Shown piece after piece: positions 1 to 64,000 of a stretch of 64,000 nucleotides of DNA. The notes below the pieces were generated by a model, which saw nothing but the letters and a program-made list of their open reading frames with translations, did no database searches and was not told the DNA's origin. Numbering within the stretch: the first letter of the stretch is position 1; every line of letters starts with the position of its first letter. The position numbers and the translations under genes are program-made. Source of the DNA: Listeria seeligeri serovar 1/2b str. SLCC3954 (GTDB lineage: Bacteria > Bacillota > Bacilli > Lactobacillales > Listeriaceae); the NCBI RefSeq assembly GCF_000027145.1, contig NC_013891.1, positions 868,001-932,000 of the forward strand. Direction: 5' to 3'.

Positions 1-105
1 GTAGGTGGAGCAGTATTTGTCAGTCTGTTTTATTTCCTCGCATATAAGAAAGATGCACCAAAAAAAGTAAAAGAAGAAGTACATCAACCAATTGAAGAAC
101 ATTAA
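1..105 (+). CDS. Formate/nitrite transporter family protein, C-terminal end (partial)
   Basis: The window opens inside an open frame of 34 codons ending in TAA. The visible tail begins with a Gly-Gly-Ala transmembrane stretch, continues into a hydrophobic Phe/Tyr-rich segment ending in AYKK, and finishes as a charged Lys/Glu tail. This matches the last helix and cytoplasmic tail of FNT-family pentameric anion channels. In Listeria a gene of this family lies just before the succinate-semialdehyde dehydrogenase gene, which supports the call. Most of the protein lies outside the window, so substrate and start cannot be judged. Confidence 0.6.
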   Translation, partial: VGGAVFVSLFYFLAYKKDAPKKVKEEVHQPIEEH

Positions 106-114
106 GAGCAAATG

Positions 115-147
115 GCTAGCTGTATTTATGCAGCTAGCTATTTTTTT
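115..147 (+). terminator. Intrinsic terminator of the transporter gene
   Basis: Perfect 8-bp stem GCTAGCTG/CAGCTAGC (115-122 with 131-138), an 8-nt loop, and seven T (141-147). It lies just after the stop codon at 105. Confidence 0.85.
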
Positions 148-164
148 GAAAAAATTACAATCCA

Positions 165-189
165 GTTCAAGCGCGATATGCTAGGGTGT
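165..189 (+). promoter_or_regulatory. Candidate sigma-B promoter of the aldehyde dehydrogenase gene
   Basis: GTTC (165-168), 15 nt, GGGTGT (184-189) resembles the sigma-B consensus GTTT-N13-15-GGGWAT with two mismatches. It would give a leader of roughly 110 nt. From memory, the EGD-e orthologue (lmo0913) belongs to the sigma-B regulon. No better sigma-A site is evident. Confidence 0.6.
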
Positions 190-307
190 GCGAGCTTTTT
201 TACTAAGCGTATCTTCAAAAATCCTGATTAACTTCTTAAATTTGTGGAAAACATTAATATCGGCAACAAGACTTGCCATCAGAAAAACTTATTTAGGAGT
301 GGTATTT

Positions 308-1774
308 TTGAGTATTAAAGAAACAGCTTTACCAAAAGTTCAAACAAAACTATTTATTAATGGAAAATGGGTAGATGGAGATAATAAAGAAGTAAAAGAT
401 ATTATTAATCCGGCAACAGGAGAAGTTATCGCAAAAATCGCTCAAGCAGGACCAAACGAAACGAAACAAGCAATCAAAGCAGCGAAAGAAGCCTTTCCAG
501 ACTGGGCAAAAATGGAATTAGCTGATCGCGTAAAAATCTTGCACAAAATAGCAGATTTAATGGAAGAAAAAGCAGACACATTAGCAAAAATCATGACACT
601 TGAACAAGGTAAACCGCTAAAAGAATCTAAAGGAGAAGTACTAACAGGCGTAGAAAACTTCCGCTTTGCCGCTGAAGAAGCTAGACGACTTTATGGCGAA
701 ACAATTCCAGCGCCAAACAAACACGCCTTCATTGTTAAAAAACAACCAATTGGAGTAGTCGCTGCGATTACCCCGTGGAATTTTCCAGGCGGTATGGTCA
801 CTCGTAAAATCGCGCCAGCTCTTGCTACAGGAAACACAGTCGTATTAAAACCTTCTGGAGACACACCGCTTTCTGCCTTAGCAATTTTTGAGATTTTTGA
901 AGAAGCGGGACTTCCAAAAGGTGTGGCAAATATCGTCATGGGTAGCTCTAAAGAAATTGGTAAAACCCTTACAGATAGCGATGACGTACGTAAATTAACT
1001 TTCACTGGTTCCACAAAAGTAGGCCAAAGCTTATTTAAACAATCAGCAGATACACTGAAAAAAGTATCATTAGAATTAGGTGGCCATGCGCCCTTCATCG
1101 TATTTGAAGACGCTAATCTAGAACAAGCAGTAGAAGATTTAGTCGCCGCAAAATTCCGTAACAACGGGCAAGTTTGCGTATCACCTAACCGTATTTTCGT
1201 TGCGAAAGAAATCAAAGAAACTTTCACAAAACAACTTGTTAAGAAAGTGGAAGCATTAAAAGTCGGTAATGGCTTAGATGACGTAAATGTTGGTCCACTA
1301 ATCCGCGAAGACGCCATTGACAAAATCGACAAGCAACTAAAAAATGCCAAAGATAAAGGCGCAAAAGTCTTAACTGGTGGCGGTCGTTTAACAGGTAGTG
1401 ACTATGATAAAGGAAACTTCTACAAACCAACAGTGCTAGACGGAGTAACACGCGAAATGGATATTTTCTACGAGGAAACTTTCGGACCAGTTATACCATT
1501 AATTAGTTTTGAAACAGAAGACGAAGCTATTGAACTAGCCAATGATAGTGAATTCGGTTTAGCTTCATACTTCTATACAAAAGACTTAGCTCGCGTTGAA
1601 AAAGTTAGCTCTGCACTTGAGTATGGGATGGTCGGAGCAAACGAGATTGCCATTTCTAACCCTGAAACACCATTTGGCGGCGTAAAACATTCAGGTTTTG
1701 GTCGAGAAAATGGACACTTCGGAATGGAAGAATATATCAATGTGAAATTCATCAACTTAAAATATCGTGACTAA
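308..1774 (+). CDS. gabD: NAD(P)-dependent succinate-semialdehyde dehydrogenase
   Basis: Oxidises succinate semialdehyde to succinate, the last step of the GABA shunt, in the cytoplasm. The frame is open from 188, but the TTG at 308 has AGGAG at 294-298 with proper spacing and begins MSIKETALP, giving 488 residues, normal for the family. Residues upstream of it do not look like an aldehyde dehydrogenase N-terminus. The general base Glu sits in ELGGHA near residue 256 and the catalytic Cys in GQVCVSPNR near residue 290. The NAD(P)-binding PWNFP and the GSTKVG motif are present. It stands alone between two terminators. Some paralogues act on other semialdehydes, so the exact substrate is inferred. 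Confidence 0.88.
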   Translation: MSIKETALPKVQTKLFINGKWVDGDNKEVKDIINPATGEVIAKIAQAGPNETKQAIKAAKEAFPDWAKMELADRVKILHKIADLMEEKADTLAKIMTLEQGKPLKESKGEVLTGVENFRFAAEEARRLYGETIPAPNKHAFIVKKQPIGVVAAITPWNFPGGMVTRKIAPALATGNTVVLKPSGDTPLSALAIFEIFEEAGLPKGVANIVMGSSKEIGKTLTDSDDVRKLTFTGSTKVGQSLFKQSADTLKKVSLELGGHAPFIVFEDANLEQAVEDLVAAKFRNNGQVCVSPNRIFVAKEIKETFTKQLVKKVEALKVGNGLDDVNVGPLIREDAIDKIDKQLKNAKDKGAKVLTGGGRLTGSDYDKGNFYKPTVLDGVTREMDIFYEETFGPVIPLISFETEDEAIELANDSEFGLASYFYTKDLARVEKVSSALEYGMVGANEIAISNPETPFGGVKHSGFGRENGHFGMEEYINVKFINLKYRD

Positions 1775-1792
1775 AATTCACTTTTTGAAAAT

Positions 1793-1822
1793 ACCCTCTT
1801 CGGATATTACGGAGAGGGTTTT
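1793..1822 (+). terminator. Intrinsic terminator after gabD
   Basis: Ten-pair stem (1793-1802 with 1810-1819, one G-U pair), a 7-nt loop and a short T-run. Confidence 0.8.
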
Positions 1823-1842
1823 AACGTTTAATAATAAAAAAT

Positions 1843-1871
1843 TTGAAGAATATCTTAAATTGAGCTATAAT
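1843..1871 (+). promoter_or_regulatory. Sigma-A promoter of the ABC-F leader
   Basis: TTGAAG (1843-1848), 17 nt, then a perfect TATAAT (1866-1871). Transcription should begin near 1878, about 205 nt before the ABC-F start codon. Confidence 0.85.
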
Positions 1872-1877
1872 AAAATC

Positions 1878-2082
1878 AATCAATTAAAAGGAGTGTTATC
1901 TTAAGCCAATGAAATTCTAATCCTGTACTATAAGAAAAAATGAAGAAAGCTATCTAAAATCTAGATAGAAACTATTTTTTCGGACGGGATTCGTATGTTC
2001 ATTTCGCATGTTAACACAACTAAAAGCCATTTTTGGCGTAGTTTGCGGATTCCTCTCTGAAATTTTCAGGAGGTTATTTTTT
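1878..2082 (+). ncRNA. rli53: Antibiotic-responsive attenuator leader (Rli53-like) of the ABC-F gene
   Basis: This 205-nt leader has an early SD (AAAAGGAG, 1886-1893) followed by a possible three-residue leader peptide, Met-Lys-Phe-stop, at 1909-1920. A first hairpin lies at about 1950-1970 (CTATCTA/TAGATAG). A second hairpin at 2052-2073 pairs CCTC-bulge-CTGAA with TTCAGGAGG and is followed directly by TTATTTTTT (2074-2082). The second hairpin is therefore both a terminator and a mask over the SD (AGGAGG) of the resistance gene. From memory, the EGD-e region upstream of lmo0919 produces Rli53, which terminates early unless a lincosamide-type antibiotic stalls leader translation. The leader peptide is the uncertain part: its SD spacing is long (15 nt). 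Confidence 0.82.
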
Positions 2083-3654
2083 ATGTCAATAATCGAAATA
2101 AATCAATTAAAAATAGAAGTAGCAGATCGTCTTTTAGTCGAAATTCCCCATCTGCTCGTAAATAAAAAAGCCAGAATCGGAATTATCGGTCAAAACGGTC
2201 TAGGAAAAACAACGCTTATGGAAGTGATAGCTGGGACTAAAGAACAGGCTGCTGGAGAAGTGAAAATCCAAGGAAAGCTCGCTTACATTAAACAACTTCC
2301 AACCGATAAAAGCACTAAAAGCGGCGGCGAGAAAACAAGAAAAGCAATCCAACAGGCCATGCGCCAAAATCCGAGCGTCCTATTAGCAGATGAACCAACA
2401 AGTAATTTGGACACAGAAAGCGTGAAACACTTAGAAAGACAATGGAAAGATTGGCACGGTTCGTTAATGATTATCTCCCATGACCGTTCATTTTTGAATG
2501 CTCTTTGTACAGAAATATGGGAAATTAAAGACCAAAAAATCCAAGTTTACAAAGGAAATTACCACGCTTATTTGGAACAAAAACAACTACAAGAAAACCA
2601 AGCAGAACTCGCGTACAAAGAATTTAAAAACAAAAAGAATCAACTGCAAGCATCGAAAGACTATCATGAAGTAGAAGCGGGCCGAATTATTAAACCTGGA
2701 AAACGATTAAATTCCAAAGAAGCAAGTGCTTTTAAAGCGGGAAAAGGAACCCAACAAAAAAAGCAACACAGCACAATTAAGGCCCTAGACAAACGAATTG
2801 AAAGACTTGGAAACGTGGAAAAACCACATAAACTTAAACCAATCAAAATTACTACACCAGACAATCGAACTATTAAAAAAGGCAATACTGTTTTAAGTGC
2901 TTCAGAAGCAACCTACGAAATAGCAGGCAAAAAACTATTTACAACCACTAGTTTTTCGATTAAATCAGGTGATAAAGTAGCGCTCATTGGAGAAAATGCA
3001 AGTGGGAAAACCAGTTTTTTAAGAGAAATTATCCGTGAAAATCCTCAAATAACTTGTAATACTGAAGCGAAAATCGCTTATTTTGACCAAGAAATGAAGG
3101 GATTAGACATAACCAAAACGCTATTAGAAAACATTACTGAAATCAGCGTTCAAAACAAGCAAACAACCAAAGAAGTGCTTGGCAGTATGCATTTTAAAGA
3201 AACAGACTGGTCTAAAAAAGTGAGCTTGCTTTCAGGTGGGGAGCGAGTGAAACTACTGCTCAGTATGCTACTCGTGAGCGATGCGAATTTTCTTATTCTC
3301 GATGAACCAACAAACTACCTCGATATTTTTGCAATGGAGGCATTAGAAAATTTGATTCAGAATTTTACTGGAACAGTTTTATTTGTTTCCCATGATAGAA
3401 CATTTGTAAATCAAGTTGCTGAACAATTACTTGTCATTGAAGCTGGCAAAATGACTTTTCACCGAATGACTTTTGCAGAGTATGAAGCTAATAAAGCACC
3501 TAGCCATATTCGAGAGGAAGATAGACTGATTTTAGAAATGCGCATGTCAGAAATTGCCGCCAAGCTGATGCAACCTAATTTGAAAGCAGAAGAGAAAGCG
3601 ATATTAGAAAAAGACTATCAGGAAGTTATCACAAAAAGAAGACATTTTAGCTAA
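2083..3654 (+). CDS. ABC-F ribosome protection protein, Vga/VmlR-like (lincosamide/streptogramin resistance)
   Basis: Soluble twin-ATPase of the ABC-F family that binds the ribosomal E-site and dislodges antibiotics from the peptidyl-transferase centre. It has no membrane domain and is not a transporter. The first ATPase has Walker A GQNGLGKTT, signature SGGEKTR and Walker B VLLADEPTSNLD. After a basic linker of roughly 80 residues, the second has GENASGKTS, LSGGERVK and LILDEPTNYLD. The ATG at 2083 follows AGGAGG at 2068-2073; upstream in-frame codons belong to the leader. It has 523 residues. The EGD-e counterpart (lmo0919, also called vgaL) gives intrinsic lincomycin resistance, from memory. 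Expression is probably controlled by the attenuator before it. Confidence 0.88.
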   Translation: MSIIEINQLKIEVADRLLVEIPHLLVNKKARIGIIGQNGLGKTTLMEVIAGTKEQAAGEVKIQGKLAYIKQLPTDKSTKSGGEKTRKAIQQAMRQNPSVLLADEPTSNLDTESVKHLERQWKDWHGSLMIISHDRSFLNALCTEIWEIKDQKIQVYKGNYHAYLEQKQLQENQAELAYKEFKNKKNQLQASKDYHEVEAGRIIKPGKRLNSKEASAFKAGKGTQQKKQHSTIKALDKRIERLGNVEKPHKLKPIKITTPDNRTIKKGNTVLSASEATYEIAGKKLFTTTSFSIKSGDKVALIGENASGKTSFLREIIRENPQITCNTEAKIAYFDQEMKGLDITKTLLENITEISVQNKQTTKEVLGSMHFKETDWSKKVSLLSGGERVKLLLSMLLVSDANFLILDEPTNYLDIFAMEALENLIQNFTGTVLFVSHDRTFVNQVAEQLLVIEAGKMTFHRMTFAEYEANKAPSHIREEDRLILEMRMSEIAAKLMQPNLKAEEKAILEKDYQEVITKRRHFS

Positions 3655-3669
3655 ATTGTCTTCTTTTTT
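3634..3669 (+). terminator. Intrinsic terminator of the ABC-F gene
   Basis: Stem AAAAGAAGACA with TGTCTTCTTTT and a following T-run. The stop codon (3652-3654) lies in the loop. Confidence 0.8.
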
Positions 3670-3702
3670 TAAATAAGTATGTGAAAAAGTTAACTACTTC
3701 GC

Positions 3703-3738
3703 CTTTTGCTTGATTTATACAAAAGATAGGCTTAGAAT
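3703..3738 (+). promoter_or_regulatory. Promoter with dyad before the permease pair
   Basis: TTGATT (3710-3715), 17 nt, TAGAAT (3733-3738). An inverted repeat CTTTTG (3703-3708) / CAAAAG (3720-3725) brackets the -35 box and could be an operator. No Zur-type box is visible. Confidence 0.6.
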
Positions 3739-3777
3739 CAAATAGTTGTTAAAAAGAGTAAAGAAAGAAGGAATCCC

Positions 3778-4806
3778 ATGTTTAGTCATCTTCCGGATTC
3801 ATTCCTACAAATGAACACTATTTTTATCTCTATTTTGATTGAAGCATTACCATTTGTACTTATTGGAGTGTTTATTGCCGGTTTCATCCAAATGTTTATT
3901 TCAGAAAAATTCATCGCGCGTGTTATCCCAAAAAACAAATTCCTAGCAGTCATTGTTGGTTCGCTAATTGGTGTATTTTTCCCATCGTGTGAGTGCGGAA
4001 TTGTCCCTATTGTCCGGAATTTACTCGCAAAAGGAGTCCCACTTCATGCCGGAATTGCCTTTATGCTCACGGCCCCGATTATTAACCCAGTCGTGTTATT
4101 CTCTACTTATGTTGCATTCGGAAGCACCTGGGAAGTTCCACTACTGCGAGTTGCAGGTAGTTTAGTAGTTGCACTAGTCGTAGGAAATATTATCGCTTAC
4201 TTTTATAAAGGAACTGGACTTAAAGACCGGTTTTTAAAATATGAAACAGCAAGTGAAAAAGTGGCTGTACCAACTGGAAATTTAGCAATTGCTGGAGGAA
4301 GCAGTGAAATTACCACTTCTCATTTCCAAGCTTTAGAAGTAGAAGCAGAAACTCATCATGAACATCACCATCATCATCACGGTGAAGCGCATGAGCACGA
4401 AGAAATGCCACTAAGCCAAAAGATATGGCATACAGTACAACATGCTGTAGACGAATTTTTCTCAGTTGGAAAATATTTAGTCTTTGGAGCATTACTTGCC
4501 GCAGCAATGCAAACGTATATAAAAACATCTACCTTAGTATCAATCGGACACGGTCCAATATTATCCATTCTATTAATGATGGTGCTTGCGTTTGTGCTTT
4601 CTCTGTGCTCTGAAGCAGATGCTTTTATTGCAGCATCATTTCGCAGTGTTTTCTCAACTCAGTCTATCGTTGCGTTTTTAGTATTTGGTCCGATGCTCGA
4701 TATTAAAAATTTAATGATGATGTTAGGAGCATTTAAAGCTAGATTTGTCGTTTTAATTGTTACTAGTGTTACGATTGTTGTCTTTTTATACGCCTTGGTT
4801 ATTTAA
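3778..4806 (+). CDS. Polytopic permease, YraQ/ArsP_1 (DUF318) family, with histidine-rich loop
   Basis: Integral membrane protein of 342 residues with about eight hydrophobic segments in two blocks. The SCECGIVPI motif (about residue 75) and the SLCSEADAFIA motif (about residue 280) are typical of this permease family. Between the halves is a soluble stretch with a striking His/Glu cluster (about residues 192-210) likely to bind a divalent metal. The ATG at 3778 has a purine-rich SD. The next gene, 18 bp downstream, is the standard partner (TIGR03943/DUF1980). The pair corresponds to B. subtilis ycgR-ycgQ. The transported substrate is not known; a metal link is inferred from the His cluster only. 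Confidence 0.75.
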   Translation: MFSHLPDSFLQMNTIFISILIEALPFVLIGVFIAGFIQMFISEKFIARVIPKNKFLAVIVGSLIGVFFPSCECGIVPIVRNLLAKGVPLHAGIAFMLTAPIINPVVLFSTYVAFGSTWEVPLLRVAGSLVVALVVGNIIAYFYKGTGLKDRFLKYETASEKVAVPTGNLAIAGGSSEITTSHFQALEVEAETHHEHHHHHHGEAHEHEEMPLSQKIWHTVQHAVDEFFSVGKYLVFGALLAAAMQTYIKTSTLVSIGHGPILSILLMMVLAFVLSLCSEADAFIAASFRSVFSTQSIVAFLVFGPMLDIKNLMMMLGAFKARFVVLIVTSVTIVVFLYALVI

Positions 4807-4824
4807 ACGAAAGAAGGTGAACTC

Positions 4825-5664
4825 ATGTTTCGCGTTTTTATTTTATTTGGATTTGGCTTTTACTTGATGCAGTTACATATTTCAGGAGATATTAGCAAAT
4901 ATATCAATATGAAGTACTCTTATTTATCTTTTTCAGCAATGATTGCCGCTTTTTTACTTGCGCTCGTTCAGCTTATTATGGTTTTTCGTGATGAAGATAT
5001 TGGTGCAAAAACAGAACACCTAGGACATACCCATGAAGGCGAAAATACTATTTGGAAAAAGATACTTGTATACGGGCTCCTTTCGTACGCTTTAATTGCC
5101 GGATTTATGTTTCCAGTTGCCACACTTGATTCTACAATCGTTTCCGCCAAAGGATTTCATTTTCCGAAAAATAATGAAGCAGGGGACGATCCGTATGCTC
5201 AAAATCAATTTTTGCGGCCGGACACAAGTGGTTACTTCGGGCAATCAGATTATGAAAAAATGATGGAAAAAGAAAAAGCAGAAATTATCAATCAAAATCC
5301 AATAAAAGTCACAGATAGCAATTATCTAATGACAATGGAAATTATTTATAATTATCCCGGAGAGTTTACTGGTAAACAAATTGAGTTTACAGGATTTGTT
5401 TACAATGATGATGTGACTAAAGAAAATAATTTATTCTTGTTCCGTTTTGGAATTATTCACTGTGTTGCAGATTCAGGAGTGTTTGGAATGCTAGTACAAA
5501 TGCCAGAGAAAACTAATTATCCAAATGATACGTGGCTTTCTGTAAAAGGTACGATTGGCCAGGAATATTATGCGCCATTCAAAATGACGATTCCTTCTGT
5601 AAAAGTAGAATCATACAAAGAAATAGGCAAACCAAAATCAGTTTATGTCTACCGTAAATATTAA
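4825..5664 (+). CDS. TIGR03943 (DUF1980) family membrane protein, partner of the permease
   Basis: A 279-residue protein with three or four N-terminal hydrophobic segments (about residues 1-110). The extracytoplasmic C-terminal half carries a conserved block with NYPGEFTGKQIEFTGFVY, FRFGIIHCVADS and SVKGTIG elements, the hallmark of the family. A short His-containing loop (HLGHTHEGE) lies between the first helices. SD AGAAGGTGA precedes the ATG. It is co-transcribed with the permease; these families almost always occur together, so the protein is probably an accessory subunit. Biochemical function is unknown. Confidence 0.75.
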   Translation: MFRVFILFGFGFYLMQLHISGDISKYINMKYSYLSFSAMIAAFLLALVQLIMVFRDEDIGAKTEHLGHTHEGENTIWKKILVYGLLSYALIAGFMFPVATLDSTIVSAKGFHFPKNNEAGDDPYAQNQFLRPDTSGYFGQSDYEKMMEKEKAEIINQNPIKVTDSNYLMTMEIIYNYPGEFTGKQIEFTGFVYNDDVTKENNLFLFRFGIIHCVADSGVFGMLVQMPEKTNYPNDTWLSVKGTIGQEYYAPFKMTIPSVKVESYKEIGKPKSVYVYRKY

Positions 5665-5753
5665 ATTCTCTACTTGCGGATTTAATCAGCTTGCGTTATC
5701 CTTATATAAAGCTGTTTACGTTTTCACGAATGAATAAAAGGATGGAACAATCA

Positions 5754-6674
5754 ATGAATGATTATAATCACTACTTTCATTTCCAAAGAGAAGAATGGCG
5801 CAAGTTGGAAGTGAGTAAAGATCAAATTTTAACTGCAGAAGAATTAGAAGAAATTCGTGGTTTAAACGACCGAATTTCCTTACAAGATATCTCTGAAATT
5901 TATTTGCCGCTGATTAAGTTAATTGCCATTCAGTATCACGAAGCAATTTTTATTCATGGTGAAAAAATGGAATACTTAAAGAAAAAAGAATCGCGCGCTC
6001 CTTTTATTATTGCTTTAGCCGGAAGTGTTGCGGTCGGAAAAAGCACAACTGCACGTGTATTTAAACTAATGTTAGATCGCTGGTTTTCTAAAACAAGACA
6101 AGTAGAATTAGTCACAACAGACGGTTTCCTCTTTCCGAATAAAGTTTTAGAAGAGCGAGGAATAATGAATAAAAAAGGATTTCCAGAAAGCTACGATCGC
6201 GAGCGTTTTGCGGAATTTTTAACTGATTTAAAAGCAAACAAAGAAGATGTTGAAGTGCCACTTTACTCTCATTTTACATATGATGTTTTAGATGAGACAA
6301 GAACATTACACAATCCAGATATCGTGATTATTGAAGGAATTAATGTCTTGCAAGCTGACCAGCACGAAAGCCTATTTCCAAGTGACTTTTTTGATTTCTC
6401 GGTTTACATGGACGCAGCCGAAGCCGATATTAAGAAATGGTACTTAGAACGTTTCTTCATGCTTCGCGAAACAGCCTTTCAAGATACTAGCTCTTATTTT
6501 CATCCGTACACAAAAATCAGTAAAAAAGAAGCAGAAGAGTTTGCACTAGACGTTTGGGACACAATCAATGGAGTAAACTTGAAAGAAAATATCGAAAAAA
6601 CAAAGTATCGAGCGGATTTAGTCCTTCATAAAGGTACGGATCATCTCATTTCAGATATTTATTTACGAAAATAG
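5754..6674 (+). CDS. coaA: Pantothenate kinase, type I
   Basis: Phosphorylates pantothenate with ATP, the first committed step of coenzyme A synthesis. The P-loop GSVAVGKST lies near residue 92. TTDGFLFPN, FPESYDR and the IIEGINVLQ strand are family motifs, and the C-terminal FFMLRETAF segment contributes to the pantothenate site. The ATG at 5754 (MNDYNHYF) gives 306 residues, usual for bacterial type I enzymes, and has AAAAGGA 11 nt upstream. Longer in-frame starts from 5691 lack support. It is a single-gene unit closed by a strong terminator. Confidence 0.93.
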   Translation: MNDYNHYFHFQREEWRKLEVSKDQILTAEELEEIRGLNDRISLQDISEIYLPLIKLIAIQYHEAIFIHGEKMEYLKKKESRAPFIIALAGSVAVGKSTTARVFKLMLDRWFSKTRQVELVTTDGFLFPNKVLEERGIMNKKGFPESYDRERFAEFLTDLKANKEDVEVPLYSHFTYDVLDETRTLHNPDIVIIEGINVLQADQHESLFPSDFFDFSVYMDAAEADIKKWYLERFFMLRETAFQDTSSYFHPYTKISKKEAEEFALDVWDTINGVNLKENIEKTKYRADLVLHKGTDHLISDIYLRK

Positions 6675-6717
6675 CCGAGTGCAATTAGGAGGAAACTTCT
6701 AACTGCATTCGGTTTTT
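6675..6717 (+). terminator. Intrinsic terminator of coaA
   Basis: Long interrupted stem: CCGAGTGCA (6675-6683) pairs with TGCATTCGG (6704-6712) with further inner pairs, followed by TTTTT. Confidence 0.85.
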
Positions 6718-6719
6718 CC

Positions 6720-6767
6720 TTTACTTTTGCAAATATATGCGTACAATAGAAAGTGAGTAATCACTCA
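6720..6767 (+). promoter_or_regulatory. Promoter and palindromic operator of the ABC exporter/TetR operon
   Basis: TTTACT (6720-6725), 16 nt, TACAAT (6742-6747). The transcription start region overlaps the palindrome TGAGT-AATC-ACTCA (6754-6767), the position expected for a repressor. The best candidate is the TetR protein encoded as third gene of the operon. Nearly the same 14-mer occurs at 42614-42627. Confidence 0.7.
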
Positions 6768-6788
6768 TTTGGATAAGGAGGGGAAATA

Positions 6789-7511
6789 ATGACAGAAATA
6801 GCAATTAAAGTGACAGATCTCACTGTAAAAATTGGTAAGAAAGATATCTTGTTTAATATGTCACTCGAAATCAAAAAGGGTGAAATATTTGGTTTAATCG
6901 GCCCATCTGGTGCAGGTAAGACCACTCTTGTAAAAACCATCATTGGTATGGAAAAAGCTACTACCGGACAAACCGAAGTGCTAGAAAAGCGGATGCCTAA
7001 TCTATCAGTTATTAGTAAAATTGGTTATATGGCACAGTCTGATGCGCTTTATACAGATTTAACAGCCAAGGAAAACTTAGACTTTTTTGCCTCATTATAT
7101 TCTATTAAGAGGAATGAAAAGAAAGAGAGAATGAATTATGCAGCCAAACTTGTTAATTTAGAGCCAGATTTAACTAAAAAAGTGAACAACTATTCTGGTG
7201 GGATGAAGCGCCGACTTTCCCTTGCTATTTCTGTTCTGGCTGATCCTGATGTCCTTATTTTAGATGAACCGACCGTTGGAATTGACCCAGAACTACGTAA
7301 AAGCATTTGGGAAGAACTTGCTGAACTTAAAGCGAATGGTAAATGTATCCTTGTAACGACACACGTGATGGATGAGGCCGAAAAATGTGACCGGCTTGCA
7401 ATGATTAGAAATGGGAAAATAATCGCTGTTGGGACGCCTCAGGAGCTCTCAAGCAAAACGACTTCTGGAAAACTTGAAGATGCCTTTTTAGAGTTTGGGG
7501 GAGCGAACTAA
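6789..7511 (+). CDS. ABC-2 exporter ATP-binding subunit
   Basis: A 240-residue ATPase with Walker A GPSGAGKTT, signature YSGGMKRR, Walker B VLILDEPTVGID and the switch histidine in VTTHVMDEAE. It resembles the DrrA/NodI branch that energises ABC-2 permeases. SD AAGGAGGGG lies just before the ATG. Its stop overlaps the start of the permease (7511), indicating translational coupling. Substrate unknown; a drug or lipid-like toxic compound is the usual case. Confidence 0.87.
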   Translation: MTEIAIKVTDLTVKIGKKDILFNMSLEIKKGEIFGLIGPSGAGKTTLVKTIIGMEKATTGQTEVLEKRMPNLSVISKIGYMAQSDALYTDLTAKENLDFFASLYSIKRNEKKERMNYAAKLVNLEPDLTKKVNNYSGGMKRRLSLAISVLADPDVLILDEPTVGIDPELRKSIWEELAELKANGKCILVTTHVMDEAEKCDRLAMIRNGKIIAVGTPQELSSKTTSGKLEDAFLEFGGAN

Positions 7512-8626
7512 TGCGGATTTTAGCTATCGTTAAACGTATTATTAATCAGTTCAGACGTGATAAACGAACACTTGCTTTAATGTTTCTCGCACCACTACTG
7601 TTAATTACTTTATTAACTTATTTATTTGAAGGCGATACTGTGAAGCCAGTGGTAGGAGTTGCCGGTATTTCTGACTCCATGGTGAAAGAATTAAAAGCAA
7701 ATGACTTAACAATTAAAACTTATTCAACAGATATTAATGTAAATGACAAAATAAAAGCAGCTGACTTAGATGCCTTTTTCTTACAGAATGGTGAAAAAAT
7801 TGAAGTAACCTACGAAAATAGTGAACCATCTGTTAGCAAAGAGATTGGCTTAAAACTGCAAAAAGCATTAATGCAAGAGCAACAAGCACAAGTGAAAAGC
7901 CAAGCAAAAGTAACAGGAGAAGCACTTGCAAAAGCAGGAGTTGACCCAAATTCGATTGCTTCCCTTTCTAATGGTGCCGAAAAGTTAACTGTTTCCACTA
8001 ATTATGTATACGGAGATAAGGATACCAACTTCTTTGACACCATTAGTCCGATTTTTATTGGCTTTTTCGTCTTTTTCTTCGTCTTTCTAATAGCTGGTAT
8101 TTCTTTCCTTAGAGAGCGCACTACTGGTACATTAGAGCGATTAATGGCAACACCGATTAAGCGAATTGAACTGGAGCTAGGTTATTTAATCGGCTTTGGT
8201 ATTTTCGCCTTACTCCAGTCAATCCTTGTGGCAGTATTTTCCATCCAAGTGCTTGATATGATGCAAAATGGTTCATTATTTCATGTGTTACTCATTACGC
8301 TGATGCTTGGACTTGTTTCTCTTTCACTAGGAATTCTGCTATCGACTTTCGCGAACAATGAATTTCAAATTGTCCAATTCATCCCAATCGTCATCGTCCC
8401 GCAAATCCTGTTTTGTGGTATTTTCCCACTAGACGGAATGGCAGATTGGCTCGTATGGATTGCGCACATTATGCCGCTTTATTATGGTGCAGATGCGCTC
8501 ACAGCAATTATGGTAAAAGGAGAAGGTTTCGCATCATTTGCCACCGACTTTTATATTTTAGTTGGTTTTGTTGTCTTATTCGTCGTATTAAATATTTTTG
8601 CCTTAAAAAAATATCGAAAAGTTTAA
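7511..8626 (+). CDS. ABC-2 type exporter permease
   Basis: A 371-residue membrane subunit with one N-terminal helix (about residues 20-40), a large extracytoplasmic Lys/Gln/Ala-rich domain (about 45-175), and five helices in the C-terminal half. The RERTTGTLERLMATPI motif between helices is diagnostic of the ABC-2 family. It overlaps the ATPase gene by one base and precedes the TetR gene by 21 bp. It forms the membrane channel of the exporter; the substrate cannot be read from the sequence. Confidence 0.87.
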   Translation: MRILAIVKRIINQFRRDKRTLALMFLAPLLLITLLTYLFEGDTVKPVVGVAGISDSMVKELKANDLTIKTYSTDINVNDKIKAADLDAFFLQNGEKIEVTYENSEPSVSKEIGLKLQKALMQEQQAQVKSQAKVTGEALAKAGVDPNSIASLSNGAEKLTVSTNYVYGDKDTNFFDTISPIFIGFFVFFFVFLIAGISFLRERTTGTLERLMATPIKRIELELGYLIGFGIFALLQSILVAVFSIQVLDMMQNGSLFHVLLITLMLGLVSLSLGILLSTFANNEFQIVQFIPIVIVPQILFCGIFPLDGMADWLVWIAHIMPLYYGADALTAIMVKGEGFASFATDFYILVGFVVLFVVLNIFALKKYRKV

Positions 8627-8647
8627 CTGGAAAGGAAGATGTAAAAA

Positions 8648-9304
8648 GTGGATACAGAAGGAGATATCTTGCGTCAAATGCTTGATTTAACAGAAAAAGA
8701 AACAAAAATGAGCGACAAACAGCGTCGAATTGTCGCGGCTTCCATTGAATTATTTGCAGAGAAGGGCTACGCTGGGACTTCCACCAATGAAATCGCCAAA
8801 AAAGCTGGTGTTGCAGAAGGAACCATTTTTAGACATTACAAAACAAAAAAGGATTTACTTATGGCAATCACCATGCCGACCTTAATTGGTGGCGTTATTC
8901 CATTCTTAGCGCAAAGCTTCGTTAAAGAAGTTTTTGAAAGTGAATATCCAGATTTTCAGTCATTTATTCGAGAAATTATCGTGAATCGGTTTGATTTTGC
9001 CAAAGAAAATGGAAAAGTCATCAAGATTTACTTTATGGAATTGTTTTATCATGATGAACTTAGAGTCCAGTTTTCCGAAATTTTTATGACCCATGTCAAA
9101 GGACAGTTTGATCAAATGATTGATTATTACAAGGAACGCGGCGAAATTGTGGATATGCCAAATAGTACGATTATGCGAGCATTAATTACGAATATCGTTG
9201 GCTTTATGTTGACTCGTTTTGTCGTCATGCCAGAAGCGGACTGGAATGATCCAAAAGAAATTGACGATACAGTTAACTACATCATGCATGGATTAGGTAA
9301 GTAA
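8648..9304 (+). CDS. TetR/AcrR family transcriptional regulator
   Basis: A 218-residue repressor-type protein. The N-terminal helix-turn-helix reads KGYAGTSTNEIAKKAGVAEGTIFRHY (two adjacent parts, about residues 36-61), followed by a helical ligand-binding domain. A GTG start at 8648 is chosen because AAAGGAAG precedes it; an internal ATG at 8708 would keep the HTH and is a weaker alternative. As last gene of the exporter operon it most likely represses the operon through the palindrome at 6754-6767 and is released by a substrate of the pump. That is inference from position. Confidence 0.85.
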   Translation: MDTEGDILRQMLDLTEKETKMSDKQRRIVAASIELFAEKGYAGTSTNEIAKKAGVAEGTIFRHYKTKKDLLMAITMPTLIGGVIPFLAQSFVKEVFESEYPDFQSFIREIIVNRFDFAKENGKVIKIYFMELFYHDELRVQFSEIFMTHVKGQFDQMIDYYKERGEIVDMPNSTIMRALITNIVGFMLTRFVVMPEADWNDPKEIDDTVNYIMHGLGK

Positions 9305-9356
9305 GGGTAGCTCAAGAAGTTACACCTTATAAATTAATGAAAGAGGGTGACAGTTA

Positions 9357-9776
9357 GTGAAACAATCAATTGTCCATATTGCTTTAGTTGTGAAAGATTA
9401 TGATGAAGCTATTGCATTTTACACGGAAAAGTTAAATTTTGAATTGATAGAAGACACCTATCAACCAGAACAGGACAAAAGATGGGTGGTAATATCTCCT
9501 CCAAATTCCGCTGGGACAACCATATTACTAGCGAAAGCTTCCAAACCAATACAAGCTGATTTTATTGGTAATCAAGCAGGTGGTAGAGTCTTTTTGTTTC
9601 TAGGAACAGACGATTTCTATCGGGATTACAACAATATGGTGGAAAAGGGGATAGAGTTTGTGAGAGAACCAAAAACGGCAGATTACGGAGAAGTTGCAGT
9701 ATTTCAAGATTTATACGGCAATTTATGGGATTTGGTTCAATTTTCGGAACGGCATTTAATGAACGCACGAATCTAA
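9357..9776 (+). CDS. VOC (glyoxalase/bleomycin resistance) superfamily protein
   Basis: A 139-residue single-unit protein with two beta-alpha-beta-beta-beta modules. His near residue 7 (IVHIALVV), a Glu-rich strand mid-way, and the final EVAVFQDLYGNLWDLVQ block fit the family metal site and fold. GTG start at 9357 with an upstream GAGGGTGA. It lies 52 bp after the TetR gene and may be read from the same transcript. Family members bind metals and small molecules; the reaction is unknown. Confidence 0.75.
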   Translation: MKQSIVHIALVVKDYDEAIAFYTEKLNFELIEDTYQPEQDKRWVVISPPNSAGTTILLAKASKPIQADFIGNQAGGRVFLFLGTDDFYRDYNNMVEKGIEFVREPKTADYGEVAVFQDLYGNLWDLVQFSERHLMNARI

Positions 9777-9779
9777 TAA

Positions 9780-9818
9780 AATAAGCGAACCCAGAATAAT
9801 TTCTGGATTCGCTTATTT
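9780..9818. terminator. Bidirectional terminator between the VOC gene and ltaS
   Basis: Stem AATAAGCGAA plus CCAGAA (9780-9796) pairs with TTCTGG plus TTCGCTTATT (9801-9817), with T-rich flanks on both strands. It serves the two convergent genes. Confidence 0.88.
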
Positions 9819-11783
9819 TTATTTATCTTCTTTTGAATCAGTTGGTTTTTTCTTATTGTAGTTATATTTACTTGGATCCACTTTTTCAAAACCTTCAGGG
9901 GCATAGAATCGTAACAAATCACCTTGTAAGACAGAATCAGAAAGCTCTAGTTCTTTGGCTACTTTTTCTTTTGTGTCTTTCATTTCTTTTGTTTCGGTCG
10001 CAATTGGTTCGCCCGTTTTTTGGTTGTACATATTGCCGCCAATCATAGAATAATCTGGGGTAATATAATCACCGTTTCGGAAAGGAACTAATTGTTTATG
10101 ATCTTCTGAAAGTAAATCTGTACCAAATTGCAAGTACTCTTTGTTATCAATACCTAGTAAGTGAAGTAACGTTGGTAAAAGGTCAACTTGACCACCATAT
10201 TGTTCTTGCACGCCACCTTCTACACCAGGAACATGAATCATTAAAGGCACACGTTGCGCTTGGGCATTCTCAAAAGTGTTGTACTCTTTGCCAAGGATTT
10301 TCGTCATGGCTTCTTCATGGTTATCAGAAATACCATAGTGATCTCCGTACATAATGATTACAGAATTATCGTAAAGTCCCGATTTCTTCAAGTAATCCAC
10401 GAAGCTTTTCACAGATTCATCCAAGTAACGAGCGGTTTGGAAATACGTATCAACCGAAGAATCACCCGTTGTTGCTGGGGCAATCGTTGCATCCTTCTCA
10501 TCAATTGGATAAGGGAAGTGGTTAGTTAACGTAATGAATTTCGTATAGAATGGTTGTGGTAGGGAAGATAGATATTCTTCTGACTCTTTAAAGAATGGTT
10601 TATCTTTTAATCCGTAATTGGAAACATCTGCTTCGTTCATATCATAATAACTAGCATCATAGAAATGATCATAACCAAATTGTTTGTAAATCTCATCACG
10701 GTTCCAGAAACTCTTATAGTTACCGTGGAAAACAGAACTTGTATAGCCTTGTTGACCTAAAATAGCAGATGCTGATTCATAGGTGTTTTGTCCTTTAGTT
10801 GTAAAAGCAGAACCTTCAGCTAACCCATAAAGTGAATTCTCAAGTAACATCTCAGAATCGGCTGTTTTACCTTGTCCTGTTTGGTGGAAAAAGTTTGTAA
10901 AGCTTAGTGTATTTTTATCTTTAAAGAAAGAGTTAATAAACGGCGTTACTTCTTCACCATTTAATTTATAATTCACTAAGAATTGTTGGAAACTTTCTAA
11001 ATGAATATAAATAACGTTTTTGCCTTTCGCTTTACCGTAGTACTCTGGATTTGGCGCGGCATATTTTGATTTGGTGTAATTTAGTACTTCTGTTACATCA
11101 CTACTATCAGCAAGTGCACGCTGAGTGGAAGATTCCGTACTTTTCACTGCGTCATAAATTTGGTAGTTCGTCATACCAAGATATTTTACTATATAGTTTC
11201 TATCAAAAGTTCTTGTTAATAATTGCGGACGATCGATTTCTGCAAGTCCTAAGTTTGCAAAGAACATTGCGATACCAAGCGTTAATACGCCGACAACTTT
11301 TCTTGCGCGAATACGAGCAGTTTTGTCAGGTTTTACAAAGCGGAAAACAAGAAGTGCAATTAATAGCACAATGTCCACAAAATAAATAACATCATGCCAG
11401 CTAAGTAAAGCTGTGATACTGCTACCCATGTCGCCCATGTTTTGCATTTGTTTTGGATTTAGATTCGGAAGTGTAATAAAATCACTAAAGAATCTGTAAT
11501 ACACAATATTTGCGTAAAGAATAAATGTCATTAAGAAATCAATGACGATAATCCAGATAAATGAACGACGGCCTTTAGCAAAAAGTGCAAGACCTAAGAA
11601 AAAAATAGTTCCACTTAATGGATTAATGAACAGCAATATTTGTTGCATTAGATTTTCAATACCTAGTTTAAATTCAATTTGATATGCAATATACGTTTTT
11701 AGCCAATAAAGAATGACGGCTAGAACAAAAAATCCATAATTCTTGCTTAAAAACGTTTGGATTTTTATTTTCCAATCCTTCAT
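9819..11783 (-). CDS. ltaS: Lipoteichoic acid synthase (glycerol phosphate polymerase)
   Basis: Polymerises the glycerol phosphate backbone of LTA from phosphatidylglycerol on the outer face of the membrane. Five N-terminal transmembrane helices (about residues 15-190) are followed by a linker with an Ala-Leu-Ala site that may be cut by signal peptidase, as known for LtaS. A sulfatase-fold catalytic domain follows, with the nucleophile Thr in GQGKTADSEM, FHGNYKSFWNRD, and MYGDHYGIS with metal-binding Asp and His. The tail is Lys-rich. Length 654 is normal. The window shows only this homologue; a second, primase-type enzyme (LtaP) is encoded elsewhere in Listeria. Confidence 0.93.
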   Translation of the reverse strand: MKDWKIKIQTFLSKNYGFFVLAVILYWLKTYIAYQIEFKLGIENLMQQILLFINPLSGTIFFLGLALFAKGRRSFIWIIVIDFLMTFILYANIVYYRFFSDFITLPNLNPKQMQNMGDMGSSITALLSWHDVIYFVDIVLLIALLVFRFVKPDKTARIRARKVVGVLTLGIAMFFANLGLAEIDRPQLLTRTFDRNYIVKYLGMTNYQIYDAVKSTESSTQRALADSSDVTEVLNYTKSKYAAPNPEYYGKAKGKNVIYIHLESFQQFLVNYKLNGEEVTPFINSFFKDKNTLSFTNFFHQTGQGKTADSEMLLENSLYGLAEGSAFTTKGQNTYESASAILGQQGYTSSVFHGNYKSFWNRDEIYKQFGYDHFYDASYYDMNEADVSNYGLKDKPFFKESEEYLSSLPQPFYTKFITLTNHFPYPIDEKDATIAPATTGDSSVDTYFQTARYLDESVKSFVDYLKKSGLYDNSVIIMYGDHYGISDNHEEAMTKILGKEYNTFENAQAQRVPLMIHVPGVEGGVQEQYGGQVDLLPTLLHLLGIDNKEYLQFGTDLLSEDHKQLVPFRNGDYITPDYSMIGGNMYNQKTGEPIATETKEMKDTKEKVAKELELSDSVLQGDLLRFYAPEGFEKVDPSKYNYNKKKPTDSKEDK

Positions 11784-12041
11784 GAAACACCTCTCCTAAA
11801 CACTATTTACTCGATTTTGTATTGTTTTTTGAAATGAAAAAAAGAAGCTGTAATTATGTAAAAAAATAATACCATACAGCACCCACGTTAACATAATTCT
11901 AACACAAGTTTAATAAAAGGCAAGTTATAACCTATGCGACTCAAGTATGAATTTGGCTGAAATAGGCTGATTTTACTACTTCAAAAATAACCATTTTTAT
12001 ACTGATTTCTGCTAAAATAGAAGAAAATGCCGAGGTGAATT
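11784..12041. other. Divergent intergenic region ltaS / DNA glycosylase
   Basis: This 258-bp AT-rich spacer holds the ltaS SD on the minus strand (AGGAG about 11790) and, for the glycosylase, a -10-like TAAAAT at about 12014-12019 and SD CCGAGGTG. No ORF or strong hairpin is evident. Confidence 0.5.
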
Positions 12042-12665
12042 ATGAAACCAATTATTTCTAAAGACTTTTTTGAAAATAAAACGACAATTGAAATAGCAAG
12101 AGACATCCTTGGTATGCGTCTAGTTCATCAGACAGATAAAGGGAAAATGTCTGGTTACATAGTGGAAACAGAAGCGTATTTAGGTGCAACCGATATGGCA
12201 GCCCATAGTTTTAGAAACCTTAAAACAAAGCGAACGGACATTATGTTTCAATCTGCTGGAGCTATTTATATGTACCAAATGCACCGCCAAGTATTGCTTA
12301 ACTTTATTACGATGAAAGCAGGAATTCCAGAAGCCGTGCTAATTCGAGCTATTGAGCCGGAAGCATCATGTGAAAAGCAAATGGAGCAAAATAGAAATGG
12401 AAAAACAGGAATCGAGTTAACAAATGGTCCGGGAAAAACAACACAAGCTTTAGGATTAAGTATGGAAGATTACGGGAAAACTCTCTTTGATAGTAATATT
12501 TGGTTAGAAGAAGCGAAAATCCCACATTTAATAGAAGCAACTAATCGAATTGGCGTACCAAACAAAGGTGTAGCAACCCATTACCCGCTAAGATTCACTG
12601 TCAAAGGAAGCCCCTATATTTCAGCACAGCGAAAAGGACTAATTTCCACTAACAATTGGCGATAA
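12042..12665 (+). CDS. 3-methyladenine DNA glycosylase (AAG/MPG family)
   Basis: Excises alkylated purines such as 3-methyladenine from DNA in base excision repair. The family motifs [26 protein letters not shown] (catalytic Glu in ETEAY), [20 protein letters not shown] and [13 protein letters not shown] are present in order. The 207 residues match the full family length. ATG at 12042 follows GAGGTGAAT. It is monocistronic and upstream of srtA, which has its own promoter. Confidence 0.9.
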
Positions 12666-12720
12666 ATTTACAAAGTTGTCACAGATAGAGCATATTTTTT
12701 GAATTCCTTATCAATATTCT

Positions 12721-12749
12721 TTGCTTCAAAAGGATGGCTACTATATAAT
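12721..12749 (+). promoter_or_regulatory. Sigma-A promoter of srtA
   Basis: TTGCTT (12721-12726), 17 nt, TATAAT (12744-12749), 25 bp before the srtA start codon. Confidence 0.8.
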
Positions 12750-12773
12750 AAAATAGTTACAAGGAGGAATTAT

Positions 12774-13439
12774 ATGTTAAAGAAAACAATCGCAATAATA
12801 ATATTAGTCATCGGTTTACTATTAATTTTTTCACCTTTCATCAAAAATGGTATCGTGAAGTACTTAAGTGGACACGAAACAATTGAGCAATATCAACCAG
12901 AAGATATTAAGAAAAACAATGAAAAAGAAGCAACTTTTGATTTTGAAAGTGTTCAACTGCCATCAATGACATCAGTTGTCAAAGGCGCAGCAAACTATGA
13001 TAAAGAAGCGGTTGTTGGTTCTATCGCAGTTCCTTCTGTAGATGTGAACTTACTTGTTTTTAAAGGAACAAATACAGCGAACTTACTTGCTGGTGCAACA
13101 ACCATGCGTTCTGACCAAGTGATGGGAGAAGGTAATTATCCGCTCGCTGGGCATCATATGCGTGACGAGTCGATGTTGTTTGGCCCGATTATGAAAGTCA
13201 AAGAAGGCGACAAAATATACTTAACCGACCTTGAGAATTTGTATGTATATGAAGTGACGGAAACAAAAACGATTGACGAAACAGAAGTAAGCGTCATTGA
13301 TAATACAAAAGATGCCAGAATTACTCTAATCACATGTGACAAACCTACAGAAACAACGAAACGATTTGTGGCAGTTGGTGAGTTAGAAAAAACAGAAAAA
13401 CTAACGAAAGAACTAGAGAATAAATATTTCCCTAAATAA
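12774..13439 (+). CDS. srtA: Class A sortase, housekeeping LPXTG transpeptidase
   Basis: Cleaves LPXTG sorting signals between Thr and Gly and links surface proteins (internalin A and many others) to peptidoglycan. One N-terminal signal anchor (about residues 5-25) precedes the catalytic beta-barrel with His in LAGHHMRD, Cys in TLITCDKP and Arg in TTKRFVAVG. The ATG at 12774 with AAGGAGG is chosen over upstream in-frame codons, which overlap the promoter. Flanked by its own promoter and a strong terminator. A degenerate sorting signal occurs in the MucBP-like protein of this window. Confidence 0.95.
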   Translation: MLKKTIAIIILVIGLLLIFSPFIKNGIVKYLSGHETIEQYQPEDIKKNNEKEATFDFESVQLPSMTSVVKGAANYDKEAVVGSIAVPSVDVNLLVFKGTNTANLLAGATTMRSDQVMGEGNYPLAGHHMRDESMLFGPIMKVKEGDKIYLTDLENLYVYEVTETKTIDETEVSVIDNTKDARITLITCDKPTETTKRFVAVGELEKTEKLTKELENKYFPK

Positions 13440-13458
13440 TTAAGTCAATACAATTTTG

Positions 13459-13499
13459 AACCCGCCTCCCGAAATCTAATTTTGGGAGGCGGGTTTTTT
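13459..13499 (+). terminator. Intrinsic terminator of srtA
   Basis: A 12-bp GC-rich perfect stem AACCCGCCTCCC (13459-13470) with its complement at 13484-13495, then a T-run. Confidence 0.92.
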
Positions 13500-13573
13500 C
13501 TGGATAATTTCTCCTTTTATTCCAAATGTTGTATCATATAAGGGAGGTTTAATTTGAGAAAGGAAGTGCAGTC

Positions 13574-14305
13574 ATGAAACTAACTGTTTTTGGACATTGG
13601 GGTGGCTATCCTGTAGCAAATGAAGGGACATCTAGTTATTTGCTAGAAGAGGATGGCTTTAAACTACTAATTGACATTGGAGCTAGTGCTGTTTCTATTA
13701 TGCAAAATTATATCGATCCGGATGATATTAATGCGGCGATAATTTCTCATTACCATCCAGATCACGTAGCAGACGTAGGAATTTTGCAGCATATTCGACT
13801 ATTATCACAAAAGAAAGAAAAACCACCCGTTCTGCCTATTTACGGACATAAAGAAGACGAACGAGGTTATTCTTACTTGGAAATGAATAATGTTACCAAA
13901 GCGATAGAGTACAAAGCGGACGACACATTAGAAATTGGACCGTTTAAAGTCACTTTTTTAAAAACAGTTCATCCGGTTGTATGCTATGCGATGCGAATTG
14001 AAGCTGCTGGGAAAGTATTCGTTTATACAGCAGATAGTGCTTACCAAGACAGTTTTATCCATTTTTCCAAAGAGGCAGATTTACTCGTTGCCGATACGAA
14101 TTTTTTCCATGATTTAGCTGGAAAAACAAAAGTGCATATGGCAAGCGTGGAAGTGGCGAAGATTGCCAAAGAAGCAAACGTAAAATCACTTTTACTCAGT
14201 CATTTACCAGAAGTGGGTGATTTAGAAGTATTGAAGAAAGAAGCAGCCGCAATTTATACAGGAGAAATCGCACTTGCATCAAAAGGATTTACGAAAACAT
14301 TTTAA
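13574..14305 (+). CDS. Metallo-beta-lactamase fold hydrolase, RNase Z-like
   Basis: A 243-residue cytoplasmic protein with the metal motif HYHPDHVAD near residue 59, a second His in KTVHPV, Asp in TADSAY, and a final His in LLLSHLPE. This is the arrangement of RNase Z/YhfI-type hydrolases. SD AAAGGAAG precedes the ATG. It lies 23 bp before lplA1 and is probably co-transcribed with it. A phosphodiesterase or RNA-processing role is possible, but the substrate is not known. Confidence 0.8.
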   Translation: MKLTVFGHWGGYPVANEGTSSYLLEEDGFKLLIDIGASAVSIMQNYIDPDDINAAIISHYHPDHVADVGILQHIRLLSQKKEKPPVLPIYGHKEDERGYSYLEMNNVTKAIEYKADDTLEIGPFKVTFLKTVHPVVCYAMRIEAAGKVFVYTADSAYQDSFIHFSKEADLLVADTNFFHDLAGKTKVHMASVEVAKIAKEANVKSLLLSHLPEVGDLEVLKKEAAAIYTGEIALASKGFTKTF

Positions 14306-14328
14306 TATAGAAGAAAAGAGGTCGGGGT

Positions 14329-15324
14329 ATGTATTTTATTGATAATAACAATGAGAAAGACCCGCGAATTAATTTAGCGGTGGAAGAATTTATTTTGACA
14401 GAACTTGAATTAGATGAGCCGGTGTTATTATTTTATATAAATAAACCATCTATTATCATCGGTCGAAATCAAAATACAGTAGAAGAAATTGACACTGAAT
14501 ATGTCGAAAAAAATGATGTCATCGTCGTTCGCAGACTTTCAGGTGGCGGAGCTGTTTATCATGATGAAGGGAATTTGAATTTTAGTTTTATTACAGAAGA
14601 TGACGGAGAATCATTCCATAATTTTGCTAAGTTTACACAGCCGATTGTCGAAGCACTTAAACGCTTGGATGTGAATGCAGAATTAAAAGGCCGCAACGAT
14701 TTACTTATCGACGGTTTTAAAGTTTCAGGAAATGCCCAATTTGCCACTAAAGGAAAAATGTTCTCCCATGGCACATTGATGTACAACTTGAATTTAGATA
14801 ATGTTGTAGCTTCCTTAAAACCACGTAAAGACAAAATCGAATCAAAAGGAATTAAATCTGTTCGAAGCCGCGTAGCTAATATTTCCGATTTCATGGAACA
14901 AGACATGACTACAGAAGAATTTCGTGACTTGTTACTCCTTTATATTTTCGGCGTTGAGAAAGTAGAAGATGTTAAAGAGTACAAACTAACAGAAGCTGAT
15001 TGGGAAAAAATTCGCGAAATATCTGCAAAACGGTATGGTAATTGGGATTGGAATTACGGAAAATCTCCAAAATTTGATTTAGAACGAACAAAACGCTTCC
15101 CAGTTGGAGCTGTTGATGTACGTTTAAATGTCCAAAAAGGTATCATTACTGATATTAAAATCTTTGGCGACTTCTTCGGTGTCAAAAATGTAGCAGATAT
15201 TGAACAAAAATTGCTCAATGTAACCTATAAACGGGAAGCTTTGGCGGAAGCATTAGCAGAAATCGAAGTAAAAGAGTATTTTGGAAACATTACAAAAGAA
15301 GAATTTTTAGATTTACTTTATTAA
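14329..15324 (+). CDS. lplA1: Lipoate-protein ligase A
   Basis: Activates free lipoate with ATP and attaches it to E2/H-protein lysines. It has the BPL/LplA catalytic domain (RRLSGGGAVYHDEGNLNFSF near residues 67-86; GRNDLLIDGFKVSGNAQ near 123; the lipoyl-adenylate loop) and a C-terminal accessory domain after about residue 245. The length, 331 residues, equals Listeria LplA1. In L. monocytogenes this enzyme is needed for scavenging host lipoate during intracellular growth (established). Closed by a strong shared terminator. Confidence 0.92.
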   Translation: MYFIDNNNEKDPRINLAVEEFILTELELDEPVLLFYINKPSIIIGRNQNTVEEIDTEYVEKNDVIVVRRLSGGGAVYHDEGNLNFSFITEDDGESFHNFAKFTQPIVEALKRLDVNAELKGRNDLLIDGFKVSGNAQFATKGKMFSHGTLMYNLNLDNVVASLKPRKDKIESKGIKSVRSRVANISDFMEQDMTTEEFRDLLLLYIFGVEKVEDVKEYKLTEADWEKIREISAKRYGNWDWNYGKSPKFDLERTKRFPVGAVDVRLNVQKGIITDIKIFGDFFGVKNVADIEQKLLNVTYKREALAEALAEIEVKEYFGNITKEEFLDLLY

Positions 15325-15326
15325 AA

Positions 15327-15368
15327 AAAACGGAAAGTACGAGTGTTTGAGCGTACTTTCCGTTTTTT
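15327..15368. terminator. Bidirectional terminator lplA1 / DedA-like gene
   Basis: Perfect 15-bp stem (15327-15341 with 15352-15366) with A- and T-runs either side, between convergent genes. Confidence 0.92.
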
Positions 15369-15972
15369 ATTTTAGATTTTTTCCTGACATCCAGTGCTCA
15401 AGTCGTTTGCCAATAAACCAGAGAATCGCTACACAAACAATTAGAATGGCTAGCTTAAGTGGTTGGTGTATCAAATCGACAAAGTCATAACCAATATAAC
15501 TAATAGCAAAAACTTTAACGATTTTTCCACCCACAAGCGCAAGAATAAATTGATAAACTTTTATTTTGGAAAGGCCAGCCACAATATTAACTGCTGAAGA
15601 AGGGGTGAAAGGCATAACGAGTAAAATGAAAATCGGACTAAAACCATGTCTATCAATCCATTCCATCACACGTTTAATTTGCTTGTGACCAGAAATAAAT
15701 CGTAAAAAGCGAGTTTGTCCGAATTTTCTCGCAAGTAAAAAGACACAAAGACTACCAGCAATTGCCGCAGTAACTGAAATCACAAATCCGCCAAGTAGCC
15801 CATAAGCATTTACATTCACGACAACAAATAAAATAAAAGGTAAGAATGGTAAAAATGCTTCAATAAATGGTAAGAAAAAAGCTAAAAATGGTCCTAAATT
15901 CCGATATTCACTTAGCCAGTACATCAAATTATCATAAGAAAAGAAATTCATCATATCCTGCCATAAATTCAT
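15367..15972 (-). CDS. TVP38/DedA (VTT domain) family membrane protein
   Basis: A 201-residue polytopic protein with a central SNARE-associated/VTT domain: LARKFGQTRFLRF, then MEWIDRHGFSPIFILLVMPFTPSSAVNIVAGLSKI (given in parts; about residues 105-140), with the Phe-Thr-Pro motif and Gly-Leu-Ser. VTT proteins are phospholipid scramblases or flippases, some recycling undecaprenyl phosphate. The start is moved to the ATG at 15972 because GGAGG lies 8 nt upstream; a longer frame to 16002 exists. No partner gene is obvious, although the envelope context fits. Confidence 0.78.
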   Translation of the reverse strand: MNLWQDMMNFFSYDNLMYWLSEYRNLGPFLAFFLPFIEAFLPFLPFILFVVVNVNAYGLLGGFVISVTAAIAGSLCVFLLARKFGQTRFLRFISGHKQIKRVMEWIDRHGFSPIFILLVMPFTPSSAVNIVAGLSKIKVYQFILALVGGKIVKVFAISYIGYDFVDLIHQPLKLAILIVCVAILWFIGKRLEHWMSGKNLK

Positions 15973-16094
15973 AATGAAGCCTCCATTAGTCTCAAAAAGC
16001 ATACTTTATTTTCTCATATAAAATTACAAAAGAGCTAATAAAACAACTTGGAAATCGACAAAATCCCAGCAACTAGCCAGGATTTTATCATTCT

Positions 16095-17036
16095 TTATTT
16101 AGAAAAACCATTTTCTTCTTCTATTATATAAAGTGGGCGATCTTTTACTTCATCATATATCCGACCAATATATTCGCCAATCAACCCAAGAATAAATAGT
16201 ATTGTTCCGCCAAAAACGAGTTGCAAAATAATGATAGAAGTCCAACCAGTCAATGTGGTGTCTGTGAAGAATCTTTGAAACAGGACGATAATCAAATAAA
16301 CAAACCCAATAAAAGCTGTAATAACCCCTAAATAGCTAGCAAGTTTTAACGGGCGATACGAAAAAGAAGTAATCCCATCAATCGACAATTTAATCATTTT
16401 TTTCAGCGGATATTTTGTTTCACCAGCAGCACGTTCATCGCGTTCATAATGAATAGAAGTTTGTTTAAAACCAAGCCAGCTTACTTGGCCACGTACAAAC
16501 GGATTTTTTTCGTGGAGTCCAGCTAGCTCGCGGCAAACTTGAGCATCCATTAGACGGAAATCACCTGTATCTACTGGAATATTAATATCTGTTAATTTAC
16601 TTAAAATGCGATAAAAAAGAGAAGCACTTTGTTTTTTAAAGAAAGTTTCTCCGTTTCGTTTTATGCGCTGTGCATATACAACTTGGTAACCTTCTTTCCA
16701 CTTTTCTACCATTTGAACAATTAATTCTGGTGGGTCTTGTAAATCTGCGTCAATAACAATAACAGCTTCACCACTAGCATAATTGGCGCCAGCTGTGATC
16801 GCAATTTGATGCCCAAAGTTCCTAGAAAAGTGAAGAGCTTTAACTGAACTATCTTCTGTACTCAATTTCTGTAGTATACTTCTTGTTGAGTCTCTACTGC
16901 CATCATTTACAAAAATAATTTCATAAGTCCCGTCAAGAGATTGCATTACTTCTGTCAGTCTTTGATAGGTTTTTAATAATACTTCTTCTTCATTAAAAAC
17001 AGGGACTATACAAGAATAATCAATGTTTTTATTCAT
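16095..17036 (-). CDS. gtlA: Membrane glycosyltransferase family 2, GtlA/CsbB-like (LTA galactosylation)
   Basis: Transfers a sugar from a nucleotide donor to undecaprenyl phosphate. An N-terminal GT-A domain contains VPVFNEEEVLLKTYQR, FVNDGSRDST and VIDADLQDPPE (DXD motif). RLMDAQV and the GETKYPLKKM acceptor-side motif follow. Two C-terminal transmembrane helices (about residues 230-295) are typical of DPM1/GtrB/CsbB proteins. ATG at 17036 (MNKNIDYS) is preferred for SD spacing (AAGGATG). From memory, the Listeria orthologue lmo0933 is GtlA, required to galactosylate LTA with GtlB encoded elsewhere. Family is certain, specific role moderately so. Confidence 0.8.
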   Translation of the reverse strand: MNKNIDYSCIVPVFNEEEVLLKTYQRLTEVMQSLDGTYEIIFVNDGSRDSTRSILQKLSTEDSSVKALHFSRNFGHQIAITAGANYASGEAVIVIDADLQDPPELIVQMVEKWKEGYQVVYAQRIKRNGETFFKKQSASLFYRILSKLTDINIPVDTGDFRLMDAQVCRELAGLHEKNPFVRGQVSWLGFKQTSIHYERDERAAGETKYPLKKMIKLSIDGITSFSYRPLKLASYLGVITAFIGFVYLIIVLFQRFFTDTTLTGWTSIIILQLVFGGTILFILGLIGEYIGRIYDEVKDRPLYIIEEENGFSK

Positions 17037-17045
17037 ACCATACAC

Positions 17046-17323
17046 ATCCTTATTTCAATTGATAAAGTGTTCGCTATTCATTCCTGGCATACCAATTCCT
17101 GAATTCTATGATGCGCTTTCGTTAGTAGAAGAGGAGCTGCTCCATTTTTCACTATCGATTTATGTACCATTTTCTTTTATTCATTTTACCACATCTGAGT
17201 CAGAAGCTTTAGTATTTGTTGGTTCTGTAACATTAGGCACTGAAATTGGAGTGGTAAATATAGTCAAATAATAAAGCTAACAAAGTAAATATTTTATTTT
17301 AAAAAGAAATTCCAAAAAAAGTC
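17046..17323. other. Gene-free spacer upstream of tRNA-Gly, possible decayed coding remnant
   Basis: No convincing gene. On the minus strand a 28-codon stretch (about 17273-17190) reads like the Thr/Ser-rich tail of a secreted protein and ends at a stop. A shorter Ser-rich stretch appears in another frame. A plus-strand frame across the region has no SD and no family resemblance. I read it as a possible pseudogene relic or the leader of the glycosyltransferase gene. Confidence 0.35.
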
Positions 17324-17352
17324 TTGTCAAAAACCGCATAGAATGGTATTAT
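17324..17352 (+). promoter_or_regulatory. Promoter of tRNA-Gly
   Basis: TTGTCA (17324-17329), 17 nt, TATTAT (17347-17352), about 37 bp before the mature tRNA. Confidence 0.8.
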
Positions 17353-17388
17353 ATAAAAGTTGTTAAAACACTAAGAACTACTTACTTT

Positions 17389-17459
17389 GCGGGTGTAGTT
17401 TAGTGGTAAAACTACAGCCTTCCAAGCTGTTGTCGTGGGTTCGATTCCCATCACCCGCT
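17389..17459 (+). tRNA. tRNA-Gly (anticodon TCC)
   Basis: A 71-nt cloverleaf. Acceptor GCGGGTG (17389-17395) pairs with CACCCGC (17452-17458), with discriminator T at 17459. The D-arm has TAGTGGTA, the anticodon loop CTTCCAA gives TCC, and the T-arm has GTGGGTTCGATTCCCAT. CCA is not encoded. It is a singleton between gtlA and queG. Confidence 0.96.
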
Positions 17460-17484
17460 TTATATTTTAAAAAATCCTGTTATC

Positions 17485-17530
17485 AACGCAGTGTTTCGAC
17501 CTTTTTAAGCGAAGCATTGCGTTTATTTTA
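17485..17530 (+). terminator. Terminator after tRNA-Gly
   Basis: AACGCAGTG-TTTCG pairs (with small mismatches) with CGAA-CA-TGCGTT up to 17523, followed by a T-rich tail. Confidence 0.65.
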
Positions 17531-17565
17531 TTGCTCAAAAATAAGGAGAGGGGAAATGGCGAGAC

Positions 17566-18699
17566 GTGACTACGAAAACAGATTATACCATACTAAAAAA
17601 AGAATTAATCGCTTATGCACATGAGATTGGTATTCAAAAAATTGGCTTCACGACCGCAGACCCATTTTTATTTTTGAAGGAGCGTTTGCTAAAAGCTGAA
17701 GCATTAGATTTATTTACAGGTTTTGAGCATCCAGTTATTGATGAACGGGTTTATCCCGAACTTATTTTCAAAGAGCCACAGTCCATTATTGCTATTGCAC
17801 TTGCCTATCCATCTAAATTAAAAGAAGCACCGATAAGTAAAAAAGAAGGAAGACGGGGCGTGTTCGCTAGAGCTTCGTGGGGAATTGATTACCATACTAT
17901 TTTACGAGAAAAATTAGCTTTATTAGAAACCTTTTTAGCAGAGCGGCTACCAGAAGTACGAATGAAGTCAATGGTCGACACAGGGGAACTTTCTGATGTG
18001 GCAGTGGCTGAACGAGCAGGAATTGGCTGGCGTGGCAAGAATACGTTGCTAATTACACCGGAATACGGCTCCTGGGTCTACTTAGGCGAAATGATAACCA
18101 ATATTCCTTTTGAACCTGATCAGCCAGCTAGCGACCTGTGTGGTAGTTGTAATCAATGTGTAAAAGCTTGTCCGACTGGTTCACTGCTAGGCGAAGGGAA
18201 AATGAATCCGAAAATATGTTTAAGCTATCTCACTCAGACGAAAGACTTCTTAGATGAAAAATATCGCGAAGTATTGCATAATCGTTTGTATGGTTGTGAT
18301 ACTTGCCAAGTCGTTTGTCCGTATAATCGGGGACATGATTTTCACTTTCATGAAGAAATGGAGCCAGACCCAGAACTTGTTCGACCAGAGCTAAAACCAC
18401 TACTTAAAATATCCAACCGAGCTTTTAAAGAACAGTTCGGCGATATGGCCGGTTCGTGGCGGGGGAAGAAGCCAATTCAGCGCAATGCGATCATTATTTT
18501 AGCGCGTTATAAAGATAAAACAGCCATTCCTGATTTAATTGACTGCTTACAGAATGACCCAAGACCTGTTATCCGCGGAACTGCAGGCTGGGCATTACTT
18601 AAAATTGGTGGAACAGAAGCTGAGCAAGCTGTCAATGAAGCGCTCCAAACCGAAGAAGACGAACAAGTACGTAAAGAGTTAACAGCTATACCAAATTAA
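17566..18699 (+). CDS. queG: Epoxyqueuosine reductase
   Basis: Cobalamin- and iron-sulfur-dependent enzyme that reduces epoxyqueuosine to queuosine in tRNA. The N-terminal cobalamin-binding part includes RASWGIDYH and MVDTGELSDVAVAERAGIGWRGKNT (parts, residues about 105-165). Two 4Fe-4S motifs, CGSCNQCVKACPTG and CDTCQVVCPYNRG, follow, then a C-terminal HEAT-repeat segment. The GTG start at 17566 lies after GGAGAGGGG with a long spacer; an ATG at 17555 is out of frame. It probably shares a transcript with the two following tRNA/redox genes. Confidence 0.9.
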   Translation: MTTKTDYTILKKELIAYAHEIGIQKIGFTTADPFLFLKERLLKAEALDLFTGFEHPVIDERVYPELIFKEPQSIIAIALAYPSKLKEAPISKKEGRRGVFARASWGIDYHTILREKLALLETFLAERLPEVRMKSMVDTGELSDVAVAERAGIGWRGKNTLLITPEYGSWVYLGEMITNIPFEPDQPASDLCGSCNQCVKACPTGSLLGEGKMNPKICLSYLTQTKDFLDEKYREVLHNRLYGCDTCQVVCPYNRGHDFHFHEEMEPDPELVRPELKPLLKISNRAFKEQFGDMAGSWRGKKPIQRNAIIILARYKDKTAIPDLIDCLQNDPRPVIRGTAGWALLKIGGTEAEQAVNEALQTEEDEQVRKELTAIPN

Positions 18700-18719
18700 T
18701 AGAAACCAGGTGAAAAGAA

Positions 18720-19229
18720 ATGCCAAATCATATTGTGCTATATCAACCAGAAATCCCTGCAAATACCGGAAATATCTCAAGAACTTGTGCTGGAACAGAT
18801 ACTTATTTACACTTAATTCGACCACTTGGTTTTTCGACAGATGATAAAATGTTAAAACGAGCAGGTCTGGACTACTGGGATAATGTAAAACTTACTTATT
18901 ATGATTCAATGGACGAGTTTTTTGAGAAAAATCATGGTGGAGAATTCTACTATATTACTAAATTTGGTCGCCATCTTTATAGCGACATTGATTATAGCGA
19001 TACGGCGAAAGATTACTTTTTTATTTTCGGAAAAGAAACTACTGGTTTACCAGATGAACTTTTACAAGCAAATGAAGAGCATTGTTTGCGAATTCCTATG
19101 ACTGACCATATTCGCTCGCTTAATTTGTCGAATACAGCAGCTGTTTTAGCATATGAAGCACTTCGTCAGCAAAATTTTGGTGCGTTACTTCAAGAGCCGA
19201 ATTATGATAAAAAGATTTTTCAAGATTAA
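18720..19229 (+). CDS. trmL: tRNA (cytidine/uridine-34-2'-O)-methyltransferase
   Basis: A 169-residue SPOUT methyltransferase that methylates the wobble ribose of tRNA-Leu. The conserved elements are PEIPANTGNISRTCAGT (residues 11-27), GLDYWD, FIFGKETTGLP and the C-terminal knot IPMTDHIRSLNLSNTAAVLAYEALRQ (in parts). The 20-bp gap to queG, a fellow tRNA anticodon-modification gene, suggests an operon. Also called CspR in older annotations. Confidence 0.9.
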   Translation: MPNHIVLYQPEIPANTGNISRTCAGTDTYLHLIRPLGFSTDDKMLKRAGLDYWDNVKLTYYDSMDEFFEKNHGGEFYYITKFGRHLYSDIDYSDTAKDYFFIFGKETTGLPDELLQANEEHCLRIPMTDHIRSLNLSNTAAVLAYEALRQQNFGALLQEPNYDKKIFQD

Positions 19230-19240
19230 GGGGGACTAAC

Positions 19241-19981
19241 ATGAATCAAGTAGTAAATACAATACTTGGCCATTACTCTGTTCGAAAATTTGCAGATAAA
19301 GCATTAACAGAAGAAACATTAGCCACATTAATCAAAAGCGCACAGGCCGCTTCTACGTCTAGTTTTGTCCAAGCCTATTCGATTATCGGTGTTTCAGATA
19401 AACAAACTCGTGAAAAACTTTCTGTAATCGCTGGAAATCAGCCTTATACAGTTGAAACAGGCCAATTATTTATTTTTGTAGCAGATTTAGCGCGACATCA
19501 CGCAATTTTGGAGAAAGAAGGAAGCGATGTAGGTGCTTTATCAACCTCCGAAAAATGGCTTGTTGCTGTTATCGATGCCGCATTAGCAGCGCAAAACATG
19601 GCTATCGCAGCAGAATCACTTGATTTAGGAATTTGCTACATTGGTGGAATTAGAAATGACGTCGAGAAAGTGGCAGAAATCCTAGAGTTGCCACCTTATA
19701 CAATACCGCTATTTGGTTTAACAGTTGGGCATGCTGATACAAAACAAGAAATCGCAAAACCAAGATTACCCCAAGAATTAATTTATCATCAAAACACCTA
19801 TCAACAAATAAACACAGTAGCTTTAGAGGAATACGATGACCAAATAAAACAATATTATCATGAAAGAACAGCAGGGAAACGTGTAGAAAGTTGGTCTGAA
19901 CAAATCGCTCGTGGCTTAGGACGGGAAAACCGATTAGATTTAAAAGCTTTCTTAGAAAAACAACATTTAAATCAAAAATAA
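19241..19981 (+). CDS. NADPH-dependent flavin/nitroreductase (NfrA family)
   Basis: A 246-residue FMN oxidoreductase: HYSVRKFADKAL near the N-terminus binds FMN phosphate, with AASTSSFVQAYSIIGV, AAQNMAIAAESLDLGICYIGGIRND and the C-terminal KRVESWSEQIARGLGR extension typical of NfrA/Frp enzymes. It follows trmL by 11 bp with its own SD (AAGGGGGAC). It likely reduces quinones, nitro compounds or free flavins; the natural substrate is not predictable. Confidence 0.85.
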   Translation: MNQVVNTILGHYSVRKFADKALTEETLATLIKSAQAASTSSFVQAYSIIGVSDKQTREKLSVIAGNQPYTVETGQLFIFVADLARHHAILEKEGSDVGALSTSEKWLVAVIDAALAAQNMAIAAESLDLGICYIGGIRNDVEKVAEILELPPYTIPLFGLTVGHADTKQEIAKPRLPQELIYHQNTYQQINTVALEEYDDQIKQYYHERTAGKRVESWSEQIARGLGRENRLDLKAFLEKQHLNQK

Positions 19982-19984
19982 AAA

Positions 19985-20018
19985 GAGAGAACACTCGCCA
20001 TTTGACGAATGTTCTCTC
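19985..20018. terminator. Bidirectional terminator nitroreductase / small membrane protein
   Basis: Stem AGAGAACA-TCG with CGA-TGTTCTCT (one mismatch) between convergent genes, A/T-rich on both flanks. Confidence 0.75.
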
Positions 20019-20024
20019 TGCTTA

Positions 20025-20186
20025 TTATTTTCGCTTGTTTCTAGCCATTTGAATTAGATTCCAAATAACGAGTATTAATACAATTACGAGCAAGATATTA
20101 ATTAATCCACCCGCAATATGGAAAATAATTCCAATTAACCAAACAACGAGCAAGATAACAATAATTCCCCAAATAATTCCTAACAT
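20025..20186 (-). CDS. Lmo0937-family small membrane protein, 53 residues
   Basis: A short gene too small for usual ORF cut-offs. It begins MLGIIWGIIVILLVVW and contains two strongly hydrophobic segments separated by FHIAGG, ending in the basic tail MARNKRK. An AGAGG SD lies upstream on the minus strand. NCBI has a family named for Listeria lmo0937. The sigma-B promoter 46 bp upstream fits a general-stress role. Function at the membrane is unknown. Confidence 0.88.
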   Translation of the reverse strand: MLGIIWGIIVILLVVWLIGIIFHIAGGLINILLVIVLILVIWNLIQMARNKRK

Positions 20187-20231
20187 CTAATAAAACCTCT
20201 TTCTACTTATCATTTGATTGTACTGTTATCT

Positions 20232-20256
20232 ATTCCCGTGAGGACAGTCTCTAAAC
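20232..20256 (-). promoter_or_regulatory. Sigma-B promoter of the small membrane protein gene
   Basis: On the minus strand GTTT (20256-20253), 15 nt, GGGAAT (20237-20232) is a near-perfect sigma-B promoter. Confidence 0.85.
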
Positions 20257-20271
20257 ATATAATGCGTAATA

Positions 20272-20736
20272 TTATTCCATTTTTTTCGTAATAAATTTAA
20301 ATAAAGCTTTCACACCTGCAGTTACCATTTGTTCCGTTTCATTAAAGTCACCTGTGTAGTAAGGATCGGGAATGTCTTTGTCTTCTTGACCGGGAACAAA
20401 GGACATCAGTGATCGAATGGTTGCATTTGAATCATTTGCAAGGGAGCGCAAATCACTTAAATTTTGTTGATCCATTCCAATAATAAAATCAGCTTCTGCA
20501 AAATCAGTAGCAGAAATTTTTCTAGCTTTCATAGATTGGTAATCCACATGATGTTTTTTCAAAATTTCTTTCGTTCCTCTATGCGGTGGCTTGCCTAAGT
20601 TCCATGTTCCAGTCGCAGCAGAATCAATCACTATTTTATCCGTCAACCCAGCTTTTTCCACCTCTGCACGGAAAAGTCCTTCAGCCATAGGAGAACGGCA
20701 AATATTCCCTAAACATACAAATACTACTTTTACCAA
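20272..20736 (-). CDS. Low-molecular-weight protein tyrosine phosphatase
   Basis: A 154-residue phosphatase with the P-loop VCLGNICRSPMAE (Cys nucleophile near residue 8, then Arg), and the general acid Asp in DPYYTGDFNETEQM near residue 125. TTG start at 20736 after AGGAGGAAAAACA. Homologues dephosphorylate bacterial tyrosine kinases or act on host proteins in pathogens. It lies 18 bp after the SMI1/KNR4 gene on the same strand and may be co-transcribed. Confidence 0.88.
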   Translation of the reverse strand: MVKVVFVCLGNICRSPMAEGLFRAEVEKAGLTDKIVIDSAATGTWNLGKPPHRGTKEILKKHHVDYQSMKARKISATDFAEADFIIGMDQQNLSDLRSLANDSNATIRSLMSFVPGQEDKDIPDPYYTGDFNETEQMVTAGVKALFKFITKKME

Positions 20737-20754
20737 TGTTTTTCCTCCTTCTTA

Positions 20755-21507
20755 TCAATCGGTCCATTCTTTTTTTAACAAAGCTAATTCGTTTCCATTA
20801 ATCCCGTCACTTTTTGAAAGTAGATGAAAAATAGTCTTTACTAGTTCAGGGACAAGTTTGCGCCGGAAATAAATTAATTGATTTTCAAATAAACTGTAAG
20901 CAATTAAATTATAGGGGATTTCTTGTTTTTTCAAAAGCGCAATCAATGTTTCCAAATACCAGCTTTTATCCCCATAATCCTCTAATATCTCCATTAATTG
21001 CTTGATTTTTTGTACATTGCTTGAAGCGAGAATCTGATCTAATTTCTTCCGTGGAAAACGTTCAGCTAAATCAATCGGAAATGGACTGAAATAGAGCTGC
21101 TCCAAAAAATCCGTCCAATTTTCTGCCACGATAAGGGTCTGTAAAGTTTCAAAATCCACATAAATAATACTTGGATTTTCATTATCATTACTGTAAGAAA
21201 AGCCAATATAACGAGCTTCATCCTGATGAAAAAATATTTGTTTTCCAGCAAGTTCCACATCTTTTTGTTCTGGAATAGCAGGCAGCAATTCATTTAAACC
21301 CGCAAGATAATAAATTTCGCCAAAATCAAGCCCGTAAGAAGTAGGTTCCGTTGTTTTAAAATGGTTTTTCCTAATGAGCCCACCATTTTGTTGCTGTAAT
21401 AATTGTTTATATTCAACTGGCAAAGCGACTCCAAGTTCGGTTTCTTTTGCTAAAATAGCTTGATTTGTCGCACCTTCGTGGCCATCTTTCACCCAAATAC
21501 TCATCAT
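20755..21507 (-). CDS. SMI1/KNR4 (SUKH) family protein
   Basis: A 250-residue protein whose first half is a SUKH domain: an N-terminal helix, LGVALPVEYKQLLQQQNGG, a DFGEIYYLAG strand, and a central IGFSYSNDNENPSIIYVDFE block, followed by a helical C-terminal domain. SUKH proteins are often immunity proteins for contact-dependent or type VII toxins. No toxin gene is adjacent here, so a stand-alone or orphan immunity role is possible. ATG at 21507 is chosen because AAGGAGGAG lies 7 nt upstream. Confidence 0.75.
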   Translation of the reverse strand: MMSIWVKDGHEGATNQAILAKETELGVALPVEYKQLLQQQNGGLIRKNHFKTTEPTSYGLDFGEIYYLAGLNELLPAIPEQKDVELAGKQIFFHQDEARYIGFSYSNDNENPSIIYVDFETLQTLIVAENWTDFLEQLYFSPFPIDLAERFPRKKLDQILASSNVQKIKQLMEILEDYGDKSWYLETLIALLKKQEIPYNLIAYSLFENQLIYFRRKLVPELVKTIFHLLSKSDGINGNELALLKKEWTD

Positions 21508-21558
21508 CCTCAACTCCTCCTTGTATTATCCTTGAAAAATGCCACAAGCGCAAATAAA

Positions 21559-21607
21559 AAACATGACCAGAAAATACCGAGTTTCCAAGGTTTTTCTGGT
21601 CATGTTA
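21559..21607 (-). terminator. Terminator of the Hsp90-like/TPR operon
   Basis: CATGACCAGAAAA pairs with TTTTTCTGGTCATG across 21561-21605. On the minus strand the stem is followed by a T-run, so it ends the TPR-protein transcript. Confidence 0.85.
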
Positions 21608-21615
21608 GTAGAGAA

Positions 21616-22578
21616 TTACTTTATACGTTCACCATAATAATTGTTTTCATTCCGTGCATCAAATTTAGCAGTTAATGATGTTGTTAACGCAATTAAATCA
21701 GCTTCGGTTTCTTCATCGAAAAGCGGGTAGGCTGCTTGTAAAAAGAAAAGACGATCGAGCCCACTTTCAGATTGTAATGCGGTTTCTTTGTTTACGTCAA
21801 TCACTTCCCGTGCTTTTTCCAATTGCTCGGTACGAACTAAGAAAGTAAGTAGATTAGCAAGTGACGAAATCAATGTATCTTGATTTTTTACAAGTGGATA
21901 ACCTTTATCAAAACACTCTTGGGCCATTTCTTCATCGCCAAGTTCTAAATAAGCAAGTGCCATAATACCATAAGTTAAATGCGGAACCTCAGCACAGCGC
22001 TGTTTACCTTTGATAATGGGCTTAGCAACTTTGACAGCTGTTTTGTAATCTTGCGCAAAATAATAATAATGAGCTTGTTCATGCGTCTCACAAGCACCAC
22101 AATCATTTAAATAATCGGCTTTTGTCGCATGCCATTTTTCGAAAAAATGTTTTGCTTTTTCCGTATCACCCATATGCATTGCAGCAAGTGTTTTAACCTT
22201 ATAGTAGGGGCGTAATGAATAATTATATTGTTCAAATTTGGCTTTCATATCTTGTAAAAGACCGTCCACTTGCTTTTTAGAAACTTCTTCAAATGTTGGG
22301 ATAGATTCGCTAATCCATTTATATTTCCAAAGCATGTCGTAAGTATCAATGTAGTCTTCATCATCTTCCCATTTTTTCACTAACCAGCTAAAGGCTTGTA
22401 GTTGCTTTTTCGGGAAGCCTACTGACATACATGTATCAATTAACATATCACGAGCCTCAATAGAATTTGGTAAATCATTATACATATCTGCACTTGCAAT
22501 TGCACGTTCAAGTACTTTGATTTTTTCGGCATTATCTTCCATTTGCCATGCTATTTCTAAATCTTCTAAATAACTCAT
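21616..22578 (-). CDS. TPR-like helical repeat protein next to an Hsp90-like gene
   Basis: A 320-residue soluble protein made of repeated helix pairs. Repeat cores such as MALAYLELGDEEMAQECFDKGY and the AHYYYFAQDYKTAVKVAK block have the tetratricopeptide spacing of small/aromatic residues, while the first third reads as related helical hairpins. No signal peptide. The gene lies 11 bp downstream of the Hsp90-like gene with SD GAGGCAT and ends at a terminator, so the two form a bicistronic unit. A co-chaperone-like partnership is inferred from this arrangement only. No enzymatic domain is visible. Confidence 0.72.
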   Translation of the reverse strand: MSYLEDLEIAWQMEDNAEKIKVLERAIASADMYNDLPNSIEARDMLIDTCMSVGFPKKQLQAFSWLVKKWEDDEDYIDTYDMLWKYKWISESIPTFEEVSKKQVDGLLQDMKAKFEQYNYSLRPYYKVKTLAAMHMGDTEKAKHFFEKWHATKADYLNDCGACETHEQAHYYYFAQDYKTAVKVAKPIIKGKQRCAEVPHLTYGIMALAYLELGDEEMAQECFDKGYPLVKNQDTLISSLANLLTFLVRTEQLEKAREVIDVNKETALQSESGLDRLFFLQAAYPLFDEETEADLIALTTSLTAKFDARNENNYYGERIK

Positions 22579-22589
22579 CGTAATGCCTC

Positions 22590-24392
22590 CTATAGCATTT
22601 CTAAAATTCTTAACATATTTTGGTTCATTAATTCCATTTCTTTACGTTTAAGTGGATAATGGCCGAGCAACAACGCTTGAATATATAGCACATTGACGAT
22701 AACACTAAGTTCATCCACTGTTTTACCAGATGTAAAAAGTCGTTTAATCAATTCATTATCCAAATTTAAATACAAATGAGCGAGCGGGGCAGGGGCTTGT
22801 TCTTTTTGAATGCTTTCTAGAATATCACTGAAAACAGAACTAGTTTCTTCCACCGCACGTTCCAATTCACGAGTCGCCTGAGTGGCAGTAGAATGAATGA
22901 AAATTATCGGCAAACTTTGCGGTTCAAAATGTTTAATTGTTACATCCGCATCAAATTCCGCCATCATTTCGTTCATTTCCCGTAAAATTGGCTGATAAGC
23001 AGCTTCTTCTTCTAACGTCATTGGAAAAAGCTTATCTGTTATTTCTTCTGGTTGAATTAAAACAAAATTCGTTTCAGCAAGCAAATGGTTTAGCTGTGCC
23101 AAAATAGGCGTATCATAAGAATATCCACCATTTATTAGCGTCATTCCACTAGAACGAGCAATATCAGACATTTGTCTAAAATCATCGACAGAGAAGGTAT
23201 AATAAATAGTTGTTTCCTCTTTCAATATATCTGCTAATTTTTCTTCCCCGTTCAGTGTTCTAAACGTCAAATATGGATAAATCAGTTGTAAAAAGGGAGC
23301 ACCTTCACTTGCGAGTGCTTTAAATCCAAGGTAATGCGTCATCAGTAATTTAGTGAGGGCTTTTTCCGGCAAAGTTTCGATTCCTTTTTTTAAGGCGGCA
23401 CCAAGTTCAGTTGCGACAGTCGTTAAGCGCTCGTTTTTATAAAATGATTCTCGTGAGGCTACTGGTTGAAGTTCGTCCGTCCAAAGCACACATTCTGCAA
23501 AAAACGCCCAATCAGGCAGTACATTATTTGCTTCACTTGTAACAAACATATTATTTAAAAATACCGTTTGTTTCCGAACTGCATTCATTTGAACTGTATA
23601 AGGAATCATATAAGCGATACCAAACGTTCGACCAGATGTATTTTCTATTAAAAAATAATCTTCAAAACGTGTTCCAAGTAAATGTTCGCCGTAACGGATA
23701 ATTTGTTCTCTTGAAAGGCTAAACAAAGTCGCTTTATCAGAAAATTGTTTGGTCCACTCATTGATACGTTTTTCATAACCATCTTTTTCTATTATAATAG
23801 TACTTTCTAGAGACGAACCATATTTTTTGAGTGTATTAATTAGATATTCTGTTTCCTCGCATTCAGGATGATCTTCTAAACCAGCACGCAGACGTAAATA
23901 TACTTGTGTTCCTGGTTCGCGAGTTTCTGTTTCTAGTTTACGGACAGAGTAGGTTCCATCTGCTTTACCACGCCACTCAGTTGTTTCGTTATTTTTTTTC
24001 GAGGTGGAAATCATGACAATTTCATCACTTACAATAAAACAAGAAAGCAAGCCAATCCCAAAGCGGCCAATAAAGTCATTTGCTTCTTGTCCTTCAAATT
24101 TTTTCTCGCCTTTAGATGAATTAGCAATAGTTGCCAGAAACGCATGTACCTCTTCTTCAGTTAAACCAATACCATTATCTTCTAAAATCAATGTTTTTTC
24201 ATCAGCCTTACCAGACAAGGAGACATGAATTTTCCCTTCTATACTAGGCTCTAACTTTTTCCTAGCTCGAATGGCATCAGTAGCATTTTGCAATAATTCG
24301 CGAATATAAACATCTTTTTCGTCATATAAGTGATTTGAGAGGATATCAATCATACCCGCTAAATTCACTTGAAAACGGTGTGAATAATCCAT
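22590..24392 (-). CDS. htpG: Divergent Hsp90 family chaperone (HtpG-like)
   Basis: A 600-residue GHKL ATPase. The N-terminal domain has the catalytic Glu32 and Asn36 in IRELLQNATDAI, DNGIGLTEEE, and the lid glycine motif FIGRFGIGLLSCF. The middle domain contains NNMFVTSEANNVLPDW and the catalytic Arg in QPVASRESFY. The C-terminal dimerisation part is divergent and short. It belongs to the HSP90-family branch that differs from classical HtpG (weak match to the usual ELISNASDA and GVGFYSAF motifs). SD AGGAGG precedes the ATG. No CIRCE operator is visible upstream. It is paired with the TPR protein. Confidence 0.87.
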   Translation of the reverse strand: MDYSHRFQVNLAGMIDILSNHLYDEKDVYIRELLQNATDAIRARKKLEPSIEGKIHVSLSGKADEKTLILEDNGIGLTEEEVHAFLATIANSSKGEKKFEGQEANDFIGRFGIGLLSCFIVSDEIVMISTSKKNNETTEWRGKADGTYSVRKLETETREPGTQVYLRLRAGLEDHPECEETEYLINTLKKYGSSLESTIIIEKDGYEKRINEWTKQFSDKATLFSLSREQIIRYGEHLLGTRFEDYFLIENTSGRTFGIAYMIPYTVQMNAVRKQTVFLNNMFVTSEANNVLPDWAFFAECVLWTDELQPVASRESFYKNERLTTVATELGAALKKGIETLPEKALTKLLMTHYLGFKALASEGAPFLQLIYPYLTFRTLNGEEKLADILKEETTIYYTFSVDDFRQMSDIARSSGMTLINGGYSYDTPILAQLNHLLAETNFVLIQPEEITDKLFPMTLEEEAAYQPILREMNEMMAEFDADVTIKHFEPQSLPIIFIHSTATQATRELERAVEETSSVFSDILESIQKEQAPAPLAHLYLNLDNELIKRLFTSGKTVDELSVIVNVLYIQALLLGHYPLKRKEMELMNQNMLRILEML

Positions 24393-24511
24393 AACATGTC
24401 CTCCTAGTTGAATAAATCTAGTTTTTATTCTATCATAAAAGAGTAACTAAAAGCTGTGAACATTCTTAGAAATGTTTAACAAATCGTATCAGTGGTAAAT
24501 ACTTTGTGATG

Positions 24512-24575
24512 GTTTCCACACTGGACATTGGAAACGAAATAGATTATACTTATTATTAAGTGATAATCATTATAA
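24512..24575 (+). promoter_or_regulatory. fri control region: sigma-B and sigma-A promoters with PerR/Fur box
   Basis: GTTT (24512-24515), 14 nt, GGAAAC (24530-24535) is a plausible sigma-B promoter and also an inverted repeat (GTTTCC/GGAAAC). TGGACA (24522-24527), 17 nt, TATACT (24545-24550) is a sigma-A promoter. TGATAATCATTATAA (24561-24575) differs at one position from the PerR consensus and resembles a Fur box. It covers the transcript start, fitting repression relieved by peroxide or iron limitation. Known fri regulation by sigma-B, PerR and Fur agrees. Confidence 0.82.
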
Positions 24576-24592
24576 ACAGGAGGAAGATAATT

Positions 24593-25063
24593 ATGAAAAC
24601 AATTAATTCAGTAGACACAAAGGAATTTTTAAATCATCAAGTAGCCAATTTAAACGTATTCACGGTCAAAATCCATCAAATCCACTGGTATATGAGAGGC
24701 CACAATTTCTTCACTTTACATGAAAAAATGGATGATTTATATAGTGAATTCGGTGAACAAATGGATGAAGTAGCAGAACGTTTACTTGCAATCGGTGGTA
24801 GCCCATTCTCTACACTAAAAGAGTTTTTAGAAAATGCAAGTGTGGAAGAAGCTCCTTACACTAAACCAAAAACAATGGATCAATTAATGGAAGATTTAGT
24901 TGGTACACTAGAATTACTTAGAGACGAATATAAACAAGGTATTGAGCTAACTGACAAAGAAGGCGACAATGTAACAAACGATATGCTAATTGCTTTCAAA
25001 GCAAGTATTGATAAACATATCTGGATGTTCAAAGCATTCTTAGGTAAAGCACCTTTAGAATAA
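24593..25063 (+). CDS. fri: Dps-family ferritin-like protein (non-haem iron-binding)
   Basis: A 156-residue Dps subunit forming a dodecameric shell that oxidises Fe(II) with peroxide and stores iron. The inter-subunit ferroxidase ligands are in HQIHWYMRGHNFFTLHEKMDDLY (parts; His near residues 31 and 43, Asp/Glu near 47-62). The LLAIGGSPFSTLKEFLE motif and C-terminal KHIWMFKAFLGKA are standard. The ATG at 24593 follows AGGAGGAAG and gives the known Listeria length. It protects against oxidative stress and contributes to virulence (established for L. monocytogenes). Confidence 0.96.
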   Translation: MKTINSVDTKEFLNHQVANLNVFTVKIHQIHWYMRGHNFFTLHEKMDDLYSEFGEQMDEVAERLLAIGGSPFSTLKEFLENASVEEAPYTKPKTMDQLMEDLVGTLELLRDEYKQGIELTDKEGDNVTNDMLIAFKASIDKHIWMFKAFLGKAPLE

Positions 25064-25071
25064 AATAAGCA

Positions 25072-25109
25072 AAAACTGTGTGGAATTTTATTTTCCACAC
25101 AGTTTTTTT
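25072..25109 (+). terminator. Intrinsic terminator of fri
   Basis: Perfect 14-bp stem (25072-25085 with 25093-25106), loop of 7, then T-run. Confidence 0.92.
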
Positions 25110-25302
25110 GTTCCTGCTGTTATAGTACAATACTATCATTTTAAAGTTGTTTTAACACAATTTGGTTTAAAGATTACTAGAAAGAGGTATATTAACTTCA
25201 TAACAAAAAGCAGAAAAAGTGAAATCTAACAAAAAATCTGCTATTCTTTAGTAACACAGAACGGAATTTCCGTATAAAAATTTGGAACGAGGAGTGAAGA
25301 GT

Positions 25303-25605
25303 ATGAATATCGAGGTAACGGACCAAGCAAATAAATGGTTTCATGATGAGTTTAATGTAGCTGATGGAAATGGAATCAGACTTTTTGCTAAATATGGTGG
25401 TTCAAATAGTTCCTTGCACCCTGGTTTCTCAATTGGTTTAGCCGCCGAAAAGCCGCAAGAAGCAGCAGTTTCCGAGAAGAAAGAAGATTTAGTTTTCTTC
25501 ATTGAAGATCATGATTATTGGTATTTCAAAGAACATGATTGGAAAATTGACTATGAACCAAAAACCGAAGAAGTATCATTTTCCTTTAAAGAAAAAGTAA
25601 AATGA
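25303..25605 (+). CDS. HesB/IscA-like (YneR-type) protein lacking cysteines
   Basis: A 100-residue small protein. The frame from MNIEVTDQANKWF through GIRLFAKYGGSNS, FSIGLAAEKP and FFIEDHDYWYF has the strand order of the HesB-like fold, but the three cysteines that bind Fe-S clusters in IscA are absent. It therefore probably does not scaffold clusters in the usual way. ATG at 25303 follows CGAGGAGTG; longer frames lack SD. Palindrome ACGGAATTTCCGT lies at 25261-25273 in its leader. It sits beside fri, which hints at iron or stress context. Confidence 0.75.
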   Translation: MNIEVTDQANKWFHDEFNVADGNGIRLFAKYGGSNSSLHPGFSIGLAAEKPQEAAVSEKKEDLVFFIEDHDYWYFKEHDWKIDYEPKTEEVSFSFKEKVK

Positions 25606-25620
25606 CGTGAACATAAATTG

Positions 25621-25654
25621 CCGTATGTAATCTATTCGATTTCATACGGTTTTT
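25621..25654 (+). terminator. Terminator of the HesB-like gene
   Basis: CCGTATG (25621-25627) pairs with CATACGG (25643-25649), followed by TTTTT. Confidence 0.75.
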
Positions 25655-25720
25655 GTTTTAAAAAAGACTTTACTGTTTCAAGGCTGTTTGCTATTCTACT
25701 AAGAGAGCAGGAGGAATAGC

Positions 25721-26851
25721 ATGGCAAAGAAATTAATAATATGTATTAGCTTAATGGCTTTATTTTTAGGAGGCTGTAGTTTTTCAGAGCAACCAGAAAA
25801 AACAACTAATTTAACAGAAAAAACATTAACAGGTGCAGCATTTCAATTTTTTGATGTTGGACAAGGGGATAGCACGCTCATTCAGTCAGAAGATGGTACG
25901 ACAATTCTGATTGATACAGGTAGACAAGACGATGACCGGATTTTAACTTATTTAAAAGAAGCAAAAGTTAAAAAGATAGATTTACTGTTGCTAACACACC
26001 CACATGCTGATCATATCGGCAATGCGGATAAAATAATCGCTACATATAAACCTAAGGAAATTTGGATGAATGGGTTAACTTTCTCGAGTAGTATTTACGA
26101 AAAGGTAATTGATGCGGCACTTGCTTCGGACGCTGCTTACAAAGAGCCAAGACGAGGTGATACAGCAAAGTTTGGACCATTTAATTTAACCGTCCTTAGC
26201 CCAGACAAATTAGAAAATGACGCCAATAACGATTCGATTGCGGTAAAAATTTCTTATAAAGATATTTCTGCCATTTTTACTGGTGATGCGGAAAAAGGGC
26301 GGGAAAAAGAAATGGTAGCGAGTGATGCTGATTTGGAAGCAGATATTTTGGACTTAGGGCATCATGGTTCTTCTACATCCAATCAACCTTTTTTCCTGGA
26401 TAAAGTAAATCCTCAAGTTGCCGTTTACTCTGCAGAACTTGCAAACAGCTACGGTCATCCCCATGTAGAGGTACTAGAATGGCTAAAAGAGCGCAACATT
26501 GAAACCTATGGAACGGATGTAAATGGTACAGTCATCATCGAAACGGATGGCGAAAAAATCCACGTAAAAACAGAAAAAGAAGGTACACCAAAACCTGGAA
26601 GTAGCTACAATAAAACAAATGGGACTCAAAAAACGGAAGAAGCCACTTCCGAAGAATTACCAGAAACTATCAATATTAATACTGCTTCAAGCGAAGAACT
26701 GGAATTACTACCACTTATCGGTCCAGCGCTTGCAGAAAAAATTATTGCAGAACGTCCTTATCAATCAATTGATGATTTGAAAAAAATTAACGGCATTGGC
26801 GATGGAATCGTGCGGCAAATTAAAGAACAAGGCATTGCCGTCACAAAGTAG
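25721..26851 (+). CDS. Lipoprotein: ComEC/Rec2-like metallo-beta-lactamase domain fused to ComEA-type helix-hairpin-helix
   Basis: A 376-residue exported protein. A lipoprotein signal with lipobox LGGC puts the mature N-terminus near residue 19. The metallo-beta-lactamase domain (about 40-280) resembles the hydrolase part of ComEC, with FDVGQGDSTLI, DTGRQDDDR, the metal motif THPHADHIGN, FTGDAE and LGHHGSSTS. After a linker rich in Thr/Gly/Glu, a ComEA-like helix-hairpin-helix (INTASSEELELLPLIGPALAEKII in parts, then KINGIGDGIV, about 318-370) gives DNA binding. It is likely an extracytoplasmic DNA- or nucleotide-acting hydrolase. It is translationally close to the DUF3006 gene that follows. 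Confidence 0.83.
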   Translation: MAKKLIICISLMALFLGGCSFSEQPEKTTNLTEKTLTGAAFQFFDVGQGDSTLIQSEDGTTILIDTGRQDDDRILTYLKEAKVKKIDLLLLTHPHADHIGNADKIIATYKPKEIWMNGLTFSSSIYEKVIDAALASDAAYKEPRRGDTAKFGPFNLTVLSPDKLENDANNDSIAVKISYKDISAIFTGDAEKGREKEMVASDADLEADILDLGHHGSSTSNQPFFLDKVNPQVAVYSAELANSYGHPHVEVLEWLKERNIETYGTDVNGTVIIETDGEKIHVKTEKEGTPKPGSSYNKTNGTQKTEEATSEELPETININTASSEELELLPLIGPALAEKIIAERPYQSIDDLKKINGIGDGIVRQIKEQGIAVTK

Positions 26852-26860
26852 GTGATTAAT

Positions 26861-27088
26861 TTGAAAAAAGCGATTTTAGATAGAATCGAGGATGGAAAAG
26901 CCGTTTTTCTATTGGAACCAGATAATACGGAATGGCTAGTAGAAAAAACGATGCTTGATGACGCAATAAAAGAAGGGGATGTAGTGACTATTTCAGATAC
27001 AAATGAAATATCAAAACAACCCCAAGAAACAGAAGATATGAAAAAACGCATTGCTGAAAAACTAGAAAAACTACGCGGGAAAAACTGA
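26861..27088 (+). CDS. DUF3006 family small protein
   Basis: A 75-residue protein: MKKAILDRIEDGKAVFLLEP, then EWLVEKTMLDDAIKEGDVV, then a charged helical tail KKRIAEKLEKLRGKN. This is the DUF3006 pattern (about one beta-barrel plus helix). TTG at 26861 with AGGTGA 5 nt upstream is the likely start; a GTG at 26852 directly abuts the previous stop and is the alternative. DUF3006 genes very often follow ComEC-like hydrolase genes. From memory, the EGD-e orthologue lmo0946 was named sif (stress and infection factor). Molecular role unknown. Confidence 0.8.
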   Translation: MKKAILDRIEDGKAVFLLEPDNTEWLVEKTMLDDAIKEGDVVTISDTNEISKQPQETEDMKKRIAEKLEKLRGKN

Positions 27089-27167
27089 GAGAAACTTTGT
27101 TGAAATCTCATGAAATTATCATTTGCTTTTCAGCGCATTCTTTTTTAGAAAAGTTATTATATTTATA

Positions 27168-27275
27168 AGCTAACAACAAGCAAAACATTTTCATTTCTTT
27201 CCCTTTTTAGAATGAAAATCCCAAACTCCCTTTTAGCTAGTGCGGTTTACTCCCTTTTTCCGCACTAGTTTTTTT
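27168..27275 (+). ncRNA. Probable LhrC-family small RNA (possibly Rli22)
   Basis: A gene-free interval contains two hairpins with CU-rich loops. Hairpin A pairs ATTTTCATT (27187-27195) with AATGAAAAT (27211-27219) and has TTTCCCTTTT in its loop. A single-stranded linker carries TCCCAAACTCCC (27219-27230). The terminator hairpin pairs CTAGTGCGG (27237-27245) with CCGCACTAG (27260-27268), has ACTCCC in its loop, and ends in seven T. Three or more UCCC motifs in loop, linker and terminator loop is the layout described for Listeria LhrC1-5 and Rli22/Rli33-1. A -10-like TATATT at 27158-27163 would give about 107 nt. The 5' end is approximate. Confidence 0.78.
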
Positions 27276-27285
27276 ATGCGCAAAT

Positions 27286-28503
27286 TTATTTTCCTTTTGA
27301 AAACAAAAATTTATTTCGGCCAGCATCTAGGCCACAATATAGCATTAACAGAGAAATACCGATTAAAACGAATAATGTCGGTTGCCAGCTACCAAGTAAA
27401 TCGTGCAAAGTTCCGAAAAGAATCGGACCGGAAGCTGCAAATAAGTAACCAATCGATTGTGCCATTCCGGACAAATCCGCTGATTCAGTAGCACTAGTCG
27501 TTCGCAAATTAAAGAACATCATTGAAAGGCTGAAGGACATCCCCGAACCAATACCATACAAAATGATAACAATCGACAAAATAAATAAATTTCCATCCGC
27601 AAACATAATCCCTAAAATTCCAATTAAAAATAGTGAAACAGAAATACCAACAAGTAACTGTTGATTTTTCATTCGTCCAGCAATAATTGGGATAATGAAA
27701 GTTACTGGCATAACCGCAAATTGCATCAACGACAACATTAAGCCACTAGAAGTACCTGATAACCCTTGATCTGCTAAAATATTTGGCAACCAAGCAATCG
27801 AAATATAATAAATCGCCGACTGAGATCCCATAAACAGCGAAATTTTCCAAGCGAGTGGTGATTTCCACACAGAAGTTGTCGCTAGGTGAGAGGCTATTTT
27901 CACAGTGCTTTTTTGATTGTACTTCAATTGAGGCAACCAAATAATGAAAGCCAAAATACCCAAAACTGCCCAGAAAATCATACTTCCTCTCCAGCTAAAT
28001 TGATTATTCATTGCAATTGGAACCGTTAAACCAGCAGCAATTGCCGAACATAAATTCATTGAGATAGAATAAACCCCTGTCATTAACCCCAATTTAAATG
28101 GAAATTCTTTTTTTATTAAACTAGGTAAAAGTACATTTCCAACCGCAATCGCTAGTCCAATTAGAAAAGTTCCTACAAACAAGTTGACTTCTCCGCCAAA
28201 TGGACGAAGAAAGCTACCAATTACAAGTGTTAAAAGTGCAATAAAAAGCAGTACTTCAATCCCAAGAGCCCGGCTGAGTTTAGAGACAAATGGCGATAAA
28301 CCAGCAAATGCAAGTAGTGGAATCGTTGTAACTAGCCCAGCCATCGTATTGGTTAAATGCAAATCAGATTGAATCATCCCCATTAGTGGACCAACTGAAG
28401 TAATAGGTGTTCGTAAATTTGCAGCAATTAAAATAATACCAATAATAAGCATCACCTTACTTGAACGAGTAAGGATTTTTTCATTCGTTAAATCTGAATT
28501 CAT
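27286..28503 (-). CDS. MFS transporter, CynX/NimT (cyanate permease-like) family
   Basis: A 405-residue permease with about 12 transmembrane segments and the signature AANLRTPITSVGPLMG in the first helix and SLSMMFFNLRT in the second half. The start ATG at 28503 has TGGAGAAAATA as SD and overlaps the end of the GntR gene by 23 bp, so the two are co-transcribed and probably translationally coupled. Family members export or import 2-nitroimidazole, cyanate or sugar-acid-like anions; the substrate is not predictable. Confidence 0.83.
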   Translation of the reverse strand: MNSDLTNEKILTRSSKVMLIIGIILIAANLRTPITSVGPLMGMIQSDLHLTNTMAGLVTTIPLLAFAGLSPFVSKLSRALGIEVLLFIALLTLVIGSFLRPFGGEVNLFVGTFLIGLAIAVGNVLLPSLIKKEFPFKLGLMTGVYSISMNLCSAIAAGLTVPIAMNNQFSWRGSMIFWAVLGILAFIIWLPQLKYNQKSTVKIASHLATTSVWKSPLAWKISLFMGSQSAIYYISIAWLPNILADQGLSGTSSGLMLSLMQFAVMPVTFIIPIIAGRMKNQQLLVGISVSLFLIGILGIMFADGNLFILSIVIILYGIGSGMSFSLSMMFFNLRTTSATESADLSGMAQSIGYLFAASGPILFGTLHDLLGSWQPTLFVLIGISLLMLYCGLDAGRNKFLFSKGK

Positions 28504-29188
28504 TATTTTCTCCATTCTTTGCAGCAACTTGTTGGAAGTAGGTAATATATTCCGTTACTTCATGTGCTGCGCTTTCTTTATCTTGTGCTTTTATGGCTGT
28601 TACAAGAGCAGTATGACCATGATGTTTATTCTCACTTGGGTTAATTTCTGTTGTACTAGTAATGGAAAACTGGATATCTTCCAAAATATTCGCATACATA
28701 TCAAGCAGCAACTTGTTATGAGCAGCTTTTACAATTGTTAAATGTAAAGCGGCATCGGCTTTTACAAACATAGAAATGTCTTTTTTAGTACTTGCTTCCA
28801 GACAAAGCTTCATATATTTGTCCATATCTTGTAAATCTTGTTTGGTGCGGCGCGTGCATGCCAAAATAACAGCTTCTCGGTCAAGCGCATGTCTGATTTC
28901 AAGTATTTCTTGAACTGAAGATTCTTGTACACGTTTTTGCACAATTACCTTAAGTTCGCTATCATTGCGGACAAAAGTGCCATCCCCTTGCTTCGTTTCT
29001 AGTAATCCAATATGAGCAAGTGCACGAATGGCCTCACGCAGAGTATTTCTACTAATGCCAAATTGACTCATTAAATCAGCTTCTTTAGGAATGCGTTCAC
29101 CAATTTTCCAAGTGCCGGTCGTGATTTCCACTTTTATTTGTTCGTAAACCTGTTCAGCTAACGATTTCCGTTCTAATTTTTCTACCAT
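28481..29188 (-). CDS. GntR family regulator, FadR/FCD subfamily
   Basis: A 235-residue regulator. The N-terminal winged HTH has YEQIKVEITTGTWKIGERIP, LMSQFGISRNTLREAIRALAHIGLLE and QGDGTFV. The C-terminal FCD domain is all-helical with conserved Asp/His positions (DMDKYMKLCL, ADAALHLTIVKAAHN, KHHGHTALVTAI) likely to bind a metal and a carboxylate ligand. ATG at 29188 follows TTGGAGTG. It overlaps the MFS gene, so it probably controls that transporter in response to its substrate. Confidence 0.85.
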   Translation of the reverse strand: MVEKLERKSLAEQVYEQIKVEITTGTWKIGERIPKEADLMSQFGISRNTLREAIRALAHIGLLETKQGDGTFVRNDSELKVIVQKRVQESSVQEILEIRHALDREAVILACTRRTKQDLQDMDKYMKLCLEASTKKDISMFVKADAALHLTIVKAAHNKLLLDMYANILEDIQFSITSTTEINPSENKHHGHTALVTAIKAQDKESAAHEVTEYITYFQQVAAKNGENNEFRFNE

Positions 29189-29228
29189 ATGATACACTCC
29201 AATCTAAAGGTAGGATGATTGGTTCTAT

Positions 29229-29255
29229 TTTACAAATAAATATTATTTTTGTAAA
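29229..29255. promoter_or_regulatory. Dyad in the divergent GntR / AI-2E intergenic region
   Basis: TTTACAAA (29229-29236) and TTTGTAAA (29248-29255) form an 8-bp inverted repeat with an 11-nt AT-rich centre. It lies 40 bp before the GntR start and is a candidate operator for that regulator. Confidence 0.5.
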
Positions 29256-29307
29256 CCTTATTTTTTAAATTATGATAGAATGGAGAAAGAAAAGGGCTGG
29301 TGAAAAG

Positions 29308-30354
29308 ATGAGTTGGTTAGAAAAACTAAAAGAAAATAACACTGCAAGACGGGTGCTTGTGTTTATCCTGATTGGGATTGTACTCTATTTACTTAGAAGT
29401 ATGATTAATTTAATTCTGTTAACTTTTATATTTGCATTTTTAGTTACTCGATTAGAAAACGTTATTTTAAAACGAGTACGAATACCGAGAAAGCTAATTG
29501 TCATTGTTTTATATACGTTAGTCGCATTGTTTTTATATGTTGCTATCGTTCATTTTTTACCAATATTAATTGATCAAATTTCTCAGCTAGTTGATTCTCT
29601 AGTAAAAATTTATAATAATCCACCTGATAACGCGGTTGCAAAATGGGTCGTTGGTTTCTTGAAAGAATCAAATATCGAAAAATACTTACAGACTGGCGTG
29701 GATTTCATTATTGCCTCGCTTTCAGGAATAGGTTCAGTCGGATTATCTTTCTTTTTAGCGTTAATCCTTAGTTTGTTTTTCTCGCTTGAAAAAGAACGTG
29801 TCACTTCCTTTACGGGACAATTCCTGACGAGTAAAGTTGGCTTTATCTTTAAAGAAGCTGCTTTTTTCGGAAAGAAATTCGTTGGGACTTTCGGGGTTGT
29901 ACTGGAAGCGCAGTTGATGATTGCTCTTGTGAATACAATTATCACCACGATTGCGTTATATTTGATGGACTTCCCGCAGTTACTTAGTTTGTCTATTATG
30001 GTATTCGTTCTTGGTTTGATTCCAGTTGCAGGTGTCATTATTTCTTGTGTACCACTTGTACTTATTGCTTATTCGGTTGGGGGATTACAAGATGTTTTCT
30101 ATATCCTGTTAACTGTCGTAATTGTGCACGCAATTGAAACCTATATTTTAAATCCAAAGTTAATGTCTTCAAAAACGAATTTACCTGTCTTTTATACATT
30201 TATTGTTTTGATTTTTTCCGAAACATTTTTCGGTGTGTGGGGGCTGATTGTTGGGATTCCAGTATTTGTGTTCTTGCTAGATATTTTAGATGTGAGAAAT
30301 GCAGAGGACAAGGAAAAACGAACGATATTTGGACGTAAGAAAAAAGTAGATTAA
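29308..30354 (+). CDS. AI-2E family (PerM/YtvI-like) transporter
   Basis: A 348-residue membrane protein with about eight helices and the family blocks: N-terminal pair, a long central amphipathic loop, FFLALILSLFFSLEKERV, FGVVLEAQLMIALVNTIITTIAL, FVLGLIPVAGVIISCVPLVLIAYS (shown in parts) and EFTYILNPKLMSSKTNLP-like ETYILNPKLM. Start ATG at 29308 (MSWLEKL) is preferred; an upstream ATG at 29272 sits in the promoter region. Homologues are antiporters or putative exporters; substrate unknown. Confidence 0.8.
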   Translation: MSWLEKLKENNTARRVLVFILIGIVLYLLRSMINLILLTFIFAFLVTRLENVILKRVRIPRKLIVIVLYTLVALFLYVAIVHFLPILIDQISQLVDSLVKIYNNPPDNAVAKWVVGFLKESNIEKYLQTGVDFIIASLSGIGSVGLSFFLALILSLFFSLEKERVTSFTGQFLTSKVGFIFKEAAFFGKKFVGTFGVVLEAQLMIALVNTIITTIALYLMDFPQLLSLSIMVFVLGLIPVAGVIISCVPLVLIAYSVGGLQDVFYILLTVVIVHAIETYILNPKLMSSKTNLPVFYTFIVLIFSETFFGVWGLIVGIPVFVFLLDILDVRNAEDKEKRTIFGRKKKVD

Positions 30355-30377
30355 GCATATCGCTTAATCTACTTTTT
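30341..30377. terminator. Bidirectional terminator AI-2E gene / DUF915 hydrolase
   Basis: Perfect 16-bp stem (30341-30356 with 30362-30377) containing the stop codons of both convergent genes. Confidence 0.92.
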
Positions 30378-31263
30378 CTGTATCCCATAAAAACTTAGCT
30401 ACTTTGGTATCTACATCACTGTTTTCGTGAAGTTTACTATGAGCGGCATTTTTTCCAGTGAAAACTTCTTCTTCATAACTTGCCACTTGATCTTTAAAAA
30501 TAAATTTACCAGATAAGGCGCTAGCAACCGAAACACTTCCATCACTCTTTGTACCATCTAATGTATCACCAGCAATATTTAAAACTTGCAAATTAGAAGG
30601 GATATTTTGTTTGTTTTTCATAAATTCACTGTAGCGTGCAGAAGATTGTTTAGGTCCATCTTCTGTTAGATCGTAGTCTGTCACACCATTATCACCAATA
30701 ACAAGTCCGTTTAATGGAGCGCCAATTAATACAAGTTTTTCAACGACAGGGTAAGCTTTGTCATTGCCAACCTTCTCGATATAATTTGTTAAACTAACGC
30801 CACCCATCGAATGGCCAAGTGCATTTACTTTTTCGATATGATAATTATTTTTAAGTTCTTTCATAACGCTTTGAATCCATGCTGTTTGGTTAACCATCGA
30901 GCTTTTATTATCTTCAAAAATGACTTGAATGGTTGGATTAAGACTGAATTTATCATATGTCCCAGTCGTTTTTATAGTACCATCAGCTGCAACTGTCATA
31001 ACGAGCGATTTGGTTACAAAGCCATCACTCACAAAACGATCAATCATGCCACCGAGTGAATTAGCTGTTCCAGAATAACCATGGACAAAAAGAGTTGGAA
31101 TCGCGATTTCTGAAACAGGTGTTTTTTCTACTGTGTTTTTTTTCTTTGCCGAAGCAGTTGGTGCATTGTTTGTTTGTTTAGTTGGTTCGAAGTGAAGAAA
31201 AATTACTCCGAATCCAGTAATAATGATAGCCAGCATAATGATGCCGATAATAATTTTTTTCAT
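30364..31263 (-). CDS. DUF915 alpha/beta hydrolase, membrane-anchored (paralogue 1)
   Basis: A 299-residue protein with one N-terminal transmembrane anchor (about residues 4-25), a Lys/Thr/Asn linker, and an extracellular alpha/beta-hydrolase domain. VHGYSGTANSLGGMI is the oxyanion region, ALGHSMGGVS holds the nucleophile Ser, VLNIAGDTLDGTKSDGSV the acid, and NAAHSKLHEN the His. It lies 19 bp downstream of a clear paralogue on the same strand, an apparent tandem duplication. A surface lipase, esterase or peptidase-like activity is expected; no substrate is known. Confidence 0.8.
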   Translation of the reverse strand: MKKIIIGIIMLAIIITGFGVIFLHFEPTKQTNNAPTASAKKKNTVEKTPVSEIAIPTLFVHGYSGTANSLGGMIDRFVSDGFVTKSLVMTVAADGTIKTTGTYDKFSLNPTIQVIFEDNKSSMVNQTAWIQSVMKELKNNYHIEKVNALGHSMGGVSLTNYIEKVGNDKAYPVVEKLVLIGAPLNGLVIGDNGVTDYDLTEDGPKQSSARYSEFMKNKQNIPSNLQVLNIAGDTLDGTKSDGSVSVASALSGKFIFKDQVASYEEEVFTGKNAAHSKLHENSDVDTKVAKFLWDTEKVD

Positions 31264-31282
31264 TCTAAACTTCCTTTAACGT

Positions 31283-32104
31283 TTATTTCTGTCCCCATAA
31301 AAAATCGCCAACATATTTATCCACAACGGTTGATTCATGCATGCTACTGTGGGTTGCTTGTGGTCCTTTAATCACATGGGTAATTACTTTTTGGTGGGCG
31401 AATAACTTTTCACCATATAAAACACTGTCTAATTTCACTTCACCGTCACTATTAGAACCATCTTCTAGGTTACCACCAATTATCATAATTTCCGTATTAT
31501 TAGGTAACTGTTTCGCCATTTTTTCAGCAAACTTGGTGTGCACGTTATTCGCATTTTTAATATCTACTTGTTGGTCGCCATTAACATATTCTTCTGGATA
31601 AAACGGTACCGCTAGAAAGACAATTTTATTTACTTGTGGATAAGATTTGTTTTTCTCATAACTTGCTAAATAAGCAACCCAAGCACCGCCACCCATCGAA
31701 TGACCAACAGCATTAAATTTTTTGATTCCATAGTTTTGTTGTAAATAAGACATCACTTTTTTAGTCCACATTGACTGCTGTGGTAAAGTTGCGCGGTTGT
31801 CTTCAAATACAATATTAATAAGTGGATTCTTTGCTGATTTATCATAAGTTCCAGTAGTAGAAATGTCTCCGTCCGGACTTACATTTACCGTTAATGTTTC
31901 TGTTGCCCATTCATATTTCTGATCTAAGCGACGAATCATTCCGTGAAGCGAGCGATCTGTTCCTCGATAACCATGAATAAAAATGGTTGGAATGGAATCA
32001 TTTGCTGCTTTGGGATAGGATGTATTGATTGTGAGTAGAATGAATATTGCCCCAACTAAGCAACCTAGTGGTAAGATAATGGAGAAGAACACACGCTTTA
32101 GCAT
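31283..32104 (-). CDS. DUF915 alpha/beta hydrolase, membrane-anchored (paralogue 2)
   Basis: A 273-residue protein with a single N-terminal hydrophobic segment and no long linker. The catalytic elements match those of its neighbour: HGYRGTDRSLHGMI, VGHSMGGGAW (Ser), GGNLEDGSNSDGEV (Asp) and TQATHSSMHES (His). The two genes keep the same motif order and similar spacing throughout, so they arose by tandem duplication. First gene of the pair, with the promoter probably in 32105-32200 on the minus strand. Also annotated in Listeria as cell surface hydrolase. Confidence 0.8.
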   Translation of the reverse strand: MLKRVFFSIILPLGCLVGAIFILLTINTSYPKAANDSIPTIFIHGYRGTDRSLHGMIRRLDQKYEWATETLTVNVSPDGDISTTGTYDKSAKNPLINIVFEDNRATLPQQSMWTKKVMSYLQQNYGIKKFNAVGHSMGGGAWVAYLASYEKNKSYPQVNKIVFLAVPFYPEEYVNGDQQVDIKNANNVHTKFAEKMAKQLPNNTEIMIIGGNLEDGSNSDGEVKLDSVLYGEKLFAHQKVITHVIKGPQATHSSMHESTVVDKYVGDFLWGQK

Positions 32105-32260
32105 TATTTTGCGCCCCTTTATATTTCGTTATGAACAAATTATACATTTTTTTGATTAAAAACGCACGATTGGTCTTCTTTTTCTAGTGAAATAATGGTT
32201 TATTCTATTGAAAACATATAGTATACTGGAAAAATAGATGAAGAAACGGAGGCGTATAGA

Positions 32261-32719
32261 ATGATTAAACGAACGGGTGAAGTCGTACTCGCTGTTACTG
32301 GACTTGTTATTAGTGTTTTAATGCAAGCTGCTATTGCTACTATAGGCCTTTTAATGGTAAATGGTGCTAAAGGAAAAGAAGGCTTAGCAACATATTACAA
32401 CAATTATTACCAAACATTGACAGAAATGGAAATTCCGAAGAACGATATTCCGGATCCGGACCGGGTATTTGATTTTGTACATATGTTATCATGGACAGCT
32501 TTATCTGGTGGAATAATTACTTTAATTCTTGGGGTAGTTGGCATATTTTATATTATTAATAACAAAAAACCAGTGCTATCTGGATTTTTATTTTTAGCGG
32601 CAGGAATTGTATCTTTACTTTGCACGGCGCTAATCGGTTTTATTCCAGCATTACTTTTTGTTATCGCAGCAATGCTATGTTTTGTTCGTAAGCCTAAGAG
32701 TGGCTTTTCAGGTTTTTAA
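32261..32719 (+). CDS. DUF4064 family four-helix membrane protein
   Basis: A 152-residue protein with hydrophobic segments at about residues 8-32, 68-95, 100-120 and 122-145, and an extracytoplasmic loop rich in Tyr/Asn (TYYNNYYQ). N-terminal KRTGEVVLAVTG and the overall pattern match DUF4064. SD GGAGG lies 9 nt before the ATG. It stands alone before a modest terminator. Function unknown. Confidence 0.72.
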   Translation: MIKRTGEVVLAVTGLVISVLMQAAIATIGLLMVNGAKGKEGLATYYNNYYQTLTEMEIPKNDIPDPDRVFDFVHMLSWTALSGGIITLILGVVGIFYIINNKKPVLSGFLFLAAGIVSLLCTALIGFIPALLFVIAAMLCFVRKPKSGFSGF

Positions 32720-32751
32720 GAGGATGAATTTGAACTTTTCAAGCTCTTTTT
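32718..32751 (+). terminator. Probable terminator of the DUF4064 gene
   Basis: AAGAG-TTGAA pairs with TTCA-CTCTT with internal mismatches, followed by TTTTTTG. Confidence 0.55.
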
Positions 32752-32752
32752 T

Positions 32753-32778
32753 GTTTTAGTTCACTTTTTTTAGGGAAT
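32753..32778 (+). promoter_or_regulatory. Candidate sigma-B promoter of the 74-residue membrane protein
   Basis: GTTTT (32753-32757), 15 nt, GGGAAT (32773-32778). The -10 matches sigma-B well; the -35 needs either one extra spacer base or TTTT. Confidence 0.5.
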
Positions 32779-32810
32779 AAAATAGTGGATTTCAAGAGGA
32801 GGTTGATAGT

Positions 32811-33035
32811 GTGAAAAATAAAGTTGGTATTATTGCTGGAACAATTGCTGGGGTGGTAGCTTGCGTAGCGATTTACGTGGTGAAAAAACAACAGCCACCT
32901 ACCCCTTTTGATGAAGTAAACGATATTAGGTTAAGGTATAGTGACACATCTACTTCAGAAACGGAACTTGAAGAGAATAATATGGTTTCAGAAGGTGGGG
33001 TTTCTTCCATCCAATATGAAGAAAAAGCTAAATAG
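32811..33035 (+). CDS. Small single-span membrane protein (YtxH-like size), unknown function
   Basis: A 74-residue protein with one N-terminal transmembrane helix (about residues 4-24, Gly/Ala/Val-rich), a basic KKQQ stop-transfer motif and an acidic Ser/Thr/Glu-rich tail. The GTG start at 32811 has a strong GAGGAGG SD. It resembles stress-induced small membrane proteins in general character, but I do not recognise a named family. A terminator follows at 33041. Confidence 0.7.
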   Translation: MKNKVGIIAGTIAGVVACVAIYVVKKQQPPTPFDEVNDIRLRYSDTSTSETELEENNMVSEGGVSSIQYEEKAK

Positions 33036-33040
33036 GCCCG

Positions 33041-33086
33041 AAAGCAGTTTGTTTCTTGTGTTTTTGCGAGAAATAAGCTGCTTTTT
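33041..33086 (+). terminator. Terminator after the small membrane protein gene
   Basis: AAGCAG-TT-TTTCT pairs with AGAAA-AA-CTGCTT with two mismatches, then TTTTT. Confidence 0.7.
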
Positions 33087-33187
33087 ACTTTGAAATATTC
33101 CTTATTAGAGAAGAAATATGTTATCCTTTAGTTAGTTTATAGGACTCAAGTTGTAGGTGAATTTCCTTCTGCAGTGGGTTCTTCAAG

Positions 33188-33216
33188 TTGATACATAGGG
33201 TTATGATAGGTACAGT
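33188..33216 (+). promoter_or_regulatory. Promoter of liaIH
   Basis: TTGATA (33188-33193), 17 nt, TACAGT (33211-33216). The region upstream (33135-33185) would be expected to hold a LiaR site; GGACTC at 33142-33147 is a weak candidate half-site. Confidence 0.55.
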
Positions 33217-33266
33217 AATAAGAGAAAGATAAATTAGTTACATTTGGAAGTAAGGAGGTAGACAGA

Positions 33267-33581
33267 TTGAGAGCAATATTGATTGGTGTATTAGTAGTTT
33301 TACTGATTGCAATGATACTTATCGTTTTATGGCCAGCAATTATGGCAACTATCGGGGCAATCCTTGGCTTTTGGTCATTGAAGAAACTTTTAGAAGCAAG
33401 ATCGCTAGGAGAAAAAATCGTTTATGGAGTTTTAATCGGCGTTGGTGCCTTAATCATTCTAGCAAACTTAAAAGGAATTTTAGTTGTCGCAATCATTGGA
33501 GCAATTATTTACTTCCTAACTAGAAATAAAAATAAACCTAAAAAAAATGATGATATCTTTGACTACCCATACAATAAATAA
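33267..33581 (+). CDS. liaI: LiaI-like small membrane protein
   Basis: A 104-residue protein with two closely spaced N-terminal hydrophobic segments, a short basic SLKKLLEARSLGEK loop, and two more hydrophobic stretches, ending in a Lys/Asn-rich tail. TTG start with AAGGAGGTAG. It directly precedes, and is coupled to, a PspA-like gene (15 bp), the arrangement of LiaI-LiaH. It would act as the membrane anchor recruiting LiaH upon envelope stress. From memory, the orthologous pair in L. monocytogenes is controlled by the LiaRS two-component system. Confidence 0.75.
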   Translation: MRAILIGVLVVLLIAMILIVLWPAIMATIGAILGFWSLKKLLEARSLGEKIVYGVLIGVGALIILANLKGILVVAIIGAIIYFLTRNKNKPKKNDDIFDYPYNK

Positions 33582-33596
33582 TTGGAGGAGAAAAAA

Positions 33597-34445
33597 ATGG
33601 CAAACCTTTTTGAAAAAATGAAACAATGGAATAAAGAAGTTAGTGACAAAATCGAAAAACGTGAAGAAAAACGTCGTAATTCGGTAAGTTATTATATGGA
33701 TAAAACAAAACAAGAAATGAAAGACGCAGAACGCATGGTAGAAAAACAACGTGAATTAAAATCTCTTTTCTATAAAGAATACAAAGAAATGGAAGTTTAT
33801 GTGGAAAAACGTCGTCATCAAGCTGCAATTGCAAAAGAAGCTGGCGAAACTAAACTTGCTGACTTTGCATTAGAAGAAGTTGCACAATACGAAGAACAAT
33901 TAGAAGCGACAAAAGCTCACTACGAACAAGCTTCTGAACAACTTGAAAAATTAGAACTACGCATGCACGAAATGCGCTTAAAATGGAAGAACCTAAAAAC
34001 ACAACATTTAGCTGAAATGGCTGAAAAAAATGCGACAGAAACTTCCGAAAAAATGGACAAAGTTATTCATGATATGAGCTGGGGTAGTGTAAGTGATTAT
34101 CACGAAGCACAAAAACAACGTGACTTGGCAGAAGAAGCTGAGAAAAAAGCTGACATGAGTAAAGAGCTTTCTCAATCATTTGATGATCTAATGGATGAAT
34201 TAGAAAAGAAAACGAAGAAGAGTAAAGAAGTTATTAAAGACAAAGCACAAAACTTTACTACGATGGTAGATGAAATTATTGAACGTGAAAAACAAAATTT
34301 CAAGAAACCTGAAAGAGCATCTATGGAAGACCAATTAAATGAACTTGAAAAAGAAGCTGCGAAAGAACAACCAAAAGAAGAAAAAGAAGTGCTTATCCCA
34401 GAATTAGAGAAAAAAGAAGAAACAAAAGAAGAAGACGACAAATAA
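33597..34445 (+). CDS. liaH: LiaH-like PspA/IM30 family envelope-stress protein
   Basis: A 282-residue, almost fully alpha-helical, highly charged coiled-coil protein. The N-terminal FEKMKQWNKEVSDKIEKREEK segment, the long central coiled coil (about residues 40-160) and the acidic Lys/Glu tail fit the ESCRT-III-like PspA/IM30/LiaH superfamily. It is longer than B. subtilis LiaH (about 225) by a charged C-terminal extension of around 50 residues. The ATG at 33597 follows TTGGAGGAG. Proposed role: oligomeric scaffold stabilising damaged membrane, anchored through LiaI. Confidence 0.75.
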   Translation: MANLFEKMKQWNKEVSDKIEKREEKRRNSVSYYMDKTKQEMKDAERMVEKQRELKSLFYKEYKEMEVYVEKRRHQAAIAKEAGETKLADFALEEVAQYEEQLEATKAHYEQASEQLEKLELRMHEMRLKWKNLKTQHLAEMAEKNATETSEKMDKVIHDMSWGSVSDYHEAQKQRDLAEEAEKKADMSKELSQSFDDLMDELEKKTKKSKEVIKDKAQNFTTMVDEIIEREKQNFKKPERASMEDQLNELEKEAAKEQPKEEKEVLIPELEKKEETKEEDDK

Positions 34446-34448
34446 AAA

Positions 34449-34518
34449 GACACAGAATGAGACTTCTGTGTCCGAGACTGCAAGCGAAGTGAGAAATCAT
34501 TTTGCTTGTAGTTTTTTT
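34449..34518. terminator. Tandem terminator hairpins liaH / HxlR gene
   Basis: First hairpin GACACAGAA (34449-34457) / TTCTGTGTC (34464-34472). Second ACTGCAAGC (34477-34485) / GCTTGTAGT (34504-34512) with a T-run to 34518. Both lie between convergent genes. Confidence 0.8.
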
Positions 34519-34855
34519 ATTCTGCGGTAACTTTATTTTTTCGCATCGTATGCTTAGTTCCCCATTCGTGCATAGCGGTTAAAATCGGTTCCAAGCTTTT
34601 GCCGTATTCCGAAATAGAATACTCCACTTTTGGAGGAACTTCGGGATATACTTTACGAATGATAATATCTTCTTTCTCAAGCTCGCGTAATTGATTTGTG
34701 AGCATTTTTTGTGTAATACCGGGAACGCGCCGTTTTAATTCACTAAATCGTTTCGTTCCGTCTTGTAGCAATATGAGTAAAATGATAGGTTTCCATTTGC
34801 CGACTATAATTCCAAGCGCATCGTCTACTCTGCATAATTCTGGTTTAAGTTCCAA
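34517..34855 (-). CDS. HxlR/DUF24 family winged-helix regulator
   Basis: A 112-residue MarR-like regulator with an N-terminal Cys (ELCRVDDALGIIVGKWKPI, Cys near residue 8) in the position of the redox-sensing Cys of YodB/HypR. The HTH FSELKRRVPGITQKMLTNQLRELEKEDII (in parts) and wing VPPKVEYSISEYG follow. TTG start after GGAGGG. Divergently transcribed from a flavin oxidoreductase pair, which it probably controls in response to electrophiles or quinones. Confidence 0.85.
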   Translation of the reverse strand: MELKPELCRVDDALGIIVGKWKPIILLILLQDGTKRFSELKRRVPGITQKMLTNQLRELEKEDIIIRKVYPEVPPKVEYSISEYGKSLEPILTAMHEWGTKHTMRKNKVTAE

Positions 34856-34879
34856 TTTTATCCCTCCATGGTATCTTTT

Positions 34880-34937
34880 AGTATACTATACCACTATTAA
34901 GTAAGTACTTCCAATAAGAATGGTTTCGATTTATACT
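34880..34937. promoter_or_regulatory. Divergent promoter region with HxlR operator candidates
   Basis: The palindrome TAGTATACTA (34880-34889) and AAGTACTT (34903-34910) resemble the TACT/AGTA half-sites of YodB/HypR regulators. The plus-strand promoter is TTCCAA (34909-34914), 17 nt, TATACT (34932-34937), overlapping the second site. Confidence 0.55.
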
Positions 34938-34968
34938 AAGAATAACAAGGATTGAAAGGTGGATGGAA

Positions 34969-36024
34969 ATGAATAATTATCGTATAAATGATAAAAATGG
35001 TATGGAATTTGGTTTATACTCACTCGGCGATCATATGCCGAACCCACATACAGGTGAAAGAATCTCTGCACAGAAACGCTTAAAAGAAATTATTGAAGCT
35101 GCAACTTTGGCGGAACAAGCAGGAATTGACTTTTTTAGTGTTGGAGAAAGTCATCAAGAATATTTTGTAACACAAGCTCATGCGATTGTTTTAGCTGCCA
35201 TCGCACAAGCTACGGAAAAAATAAAAATTGCTAGTTCAGCGACAATTCTGAGTACGTCAGATCCTGTTCGAGTTTTCGAAAATTTTGCTACACTAGATTT
35301 AATTTCAGATGGTAGAGCAGAATTGATTGCTGGGCGTGCATCTCGAATCGGTTTGTTCGATTTGCTAGGCTATGATTTACAAGATTATGAAGCACTTTTT
35401 GAAGAAAAATTTGATTTACTCTTGCAAATTAGTAAACAAGAACGTGTCAACTGGCATGGAGAATTTCGTGCACCGTTAAATAATGCACAAGTTTTACCAC
35501 GTCCACTTAATGGCTCGATGCCGATTTGGCGGGCAGTGGGCGGACCACCAGCCAGTGCTATCAAAGCCGGAATAGCAGGTGTACCAATGTCAATTGCAAC
35601 ACTAGGTGGACCAGCAAGTATTTTTAAACGTTCGATTGATGCTTATCGCGAGGCAGCAAATCGTAGCAGGTTTGATGCAAGTGAACTGCCAGTGGCTGTA
35701 ACAGGTTTATTTTATGCTGCTGAAACAACACAACTTGCGCAACAAGAAGCTTATCCGCATATTAATGAAGGCATGAAACTAAGCAATGGGTCAGGTTTTC
35801 CAAAACAAACTTTCGCTCAAGGTGCTAGCGTAAAAGATGTTTTAAATGTTGGTAGTACACAACAAATTATTGAAAAAATTCTATACCAACATGAACTTTT
35901 CGGTCATCAGCGCTATATGGCACAACTTGATTTTGGCGGCGTTCCTTTTAATAAAGTGATGCAAAATATTGAGTTAATTGGTAACGAAATTTTACCCGCT
36001 GTGAAAAAATATACTGCAAAATAA
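34969..36024 (+). CDS. LLM-class flavin-dependent oxidoreductase (bacterial luciferase-like)
   Basis: A 351-residue TIM-barrel monooxygenase: EFGLYSLGDHMPNPHTGERIS at the N-terminus, TLAEQAGIDFFSVGESHQEY, IASSATILSTSDPVRVFENFATLDLISDGRAELIAGR (in parts), and a C-terminal IGNEILPAVKK helix. These enzymes use reduced FMN and oxygen. The next gene (15 bp downstream) encodes an FMN reductase that can supply reduced flavin. ATG at 34969 has GAAAGGTGG at good spacing. Probably induced by quinone or aldehyde-type stress via HxlR; substrate unknown. Confidence 0.85.
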   Translation: MNNYRINDKNGMEFGLYSLGDHMPNPHTGERISAQKRLKEIIEAATLAEQAGIDFFSVGESHQEYFVTQAHAIVLAAIAQATEKIKIASSATILSTSDPVRVFENFATLDLISDGRAELIAGRASRIGLFDLLGYDLQDYEALFEEKFDLLLQISKQERVNWHGEFRAPLNNAQVLPRPLNGSMPIWRAVGGPPASAIKAGIAGVPMSIATLGGPASIFKRSIDAYREAANRSRFDASELPVAVTGLFYAAETTQLAQQEAYPHINEGMKLSNGSGFPKQTFAQGASVKDVLNVGSTQQIIEKILYQHELFGHQRYMAQLDFGGVPFNKVMQNIELIGNEILPAVKKYTAK

Positions 36025-36039
36025 AAGGAGGACTGACTT

Positions 36040-36606
36040 ATGAAAATTGTCGCTTTATCAGGTTCAAATGTCGGTTCGAAAACAAGAACGGCAATGAATT
36101 ACACTGTAAATGAAATCGAAACAAAATATCCAGAGGTTGAAGTCACCCTAATTGATTTGGCTGATTACAAAATGGATTTTAGTGATGGTAGAAATTATTT
36201 AGAATATGAAGCAGATACTGGCTTTGTAACAAAAACATTGATGGATGCAGATGCAATTATCATTGGAACACCGATTTTTCAAGCTTCTATTCCTGGTTCT
36301 CTTAAAAATATATTCGATTTGCTTCCTGTAAATGCTTTTCGCGATAAAGTTGTAAGTATGCTTGTGACAGCAGGCTCTGCAAAACATTACCTGATTGCTG
36401 AATATGGACTAAAACCAATTTTGGCTTATATGAAAGCACAAATAGTTCCAACGTATGTTTTCATTGAGGAAAAAGATTTTGTGCGCAAGAAAATAGTGGA
36501 AGATGATGTGCTTTTCCGGATTGAACGCTTAGTGGAGGATACAGTACTTCTGACAAACACTTATACACAATTACGATTAGAAAAAGAAGCGAAGTATGAT
36601 TTTTAG
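36040..36606 (+). CDS. NAD(P)H-dependent FMN reductase
   Basis: A 188-residue flavodoxin-fold reductase: LSGSNVGSKTRTAMNYT binds the FMN phosphate, DLADYKMDFSDGRNY, DADAIIIGTPIFQASIPGSLKNIFDLLP (parts) and VTAGSAKHYLIAEYGLKPIL are family motifs. SD AAGGAGG. With the upstream LLM enzyme it makes a two-component flavin monooxygenase system of the SsuED type. Terminates at 36613-36646. Confidence 0.88.
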   Translation: MKIVALSGSNVGSKTRTAMNYTVNEIETKYPEVEVTLIDLADYKMDFSDGRNYLEYEADTGFVTKTLMDADAIIIGTPIFQASIPGSLKNIFDLLPVNAFRDKVVSMLVTAGSAKHYLIAEYGLKPILAYMKAQIVPTYVFIEEKDFVRKKIVEDDVLFRIERLVEDTVLLTNTYTQLRLEKEAKYDF

Positions 36607-36612
36607 ATAATG

Positions 36613-36646
36613 AAAGGGATTTGGAGAAGTGCCAAGTCCCTTTTGT
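36613..36646 (+). terminator. Probable terminator of the flavin oxidoreductase operon
   Basis: AAAGGGA-TGG pairs with CCA-TCCCTTT (36613-36643), but the T-run is short. Confidence 0.6.
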
Positions 36647-36652
36647 GACAAT

Positions 36653-36776
36653 AATGTAAGATGAATGTAAGTTAAGACCAATGTTTCATCAGTTGACAAC
36701 CACTATAATAGAAATTAGGAGGTGGTAGTTATGCAGAAAATAACAAATATTACATCAATTATCTTCGTCTTAACAA
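36653..36776 (+). repeat. Duplicated promoter/start module, copy A
   Basis: Aligned without gaps to 38272-38363 over 92 nt, then, after a 12-nt deletion relative to copy B, identical over 32 nt. The block includes tandem TGTAAG sites (36655-36660 and 36666-36671, 11-bp period), an ATGTTT -35 position, TATAAT (36704-36709), the SD AGGAGGTGG and the first codons of the gene. Confidence 0.9.
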
Positions 36777-38254
36777 AGGAAGGTAACAATACGAATAAAA
36801 AACTTTGTCGTTATATTTTTATAAGTATTTTACTTTTCACAGCTATTTTTGTAGGAAGTTCAACTGTTCATGCAGCTGAAAAAAATTCGAGTACGATAGT
36901 TTATGACTATACTGATATTAATGCTTTAACGAAAGAACAAAAAGATAGCATAGTTAAAGGTAATCCGAATGAAACACATGCAAATGATTATGAAAATTAT
37001 CAATTTATTTATCAAGAAAAATCTTCACAAGCGCCTGTCAACCCAGCTGATAAGCCCCCGGGTGAACGGCTATTATTGAAAACTGGAGATTCAGCAACAA
37101 ATATTACTTTAATTATCCTAGGGTTTCTACTTGTTGGAGGAAGTGTTAGTGTTCTCGTTTGGAAAAAAGGTTATAGAAAGCAGGTTTTATTATTATTGGT
37201 AATGTTTGGTGGAAGTGGTTTACTAATAGGCCCCTCCATTCAAGCTGCGGAAAATAGTAACTTAAAACCACAAGAAAAAATAGTCTCTACAAAAGGAATT
37301 AAAGAAACAAAAAAACCTGCTCCTATTAGTGGATACAACTATGTTGGATATATTCGAACTGTTAAAAACGATAATAATCCGCCTACACCAATTCAACAAG
37401 GAAAAGTTGCGGTGAACTATCAAGATGAAGATGGAACCTCAATAGCTCCAAATGAGACACTAGAAGGAGAACTTGGTAAACCTTATTCTTCCTCAGTAAA
37501 AACAATTGCTGGTTATAAGTTTACGGAAGTTCGCGGGAATTCAACAGGAACCTTTACGAAAGATACGCAAACAGTCACCTACATTTATAAAAAGCTACCT
37601 ATTGCAGCTGCAAAAGTAACGGTCAATTATCTGAATGAAAATGGAAATCAAATCCATAAACCACAAATAATTAGTGGCAATGTGGGAGATAGTTATGACG
37701 CTTCATCAGCTACATATCAGTTGAAAATAGATGGCTATACTATGGACACCGCTAAAATGCCTAATAATGTAACTGGGAAATTATCTGAGCAAACTCAAGA
37801 AGTAAATTATGTATATAAGAAAGAAGTTCAGGATGTTACTCTTACTATTAAGTTTGTTGACTCAAGTGGTAATCCATTTATTTTACCTGATTTAACGACC
37901 TATAATGAAGGTTCATTCGTTCCGACTTATCCAAATTTAAATCAGTACCGGATGTTACTAGATTATAATCAGCAGGTATACTACCAAAACCAAGTAGTAC
38001 CTGATATTGTAATCAAAGGAAAAGAAGGTGAACCCTATTCATTACCAAAAAAAATGATTTTTAATATTTTAGATGATCAAGGGAATCCAGTTAGATTTAT
38101 TGCCTCAGCAAATCCAGATGGTAGTAGTAACGGTATTATGAATTGGCAAAATCATTCTAGCACGCCTACTAATCGAGAAGGAGTATTACCTTCTGAAAAT
38201 GTCGTGGTTACTTATCAAATCGAAACTTATAGTATTGCAACGCCAGAACCATGA
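36731..38254 (+). CDS. Chimeric MucBP-repeat surface protein with degenerate internal sorting signal
   Basis: A 507-residue protein. The first 15 codons come from the duplicated module. Residues 21-48 are a signal peptide ending VHA, and its own former start seems to be the ACG at 36791, seven bases after AAAGGAAGG. Residues 115-119 read LLKTG with a following hydrophobic segment and KKGYRK tail: a cell-wall sorting signal with Pro changed to Leu. Directly after it comes a second signal-peptide-like helix (151-171, ending IQA). Two MucBP repeats (about 228-292 and 299-367) and a third related beta domain follow. The C-terminus lacks LPXTG. It looks like two surface-protein genes fused in frame, and may be non-functional or membrane-tethered. 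Confidence 0.7.
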   Translation: MQKITNITSIIFVLTKEGNNTNKKLCRYIFISILLFTAIFVGSSTVHAAEKNSSTIVYDYTDINALTKEQKDSIVKGNPNETHANDYENYQFIYQEKSSQAPVNPADKPPGERLLLKTGDSATNITLIILGFLLVGGSVSVLVWKKGYRKQVLLLLVMFGGSGLLIGPSIQAAENSNLKPQEKIVSTKGIKETKKPAPISGYNYVGYIRTVKNDNNPPTPIQQGKVAVNYQDEDGTSIAPNETLEGELGKPYSSSVKTIAGYKFTEVRGNSTGTFTKDTQTVTYIYKKLPIAAAKVTVNYLNENGNQIHKPQIISGNVGDSYDASSATYQLKIDGYTMDTAKMPNNVTGKLSEQTQEVNYVYKKEVQDVTLTIKFVDSSGNPFILPDLTTYNEGSFVPTYPNLNQYRMLLDYNQQVYYQNQVVPDIVIKGKEGEPYSLPKKMIFNILDDQGNPVRFIASANPDGSSNGIMNWQNHSSTPTNREGVLPSENVVVTYQIETYSIATPEP

Positions 38255-38271
38255 TACCTTTTTCTGACTAA

Positions 38272-38407
38272 AATGTAAGGTAATTGTAAGCGAAAACCAA
38301 TGTTTCACAAGTCGGCATCCCCTATAATAGAAATTAGGAGGTGGTAGTTATGCAGAAAGTAACGTCTTGGAAAACAAATATTACATCAATTATCTTCGTC
38401 TTAACAA
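38272..38407 (+). repeat. Duplicated promoter/start module, copy B
   Basis: Second copy, with TGTAAG at 38274-38279 and 38285-38290, ATGTTT, TATAAT (38323-38328) and the same SD and start. It keeps 12 nt (38364-38375) absent from copy A. Its coding continuation is the intact small membrane protein, so copy B is probably the source. Confidence 0.9.
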
Positions 38408-38628
38408 TGGTAGCTTTAGCCTTATTGATTTGGACAGAAAGTATTTTTGCTTCATATGCGTTCTTGCTTTTACTTGTAGGTGGTTTTATCATGAGTGCCA
38501 TTGGTATCTTTAGTAAAAAAGAGAAAAAATCTTTCCAACTAATAGCTGTTTTTATTATTTTTGGTTTAGCAATCTTTTGGATTAGTTGTGTGATGTATTT
38601 AGGATTTAACGGATTTTATGATAATTAA
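38350..38628 (+). CDS. Small three-span membrane protein of unknown function
   Basis: A 92-residue protein with hydrophobic segments at about residues 10-30, 33-52 and 62-84, and a basic FSKKEKKS loop. The ATG at 38350 has a strong AGGAGGTGG SD. No family recognised. Its first 17 residues are shared, apart from a four-residue gap, with the start of the upstream MucBP protein because of the duplicated module. It is controlled by the copy B promoter and ends at a terminator. Confidence 0.7.
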   Translation: MQKVTSWKTNITSIIFVLTMVALALLIWTESIFASYAFLLLLVGGFIMSAIGIFSKKEKKSFQLIAVFIIFGLAIFWISCVMYLGFNGFYDN

Positions 38629-38663
38629 AAAAAGTATGTGCCTTTGATAGGTGCATATTTTTT
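38627..38663 (+). terminator. Terminator of the small membrane protein gene
   Basis: TATGTGCCT pairs with AGGTGCATA (two wobble pairs), flanked by A-run and T-run. Confidence 0.7.
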
Positions 38664-38704
38664 TGCTTATTTTACATTTTTCGGGGTAAATAGGAAAAGA
38701 TAAG

Positions 38705-38749
38705 TTGCATTTTACTAGATACATGCTATAATAATTGGTATAGACCGAT
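38705..38749 (+). promoter_or_regulatory. nag operon promoter with NagR (dre) operator
   Basis: TTGCAT (38705-38710), 16 nt, extended -10 TGCTATAAT (TATAAT 38727-38732). ATTGGTATAGACCGAT (38734-38749) is a close match to the DasR/NagR dre consensus and sits at the transcript start, fitting repression by the GntR protein encoded last in the operon. Confidence 0.85.
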
Positions 38750-38770
38750 TTAATGAGGAGGCAATATGTA

Positions 38771-39904
38771 ATGGCTAATAAGGTAATTACAAACGCTACA
38801 ATTTATACTGGTAAAGGGGTTCTAGAAAACGCTTTTGTAAGATTTGACAAACAGATTCTGGAAGTTGGCTCAATGGCGGATTTTCAAGCAGATAAAACGG
38901 AAGAAGTCGTGGATGCAAAAGGACAAAAATTAGTTCCTGGTTTTATTGATGTTCATTCCCATGGCGGCTATAGTTTTGACGCGATGGATGCAGATCCAGA
39001 AGCGCTTAGAAAACAAGTGAATGGCATGTTGAACGAAGGGATCACTACTTATTTCCCTACAACGATGACTCAATCGCATGAAAATATTGAAAAAGCATTA
39101 AAAGTAATCAATGAAGTAGCTCAAACCGAGCCTGTCATTGGTGGGATTCATTTAGAAGGACCTTTTGTTTCGAAAGTTTTCAAAGGGGCGCAACCAGAAG
39201 AATACATCCAAGCGCCTGATTTAGAGCTTTTCAAAAAATGGTTTGATATTTCTGGTGGCTTAATCAAATTAGTAACCTATGCACCAGAGCATGAAACTTC
39301 TGCTGACTTTGAGAATTTGTGTTTTGAACTAGGGGTTGTTCCAAGTATTGGGCACTCTAATGATGTTCGTGAACACTTAAAAACAAGTAAAGCCACTCAT
39401 GCCACTCATTTATATAATGCATGTCACCGAATGACCCACCGCGAACCAGGTGTTCCAGGGCACGTCTTACTAGAACAAGGCATTAACGCTGAACTTATTG
39501 TTGACGGAATCCACGTGCACCCAGATATGGTGAAACTAGCTTATAAAATGAAAGGCGCAGAACATCTTTGCATCATTACTGATTCGATGCGTGCAAAAGG
39601 GATGCCAGAAGGAAAATCCGAACTTGGCGGTCAAACGGTAATTGTCAAAGATAAACAAGCTCGCTTAGAAGACGGCACACTTGCCGGAAGTGTATTAACT
39701 TATGATGATGGCTTCCGTAACATGATTAAATTTACTGGCTGTACGATAGAAGAAGCAGTTCTTATGTCTTCTGGAAACCAAGCCCGCGAGTTTAATCTAA
39801 CACAAAAAGGTGCTATCCAAGCAGGCAAAGATGCTGATTTCAACATTTTAAACGATGATTTACAAATAACAGCAACCTATTCATTCGGAAAAAAACATTC
39901 TTGA
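38771..39904 (+). CDS. nagA: N-acetylglucosamine-6-phosphate deacetylase
   Basis: Removes acetate from GlcNAc-6-P, giving GlcN-6-P, in amino-sugar catabolism and cell-wall recycling. Metal site: PGFIDVHSHGGY (residues about 55-66), HLEGPF with the metal Glu, PSIGHSND with His, THLYNACHRMTHREPG and the catalytic Asp in ITDSMRAKG. 377 residues, ATG at 38771 with GAGGAGG. First gene of the nagA-nagB-nagR operon. Confidence 0.95.
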   Translation: MANKVITNATIYTGKGVLENAFVRFDKQILEVGSMADFQADKTEEVVDAKGQKLVPGFIDVHSHGGYSFDAMDADPEALRKQVNGMLNEGITTYFPTTMTQSHENIEKALKVINEVAQTEPVIGGIHLEGPFVSKVFKGAQPEEYIQAPDLELFKKWFDISGGLIKLVTYAPEHETSADFENLCFELGVVPSIGHSNDVREHLKTSKATHATHLYNACHRMTHREPGVPGHVLLEQGINAELIVDGIHVHPDMVKLAYKMKGAEHLCIITDSMRAKGMPEGKSELGGQTVIVKDKQARLEDGTLAGSVLTYDDGFRNMIKFTGCTIEEAVLMSSGNQAREFNLTQKGAIQAGKDADFNILNDDLQITATYSFGKKHS

Positions 39905-39919
39905 GAGGAAGATATTATT

Positions 39920-40624
39920 ATGCAACTTATCACAACAGAAAATAAATTAGCAGGTTCTAAAAAAGCGTTAGAAATTATTGAAAAAGGAATTACATCTGGT
40001 GAAGTGAAAACACTAGGTCTTGCAACAGGTAGCACACCAGAAACACTATATGCTGAATTTGTAAAAAGCGATGTAGACACTAAAAATGTAACAACAACTA
40101 ATTTAGATGAATATGTAGGTCTTGCAGCGAGCGACCCAAACAGTTATCATTATTATATGAACGAGTTATTATTCTCTAAAAAAGCATTCAAAGAAAGTTT
40201 CTTGCCAAATGGAGAAGCGACGGATGCAGAAGCAGAATGTGCTCGTTATGAAGAGATCTTGACTGAGCACCCAGTTGATATTCAAGTGCTTGGTATTGGA
40301 ACAAATGGTCATATTGGTTTTAACGAACCAGGGACTTCTTTTGATTCGTTAACACATAAAGTTGTTTTAACAGATTCCACTCGTGAAGCAAACAAACGCT
40401 TTTTCGAAAGAGAAGAAGATGTACCAACCCATGCTTATTCGATGGGAATTAAATCTATCATGAATGCGAAAAAAATTATCCTACTTGCTTTTGGTGAAAA
40501 CAAAGCACAAGCAATTAAAGAAACTATTAAAGGACCTGTAGATGTGAATTGTCCTGCTTCAGTACTTCAAAATCATCCAGATGTTACAGTGATTCTTGAC
40601 AATGAGGCAGCGTCACTTCTATAA
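39920..40624 (+). CDS. nagB: Glucosamine-6-phosphate deaminase
   Basis: Converts glucosamine-6-phosphate to fructose-6-phosphate and ammonia, feeding glycolysis. Motifs LGLATGSTPETLYAEF, TTNLDEYVGL (catalytic Asp), GIGTNGHIGFNEPGTSF with the catalytic His, and the lid AYSMGIKSIMNAKKI are all present. 234 residues, the short Gram-positive form without the allosteric C-terminal extension. It lies 15 bp after nagA. Confidence 0.95.
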   Translation: MQLITTENKLAGSKKALEIIEKGITSGEVKTLGLATGSTPETLYAEFVKSDVDTKNVTTTNLDEYVGLAASDPNSYHYYMNELLFSKKAFKESFLPNGEATDAEAECARYEEILTEHPVDIQVLGIGTNGHIGFNEPGTSFDSLTHKVVLTDSTREANKRFFEREEDVPTHAYSMGIKSIMNAKKIILLAFGENKAQAIKETIKGPVDVNCPASVLQNHPDVTVILDNEAASLL

Positions 40625-40639
40625 GAAGAGGGCGGAGAA

Positions 40640-41362
40640 ATGATCGATAAACAATCAGGAATACCGATTTACATTCAGATTCAAAGTGAAATTAAAAAGA
40701 AAATGGAAGATGGCGTCTGGAAAGTAGGGACTTCTATTCCTGCTGAGCGTCAACTTGCAGAAATGTTTCATGTTAGTCGAATGACAGTTAGGCAAGCAAT
40801 CCAAGGCCTAGTAGATGATAATATTTTGCAAAGACGCGTCGGTGCAGGAACTTTTATTGCGGAAAAGAAATTAACAGAGCGATTAGAAGCTGTTACAAGT
40901 TTTACTAATCTGATGTTACAAGAAGGAAAAGTCCCATCGACACGCATTGTATCGTACGGGATTCGGCCAGCAAGTACGCAAGAACAAGAAGCATTACAAC
41001 TTCCAGAAAATAGCAATGTCATGAAAATTGAACGGATTCGTTACGGCGATCGTGTGCCGATTCTTTATGAAGTTGCTGCCATTCCAGAAAAAATTGCTTC
41101 ACTGCTTACAAAGGAAGACATCATGGATTCCCTTTATAAAGCAATTGAATTAAAGCTTGGTCAACCAATTGGGGAAGCAGAACAAATTATGGAAGCTTCT
41201 CTAGTTTCAGAAAAAATTGCGCCATACCTTGATGTAAAACTCGGCTCACCGGTGATGAAACTTCGACAAATTACAACTTTAGAAGATGGTCGACCATTTG
41301 AATTTACGCGTTCCCAGTATGTTGGTAGTAGATTTCAATTTGTAGCTAGGATTAAACAATAA
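40640..41362 (+). CDS. nagR: GntR/HutC-family amino-sugar regulator (NagR/YvoA)
   Basis: A 240-residue regulator: N-terminal winged HTH (IYIQIQSEIKKKMEDGVWKVG, PAERQLAEMFHVSRMTVRQAIQGLV, GAGTFIAEKK), then a UTRA effector domain (about 90-235) that binds glucosamine-6-P or GlcNAc-6-P. Position 15 bp after nagB and the dre-type site at 38734 argue for autoregulation of the nag operon. It probably also represses a GlcNAc PTS elsewhere. Confidence 0.9.
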   Translation: MIDKQSGIPIYIQIQSEIKKKMEDGVWKVGTSIPAERQLAEMFHVSRMTVRQAIQGLVDDNILQRRVGAGTFIAEKKLTERLEAVTSFTNLMLQEGKVPSTRIVSYGIRPASTQEQEALQLPENSNVMKIERIRYGDRVPILYEVAAIPEKIASLLTKEDIMDSLYKAIELKLGQPIGEAEQIMEASLVSEKIAPYLDVKLGSPVMKLRQITTLEDGRPFEFTRSQYVGSRFQFVARIKQ

Positions 41363-41366
41363 ATGG

Positions 41367-41407
41367 AAAGCTTGAGGCGAATGTAAATCGTTTCAAGCTT
41401 TTTTTGC
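41367..41407 (+). terminator. Terminator of the nag operon
   Basis: AAAGCTTGA (41367-41375) pairs with TCAAGCTTT (41393-41401), with further inner pairs, then a T-run. Confidence 0.85.
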
Positions 41408-41509
41408 GAAAAAATTTATCTTTGAGTAGGCCAATAATGATTTTCGTTGTCTTTTTGCAAATAAAAAAGTATAATGAGATGAATAAAAAATTTGCGGGGA
41501 GGACTAGCC

Positions 41510-42565
41510 ATGAGTTGGACGATTATATTAATTTGTTTTGGCGTGTCCATGTTACTTACACCGCTGATTCGAAAAATAGCCCTTTATTTTGATATTACGG
41601 ATAAACCGGATCAACGACGAATTAATATTAAGCCAATCCCGAGTTTGGGTGGTTTAGCGATATTTATTAGTTTTGTGATTGGGATGCTACTGCTTCCAAT
41701 TGAAAATGAGTTTTTATGGCCGCTTTTAATTGCGGCATTTGTCATGGCTTTAACTGGATTTTTAGATGATATTTTAGAATTAAAAGCTAGATATAAATTA
41801 ATCGGACAAGTACTAGCTGCTTTTATTATTGTGGTTTGGGGCGGTATTAGTATCGACTTCATCAATTTACCTTTTGGCGGCGAGATTCATTTTGGGATAT
41901 TAAGTATTCCGTTAACAATTATTTGGATTGTTGCGATTACCAATGCAATTAACTTGATTGATGGGCTTGACGGGCTTGCAGCAGGGGTTTCCACGATTGC
42001 GTTACTGACTATTTTAGGAATGGCATTTATTATGGGAGATGCACTAGTTATTATGATTGCGAGTGTGTTAATTGCCGGAACGCTTGGATTCTTACCATAT
42101 AACTTTAACCCGGCAAAAATATTTATGGGTGATACGGGAGCGCTTTTTTTAGGTTTTATTATCTCTGTTTTATCTGTCATGGGCTTTAAAAATGTTACCT
42201 TTATCTCATTGATCGTTCCAATTTTAATTTTAGGAGTTCCAATTTCTGACACTGTTTTTGCTATTGTGCGGAGGCTAGTAACTAAACAGCCAATTGCGAT
42301 GGCAGACAAATCACACTTACATCATTGCTTGCTACGACTTGGTTTCACACATCGACAAACGGTAATTTTAATTTATGCGATAGCAGCATTATTTTCTTTA
42401 TTTGCTTTCATTTTTACAATGTCAACGCTTTGGGGCTCGATGCTCTTAATCGGTGTGTTGTTGCTTTTAATCGAAATAATGATTGAAACGCTTGGTTTAG
42501 TAGGAAGTACATATCGTCCTTTACTAAAATTATTCAAAATAGCAAAAGAAGATAAAATAGATTAG
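41510..42565 (+). CDS. tagO: Undecaprenyl-phosphate GlcNAc-1-phosphate transferase, TagO/WecA-like
   Basis: Starts wall teichoic acid linkage-unit synthesis by moving GlcNAc-1-P to undecaprenyl phosphate on the inner membrane face. A 351-residue polytopic protein with about 10-11 helices: SLGGLAIFISF, DDILELKARYKL, NLIDGLDGLAAG (metal Asp residues), FMGDTGALFLGF, and the loop HLHHCLLRLG. Start at 41510 has GGGGAGGACT. L. monocytogenes has two such genes; this is one of them (lmo0959 by position). Single-gene unit. Confidence 0.88.
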   Translation: MSWTIILICFGVSMLLTPLIRKIALYFDITDKPDQRRINIKPIPSLGGLAIFISFVIGMLLLPIENEFLWPLLIAAFVMALTGFLDDILELKARYKLIGQVLAAFIIVVWGGISIDFINLPFGGEIHFGILSIPLTIIWIVAITNAINLIDGLDGLAAGVSTIALLTILGMAFIMGDALVIMIASVLIAGTLGFLPYNFNPAKIFMGDTGALFLGFIISVLSVMGFKNVTFISLIVPILILGVPISDTVFAIVRRLVTKQPIAMADKSHLHHCLLRLGFTHRQTVILIYAIAALFSLFAFIFTMSTLWGSMLLIGVLLLLIEIMIETLGLVGSTYRPLLKLFKIAKEDKID

Positions 42566-42596
42566 AGACTAGAAGCACGTGCTAGTCTCTTTTTTC
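42564..42596 (+). terminator. Terminator of the TagO-like gene
   Basis: AGAGACTAG (42564-42572) pairs with CTAGTCTCT (42582-42590), followed by TTTTTT. Confidence 0.85.
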
Positions 42597-42613
42597 TATG
42601 CCAAAATTCTTAT

Positions 42614-42627
42614 TGAGTAAGCACTCA
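42614..42627. promoter_or_regulatory. Palindromic operator before the U32 gene pair
   Basis: TGAGT-AAGC-ACTCA is identical, apart from one central base, to the operator at 6754-6767, and lies 53 bp before the U32 start codon. Confidence 0.6.
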
Positions 42628-42679
42628 TCTTGTGATACATTTATCAAGTAACGTTTTTGTAGAAATGAGGAGAAAAAAC

Positions 42680-43588
42680 ATGGAAATCATTGCGACAGCA
42701 GATTCAATTATTCAAGCTGAAAAATTGCTTCGCGCGGGGGTAGACAGATTATATGTAGGGAACAGCCAATTTGGTTTGAGACTGCCTTATTCATTTTCTG
42801 TGGAAGAATTACGTGAAATAGTTCATTTAGCGCATCAAAAAGGGAAAAAAGTTACTGTGGCTGTTAATTCATTAATGCATAATGAGCATATGGAATTGTT
42901 GCCTGAATTTTTGGAGCAACTAGCCGAAATGAAAGTTGATATGGTAGCGTGTGGGGATCCTGGCGCAATTATGCTTTTAACAGAGATGGATAAGCCACTG
43001 CCATTTATTTATGATGCTCAAACATTTGTGACTAGCGCAGAGCAAATATCGTTTTGGGAAAAACAAGGAGCGGTTGGTGCTGTACTTGCGAGGGAATTAA
43101 CTGAAGTCGAAATAAAAGCTATTACTAAAAGTCTTTCTATTCCAGTAGAAGTGTTGGTTTACGGCCCCACTTGTATTCACCAATCAAAGCGCAAGTTGGT
43201 AACTAATTATCAGCGAATTGTGGAGATGGAAGATGATACATCCAAAGAGCGTGGGCTTTATTTGCGTGAGCCAAATGATGAAACGAGTCAGCTGCCAATT
43301 TACGAAGACGAATCTGGTACGCATATTTTTGCTTCAGAAGATATTTCGTTAGTTCCGTATTTGGATGATTTATATGCATCTGGCTGTAGAACTTGGAAAT
43401 TAGACGGCGTTCTTGCTGAGTCAGATAATTTTGTTCAGATTGTGGCTCTTTTTGTGGAAGCAAAAGAAGCGATAGTTGATAACCGGTTTGTTCCGGAGTA
43501 TTTTGTGAATAAGTTAACGGAACTACAACCGAAAACCAGAAAATTAGACGCTGGATTTTATTTGAAAAATCCGGATGATGTGAAGTAA
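42680..43588 (+). CDS. U32 family peptidase-like protein, subunit 1 (YrrN-like)
   Basis: A 302-residue U32 protein: DSIIQAEKLLRAGVDRLYVGN near the N-terminus, VNSLMHNEHMELLPEFLEQL, IYDAQTFVTSAEQISFWEKQGAVGAVLARELT (in parts), and the CIHQSKRK segment. U32 pairs such as YrrN/YrrO (TrhP1/TrhP2) hydroxylate U34 of tRNA in Firmicutes and Proteobacteria rather than cut protein. Listeria seems to have another copy of this pair elsewhere. Start ATG 42680 after GAGGAG. The partner lies 13 bp downstream. Confidence 0.8.
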   Translation: MEIIATADSIIQAEKLLRAGVDRLYVGNSQFGLRLPYSFSVEELREIVHLAHQKGKKVTVAVNSLMHNEHMELLPEFLEQLAEMKVDMVACGDPGAIMLLTEMDKPLPFIYDAQTFVTSAEQISFWEKQGAVGAVLARELTEVEIKAITKSLSIPVEVLVYGPTCIHQSKRKLVTNYQRIVEMEDDTSKERGLYLREPNDETSQLPIYEDESGTHIFASEDISLVPYLDDLYASGCRTWKLDGVLAESDNFVQIVALFVEAKEAIVDNRFVPEYFVNKLTELQPKTRKLDAGFYLKNPDDVK

Positions 43589-43601
43589 GGGGGATAGCGT
43601 A

Positions 43602-44828
43602 ATGACTAAAATAATGAAAAAGCCAGAAGTGCTAGCTCCGGCTGGTAACTTGGAAAAATTAAAAATTGCTATTCGCTATGGAGCGGATGCTGTATATATT
43701 GGTGGTCAAGCTTTTGGCTTACGATCACGTGCGGGAAATTTTACGTTTGAAGAAATGGAACAAGGGGTTGCTTTTGCCCACGCGAGAAATGCAAAAGTTT
43801 ATGTTGCTGCTAATATGGTGGCGCATGCGGGTGATACAGAAGGCGCTGGGGAGTTTTTTCGCGCGCTTCGGGACATTGGGATTGATGCGGTAATTGTGTC
43901 TGATCCAGCGCTTATTAGTATCTGTTTCGCGGATGCACCAGGACTCCCAGTTCACTTATCTACACAAGCTTCGGCGACCAACTATAAAACACTCGAATTT
44001 TGGAAAAAACAAGGTCTTGAGCGTGTGGTGCTCGCTAGGGAAGTAAGCATGCAAGAAATTCAAAAAATTGGTGAAAAAACCGACGTTGAAATGGAAGCTT
44101 TCATTCATGGCGCGATGTGTATTTCTTATTCAGGTCGTTGTACATTGTCAAATCATATGGCCAACCGGGATGCTAATCGCGGTGGTTGTGCGCAAAGTTG
44201 TCGTTGGAAATATGACTTATTTGAAATTGATAATGGCATTTCCAAAAATTTAGTGGACTCGGATGAAGAGCCTTTTTCTATGAGTGCAGTAGATTTATCC
44301 ATGATTAAGTATATTCCTGATATGGTAGATGCAGGAGTGGATAGTTTGAAAATTGAAGGAAGAATGAAGTCAATCCATTATGTTTCAACAGTAGCTAGTG
44401 TTTATCGTCGTGCAGTGGATGCTTATTGTGCAGATCCTGAAAACTATGTATTCGATCCAGCTTGGGAAGAGGAATTATGGAAGGTTGCTCAGCGTGAACT
44501 TTCTACGGGTTTTTTCTATAAAGAACCAACTGAAGATGAACAACTATTTGGGAAAACGCGCAAAATTCCGCAATATGCTTTCGCAGCTCAAGTGTTGGAA
44601 TACGACGAGGAAACAAAAATAGCTACGTTACAACAACGAAATAACTTTGGTGTTGGCGAAGAAATTGAATTTTATGGACCGGGCGATACTGGTTTTAAAC
44701 AAGTAGTGGAAGTTCTTTGGAATGAAGACGGGGAAGAAATTGATCGTGCGCCAAATGCCATGATGACAATAAAAATGCCTGTCGATAAACCAGTTAAGCC
44801 GTTTTATTTTATGCGAAAGAAGAAATAA
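43602..44828 (+). CDS. U32 family peptidase-like protein, subunit 2 (YrrO-like)
   Basis: A 408-residue protein with PEVLAPAGNLEKLKIAIRYGADAVYIGG (in parts), the U32 signature EAFIHGAMCISYSGRCTLSN, SNHMANRDANRGGCAQSCRWKY with three Cys (candidate iron-sulfur ligands), VDSLKIEGRMKS and a C-terminal beta-barrel tail. It forms an operon with the shorter U32 gene. By homology to TrhP it may act in tRNA 5-hydroxyuridine formation from prephenate; older annotation says collagenase-like peptidase, which is doubtful. Confidence 0.85.
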   Translation: MTKIMKKPEVLAPAGNLEKLKIAIRYGADAVYIGGQAFGLRSRAGNFTFEEMEQGVAFAHARNAKVYVAANMVAHAGDTEGAGEFFRALRDIGIDAVIVSDPALISICFADAPGLPVHLSTQASATNYKTLEFWKKQGLERVVLAREVSMQEIQKIGEKTDVEMEAFIHGAMCISYSGRCTLSNHMANRDANRGGCAQSCRWKYDLFEIDNGISKNLVDSDEEPFSMSAVDLSMIKYIPDMVDAGVDSLKIEGRMKSIHYVSTVASVYRRAVDAYCADPENYVFDPAWEEELWKVAQRELSTGFFYKEPTEDEQLFGKTRKIPQYAFAAQVLEYDEETKIATLQQRNNFGVGEEIEFYGPGDTGFKQVVEVLWNEDGEEIDRAPNAMMTIKMPVDKPVKPFYFMRKKK

Positions 44829-44848
44829 AATCTCATTCTGCAGTATGA

Positions 44849-44890
44849 TTGTCGTGTACTCCTAAAGTAAGGTATAATGAAGGGAGTACA
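44849..44890 (+). promoter_or_regulatory. lemA-htpX promoter with inverted repeat around -10
   Basis: TTGTCG (44849-44854), 18 nt, TATAAT (44873-44878). TGTACTCC (44855-44862) and GGAGTACA (44883-44890) form a perfect 8-bp inverted repeat enclosing the -10 box, suggesting a repressor site. Confidence 0.7.
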
Positions 44891-44908
44891 TATAAGGAGG
44901 AGATTGAT

Positions 44909-45466
44909 ATGATAGGATGGATTATTGCCATCGCTGTTGTTGTCGTTTTAGTCTTAATTTATTTCGGACTATACAACAGCCTTGTAAAATACCGCAACCG
45001 TGTTGATGAAACTTGGGCACAAATTGACGTACAATTAAAACGTAGATTTGATTTAATTCCTAATTTACTCGAAACTGTTAAAGGGTATGCAAAACATGAA
45101 AAAGAAACATTAACACAAGTAATTGAAGCACGTAACAAAATGATGGAGGTTCCGGCTGACAATCGTCAAGGCCAAATCGAAGCAGATAACATGCTTAGTG
45201 AATCACTAAAATCGATTTTTGCTTTAGGAGAGGCTTATCCAGACCTAAAAGCAAACACTTCATTCATTGAATTACAACACGAATTAACTACAACTGAAAA
45301 CAAAGTGGCTTATTCACGTCAATTGTACAATACAACAGTAATGAACTATAATACAAAAGTTCAATCAGTGCCGACAAATATCATTGCAAAACTGCATAAC
45401 TTTACTGAACGTGAAATGCTTTCTATTCCTGAAGTAGAACGTGTTGCTCCAAAAGTAGAGTTTTAA
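44909..45466 (+). CDS. lemA: LemA family membrane protein
   Basis: A 185-residue protein with one N-terminal transmembrane helix (about 3-23) and a long helical domain: YNSLVKYRNRVDETWAQIDVQLKRRFDLIPNLLETVKGYAKHE (in parts) and FIELQHELTTTENKVAYSRQLYN are strongly conserved in LemA. ATG at 44909 follows AAGGAGGAG. It was originally known as the source of a MHC class Ib-presented Listeria peptide. It is co-transcribed with htpX; function unclear, maybe linked to the protease. Confidence 0.9.
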   Translation: MIGWIIAIAVVVVLVLIYFGLYNSLVKYRNRVDETWAQIDVQLKRRFDLIPNLLETVKGYAKHEKETLTQVIEARNKMMEVPADNRQGQIEADNMLSESLKSIFALGEAYPDLKANTSFIELQHELTTTENKVAYSRQLYNTTVMNYNTKVQSVPTNIIAKLHNFTEREMLSIPEVERVAPKVEF

Positions 45467-45488
45467 GCCATGAAGGAGAGCGAAAAGC

Positions 45489-46403
45489 ATGCTATTTGAA
45501 CAAATCGCAGCAAATAAGCGAAAAACTGTTTTTATTATAATTGGCTTTTTCATTTTCGTTCTTATGGTGGGCGCTGCTATTGGTATTATCGTATGGAATG
45601 ACTATCTGAATGGTCTTATACTTGCGGCAGTTATTGGTGTTTTTTATATTTTGATTATGGTTATGAGTAGTTCATCTGTTGTTATGGCGATGAATCATGC
45701 CAAAGAAATAAAGTCAAAAGATGAGGCGCCGGTTTTGTGGGATACAGTGGAGAGCATGGCGATGGTTGCTGATATTCCCATGCCAAAAGTATATATTATT
45801 GAAGATGAGAGTCCAAATGCCTTCGCTACAGGTATTTCACCTGAAAAAGGGGCAGTAGCAGTTACTCGAGGTTTACTAAATAAACTGGAACGCTATGAGC
45901 TTGAAGGCGTTATCGCTCATGAAGTTTCCCATATTCGTAATTATGATATTCGTTTATCCACGATTGCAATTGCGCTCGTCGCTGTAATAGCTATTTTAAG
46001 TGATTTAGCGATGCGAATGATTTTCTGGGGAAGTATAACAGGTAGCCGAAATAGTCGTAAAAGCGATAATAACAATAATGGCGGGGCGCAAGCAATAATT
46101 TATGTGATTGCACTTATTTTCGTTATTTTAGCACCGATTATAGCTACTGCGATTCAGTTCGCACTTTCAAGAAATCGAGAATATTTGGCAGATGCGAGTG
46201 CGATTGAACTAACTCGTAATCCAGATGGGCTGATTGAAGCATTAAAGAAAATCAGCGGCGATACAAAGAAAATGGAAGAAGTGAGTGCGTCTAGTGAGTC
46301 GATTTATTTTTCATCACCACTGAAATCTAAAAAAGATAAACCGGGCCTATTTGATTCACATCCACCAATTAGTTCGCGAATTGAACGGTTGCAAAATATG
46401 TAA
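45489..46403 (+). CDS. htpX: Membrane zinc metalloprotease HtpX
   Basis: M48 protease of the membrane, degrading misfolded membrane proteins. 304 residues: two N-terminal helices (about 15-60), the catalytic ALEGVIAHEVSHIRN motif (HEVSH near residue 144), two more helices, and ALSRNREYLADASAIELTRNP with the third zinc ligand Glu, ending DSHPPISSRIERLQ. SD AAGGAGAG precedes the ATG. Partner of lemA; the inverted repeat before lemA may make the pair stress-inducible. Confidence 0.92.
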   Translation: MLFEQIAANKRKTVFIIIGFFIFVLMVGAAIGIIVWNDYLNGLILAAVIGVFYILIMVMSSSSVVMAMNHAKEIKSKDEAPVLWDTVESMAMVADIPMPKVYIIEDESPNAFATGISPEKGAVAVTRGLLNKLERYELEGVIAHEVSHIRNYDIRLSTIAIALVAVIAILSDLAMRMIFWGSITGSRNSRKSDNNNNGGAQAIIYVIALIFVILAPIIATAIQFALSRNREYLADASAIELTRNPDGLIEALKKISGDTKKMEEVSASSESIYFSSPLKSKKDKPGLFDSHPPISSRIERLQNM

Positions 46404-46405
46404 AC

Positions 46406-46447
46406 AAAAAAGGAACATCTACTTATTTCAAGTGGATGTTCCTTTTT
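46406..46447. terminator. Bidirectional terminator htpX / yjbH
   Basis: About 18-bp stem AAAAAGGAACATC-TACTT with its complement ending CCTTTTT, between convergent genes. Confidence 0.88.
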
Positions 46448-47272
<825 letters not shown>

Positions 47273-47398
47273 TTATCACCTGATTTTCAAATTCTAAATA
47301 TCTTTTAACAGATATTGATTCCAATGTACCAGTGTGAAAAAACAATTCACTGCTAAGTAAAAGCTGATACAAAATTCTGCATTGTAATTTATATATCT

Positions 47399-47427
47399 AT
47401 TTTATCAGCGTAACGTAAATTTAACAA
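47399..47427 (-). promoter_or_regulatory. Promoter of yjbH
   Basis: On the minus strand TTGTTA (47427-47422), 17 nt, TAAAAT (47404-47399), about 130 bp before the start codon. Confidence 0.65.
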
Positions 47428-47514
47428 ATAATTGTCATTGACTTAACATAGATATTCGTCGTTTTTCAATAATTTGTTACATTTAGCAGGTTAATGAGGA
47501 CTTTTTGTACTTAA

Positions 47515-48099
47515 TTAACCATTATTACGGTAGACATGATTATAAAACCGAGCAACTTTATTTTCGGCTGGTTGGTTCGTTATTTGATAATCCTTCAATA
47601 GTTTAGCAAAAATTTCCTTACCTTTGTCATAATCTGCTACTTCATATTCTAAATCAAAATCGGAAATGGTACCATAGAAATTTTTATCAAATACGAGCAG
47701 TCCTTTTTTGTAATCTTTTTCCGCTCGAATCGTTTTTAGTGAACCGAAAAGTTGTAAATCTTCATGATTGATTCCAATTTCTTTTAGTGTATCGCGAACT
47801 GGGCCAACTGGAATATTGGCTCCATCTAGAATGGCGGTTGCTTGATCTTGTGCGAGTATTTGTGTTGTTTCCATAAGACCCCGAGCTTCGGGCGTTTTAA
47901 GGGTTAATTGGTATTGCTCTTCTAACTGGCGAATACGGAGGGCAGATTGGCGTTCTTTTAAGCTGAAATCAGCTGTATCGAAGTAGTAATTGGTCTGTTC
48001 GAAATAATCTTCTTCTTTTATGCGGAAAGTATCAATCAGTCTTGCATATTCTTCTTGTGTCAAAAGATTGCGGAATTCGATTTCAAGTTCTTTTACCAT
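47515..48099 (-). CDS. CYTH domain protein (YjbK-like)
   Basis: A 194-residue triphosphate tunnel enzyme fold: EIEFRNLLTQEEYARLI carries the ExExK-like start, then YFDTADFSLKERQSALRIRQLEEQYQLTLK, LKTIRAEKDY, and FDLEYEVADYDKG with acidic metal residues. CYTH proteins hydrolyse inorganic triphosphate or nucleoside triphosphates, or bind long polyphosphates. Lies 15 bp from the TPR gene on the same strand, divergent to relQ. The conserved neighbourhood with relQ suggests a link to nucleotide/triphosphate metabolism. Confidence 0.85.
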   Translation of the reverse strand: MVKELEIEFRNLLTQEEYARLIDTFRIKEEDYFEQTNYYFDTADFSLKERQSALRIRQLEEQYQLTLKTPEARGLMETTQILAQDQATAILDGANIPVGPVRDTLKEIGINHEDLQLFGSLKTIRAEKDYKKGLLVFDKNFYGTISDFDLEYEVADYDKGKEIFAKLLKDYQITNQPAENKVARFYNHVYRNNG

Positions 48100-48114
48100 G
48101 TGGTTCAGCTCCTC

Positions 48115-48582
48115 TTAATGAAATGTTGCGTCTAAATCTTGTGCGTAAAATTGAATTGCTTTTTTGTAGCCTAGAATATCTGTATTTTCGGTTGTTTCAG
48201 TCAACAAAATCAAAGCTTCTTCAAGTGCTTCTTTTTCTAACCCTAAGCTGTATTTTGTCATGATGGAAAAGGTTTGGAGTGCCTTGTTTTGTGGAAATTC
48301 TTGTAATGCTGTTTGAAAGAGAATTGCGGCTTTTTCTGGTGCGCCAGTTATACGATACGTACTTCCAAGACCAATATAAGCTTCTTTGCGGTCGCTTTCG
48401 GGAAGTCCGATTTGTAAAGCTTTTTCGTAAAAAGGGATAGCGGCATCTTCTTTTCCAAGTGCATCATGTGCCCAGGCAGCATAATAGTTTAATTCAGCGT
48501 TATCTTGGTTAGTTTGTAGCTCTTGCAGCGATTTAACACGAGCAGCTTCATATTCGCCATTTTGAAGTAATGTCAGAATCAT
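48115..48582 (-). CDS. Tetratricopeptide repeat protein next to CYTH gene
   Basis: A 155-residue soluble protein of about four TPR units: LNYYAAWAHDALGKEDAAIPFYEKALQIGL (in parts), KEAYIGLGSTYRITGAPEKAAILFQTALQEFP and a third degenerate pair. ATG at 48582, SD AAAGGATGA. It forms an operon with the CYTH gene and lies divergent from relQ. A protein-protein adaptor role is expected; no partner is known. Confidence 0.8.
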   Translation of the reverse strand: MILTLLQNGEYEAARVKSLQELQTNQDNAELNYYAAWAHDALGKEDAAIPFYEKALQIGLPESDRKEAYIGLGSTYRITGAPEKAAILFQTALQEFPQNKALQTFSIMTKYSLGLEKEALEEALILLTETTENTDILGYKKAIQFYAQDLDATFH

Positions 48583-48739
48583 TTTGGCTCATCCTTTTTT
48601 GATTTTTTTGCGCTTCGATTTTATTTTACCACGGGAATGAAAAAAAGGTTACTTTTAGCAAGGTGGATTTGGTGCTTTTGTGTTAAAATATAACTGATGT
48701 AGCATTAATTTAATCATGACTATACTTGAGGTGAGCGAT

Positions 48740-49411
48740 TTGAATCATTGGGAAGACTTTTTAGCGCCTTATAAGCAGGCTGTAGAAGAACTGAAAATTA
48801 AACTTAAAGGAATGCGTTCACAATTTGAGCTTGAAAATAATCATTCGCCAATTGAATTTGTTACCGGGCGCGTGAAGCCAGTTGCGAGCATACTAGACAA
48901 AGCTAATCAAAAAAATATTGCGCTTGATCATTTAGTAGAAGAAATGCAGGACATTGCTGGACTAAGAATGATGTGTCAATTTGTTGATGATATTGAAGTA
49001 GTCGTTCGTCTTTTAAGGCAGCGCAATGATTTTCGGATTGTGGAAGAGCGCGATTATATTACAAACAAGAAACCTAGTGGATACCGGTCCTACCACGTTG
49101 TCATTGAATACCCTGTAGAAACGATTCAAGGTGAAAAGAGAATTTTAGCAGAGATTCAAATCAGAACACTCGCAATGAATTTTTGGGCGACGATTGAGCA
49201 TTCGGTAAACTATAAGTATCAAGGGGAGTTTCCAGAAGCAATTAACACACGGCTAAAACGTGCTGCTGAGGCGGCTTTTCAACTAGATGAGGAAATGTCG
49301 CAAATTAGAGAAGAAGTGCAAGAAGCGCAAGTCTATTTTTCGCAAAATAAAGATGTTGCCAAGGATAAAAAAGCAGCTCATCCACAGGTAATGCCAAAGG
49401 AAAATAAGTAA
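48740..49411 (+). CDS. relQ: Small alarmone synthetase RelQ
   Basis: GTP/GDP pyrophosphokinase producing (p)ppGpp without a hydrolase domain. 223 residues: FVTGRVKPVASILDKA, MQDIAGLRMMCQFVDDI, the G-loop-like KPSGYRSYHVVIEYPV and EIQIRTLAMNFWATIEHSVNYKY, followed by a C-terminal tetramerising helix. TTG at 48740 after GAGGTGAGC is preferred over an ATG at 48716, which lacks an SD. First gene of relQ-nadK-rluD, closely spaced. Confidence 0.92.
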   Translation: MNHWEDFLAPYKQAVEELKIKLKGMRSQFELENNHSPIEFVTGRVKPVASILDKANQKNIALDHLVEEMQDIAGLRMMCQFVDDIEVVVRLLRQRNDFRIVEERDYITNKKPSGYRSYHVVIEYPVETIQGEKRILAEIQIRTLAMNFWATIEHSVNYKYQGEFPEAINTRLKRAAEAAFQLDEEMSQIREEVQEAQVYFSQNKDVAKDKKAAHPQVMPKENK

Positions 49412-49441
49412 TAGGCGTAAGAATAGGGGCGAATAGAAATA

Positions 49442-50236
49442 ATGAAATATATGATTACTTCCAAAGGGGACGAAAAGTCTGATTTACTACGATTAAATAT
49501 GATCGCAGGTTTTGGGGAATATGACATGGAATATGATGAGGAAGAACCCGAAATAGTTATTTCTATCGGTGGGGATGGAACTTTTTTGTCGGCCTTTCAT
49601 CAGTATGAAGCGAGACTTGATAAAATTGCTTTTATTGGAATTCATACAGGTCACTTAGGTTTTTATGCTGATTGGCGACCGGCTGAAGCAGAGAAATTAG
49701 TAAAGCTTCTGGCAAAAGGTGAATATCAGAAAGTATCTTATCCGCTTCTTAAAACAACTGTGAAGTACGGAATTGGTAAGAAGGAAGCTGAGTACTTAGC
49801 TCTCAATGAATCGACTGTGAAGAGCTCTGGTGGACCATTTGTGGTTGATGTTGTTATTAATGATATCCATTTTGAACGTTTTCGCGGGGATGGGCTTTGT
49901 ATGTCTACTCCAAGCGGAACAACAGCTTACAATAAATCACTTGGTGGGGCTTTAATGCATCCATCAATTGAAGCTATGCAGTTAACAGAAATGGCTTCTA
50001 TTAATAATCGTGTGTATCGGACAATTGGAAGTCCGCTTGTTTTTCCAAAGCATCATATTGTTAGTTTGCAACCAGTAAACGACAAAGATTTTCAGATTTC
50101 TGTAGACCATTTAAGTATTTTGCACCGGGACGTTCAAGAAATTCGTTATGAAGTATCTGCAAAGAAAGTTCATTTTGCTAGATTTAGATCATTTCCATTT
50201 TGGCGCCGTGTGCATGACTCATTTATTGAAGATTAA
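49442..50236 (+). CDS. nadK: NAD kinase
   Basis: Phosphorylates NAD to NADP with ATP or polyphosphate. 264 residues with the GGDGTFL motif (ISIGGDGTFLSAFHQYE, near residue 45), the NE/D motif LALNESTVKSSGG, and the glycine-rich GDGLCMSTPSGTTAYNKSLGG (parts). Second gene of the relQ operon. L. monocytogenes NadK1 of this locus has been crystallised repeatedly, from memory. Confidence 0.94.
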   Translation: MKYMITSKGDEKSDLLRLNMIAGFGEYDMEYDEEEPEIVISIGGDGTFLSAFHQYEARLDKIAFIGIHTGHLGFYADWRPAEAEKLVKLLAKGEYQKVSYPLLKTTVKYGIGKKEAEYLALNESTVKSSGGPFVVDVVINDIHFERFRGDGLCMSTPSGTTAYNKSLGGALMHPSIEAMQLTEMASINNRVYRTIGSPLVFPKHHIVSLQPVNDKDFQISVDHLSILHRDVQEIRYEVSAKKVHFARFRSFPFWRRVHDSFIED

Positions 50237-50254
50237 GCTAGCAGGAGGAAGCAT

Positions 50255-51145
50255 GTGTTTTTAGAATGGCAAGTAAACAAGGAAGATAGCGGCTTACTAC
50301 TTAGAACATTTCTTAGGAGTAAGCATATATCCAAACAATTATTAACCGCTGTGAAGTTTAGCGTGGATGGAAAAATCGAAGTAAATGGTACGGAACAAAA
50401 TGTACTTTACGAGGTGCAAACGGGTGATGAAGTGCGCCTTACTTTTCCAACTGAGCAACAAAATGAACGATTGCTTGCAGAATATACGGATTTGGAAATT
50501 GTGTTTGAAGATGATTTTTTATTAATTATTAATAAACCAGCTGGCATGGCATCTATTCCTTCGCAGTATCACCCGAGTGGCTCTGTGGCGAATTTTGTTA
50601 AAGGGCACTATGAAGCACAAGGGCTTACAAGTGCGATTCATATCGTTACTCGACTGGACCGGGAAACTTCTGGACTTATGTTGATTGCTAAAAATCGATT
50701 TGCTCATGCCAGATTAAGTACATTTTTACAACAAGGCTTGTTGAAAAGAAGTTATCAGGCCTTTGTTTCAGGGGAGTTAGTAAAACAAGTAGGGTCGATT
50801 GAAGCACCGATTGGGCGTAAAGCAGTAAGTATTATGGAACGCGTTGTTACCCCAGAAGGAAAGTATGCCAAAACCAATTATCAAGTGCTTGCCCGTTATC
50901 AAGCATTTGACCATGTCGCTCTTCAGCTTGAGACTGGGCGGACGCACCAAATAAGGGTTCATTTGTCCTATATTGGGCATCCACTTATTGGTGATGACAT
51001 GTATGGAGGGGATACAGATTTATTGAAAAGACAAGCCTTACACTCGTGCCATCTTCATTTAATCCATCCACTTACCGAAGAATATTTAGCATTTGATTTA
51101 CCGTTACCATATGATATGGAAGAGATTATTCTAAAATCGAAGTAA
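50255..51145 (+). CDS. rluD: Pseudouridine synthase, RluA/RluD family
   Basis: A 296-residue enzyme converting uridine to pseudouridine in rRNA. An S4-like N-terminal domain (FLRSKHISKQLLTAVKFSVDGKIEVNG) is followed by the catalytic domain with HIVTRLDRETSGLMLIAKN (Asp in RLDRETSG), LLKRSYQAFVSGE, LETGRTHQIRVHL and GHPLIGDDMYGG. GTG start at 50255 after AGGAGGAAGC. It closes the relQ-nadK-rluD operon. Target residue not predictable. Confidence 0.88.
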   Translation: MFLEWQVNKEDSGLLLRTFLRSKHISKQLLTAVKFSVDGKIEVNGTEQNVLYEVQTGDEVRLTFPTEQQNERLLAEYTDLEIVFEDDFLLIINKPAGMASIPSQYHPSGSVANFVKGHYEAQGLTSAIHIVTRLDRETSGLMLIAKNRFAHARLSTFLQQGLLKRSYQAFVSGELVKQVGSIEAPIGRKAVSIMERVVTPEGKYAKTNYQVLARYQAFDHVALQLETGRTHQIRVHLSYIGHPLIGDDMYGGDTDLLKRQALHSCHLHLIHPLTEEYLAFDLPLPYDMEEIILKSK

Positions 51146-51222
51146 TAAGAGTTTTAAAAAGTTATTAGGTCATGTAAAATGAAAGAAGCGAATCAAATCG
51201 CATCAATTTTAGGAGGAATAAC

Positions 51223-52011
51223 ATGAATTTATCATTAGAGGGAAAAACATATGTAGTTATGGGAGTTGCTAATAAACGTAGTATTGCTTGGGCTATTGCT
51301 CGCTCTTTAAACGAAGCAGGCGCAAAATTAGTATTTACATACGCAGATGAGCGCGCGAAAAAAAGTATCACAGAGCTTGTACCATCTTTAAATGAAATAA
51401 ACCAAGAACCGCTAATTTTAGCTTGTGATGTGACTAGTGAAGAAGCTATCACTGAAACATTTGAAACGATTAAAAATAAAGTTGGGAAATTAAGTGGTTT
51501 AGCGCATTGTATTGCTTTTGCTAATAAAGATTTCTTAACAGGGGATTATTTAGAAGTAGATCGCAAAAGCTTTTTACAGGCGCACGAAATTAGTGCTTAT
51601 TCATTTACTGCCGTGGCTCGTGCACTTAAGCATTTAGAAATGTTAACGGAAGATGCAAGTTTACTAACGTTGACTTACTTAGGTGGGGAACGAGTGGTTG
51701 AAAATTATAACATTATGGGTGTTGCAAAAGCTTCTCTTGATGCTAGCGTTAGATATTTAGCGATGGACTTAGGGGCAATTGGCGTTCGGGTAAACGCGAT
51801 TTCAGCTGGACCGATTAGAACTGTTTCTGCACGTGGCGTTAGCGGTTTCTCGGACTCTATCTCTTTAGTAGAAGAAAGAGCACCACTAAAAAGAGCAACA
51901 CAAGCAGAAGAAGTTGGCGATACAGCTTATTACTTGTTTAGTAACTTATCTCGCGGCGTAACGGGCGAAGTGATTCATGTAGATAGCGGTTATCATATTA
52001 TTGGATTCTAG
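51223..52011 (+). CDS. fabI: Enoyl-[acyl-carrier-protein] reductase (NADH/NADPH)
   Basis: Catalyses the last reductive step of each fatty-acid elongation cycle and is the triclosan target. 262-residue SDR: MGVANKRSIAWAIARSLNEAGA for the cofactor site, HCIAFANKD, and the Y-x6-K catalytic pair in YNIMGVAKASLDAS, then SAGPIRTVSARGVSGF. SD TAGGAGGAATA before the ATG. A FapR-type operator is not convincing in its leader. It has its own terminator shared with dltD. Confidence 0.95.
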   Translation: MNLSLEGKTYVVMGVANKRSIAWAIARSLNEAGAKLVFTYADERAKKSITELVPSLNEINQEPLILACDVTSEEAITETFETIKNKVGKLSGLAHCIAFANKDFLTGDYLEVDRKSFLQAHEISAYSFTAVARALKHLEMLTEDASLLTLTYLGGERVVENYNIMGVAKASLDASVRYLAMDLGAIGVRVNAISAGPIRTVSARGVSGFSDSISLVEERAPLKRATQAEEVGDTAYYLFSNLSRGVTGEVIHVDSGYHIIGF

Positions 52012-52019
52012 AAAAGTAA

Positions 52020-52060
52020 AAAAATCCAGAAGTAGTTTCGACTACTTCTGGATTTTTTTT
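52020..52060. terminator. Bidirectional terminator fabI / dlt operon
   Basis: Perfect 17-bp stem (52020-52036 with 52041-52057), TTCG tetraloop, T-run. The dltD stop codon (52044-52042) lies inside the stem. Confidence 0.93.
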
Positions 52061-53316
52061 GGTCCAGGTTGATGATGGTTTTTTAGATAAAATTCGTCTG
52101 CCGTTGGGGTATAGTTTGTTTGTACGGGGGCTTTTACGAAGTCGGCCAGAACTTGATCAATTTTTACCCAACCACGCCAGCTTAAATGAATAGTATCTTC
52201 CAAATAATAAGGCTCGTTTTGATATTCTTCTAGAGAGTAATAACGGAATCCTTGGCTTTCAATTTGCTGTTTGGTTTTTGCGTAGTAATTTTTGAGCCCT
52301 TGCTTATTCATACCGATATAATCAATCCATTTACCGTTGATTGGCGGATTAATAAAAATAACATCTGCGCCGGCTTTTTTGAATGCATCCATCAGTAGTT
52401 GTAAGTCGCCATATTCAGGAGAATTATCATAACGTAAATTTCCTCGGCTGTTTTTCATTTTTTTCTCAACAGGTTGGATTTTTTTCTTATAGTAACCTTC
52501 TTTGACCTGATAAGGATTTGGACCAGTGTTTTTTTTACCAATTTCTTTAGCTAACTGATCTAACTGATTATAATCTAGTGTTTCTGGCAATGCTTTTAAA
52601 CCTTTATCCACACGAACTTCCTTGGAACCAGTGATAGTTTTGGACTCTAAATCGTCTTTACGTTCTAAAATTTTAAATTGGATTTCACCAGCTAATTTAG
52701 TGAATTTCTGATTATGAGGCTTTTTAGGACCTTTTGCAAGGATGTTTTCTAATAAGTTTTTTAAAGTTGTGTCACTTTGGACGACTTGGAAACTTAATAA
52801 TCTTTTTGCAGCATATCTTCTTTCAGGAGTATTTTCTGTATCCTCTAAAGCAAATTTGTATGCATGAAGTGGAGAGAAATTTGCGCCGAATGATGGATCA
52901 GAAACGCCATGCGGACCAAACCATTGAGGCGATAATATAACTGCTACTTTTTTGCCTTTCAGCTCGCTACCAAGCGCATTCACATCAAGAAAATGACTTA
53001 GGTTTTGTGTGCCTGGTCGCCCAAGTAGGAATGGTGTATAGCCTTGATCGTATTTTTTAGATACTACGCTAGGATGAAATGGATCGACACGTGAAAGCTC
53101 AGAAGAACCAAAGATTGGTAAATAATTACCTTCTTGTAAAGCTTCTTTTTGAATGTCTAACCCCTGGATGACGGATTCGTTCATGGATGTAGCGCTTTTT
53201 TTCACTGTAGTAGAAGGGACATGAGAAAATAAACTGCTAGGTCCGAACAGAACGAAAAGGAAAACCGCGAATGCGACCAATAACGGTCCAAATGTCATCC
53301 ACAGCTTTTTTTTCAT
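52042..53316 (-). CDS. dltD: D-alanyl-lipoteichoic acid biosynthesis protein DltD
   Basis: Membrane-anchored SGNH-like protein acting outside the membrane in the transfer of D-Ala to LTA. One N-terminal helix (about 7-26) precedes a large extracytoplasmic domain with FGSSELSR (nucleophile Ser in the GSSEL block), a central Lys-rich insertion, VIFINPPINGKWIDY, and DTIHLSWRGW with the catalytic Asp/His. 424 residues. Its start overlaps the dltC stop by one base. Last gene of dltXABCD. Confidence 0.93.
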   Translation of the reverse strand: MKKKLWMTFGPLLVAFAVFLFVLFGPSSLFSHVPSTTVKKSATSMNESVIQGLDIQKEALQEGNYLPIFGSSELSRVDPFHPSVVSKKYDQGYTPFLLGRPGTQNLSHFLDVNALGSELKGKKVAVILSPQWFGPHGVSDPSFGANFSPLHAYKFALEDTENTPERRYAAKRLLSFQVVQSDTTLKNLLENILAKGPKKPHNQKFTKLAGEIQFKILERKDDLESKTITGSKEVRVDKGLKALPETLDYNQLDQLAKEIGKKNTGPNPYQVKEGYYKKKIQPVEKKMKNSRGNLRYDNSPEYGDLQLLMDAFKKAGADVIFINPPINGKWIDYIGMNKQGLKNYYAKTKQQIESQGFRYYSLEEYQNEPYYLEDTIHLSWRGWVKIDQVLADFVKAPVQTNYTPTADEFYLKNHHQPGPKKIQK

Positions 53317-53552
53317 TATTTAAGCGCCTCAAGTTGTTTAATAATCATTTCAGGAGTAGCCCATTCTTCACGGTCGAATTCAGAAACGGGTACAGTTATC
53401 TCTAATTTTTCTTCTATTTCAATTAAAAGTTGAACAGTTGCCATTGAATCCAGCAATCCTTCATCAAATAATTTTATATTTGTATTTTGTTTTACTTCAT
53501 CTGTTTCTGTAATTTCTTCTAAGATTTCTAACACATTTTCACGAAAAGCCAT
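53316..53552 (-). CDS. dltC: D-alanyl carrier protein DltC
   Basis: A 78-residue acyl-carrier-like protein. The phosphopantetheine attachment Ser is in [20 protein letters not shown] (Ser near residue 36). The acidic helix II and the four-helix pattern are standard. It is loaded with D-Ala by DltA. It lies 24 bp after dltB and is coupled to dltD. Confidence 0.94.
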
Positions 53553-53576
53553 TTAAATTACCACCTTTAGTTAGTT

Positions 53577-54761
53577 TTAAAAATTTATTTTATCTAAAAT
53601 GCCTGAGAATATCAGGAATCCGAAACAAACAAAATGGAACGTAATGATGACACTAATAACATATGTCACCTTATTTTTTGGATAAATTTTATGTTTCTTA
53701 TTAAATCGTTCGAAAAGGTCAAAACCAACAATTATTGCCGCTTGATAAAGACCATAAACGATGTAGTACCAGTGAAGTCCGTGCCATACACCCATGATGA
53801 AAAAGTTAACAAAATAAGCTAAGTAGGCAATGGTGAATTTGCTTTTGAACCATTTCTTTTTAGTAAGCCAGAAGACAAAACGCATGAATACATAATCACG
53901 GAACCAGAAGGAAAGCGTCATATGCCAACGATTCCAGAATTCCTTAATGTTTCGTGCCGCAAATGGCTTGTTAAAGTTCATCGGTGTTTGAATACCAAGC
54001 AAGTAACTTACTCCGACTGCAAAAGCGCTATAACCAGCAAAATCAAAGAATAAGTACATACTATAAGCATACATATAACCAAATAAACTTAATTTTGTGT
54101 CAATGTGATGCGTAATTGCAAAGTCTAATGGTATAACAAAATGTTTATTTACTAAGTAAGCAATGATGAATTTATAGAGAAAACCGAGAAAGATAAGGAA
54201 AATTCCTCGATTTAGTAAAGCAAGATAAGCTTCTTTACTTGGCGGATTATCCACATCTTTTTTAAAACGACGGAAACGATCTATGGGACCAGATGAAATT
54301 GTCGGAAAGAATAATAAGAAATTAACAAAATCCCATGCGTTGTATTGCTTGATTAAATTATCGCGTATTTCAATAATCATCTGAGCCGCTTTAAAAGTTA
54401 AGTACGAAATTCCTAAGAAACCAACCATTGTAACATGGTCCCCTAAAATTGGTACGACTTTTGAAATAACTAACGGAAGAATAGAGAGAATCACTGCAAC
54501 AACGAATACGGCGCCGTGATTCTTCTTTCGTTCTTGCCGATAATGAAAGTAAACTCGAACAAGTGCAAGTTGCCAAAAGACAAAGAAAATAAAAGTAATG
54601 GCTTGGACTGTACTTGCTGAGAATAAAAAGTATAAAAATACAAGAGTGACAAAAGCATTATAAATCGGTAGTCTTTTTCCTAACAAACCAGCTACTATGA
54701 TAGGAAGTAAAAACAGAAGAAGTACCCCAAAATAAAGAATTGTACCGTACGGTGTGCTCAC
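53577..54761 (-). CDS. dltB: D-alanyl transfer MBOAT protein DltB
   Basis: A 394-residue polytopic MBOAT protein that passes D-Ala from DltC across the membrane. About 11-12 hydrophobic segments; GPIDRFRRF, FNKPFAARNIKEFWNRWHMTLSFWFRDYVFMR (parts), and the catalytic His in MGVWHGLHWYYIVYG. It overlaps dltA by four bases (ATGA-type overlap). Conserved target of LTA D-alanylation inhibitors. Confidence 0.94.
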   Translation of the reverse strand: MSTPYGTILYFGVLLLFLLPIIVAGLLGKRLPIYNAFVTLVFLYFLFSASTVQAITFIFFVFWQLALVRVYFHYRQERKKNHGAVFVVAVILSILPLVISKVVPILGDHVTMVGFLGISYLTFKAAQMIIEIRDNLIKQYNAWDFVNFLLFFPTISSGPIDRFRRFKKDVDNPPSKEAYLALLNRGIFLIFLGFLYKFIIAYLVNKHFVIPLDFAITHHIDTKLSLFGYMYAYSMYLFFDFAGYSAFAVGVSYLLGIQTPMNFNKPFAARNIKEFWNRWHMTLSFWFRDYVFMRFVFWLTKKKWFKSKFTIAYLAYFVNFFIMGVWHGLHWYYIVYGLYQAAIIVGFDLFERFNKKHKIYPKNKVTYVISVIITFHFVCFGFLIFSGILDKINF

Positions 54762-56305
54762 TTGTTAACCTCGTTATAGAGCCTTTTTCGGTCAATTTTA
54801 CCATTCATTGTAAGCGGGAATTCTGTTTTAAAAATCCATTTTCGCGGAATCATATAGGCTGGCATAAATTCTTTTAATTCGTTTTTGATTGCTGCACTTA
54901 GCTGGTATTCTTTTTCAAAGTCATTAGGGGATGGGAGCACCTGAGCGACTAACATATCTACCTTATCGTCTTTTATTTTAGGAATAACCGCGCAGTTTTT
55001 AATGTAACTTACTTTTTTTAGATTATTTTCAATATCTTCTAGTTCGATTCGATATCCATGAAGTTTAATTTGGAAATCGAGGCGACCTTGGAAGAAAAGA
55101 TATCCGTCTTTTATAAGACCTGAATCGCCTGTATGATAGGCCCTATAACCTTTGTAATCAAAAAATACTTGTGCTGTTTTTTCAGGTTCATTTAAATAAC
55201 CTTTGGAAACACTTGCGCCAATAAGGATAATTTCACCTTTTTGACCGTCTGGAACTAATTCTCCGGTTTCTTGGTCGACGATGTGGAGACGCATATCAGG
55301 CTTAATGACTCCAAGCGGTAAACTTGGGTAAGCATCAAGAAGTTCACGTGTAACCTTTACTTGTGTCACGGCGACAGTTGCTTCGGTCGGGCCATACGTA
55401 TTATAAATCACCGCATCAGGAAAACGATTAAGTAATTCATTTGCTGTTTTCTTGGCAAGTACTTCGCCACAGAATAAAAAGCGAGTTAAATTTGGATTGT
55501 TTTCTTGGTTGAAATTTGGATCTAATAAACATAAATCTGCGAAAGAAGGGGTAGAAACCCATACATCCAAACTTTGTGCAGGTATTTCATGATACAACGC
55601 TTTTAAATTCGCGGTAATTGTCTTATCTAGCGGCACCAGTGTCCCTCCAGAAAGCAAACAAGGATATAAATCCATTACAGATAAATCAAATGAAAAGGGT
55701 GCTTGATTTAAAAAGCGGAATCCTTGCTGTAAAGAGAAATCTTGCAAAATCCAGTTGCTGAAACTAACTAGGTTATTTTGACTAATTTGTACGCCTTTAG
55801 GATTACCAGTACTTCCAGATGTGAAAATAATATAGTAATTGTCATCATTTTTAACACATGCGTCTGGGTTTGGAGTTTCATCTAAGTGTTTCTGTAAGGA
55901 ATCTACTAAATTTTCAGTACTTAACACAGAACAATCTGTGATGGTGAGATTACTTGGAAGTTCCTCTGTGCAGATGAATAATGCTGGATCAGCCGCTTTT
56001 TTTATTTGTTCTATTCGTTCAACTGGCATAGAAACATCTACTGGAACATAAGCACGGCCTGATTTGATAACACCTAAGAAAGAAGTAATCATAAGTGGTG
56101 ACATATGTCCATAAACAATAATTGGTTTTTGTTTATCGGTAGTTATATTTTTAAGTAAAAAAGAACCAATTGCATCGGATTGACGCTTCAATTCTCTGTA
56201 GGAAAGGCGTGTTCCAGCATATTCGTAACAAGGGAAATCCGGTGTTTTTTCAGCCCAAGCATCGATTCTCTCGATAATACTTGTCGTCATTATTGAAATG
56301 CCCAT
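54758..56305 (-). CDS. dltA: D-alanine-DltC ligase DltA
   Basis: Adenylates D-Ala and thioesterifies it to DltC in the cytoplasm. ANL superfamily: FTSGSTGNPKGVQ (P-loop), YNTYGPTEATVAVT, GVIKPDMRLHIVD, YHTGDSG and the C-terminal LPLTMNGKIDRKRL-type FPLTMNGKIDRK Lys. The ATG at 56305 (515 residues) follows AAAGGACTG; an internal ATG at 56290 gives 510 residues and matches the common annotation but has a poor SD. It lies 21 bp after dltX. Confidence 0.92.
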   Translation of the reverse strand: MGISIMTTSIIERIDAWAEKTPDFPCYEYAGTRLSYRELKRQSDAIGSFLLKNITTDKQKPIIVYGHMSPLMITSFLGVIKSGRAYVPVDVSMPVERIEQIKKAADPALFICTEELPSNLTITDCSVLSTENLVDSLQKHLDETPNPDACVKNDDNYYIIFTSGSTGNPKGVQISQNNLVSFSNWILQDFSLQQGFRFLNQAPFSFDLSVMDLYPCLLSGGTLVPLDKTITANLKALYHEIPAQSLDVWVSTPSFADLCLLDPNFNQENNPNLTRFLFCGEVLAKKTANELLNRFPDAVIYNTYGPTEATVAVTQVKVTRELLDAYPSLPLGVIKPDMRLHIVDQETGELVPDGQKGEIILIGASVSKGYLNEPEKTAQVFFDYKGYRAYHTGDSGLIKDGYLFFQGRLDFQIKLHGYRIELEDIENNLKKVSYIKNCAVIPKIKDDKVDMLVAQVLPSPNDFEKEYQLSAAIKNELKEFMPAYMIPRKWIFKTEFPLTMNGKIDRKRLYNEVNK

Positions 56306-56326
56306 TCTTAAACAGTCCTTTCTTTA

Positions 56327-56473
56327 TTAAAATTCATTATAAATAAATTTAGCACCTTCTGGGTTTTTGAAACCATAAAACCACAACAGCCCAAGCAAAA
56401 TTGCAAAGTAAAAGCAAGTTTTTAATGTAAAAATGGTTGCTGGATGGTGAAAAAATAGTTTTATTTTATTCAT
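56327..56473 (-). CDS. dltX: DltX, small membrane protein of the dlt operon
   Basis: A 48-residue protein easily missed by ORF thresholds: MNKIKLFFHHPATIFTLKT, one transmembrane helix (about residues 20-35), then the C-terminal motif FYGFKNPEGAKFIYNEF, in which the terminal FIYNEF is the conserved DltX tail. SD GAGGTGG lies 7 nt before the ATG. It heads the operon, as in other Firmicutes. From the literature on other Gram-positives, DltX acts in the final step with DltB/DltD, its C-terminal acyl-enzyme-like tail being essential. Confidence 0.93.
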   Translation of the reverse strand: MNKIKLFFHHPATIFTLKTCFYFAILLGLLWFYGFKNPEGAKFIYNEF

Positions 56474-56549
56474 AAATCCACCTCATCATTATTTCATTTG
56501 TGTAACAAATATTAAAATTAAGTCGTTAATACTTAGTTTACTGTAATAC

Positions 56550-56565
56550 ATTTGACTTCAAATGT
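56550..56565. promoter_or_regulatory. Perfect 16-bp palindrome in the dlt/rpiA divergent region
   Basis: CATTTGA-CT-TCAAATG, 77 bp before the dltX start, within the presumed dlt promoter region. dlt is known to be regulated by VirR in Listeria; whether this is its site cannot be told here. Confidence 0.55.
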
Positions 56566-56604
56566 CTAATTACATTTTTGTAAGGTTGAATAAATTTACT
56601 TGTT

Positions 56605-56632
56605 TTGAGTTTAAAAGATCTACGAGTATAAT
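56605..56632 (+). promoter_or_regulatory. Promoter of rpiA
   Basis: TTGAGT (56605-56610), 16 nt, TATAAT (56627-56632), 47 bp before the start codon. Confidence 0.75.
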
Positions 56633-56679
56633 GAAAACATAGTTGATACTGTGTTTGTTGGAGAGGACGGAGGAGTAGT

Positions 56680-57354
56680 ATGGTCAATCAAAAGAAAATT
56701 GCAGGAGAAAAAGCATGTGAATGGGTTGAAGATGGAATGGTAGTTGGTCTCGGCACCGGGAGTACGGTTTACTATACAATCGAGAAGTTGGGAGAATTGG
56801 TACAGCAAGGTTTGAAGATTACGGGCGTTGCTACATCCGAACAAACGGCTAGACAAGCGGAAAAACTAGGCATTCCTTTGAAATCTTTAAATGACGTTGC
56901 TGAAATCGATATTACAATAGATGGGGCCGATGAAGTAAATGGGGCTTTTCAAGGAATAAAAGGTGGGGGAGGTGCGCTTCTTCGTGAAAAAATGGTCGCA
57001 GAAGCAAGCATATTGAACATCTGGGTAGTCGGAGAGGAAAAGCTAGTGGATTCGCTAGGAAATTTCCCATTACCTCTGGAAGTAATTCCTTTTGGCTGGA
57101 AACAAATTAAACGGTCGCTCGAAAAAGAAGGTATTCAAACAACACTTCGAACACAACAAAATAAAGAGATTTACCAAACGAATAATGGCAATTATATTTT
57201 GGATATTATTAACCAAACATTTACTAACCCTATTAAGTGGCAAGAAAAATTAGCACAAGTACCAGGTATAGTAGAGCAGGGATTGTTTTTAAATTATGTG
57301 GATATAATTATTTGTGGAAAAGCAGATGGAGAAATCGAGCTAATAAAAAAATAG
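56680..57354 (+). CDS. rpiA: Ribose-5-phosphate isomerase A
   Basis: Interconverts ribose-5-P and ribulose-5-P in the pentose phosphate pathway. 224 residues: GLGTGSTVYYTIEKLGE (phosphate site), SEQTARQAEKLGIPL, the catalytic DGADEVNGAFQGIKGGGGALLREK (parts; Asp/Glu), and KLVDSLGNFPLPLEV. SD GGAGGAG. Monocistronic, divergent from dlt. Short C-terminus DIIICGKADGEIELI is normal. Confidence 0.93.
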   Translation: MVNQKKIAGEKACEWVEDGMVVGLGTGSTVYYTIEKLGELVQQGLKITGVATSEQTARQAEKLGIPLKSLNDVAEIDITIDGADEVNGAFQGIKGGGGALLREKMVAEASILNIWVVGEEKLVDSLGNFPLPLEVIPFGWKQIKRSLEKEGIQTTLRTQQNKEIYQTNNGNYILDIINQTFTNPIKWQEKLAQVPGIVEQGLFLNYVDIIICGKADGEIELIKK

Positions 57355-57389
57355 CTATTTCCTCTACAATAGAAGAAATAGCTATTTTT
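57347..57389. terminator. Bidirectional terminator rpiA / GNAT gene
   Basis: Perfect 15-bp stem (57347-57361 with 57375-57389). The rpiA stop codon is within it. Confidence 0.9.
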
Positions 57390-57390
57390 A

Positions 57391-57834
57391 TTAAACTTCA
57401 TAGGTTAATGTTTTTCTCATTTCTTTGTGTTCTATATCCGCATCTAGAAAAATATCTGAGCAAGTTTCATAGCCAAGTTTTTCATAGAAAGGAATGGCGG
57501 TAACTTGTGCACCTAATTTTAGTTTCGTTAAACCACGCGTTTTTGCTTCAAATTCGATTGCTTCCATAATTCTACGCCCACTACCTGTACCACGAGCTAT
57601 TTTTTGAGTACAAATCCGTTCTACTTTACCATAACCATCCTTCACGCGAAATCTTCCTGTTGCCAGTGGAGTGCCATCCTCTGCGTAATCGACAAACATG
57701 ACAACTGAATCCATTTCATCAAATTCGTCCCATTCTAATGCAGGATCGACATTTTGTTCTGTGACAAATACATCATTTCTGATTTTTAAGGCATCTTGTT
57801 TGCCGATTTCATCTGTTACTTTCTTTACTGTCAA
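57391..57834 (-). CDS. GNAT family N-acetyltransferase (ElaA/YjcF-like)
   Basis: A 147-residue acetyltransferase: VFVTEQNVDPALEWDEFDEMD near the N-terminus, FRVKDGYGKVERICTQK, the acetyl-CoA motif RGTGSGRRIMEAIEFEAK, and LKLGAQVTAIPFYEKLGYET. TTG start at 57834 with AAAGGACG; a longer frame from 57858 would overlap the previous gene. 16 bp after the esterase gene, likely an operon. Substrate unknown. Confidence 0.83.
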   Translation of the reverse strand: MTVKKVTDEIGKQDALKIRNDVFVTEQNVDPALEWDEFDEMDSVVMFVDYAEDGTPLATGRFRVKDGYGKVERICTQKIARGTGSGRRIMEAIEFEAKTRGLTKLKLGAQVTAIPFYEKLGYETCSDIFLDADIEHKEMRKTLTYEV

Positions 57835-57850
57835 TTTCTTTCGTCCTTTC

Positions 57851-58600
57851 TTATGCACGCATGCTCTCTAAGTCAAATGTATTTACTGGAAGCATAAATT
57901 GAAGTGATTCTTTGATGAATGGCTGCCAGTATTTCCAGCGGTGGTCACCGTTAAATACGCGGAAATAATAATCAAACCCTCGCGAGGATAAAATTTGTTC
58001 TAATGATTTATTTGGTGATAGAAAATCGAGTACTTCGTTGCCGGTTGTTTCTACCGCAGTTTCTTCATCACCAATGATATGATAAATTTTTACTTTGGAA
58101 GGGTCGGCTTTTTTTGCAAGAGTTAGCATTGCTTCATCTACATAAGGAGAATGTAAAATAACGTTACCGAATGTAAAAGGGAATAAGAGAGCTGCTTTTA
58201 ATGATACAGATGCTCCAAGTGAATCACCCATTAGGAATCTGCTGGTTGGCATTTGGAAAGAAGGAAAGCGTTCTTCAAGATAAGGAACGAGTTCGAATGC
58301 TAAGAACCGGATATAGGCATCATTTTGTTTACCATCGGGATGATACTTTTCGCGGCGATCCATTACATTTTTGTAAGGAATACCAATGAAAATGGCCTTT
58401 TGAATCTGCTCATTATTCGCAAGTTCTTCCGAGTGACGAGCTAATTTACCAAATTGAAAATAATCTTTGCCATCTTGCACGATAAAGAGCGGGTATTTGT
58501 ATAATGGAGAAAAATCTGGTGGTAAGCAAATAATTAAGTCAAGTTCCTCTCCTAGCGTTTTACTATAAAATTTTTCGTCCAACATTTTGTAAGCTGTCAT
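57851..58600 (-). CDS. Alpha/beta hydrolase, esterase D/YbbA (BesA-like) family
   Basis: A 249-residue hydrolase: LDLIICLPPDFSPLYKYPLFIVQDGKDYF, RFLMGDSLGASVSLKAA with the GDSLG nucleophile Ser, YHIIGDEETAV with the acid, and the His in FNGDHRWKYW. These elements match Fe-enterobactin/trilactone esterases and related putative esterases. It is not linked to a siderophore cluster here, so a xenobiotic or acyl ester substrate is just as possible. ATG at 58600 is preferred for SD spacing (AAAGGAGAG). Confidence 0.82.
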   Translation of the reverse strand: MTAYKMLDEKFYSKTLGEELDLIICLPPDFSPLYKYPLFIVQDGKDYFQFGKLARHSEELANNEQIQKAIFIGIPYKNVMDRREKYHPDGKQNDAYIRFLAFELVPYLEERFPSFQMPTSRFLMGDSLGASVSLKAALLFPFTFGNVILHSPYVDEAMLTLAKKADPSKVKIYHIIGDEETAVETTGNEVLDFLSPNKSLEQILSSRGFDYYFRVFNGDHRWKYWQPFIKESLQFMLPVNTFDLESMRA

Positions 58601-58818
58601 TTTCATTCTCTCCTTTCTTGAAATCATTCCTTCTAAGATGATTGTTTTTTGAAAAGTTACTCTATTTTAGCATGAATTAGATAAAAAGAAAGAACATTTT
58701 GCCTATTTATGTAAAAAAACTTTTCTTTTAGCATAACTTCACTGCAATCTTCTTGTTTAATATGCTATACTTGAACGTACAATAATTCAGTTTTAACGAT
58801 AGAAAGTAGGGGTTTTGA

Positions 58819-59838
58819 ATGAGTAAAGATATTGACTGGAGCAATTTAGGATTTGGTTATATTAAAACAGACAAGCGTTACATTTCTTATTGGAAAGACG
58901 GGGAATGGGACGAAGGTGCACTAACAGAAGATAATACACTACATATTAGTGAGGGTTCAACAGCGCTTCATTACGGGCAGCAATGTTTTGAAGGTTTAAA
59001 AGCATATCGTTGCAAAGATGGTTCTATTAATCTTTTTCGTCCAGATCGTAACGCTGCTCGAATTCAAAAAAGTTGTGAGCGTTTATTAATGCCACACATC
59101 CCAACTGAAAAATTTATTGATGCTTGTATGCAAGTAGTTCGCGCAAATGAAGAATTTGTTCCGCCATACGGTTCAGGTGCGACACTTTATTTACGTCCTT
59201 TTGTTATTGGTGTAGGAGACAATATTGGTGTTCATGCCGCGCCAGAATATATTTTCTCGATTTTCTGTTCACCAGTAGGACCATATTTCAAAGGTGGAAT
59301 GGCTCCGACGAACTTTATTGTTTCTGATTATGACCGTGCCGCTCCAAATGGTACTGGTGCAGCAAAAGTAGGCGGGAATTACGCAGCAAGCTTGTTACCA
59401 GGTAAAAATGCTCAATCTCGCAATTTTGGTGATTGTATTTACCTTGATCCAGCGACACACACAAAGATTGAAGAAGTGGGTGCAGCTAACTTCTTTGGGA
59501 TTACGAAAGATAATAAATTTATTACTCCTTATTCTCCTTCAATTTTGCCAAGTATTACGAAATATTCGTTGCTTTATTTAGCAGAGCACCGGTTAGGGCT
59601 TGAAGTAAAAGAAGGCGATGTATTTATTGATAAACTAGATGAATTTAAAGAAGCGGGTGCATGTGGAACAGCTGCAGTTATCACGCCAATTGGTGGGATT
59701 CAAACAAAAGATGATTTCCACGTTTTCTATAGTGAAACAGAAGTAGGACCAATAACAAAACAATTATTTGATGAACTTTATGGAATTCAATTCGGTGATA
59801 TCGAAGCTCCGGAAAACTGGATTTATAAAGTAAAATAA
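58819..59838 (+). CDS. ilvE: Branched-chain amino acid aminotransferase
   Basis: PLP enzyme of fold type IV that transaminates branched-chain 2-oxo acids. 339 residues: [71 protein letters not shown] with the PLP Lys, and [27 protein letters not shown]. Preceded by an extended -10 (TGCTATACT, 58763-58771) and SD AGTAGGGG. Not linked to the ilv-leu operon. It also supplies branched keto acids for branched-chain fatty acids, typical of Listeria. Confidence 0.93.
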
Positions 59839-59842
59839 GAAG

Positions 59843-59878
59843 AAAACAGGGTTGGCTATTTGAGCCAACCCTGTTTTT
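59843..59878. terminator. Bidirectional terminator ilvE / MFS gene
   Basis: Perfect 15-bp stem (59843-59857 with 59863-59877). Confidence 0.92.
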
Positions 59879-61352
59879 AATTTTCACCAGAAACATGTTT
59901 TTTCGGTAAAATGAAATGTAAAAAATAACTAACGATACAGCAAGCAAACATAACCCAGAAAACCATATGAAGTCCGCTGTATAAAATATCTCGAAGCGGT
60001 CCAACTAGATCTGCGCTAACATTGCCAGAAGTTTGCGGGCTGATTAGTTGATTTAAATTACTGCGGTTTACTTCGCTACCAGCCGCCTCACGGAATTGAG
60101 TTGTAAGCACGGAATTGAAAATAGTTCCAAAAACTGCAACGCCAATGGTTTGACCAACAGTTCTAAACAATGTATTGGATGCAGTGGCGATACCAGTTTG
60201 GAATCTTGGGACAGCATCTTGAACGGTAACCGTCGTTGTTGTAAAAATAATCCCAAAACCAAATCCCATAAAGGCACTATTTAAATAGAAGAAGAAATCA
60301 TTTGCTGTTGCTGGGAATAAAGCAAGAATTAGTCCGCTCATCGCGGTAATAAGTACGCCGATACCAACTGTATGCCGATTTCCAAGTGTCATGAGTAGTT
60401 TTCCGCCAATGAAAGAACCAATAATCCAAGTAATCGAAAGTGGCGCGAGCATAAAGCCGGCAATGGTTGCCCCATGACCAAGCATCCCTTGCGCCCACAT
60501 CGGAATATATACGTTAATCCCAATTAAAAAGGCACTAATAAGAAAACCAATCAAGTTACCAATTAAGACAACAGGATTCTTAAATAAAACAAATGGCATA
60601 ATCGGATCCTTGGCCCTTTTTTCGACAAAGTAAAAAGCAATAAATAGTAAAATCGAAACGGCAAATAGAATAACGACAAGCGGTTCCGTCCAGTTGAGCG
60701 ATTCACCAGCTCGTTGCAGGGCGAATAGTAACCCAAGTAGCGCAACCGTGAATAACGAAGCGCCAAGATAATCAATTGGCAATTTGACATGCTCCACACT
60801 TTCGCGTAAATAAAGCATAATAAGCACGATGGTCAAAATACCGATTGGTACATTGATAAAGAATATCCAGTGCCAAGAAAGTTGATCCACTAAGAATCCA
60901 CCAACAAGTGGTCCAAATACTCCGGCAATACCCCAAGCAGAACCCATAAACCCAAGCACTTTTGCTCTTTTTTCAAATGGATACACGTCGGCGATAATTG
61001 TCATTGTTGAAGGTAAGATACCTCCTGCACCAATACCTTGAATCGCGCGAAAAATAATTAATTGTTCCATATTTTGTGCAAATCCACAAAGTGATGAACC
61101 AATAATAAAAATAATTGTCGCAATCACAAAAATATTTTTTCGTCCATACAAATCAGACAGTTTTCCGTAAATCGGAACCGTCACTGCTGATGTTAGCAAA
61201 TAAACAGAAAAAATCCAGTTCATTAACTCTATGCCGTCCAACTGACTTACAATCGTTGGCATCGCGGTGCTCACGATGGTACCTTCAATAGCTGCCATAA
61301 AAGTGGCTACAAATACGGCGATGGTAACGGCTTTAACTTTTGTTTGTTCCAA
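59877..61352 (-). CDS. DHA2 family 14-TM MFS drug exporter
   Basis: A 491-residue proton-driven exporter with 14 helices: FMAAIEGTIVSTAMPTIV (helix 1), GKLSDLYGRKNIF (MFS motif A), FRAIQGIGAGGILPSTMTII, GSAWGIAGVFGPLVGGFLVD (motif C) and IFFINVPIGI. The TTG start at 61352 with GGGAGGG gives MEQTKVKAV; the longer frame to 61790 overlaps the divergent peptidase gene and has no family similarity, so it is rejected. Resembles EmrB/MdrM-type pumps; in Listeria related MFS pumps secrete c-di-AMP, but that identity is not claimed. Confidence 0.87.
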   Translation of the reverse strand: MEQTKVKAVTIAVFVATFMAAIEGTIVSTAMPTIVSQLDGIELMNWIFSVYLLTSAVTVPIYGKLSDLYGRKNIFVIATIIFIIGSSLCGFAQNMEQLIIFRAIQGIGAGGILPSTMTIIADVYPFEKRAKVLGFMGSAWGIAGVFGPLVGGFLVDQLSWHWIFFINVPIGILTIVLIMLYLRESVEHVKLPIDYLGASLFTVALLGLLFALQRAGESLNWTEPLVVILFAVSILLFIAFYFVEKRAKDPIMPFVLFKNPVVLIGNLIGFLISAFLIGINVYIPMWAQGMLGHGATIAGFMLAPLSITWIIGSFIGGKLLMTLGNRHTVGIGVLITAMSGLILALFPATANDFFFYLNSAFMGFGFGIIFTTTTVTVQDAVPRFQTGIATASNTLFRTVGQTIGVAVFGTIFNSVLTTQFREAAGSEVNRSNLNQLISPQTSGNVSADLVGPLRDILYSGLHMVFWVMFACCIVSYFLHFILPKKHVSGEN

Positions 61353-61430
61353 AAAATTCCCTCCCTTTTCGTCTACCGAATTATAGCATAGAAAAGTAGT
61401 AATTTGGAAAAAAGTTAATCCTAAGAAATG

Positions 61431-61457
61431 CGCTTCATTCAGATAAGCGCTATAATA
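61431..61457 (+). promoter_or_regulatory. Inverted repeat and -10 box before the M42 peptidase gene
   Basis: GCGCTT (61431-61436) / AAGCGC (61446-61451) is a perfect inverted repeat directly abutting TATAAT (61452-61457), in the -35 to -10 interval; candidate repressor site, possibly shared with the divergent exporter. Confidence 0.55.
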
Positions 61458-61491
61458 TAATAGAGAAAAGTGAACTAAAGGAGGAGTTTTT

Positions 61492-62544
61492 TTGACATAC
61501 GAACCAAATACAAAGAAAACAATGCAAAAAATCAAAGAATTAACATCTATTCCAAGTCCAACTGGTAATACAGGGAAAATTATCGAAACGATTGCGAAGG
61601 ATTTAGATACAGCTAATATTCCGTATAAATTAAACAATAAGGGCGGTTTGATTGTCACACTTCCTGGTAAAGACACTACAAAACACCGAATGTTAACTGC
61701 CCATGTGGATACGCTTGGTGCAATGGTGAAGGAAATTAAATCAGACGGAAGATTACTTTTAAGTTTGATTGGAGGATATCGTTTTAACACAATTGAAGGC
61801 GAATATTGTACGATTGAAACAAGCGATGGTGATTTTTACAGTGGCACCATTCTAATGCATCAAACCTCCGTTCATGTATATAAAGACGCAGGGACAGCAG
61901 AACGTAATGATAAAAACATGGAAGTTCGTTTAGACGTGCGAGCGTTGGATGCAGAAAGTGTTCGTGTACTTGGAATTGAAGTAGGAGATTTTGTTTCGTT
62001 TGATCCAAGAACACAAATTATTAATGAGGAATACATTAAATCTCGTCATTTAGATGATAAAGCAAGTGTCGCGATTTTATTGCAATTGATTCACTTTATT
62101 AATGATAAGAAGTTAGAATTACCACATACAACACATTTCTTAATTTCTAATAATGAAGAAATTGGTTATGGCGGTAACTCAAATATTCCGGCAGAAACAG
62201 TGGAATATTTAGCGGTAGATATGGGTGCGCTTGGTGATGGACAAACATCAGACGAATATACAGTTTCGATTTGCGCGAAAGATGGTAGCGGCCCTTATCA
62301 CTTAGGGCTACGGAAACACTTAGTTGAACTTGCTAAAAAGAATAATATTGATTATAAGTTAGATATTTATCCTTATTATGCATCTGATGCCAGTGCGGCA
62401 ATCAATGCTGGAAATGATATCGTTCATGGTTTAATTGGCCCAGGAGTTGATGCGAGTCACGCTTATGAACGCACGCACCGGGATTCGCTTTATCATACAG
62501 AAAAATTAGTTTACGCATATTTGTTTTCGAATATATTGAAATAG
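61492..62544 (+). CDS. M42 family aminopeptidase (glutamyl aminopeptidase/endoglucanase-like)
   Basis: A 350-residue metal-dependent aminopeptidase forming large tetrahedral shells. Metal site: LTAHVDTLGAMV (His/Asp), HLDDKASV, SNNEEIGYGGNS with catalytic Glu-Glu, AVDMGALGDG, and a final His in VDASHAYERTH. TTG start at 61492 right after GGAGGAG. It is 12 bp upstream of the glutathione peroxidase gene, likely an operon. Confidence 0.9.
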   Translation: MTYEPNTKKTMQKIKELTSIPSPTGNTGKIIETIAKDLDTANIPYKLNNKGGLIVTLPGKDTTKHRMLTAHVDTLGAMVKEIKSDGRLLLSLIGGYRFNTIEGEYCTIETSDGDFYSGTILMHQTSVHVYKDAGTAERNDKNMEVRLDVRALDAESVRVLGIEVGDFVSFDPRTQIINEEYIKSRHLDDKASVAILLQLIHFINDKKLELPHTTHFLISNNEEIGYGGNSNIPAETVEYLAVDMGALGDGQTSDEYTVSICAKDGSGPYHLGLRKHLVELAKKNNIDYKLDIYPYYASDASAAINAGNDIVHGLIGPGVDASHAYERTHRDSLYHTEKLVYAYLFSNILK

Positions 62545-62556
62545 GAGGAATAAATT

Positions 62557-63033
62557 ATGAATGTCCACGATTTTTCTGAAAAAGCAATGAATGGAAAAGA
62601 TATATCGTTAAGTGATTATAAAGGTAAAGTGTTATTAATTGTTAACACTGCAAGTAAATGTGGCTTAACACCTCAGCTAGAAGGACTCGAGGAAATGTAC
62701 AAAAAGCTTGGCGGGGACCATTTTGAAATTCTTGGTTTTCCGTGCAATCAATTTTTACGTCAAGATCCAGCTAGCGATGAGGAGATTTTGGAATTTTGTC
62801 AAATGAATTATGGTGTGACCTTCCAAATGTTCTCTAAAATCAAAGTAAAAGGCAAAGACGCTACTCCACTATATAAGTATTTAACGGAACAAACTGGTGG
62901 AAAGAAAGTAGAATGGAATTTTGCTAAGTTTTTAATTGATGAAAATGGTGAGGTTGTCGAACGTTTCCCATCAAAAATGAAACCAGAAGATTTTGAGGAC
63001 AAAGTAGAAGCGCTAGTTGCACAGGTAAAATAA
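62557..63033 (+). CDS. Glutathione peroxidase-like thiol peroxidase
   Basis: A 158-residue non-selenium peroxidase: LLIVNTASKCGLTPQ with the peroxidatic Cys (near residue 36), FPCNQFLRQDP with Gln and the Cys-containing second motif, and VEWNFAKFLID with Trp-Asn of the catalytic tetrad. Such bacterial enzymes usually use thioredoxin rather than glutathione, although Listeria makes glutathione. SD AGGAGG. Part of a two-gene unit with the M42 peptidase. Confidence 0.9.
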   Translation: MNVHDFSEKAMNGKDISLSDYKGKVLLIVNTASKCGLTPQLEGLEEMYKKLGGDHFEILGFPCNQFLRQDPASDEEILEFCQMNYGVTFQMFSKIKVKGKDATPLYKYLTEQTGGKKVEWNFAKFLIDENGEVVERFPSKMKPEDFEDKVEALVAQVK

Positions 63034-63040
63034 TATACAG

Positions 63041-63075
63041 AAACTCGGTAGTGTCATTATACCGAGTTTTTTTGC
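63041..63075 (+). terminator. Terminator after the peroxidase gene
   Basis: AAACTCGGTA (63041-63050) pairs with TACCGAGTTT (63060-63069), then T-run. Confidence 0.88.
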
Positions 63076-63163
63076 ATCTTAAGGGGGATTAATTGCAAGT
63101 TACAAATATTAGCTTGTAGTTTATGGTGGACTATTTATAATGGAATAGAGAGGAGGAGACTAG

Positions 63164-63619
63164 ATGAAATTTCGTCTAAAACAAGACAGCGATATGGCGA
63201 CTGGTGAAGTAGAGATACATTGCCACCCAAGTGATATGGCAGAATTAAGCAATACTATTTCAAATTTAGAAGAAAAACAAGCGAAAATTTCTGTAAAAAA
63301 AGCTGCAGAAACATATTTACTCGAACAAACCCAGATTTTATATTTTGAAGCAGTGGAAAACAAAATTTTTGTTTACACAGAAAAAGAAATGTATGAAACT
63401 CATTGGAAATTATATGAACTAGAAGAAAGATTTAAAGAAAGCACTTTTTTTAGATGTTCTAAGTCAATGATTCTAAATATCGAATGGATTGAAAAAGTCT
63501 CCTCAGGTTTTAATGGCAGGTTTGAAGCGAAATTGATTAATGGAGAAAAAGTGATTATTTCCAGGCAATATGCTAAAGTCTTGAAACAAAAATTGCAGAT
63601 TGGAGGGAGAAAAAAATGA
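63164..63619 (+). CDS. LytTR domain DNA-binding protein without receiver
   Basis: A 151-residue protein: about 50 residues of lead-in, then a LytTR domain (ILYFEAVENKIFVYTEKEMYET, LYELEERFKESTFFRCSKSMILNIEWIEKV, FNGRFEAKLINGEKVIISRQYAKVLKQKL in parts). No response-regulator domain is present. SD AGAGGAGGAG. Its stop overlaps the start of a DUF3021 gene (ATGA), the standard LytTR-DUF3021 pair, which usually regulates a following ABC transporter. That transporter would lie outside the window. Confidence 0.87.
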   Translation: MKFRLKQDSDMATGEVEIHCHPSDMAELSNTISNLEEKQAKISVKKAAETYLLEQTQILYFEAVENKIFVYTEKEMYETHWKLYELEERFKESTFFRCSKSMILNIEWIEKVSSGFNGRFEAKLINGEKVIISRQYAKVLKQKLQIGGRKK

Positions 63620-64000
63620 GAGAAAAGATAATTCGTTTTATTCAATCGGTATCGATTATTTTTACCGCTTCTATTATTACGATGAGTTTTTCTTATATTG
63701 CTTTTGGGAGAGCAGATAAAGTATCCACGCGAGATATTTTTGCTTTATTAATTTTTAGTATTATCGTTATTATTTTTCAAAAGCTACTTTTCAAAGAATC
63801 GGAGGAAAAGAAGCGCGCTTTTGATGTCCGGCTAATCATTCATTTTCTTTTTATTGAAGCTGCAATTTTAGGAATTGGTTGGATACTTGATTGGTATGAT
63901 TCTTTTATAAACTTTATTATTATTTTCGGATTTGTTGCTCTAACATTTCTCCTTATGCATCTTTTTTTCCATTTGCAAGATATGAAAGTAAGCAACGAAA
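63616..64000 (+). CDS. DUF3021 family membrane protein (truncated by window end)
   Basis: The first 128 codons are visible: an N-terminal helix (about 8-30), a second (about 42-58), a third and a fourth (about 72-115), matching the four-helix DUF3021 layout. It overlaps the LytTR gene by four bases. DUF3021 proteins are thought to restrain the activity of the neighbouring LytTR regulator at the membrane. C-terminus not seen. Confidence 0.82.
   Translation, partial: MREKIIRFIQSVSIIFTASIITMSFSYIAFGRADKVSTRDIFALLIFSIIVIIFQKLLFKESEEKKRAFDVRLIIHFLFIEAAILGIGWILDWYDSFINFIIIFGFVALTFLLMHLFFHLQDMKVSNE

Follow-up and report, generated by a model that had tools for sequence, protein, structure and literature searches.

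The locus analyzed here raises the question of how a gene encoding a MucBP-type surface protein came to begin with the same promoter and translation start sequences as the small membrane-protein gene downstream of it, and what this may have meant for its regulation. Both genes lie in a window of 64,000 nucleotides (the whole stretch of DNA that was analyzed; G000:C1:868001-932000) of a single-contig genome of 2,797,636 bases. They are each preceded by one copy of a direct repeat, copy A at 36638-36744 and copy B at 38257-38363, offset by 1,619 nt and identical at 90 of 107 ungapped positions. Within this repeat, the gapless 92-nt alignment with which the original prediction started (36653-36744 and 38272-38363) was recovered with 79 identical positions and the 37-nt identical core. 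The 12-nt indel that it placed downstream of the repeat is also present, and is in frame, but the identical stretch that follows was undercounted at 32 nt and measures 35 nt (36742-36776 and 38373-38407). The local alignment of the two copies scores 98.5; the highest of 500 shuffles reached 20.0, and no other tile of the window exceeded 19.5.

Each copy holds tandem TGTAAG hexamers, a TATAAT -10 hexamer, a strong Shine-Dalgarno sequence and the first codons from an ATG, as had been predicted, and these elements are equally spaced in both. In copy A, on the + strand, the tandem TGTAAG-N5-TGTAAG (36655-36671), whose hexamers are identical to those of copy B, is followed by the -10 (36704-36709), which lacks a good -35, by the Shine-Dalgarno sequence AGGAGGTGG (36717-36725), located inside the 37-nt identical run, and by the putatively captured start codon and first small-gene codons (36731-36776), which are 12 nt (four codons) shorter than in copy B. 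The equivalent elements of copy B, on the same strand, are at 38274-38290, 38323-38328 and 38336-38344 (again AGGAGGTGG). The tandems were located by pattern scanning, and the other elements by reading the sequence and, for copy B, by comparing spacings and by the alignment with copy A. An element that had escaped the original prediction, a box resembling the sites of VirR target genes, overlaps the first TGTAAG; in copy A it reads TGACAATAATGTAAG (36646-36660, +; an exact match to TGACWAWAWTGTAAG) and in copy B TGACTAAAATGTAAG (38265-38279, +). The -10 spacing of copy A is repeated in copy B and in the genomes G015, G024 and G006, and a sigma-70 scan of the + strand recognised no match in either copy. 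Two matches to TGTAAG-N5-TGTAAG are present in the window, a number reached by none of 100 window shuffles, and a whole-genome pattern scan found no further exact occurrence in the 2.8 Mb.

In agreement with the original prediction, copy B continues into an intact gene for a small membrane protein (92 codons, 38350-38628, +) and copy A into a MucBP-type gene (507 codons from the captured ATG, 36731-38254, +). The product of the latter matches Pfam MucBP in two stretches with 142.9 bits (curated cut-off 23), and its score against the LPXTG anchor profile, 15.7 bits, falls below the cut-off of 15.9. An LLKTG anchor-like region is found at residues 117-146 of 507, away from the C terminus. We also observed that the protein resembles two proteins joined together: a short LPXTG-type part, consisting of LLKTGD, a transmembrane stretch and a basic tail with an NCBIfam EF0750-type match below cut-off, and then a second signal-peptide-like stretch with the MucBP repeats. 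The same two-part organisation, with variation in the LLKTG motif, is seen in 13 of 13 aligned MucBP sequences, the window's included.

The order in which the two copies arose can be read from related genomes. Only one of 25 Listeria genomes, that of the window, has the two-copy arrangement, and since the sample holds one genome per species this state could be strain-specific. An arrangement ancestral to all Listeria species, the outcome that the original prediction had named as contrary to it, was thus not what this sample showed. Genomes with one module, which it had expected to reveal the order of events, do exist. In G013 and G015, at the same locus and with the same gene order as in the window, the MucBP gene has its own leader, Shine-Dalgarno sequence and ATG without a module upstream, and the only module precedes the small gene. 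In G024, a module and an intact small gene precede nagA, no orthologue of the window's MucBP gene is found there, and the full-length orthologue of this genome is located elsewhere. The DNA search for the module was of limited sensitivity, since it overlooked the single, diverged copy in G024. In 14 other genomes the region preceding nagA was inspected, and 11 of them have neither gene at this place. As a separate observation, the surface genes located between the LiaH-like gene and nagA vary from species to species; in G024, another MucBP-type protein is encoded there, on the opposite strand (L079 1089-1928).

Full-length matches to the MucBP protein were found in 13 of the 25 genomes (the window's and 12 others); these 13 were aligned, and the partial matches in the remaining genomes were left out of the alignment. 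At the same locus in G013 and G015, the recipient gene occurs free of the captured sequence, and none of the 12 orthologues is preceded by the module, although this absence is not absolute. Moreover, all 12 have an ATG at the position where the window gene has ACG (36791-36793, +). Immediately upstream lies a relic of a native leader (36777-36790, +), with an SD-like AAAGGAAGG that begins at 36777 or just before it and is now coding; it aligns to AAAGGAGGGTAACCAT, which precedes the MucBP ATG of G013. Neither the ACG nor the relic inside the reading frame had been noticed in the original prediction. Within its first 110 codons, the reading frame offers no in-frame ATG, GTG or TTG other than the captured ATG. 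Because the native ATG has become ACG, translation must therefore begin at the captured ATG. The single module of G013 and G015, the ATG in 12 of 12 orthologues, and the ACG with its relic Shine-Dalgarno sequence together argue that the MucBP leader came first and that the module was added later.

These comparisons support the view that a gene formerly equipped with signals of its own received a copy of the promoter, Shine-Dalgarno sequence, ATG and some 15 codons, and capture of a promoter and start by the MucBP gene thus appears well supported. The duplication proposed in the original prediction stands, with the correction that the native start codon was also lost. The comparisons also support, at the level of sequence, a change beyond the mere acquisition of a module, in which the MucBP gene would now depend on the captured start codon. 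The ACG comes from a single assembly, and it could be a sequencing or assembly error that hides a native ATG still used behind a merely added promoter. We consider this very improbable; the frame from the captured ATG is open through that codon regardless, and the capture of the promoter and Shine-Dalgarno sequence would stand.

The differences between the two copies are unevenly distributed: 16 of 66 positions differ upstream of the -10 and only 1 of 73 from the -10 on (p 2e-5). Copy B and the G015 module show no such contrast, with 43 of 59 positions identical upstream of the -10 and 63 of 91 from the -10 on. A single clean copying event is therefore too simple, and the pattern suggests that the start region was converted later, or that there was a second event. 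At the right junction, donor and recipient share the sequence TTAA-AAAGG. Some of the differences upstream of the -10 could be polarised with outgroups; nine of these fall in copy A and five in copy B. This pattern also bears on whether the duplication could predate the split from G013 and G015, with these two later losing the module before the MucBP gene. On the one hand, copies A and B are identical at 44 of 59 positions upstream of the -10, similar to the 43 of 59 between copy B and G015, and later gene conversion could make the start region look young. On the other hand, G013 and G015 keep the full native leader, Shine-Dalgarno sequence and ATG, a remnant of which is still present in the window, and at five columns upstream of the -10 the copies agree on a base that all three outgroup modules lack. 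An older duplication is, in our judgement, improbable, and we continue with a capture after the split.

The donor gene is retained: copy B is still located upstream of its own intact gene, which is under constraint (dN 0.22 and dS 0.97 against the G024 orthologue). Four of the 25 genomes have a match to the small protein, namely those of the window and G024, where it is intact, and G013 and G015, where the frames are broken. In the latter two, the matches are split over frames with internal stops (L077 3690-3970 and L078 3580-3840), and the promoter box ahead of the broken genes is still recognisable by eye.

It is also conceivable that copy A is a remnant and that the MucBP gene is heading for loss. 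The direct repeats, which are 1,619 nt apart and share identical stretches of 37 and 35 nt, would allow a crossover that deletes the gene and leaves a single module, and the native start codon is already gone. However, the 507-codon frame is intact and constrained relative to G015 (dN 0.22, dS 0.97, dN/dS about 0.23), and the hexamers of copy A have been kept while their neighbours changed: 0 of 12 hexamer bases differ between the copies, against 16 of 54 other bases upstream of the -10 (p 0.025). We regard impending loss as quite unlikely.

What the capture may have changed is indicated by the box. The module box TGACWAWAATGTAAG resembles sites located, in this genome, before the dlt operon, mprF, an AnrAB-like transporter and a DUF1093 gene, and its likeness to sites of the VirR-target type is, on sequence grounds, a new observation here. 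Each of the four has a similar upstream site: that of the dlt operon, a reference site outside the module recovered by the box scan and likely a VirR site, is TTACAAAAATGTAAT (56569-56583, - strand), and others lie before a VanZ-like gene followed by mprF and before an AnrAB-like ABC transporter with an FtsX-type permease. Exact TGACWAWAWTGTAAG occurs three times in the genome, in copy A, in copy B and in one DUF1093 promoter. From its position we take this DUF1093 gene to be lmo2156, and the AnrAB-like transporter presumably corresponds to anrAB. In L. monocytogenes, one paper lists anrAB, dltA, mprF and lmo2156 as VirR-regulated (PMC8865564), and another states that VirR regulates anrAB, dltABCD and mprF (PMC7828314). 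That others named these kinds of genes as VirR targets is the independent part of the case for VirR. According to PMC12791056, L. monocytogenes has another YxeA-type (DUF1093) gene, lmo2568, that is under LiaSR control, so membership of the DUF1093 family alone is no pointer to VirR.

A box matrix was built from the four sites (dlt, mprF operon, AnrAB-like and DUF1093), which themselves score between 10.99 and 16.79 when left out one at a time. When every window position is scored on both strands, the boxes of copies B and A rank third (17.8) and fourth (14.92), after the dlt training site and one site inside coding sequence, a ranking that is partly circular because the training sites were found through their similarity to the module. 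A single i.i.d. random strand of 2.8 Mb contains seven positions that reach the score of copy A and none that reach that of copy B. In the 400 nt preceding the 12 MucBP orthologues, the highest score is 9.03, compared with 14.92 in copy A; the orthologous G013 module itself scores only 7.71, below some of these upstream regions, so a low score is no proof that a box is absent. Over the genome as a whole, the box shows no enrichment of near-matches (78 against 80 for the control), and it is therefore informative only when nearly exact and in context. Fifteen of the 78 were opened with their neighbourhoods (14 fetched regions), some of them picked because VirR targets were expected nearby: two are located shortly upstream of VirR-target-type genes (the mprF operon and the AnrAB-like transporter), and the other 13 lie inside reading frames or before no recognisable target. 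Also among the 78, but outside the 15 opened, are the sites of dlt and DUF1093. The chance of a near-match in the right direction within a 150-nt promoter stretch is about 0.002, a post hoc figure, as the pattern had been shaped in part by the DUF1093 site.

The DUF1093 promoters were compared across genomes. Upstream regions were fetched for 40 of 77 DUF1093 matches, and 15 of the 40 were aligned. GACAAAA(A/T)TGTAAG is present in 22 of the 40, from 22 different genomes, and the reversed-motif control in none. The module has this motif in common with them, in copy B as TGACTAAAATGTAAG and in copy A as TGACAATAATGTAAG. TGTAA-N6-TGTAA occurs in 17 of the 40 regions, in 16 of which it is a separate pair near the gene start, unlike the geometry of the module. 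With the -10 included, TGTAA-N6-TGTAA-N(30-36)-TATAAT gave six matches in the 25 genomes, against one for the control pattern: copies A and B, the G015 and G024 modules, and two further sites, one in G021 and the other ahead of a DUF1093 gene in G006. The last of these is found in a distant Listeria genome (L105 1460-1565), with the same box, tandem TGTAAG and -10 spacing. By our own reading of the likely -10, the distance from box to -10 is about one helical turn longer in the module than in the DUF1093 promoter. The operator of the S. aureus regulator GraR, ACAAA-TTTGT, is called similar to the suggested VirR site in a passage of PMC3128592; relative to these 10 nt, copies A and B and the mprF site each have three mismatches, the dlt and DUF1093 sites two, and the AnrAB-like site one.

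The tandem hexamers had at first favoured WalR, which we have since demoted from first choice to a rival. Under this alternative, WalR or another OmpR-type regulator would act through the tandem TGTAAG, and the resemblance to VirR sites would be incidental. The half-sites are 11 nt apart, which is the WalR geometry TGTWAH-N5-TGTWAH as given in a portion of PMC4168254; both copies agree with TGTHH-N6-WGTNDD, the less stringent motif of S. aureus (PMC10746227); and the second TGTAAG keeps at least five of its six bases in five of five modules. However, the sixth base of both hexamers in both copies is G, which falls outside H, so that TGTWAH-N5-TGTWAH itself is not matched; TGTWAH tandems are not enriched in the genome (36 against 37); and the conserved stretch reaches upstream of the tandem and matches the dlt, mprF, AnrAB-like and DUF1093 sites. 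We consider a WalR-type regulator rather unlikely. Control of the module by a VirR-type system is the best current reading of what the capture would have done, and recruitment of the MucBP surface protein into a VirR-type regulon seems likely, with VirR as the putative regulator. LisR was also considered and rejected, as the upstream regions of the four LhrC loci of the genome share, by eye, no evident element with the module. Rfam matches in the window include an LhrC small RNA at 27165-27275 and rli53 at 1883-2054.

A mobile origin of the region was likewise rejected: no plasmid or phage record spans it, and only about 100 nt at the nagA end match Listeria records (two plasmid, four phage). 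Contig scans with the small protein and the MucBP protein returned no relative, in a search from which records near the window's own were possibly excluded, and a pattern of the 36-nt core had no match in viral contigs. One record filed as a plasmid, NZ_CP030101.1 (2.9 Mb), is a Listeria chromosome on its size. Just upstream of the locus, at 33267-34445, the window contains an lmo0954-family membrane gene and a LiaH/PspA-like gene; in L. monocytogenes, lmo0954-0955 are described as LiaSR-regulated in a section of PMC12791056. A literature search for Listeria seeligeri together with MucBP found nothing.

Taken together, we propose the following course of events. After the split from the G013/G015 lineage, about 130 nt comprising the regulator box, -10, Shine-Dalgarno sequence, ATG and first codons of the small membrane-protein gene would have been copied 1.6 kb upstream, where they would have replaced the promoter region of a MucBP gene that already owned a leader. 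The right junction would have formed at the short TTAA-AAAGG beside the native Shine-Dalgarno sequence, fusing the copy in frame; the copying mechanism itself we infer. The native ATG would then have changed to ACG, and translation from the captured ATG would add 20 residues before the old start, presumably with secretion maintained despite the longer N terminus. Given that the box resembles sites of VirR-regulated gene types, the MucBP protein and the small protein would probably be made together, through activation, when a VirR-type two-component system senses antimicrobial envelope stress. As a whole, module capture after the split with VirR-type co-expression is the explanation that we hold with good confidence. 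The narrower statement, that an adhesin-like gene joined a VirR-type regulon by the copying of promoter, ribosome binding site and start, and was then locked in by loss of its start codon, we consider evenly balanced.

Several known systems may be compared with this case. Like InlJ and other Listeria MucBP surface proteins, the protein combines MucBP repeats with a signal peptide; it differs from the InlJ type in its internal LLKTG-type anchor region, which is followed by a second signal-peptide-like segment. The module box resembles sites before the same kinds of genes as those listed for the VirR regulon of L. monocytogenes in the relevant parts of PMC8865564 and PMC7828314. However, the targets in the window encode a surface protein of the MucBP type and a small membrane protein, whereas VirR and GraR regulons involve charge-modifying enzymes and a BceAB-type transporter. 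The module also differs from the GraR operator, in that its box has mismatches at 3 of 10 positions and a second TGTAAG lies one helical turn downstream.

Promoter capture by duplication reportedly also occurred at citT in the E. coli long-term evolution experiment. There, as here, a duplication sets an existing promoter before a gene, and the donor copy stays in place; the timing of expression of the gene is thereby altered at citT and would be so in the window. In the window, on the other hand, the capture would also have taken the Shine-Dalgarno sequence, start codon and first codons, and the native start was lost; moreover, the case is a natural one, in which the module-free arrangement survives in related genomes. 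Events of this kind are already known; what makes the locus a good natural example is how much was captured, that the start became locked in, and that the regulon has probably changed. As a rule, the entry of genes into regulons has to be deduced from binding sites that lie scattered. In the present case, the donor copy, the relic leader, the lost start and the module-free relatives are all present, and the order of events is therefore readable. If VirR control holds true, antimicrobial stress would set surface composition in this species in a way that is unexpected in the relatives examined, and the locus would represent, in contrast to the experimental citT case, a natural recruitment to a regulon whose before and after states are both kept in related species.
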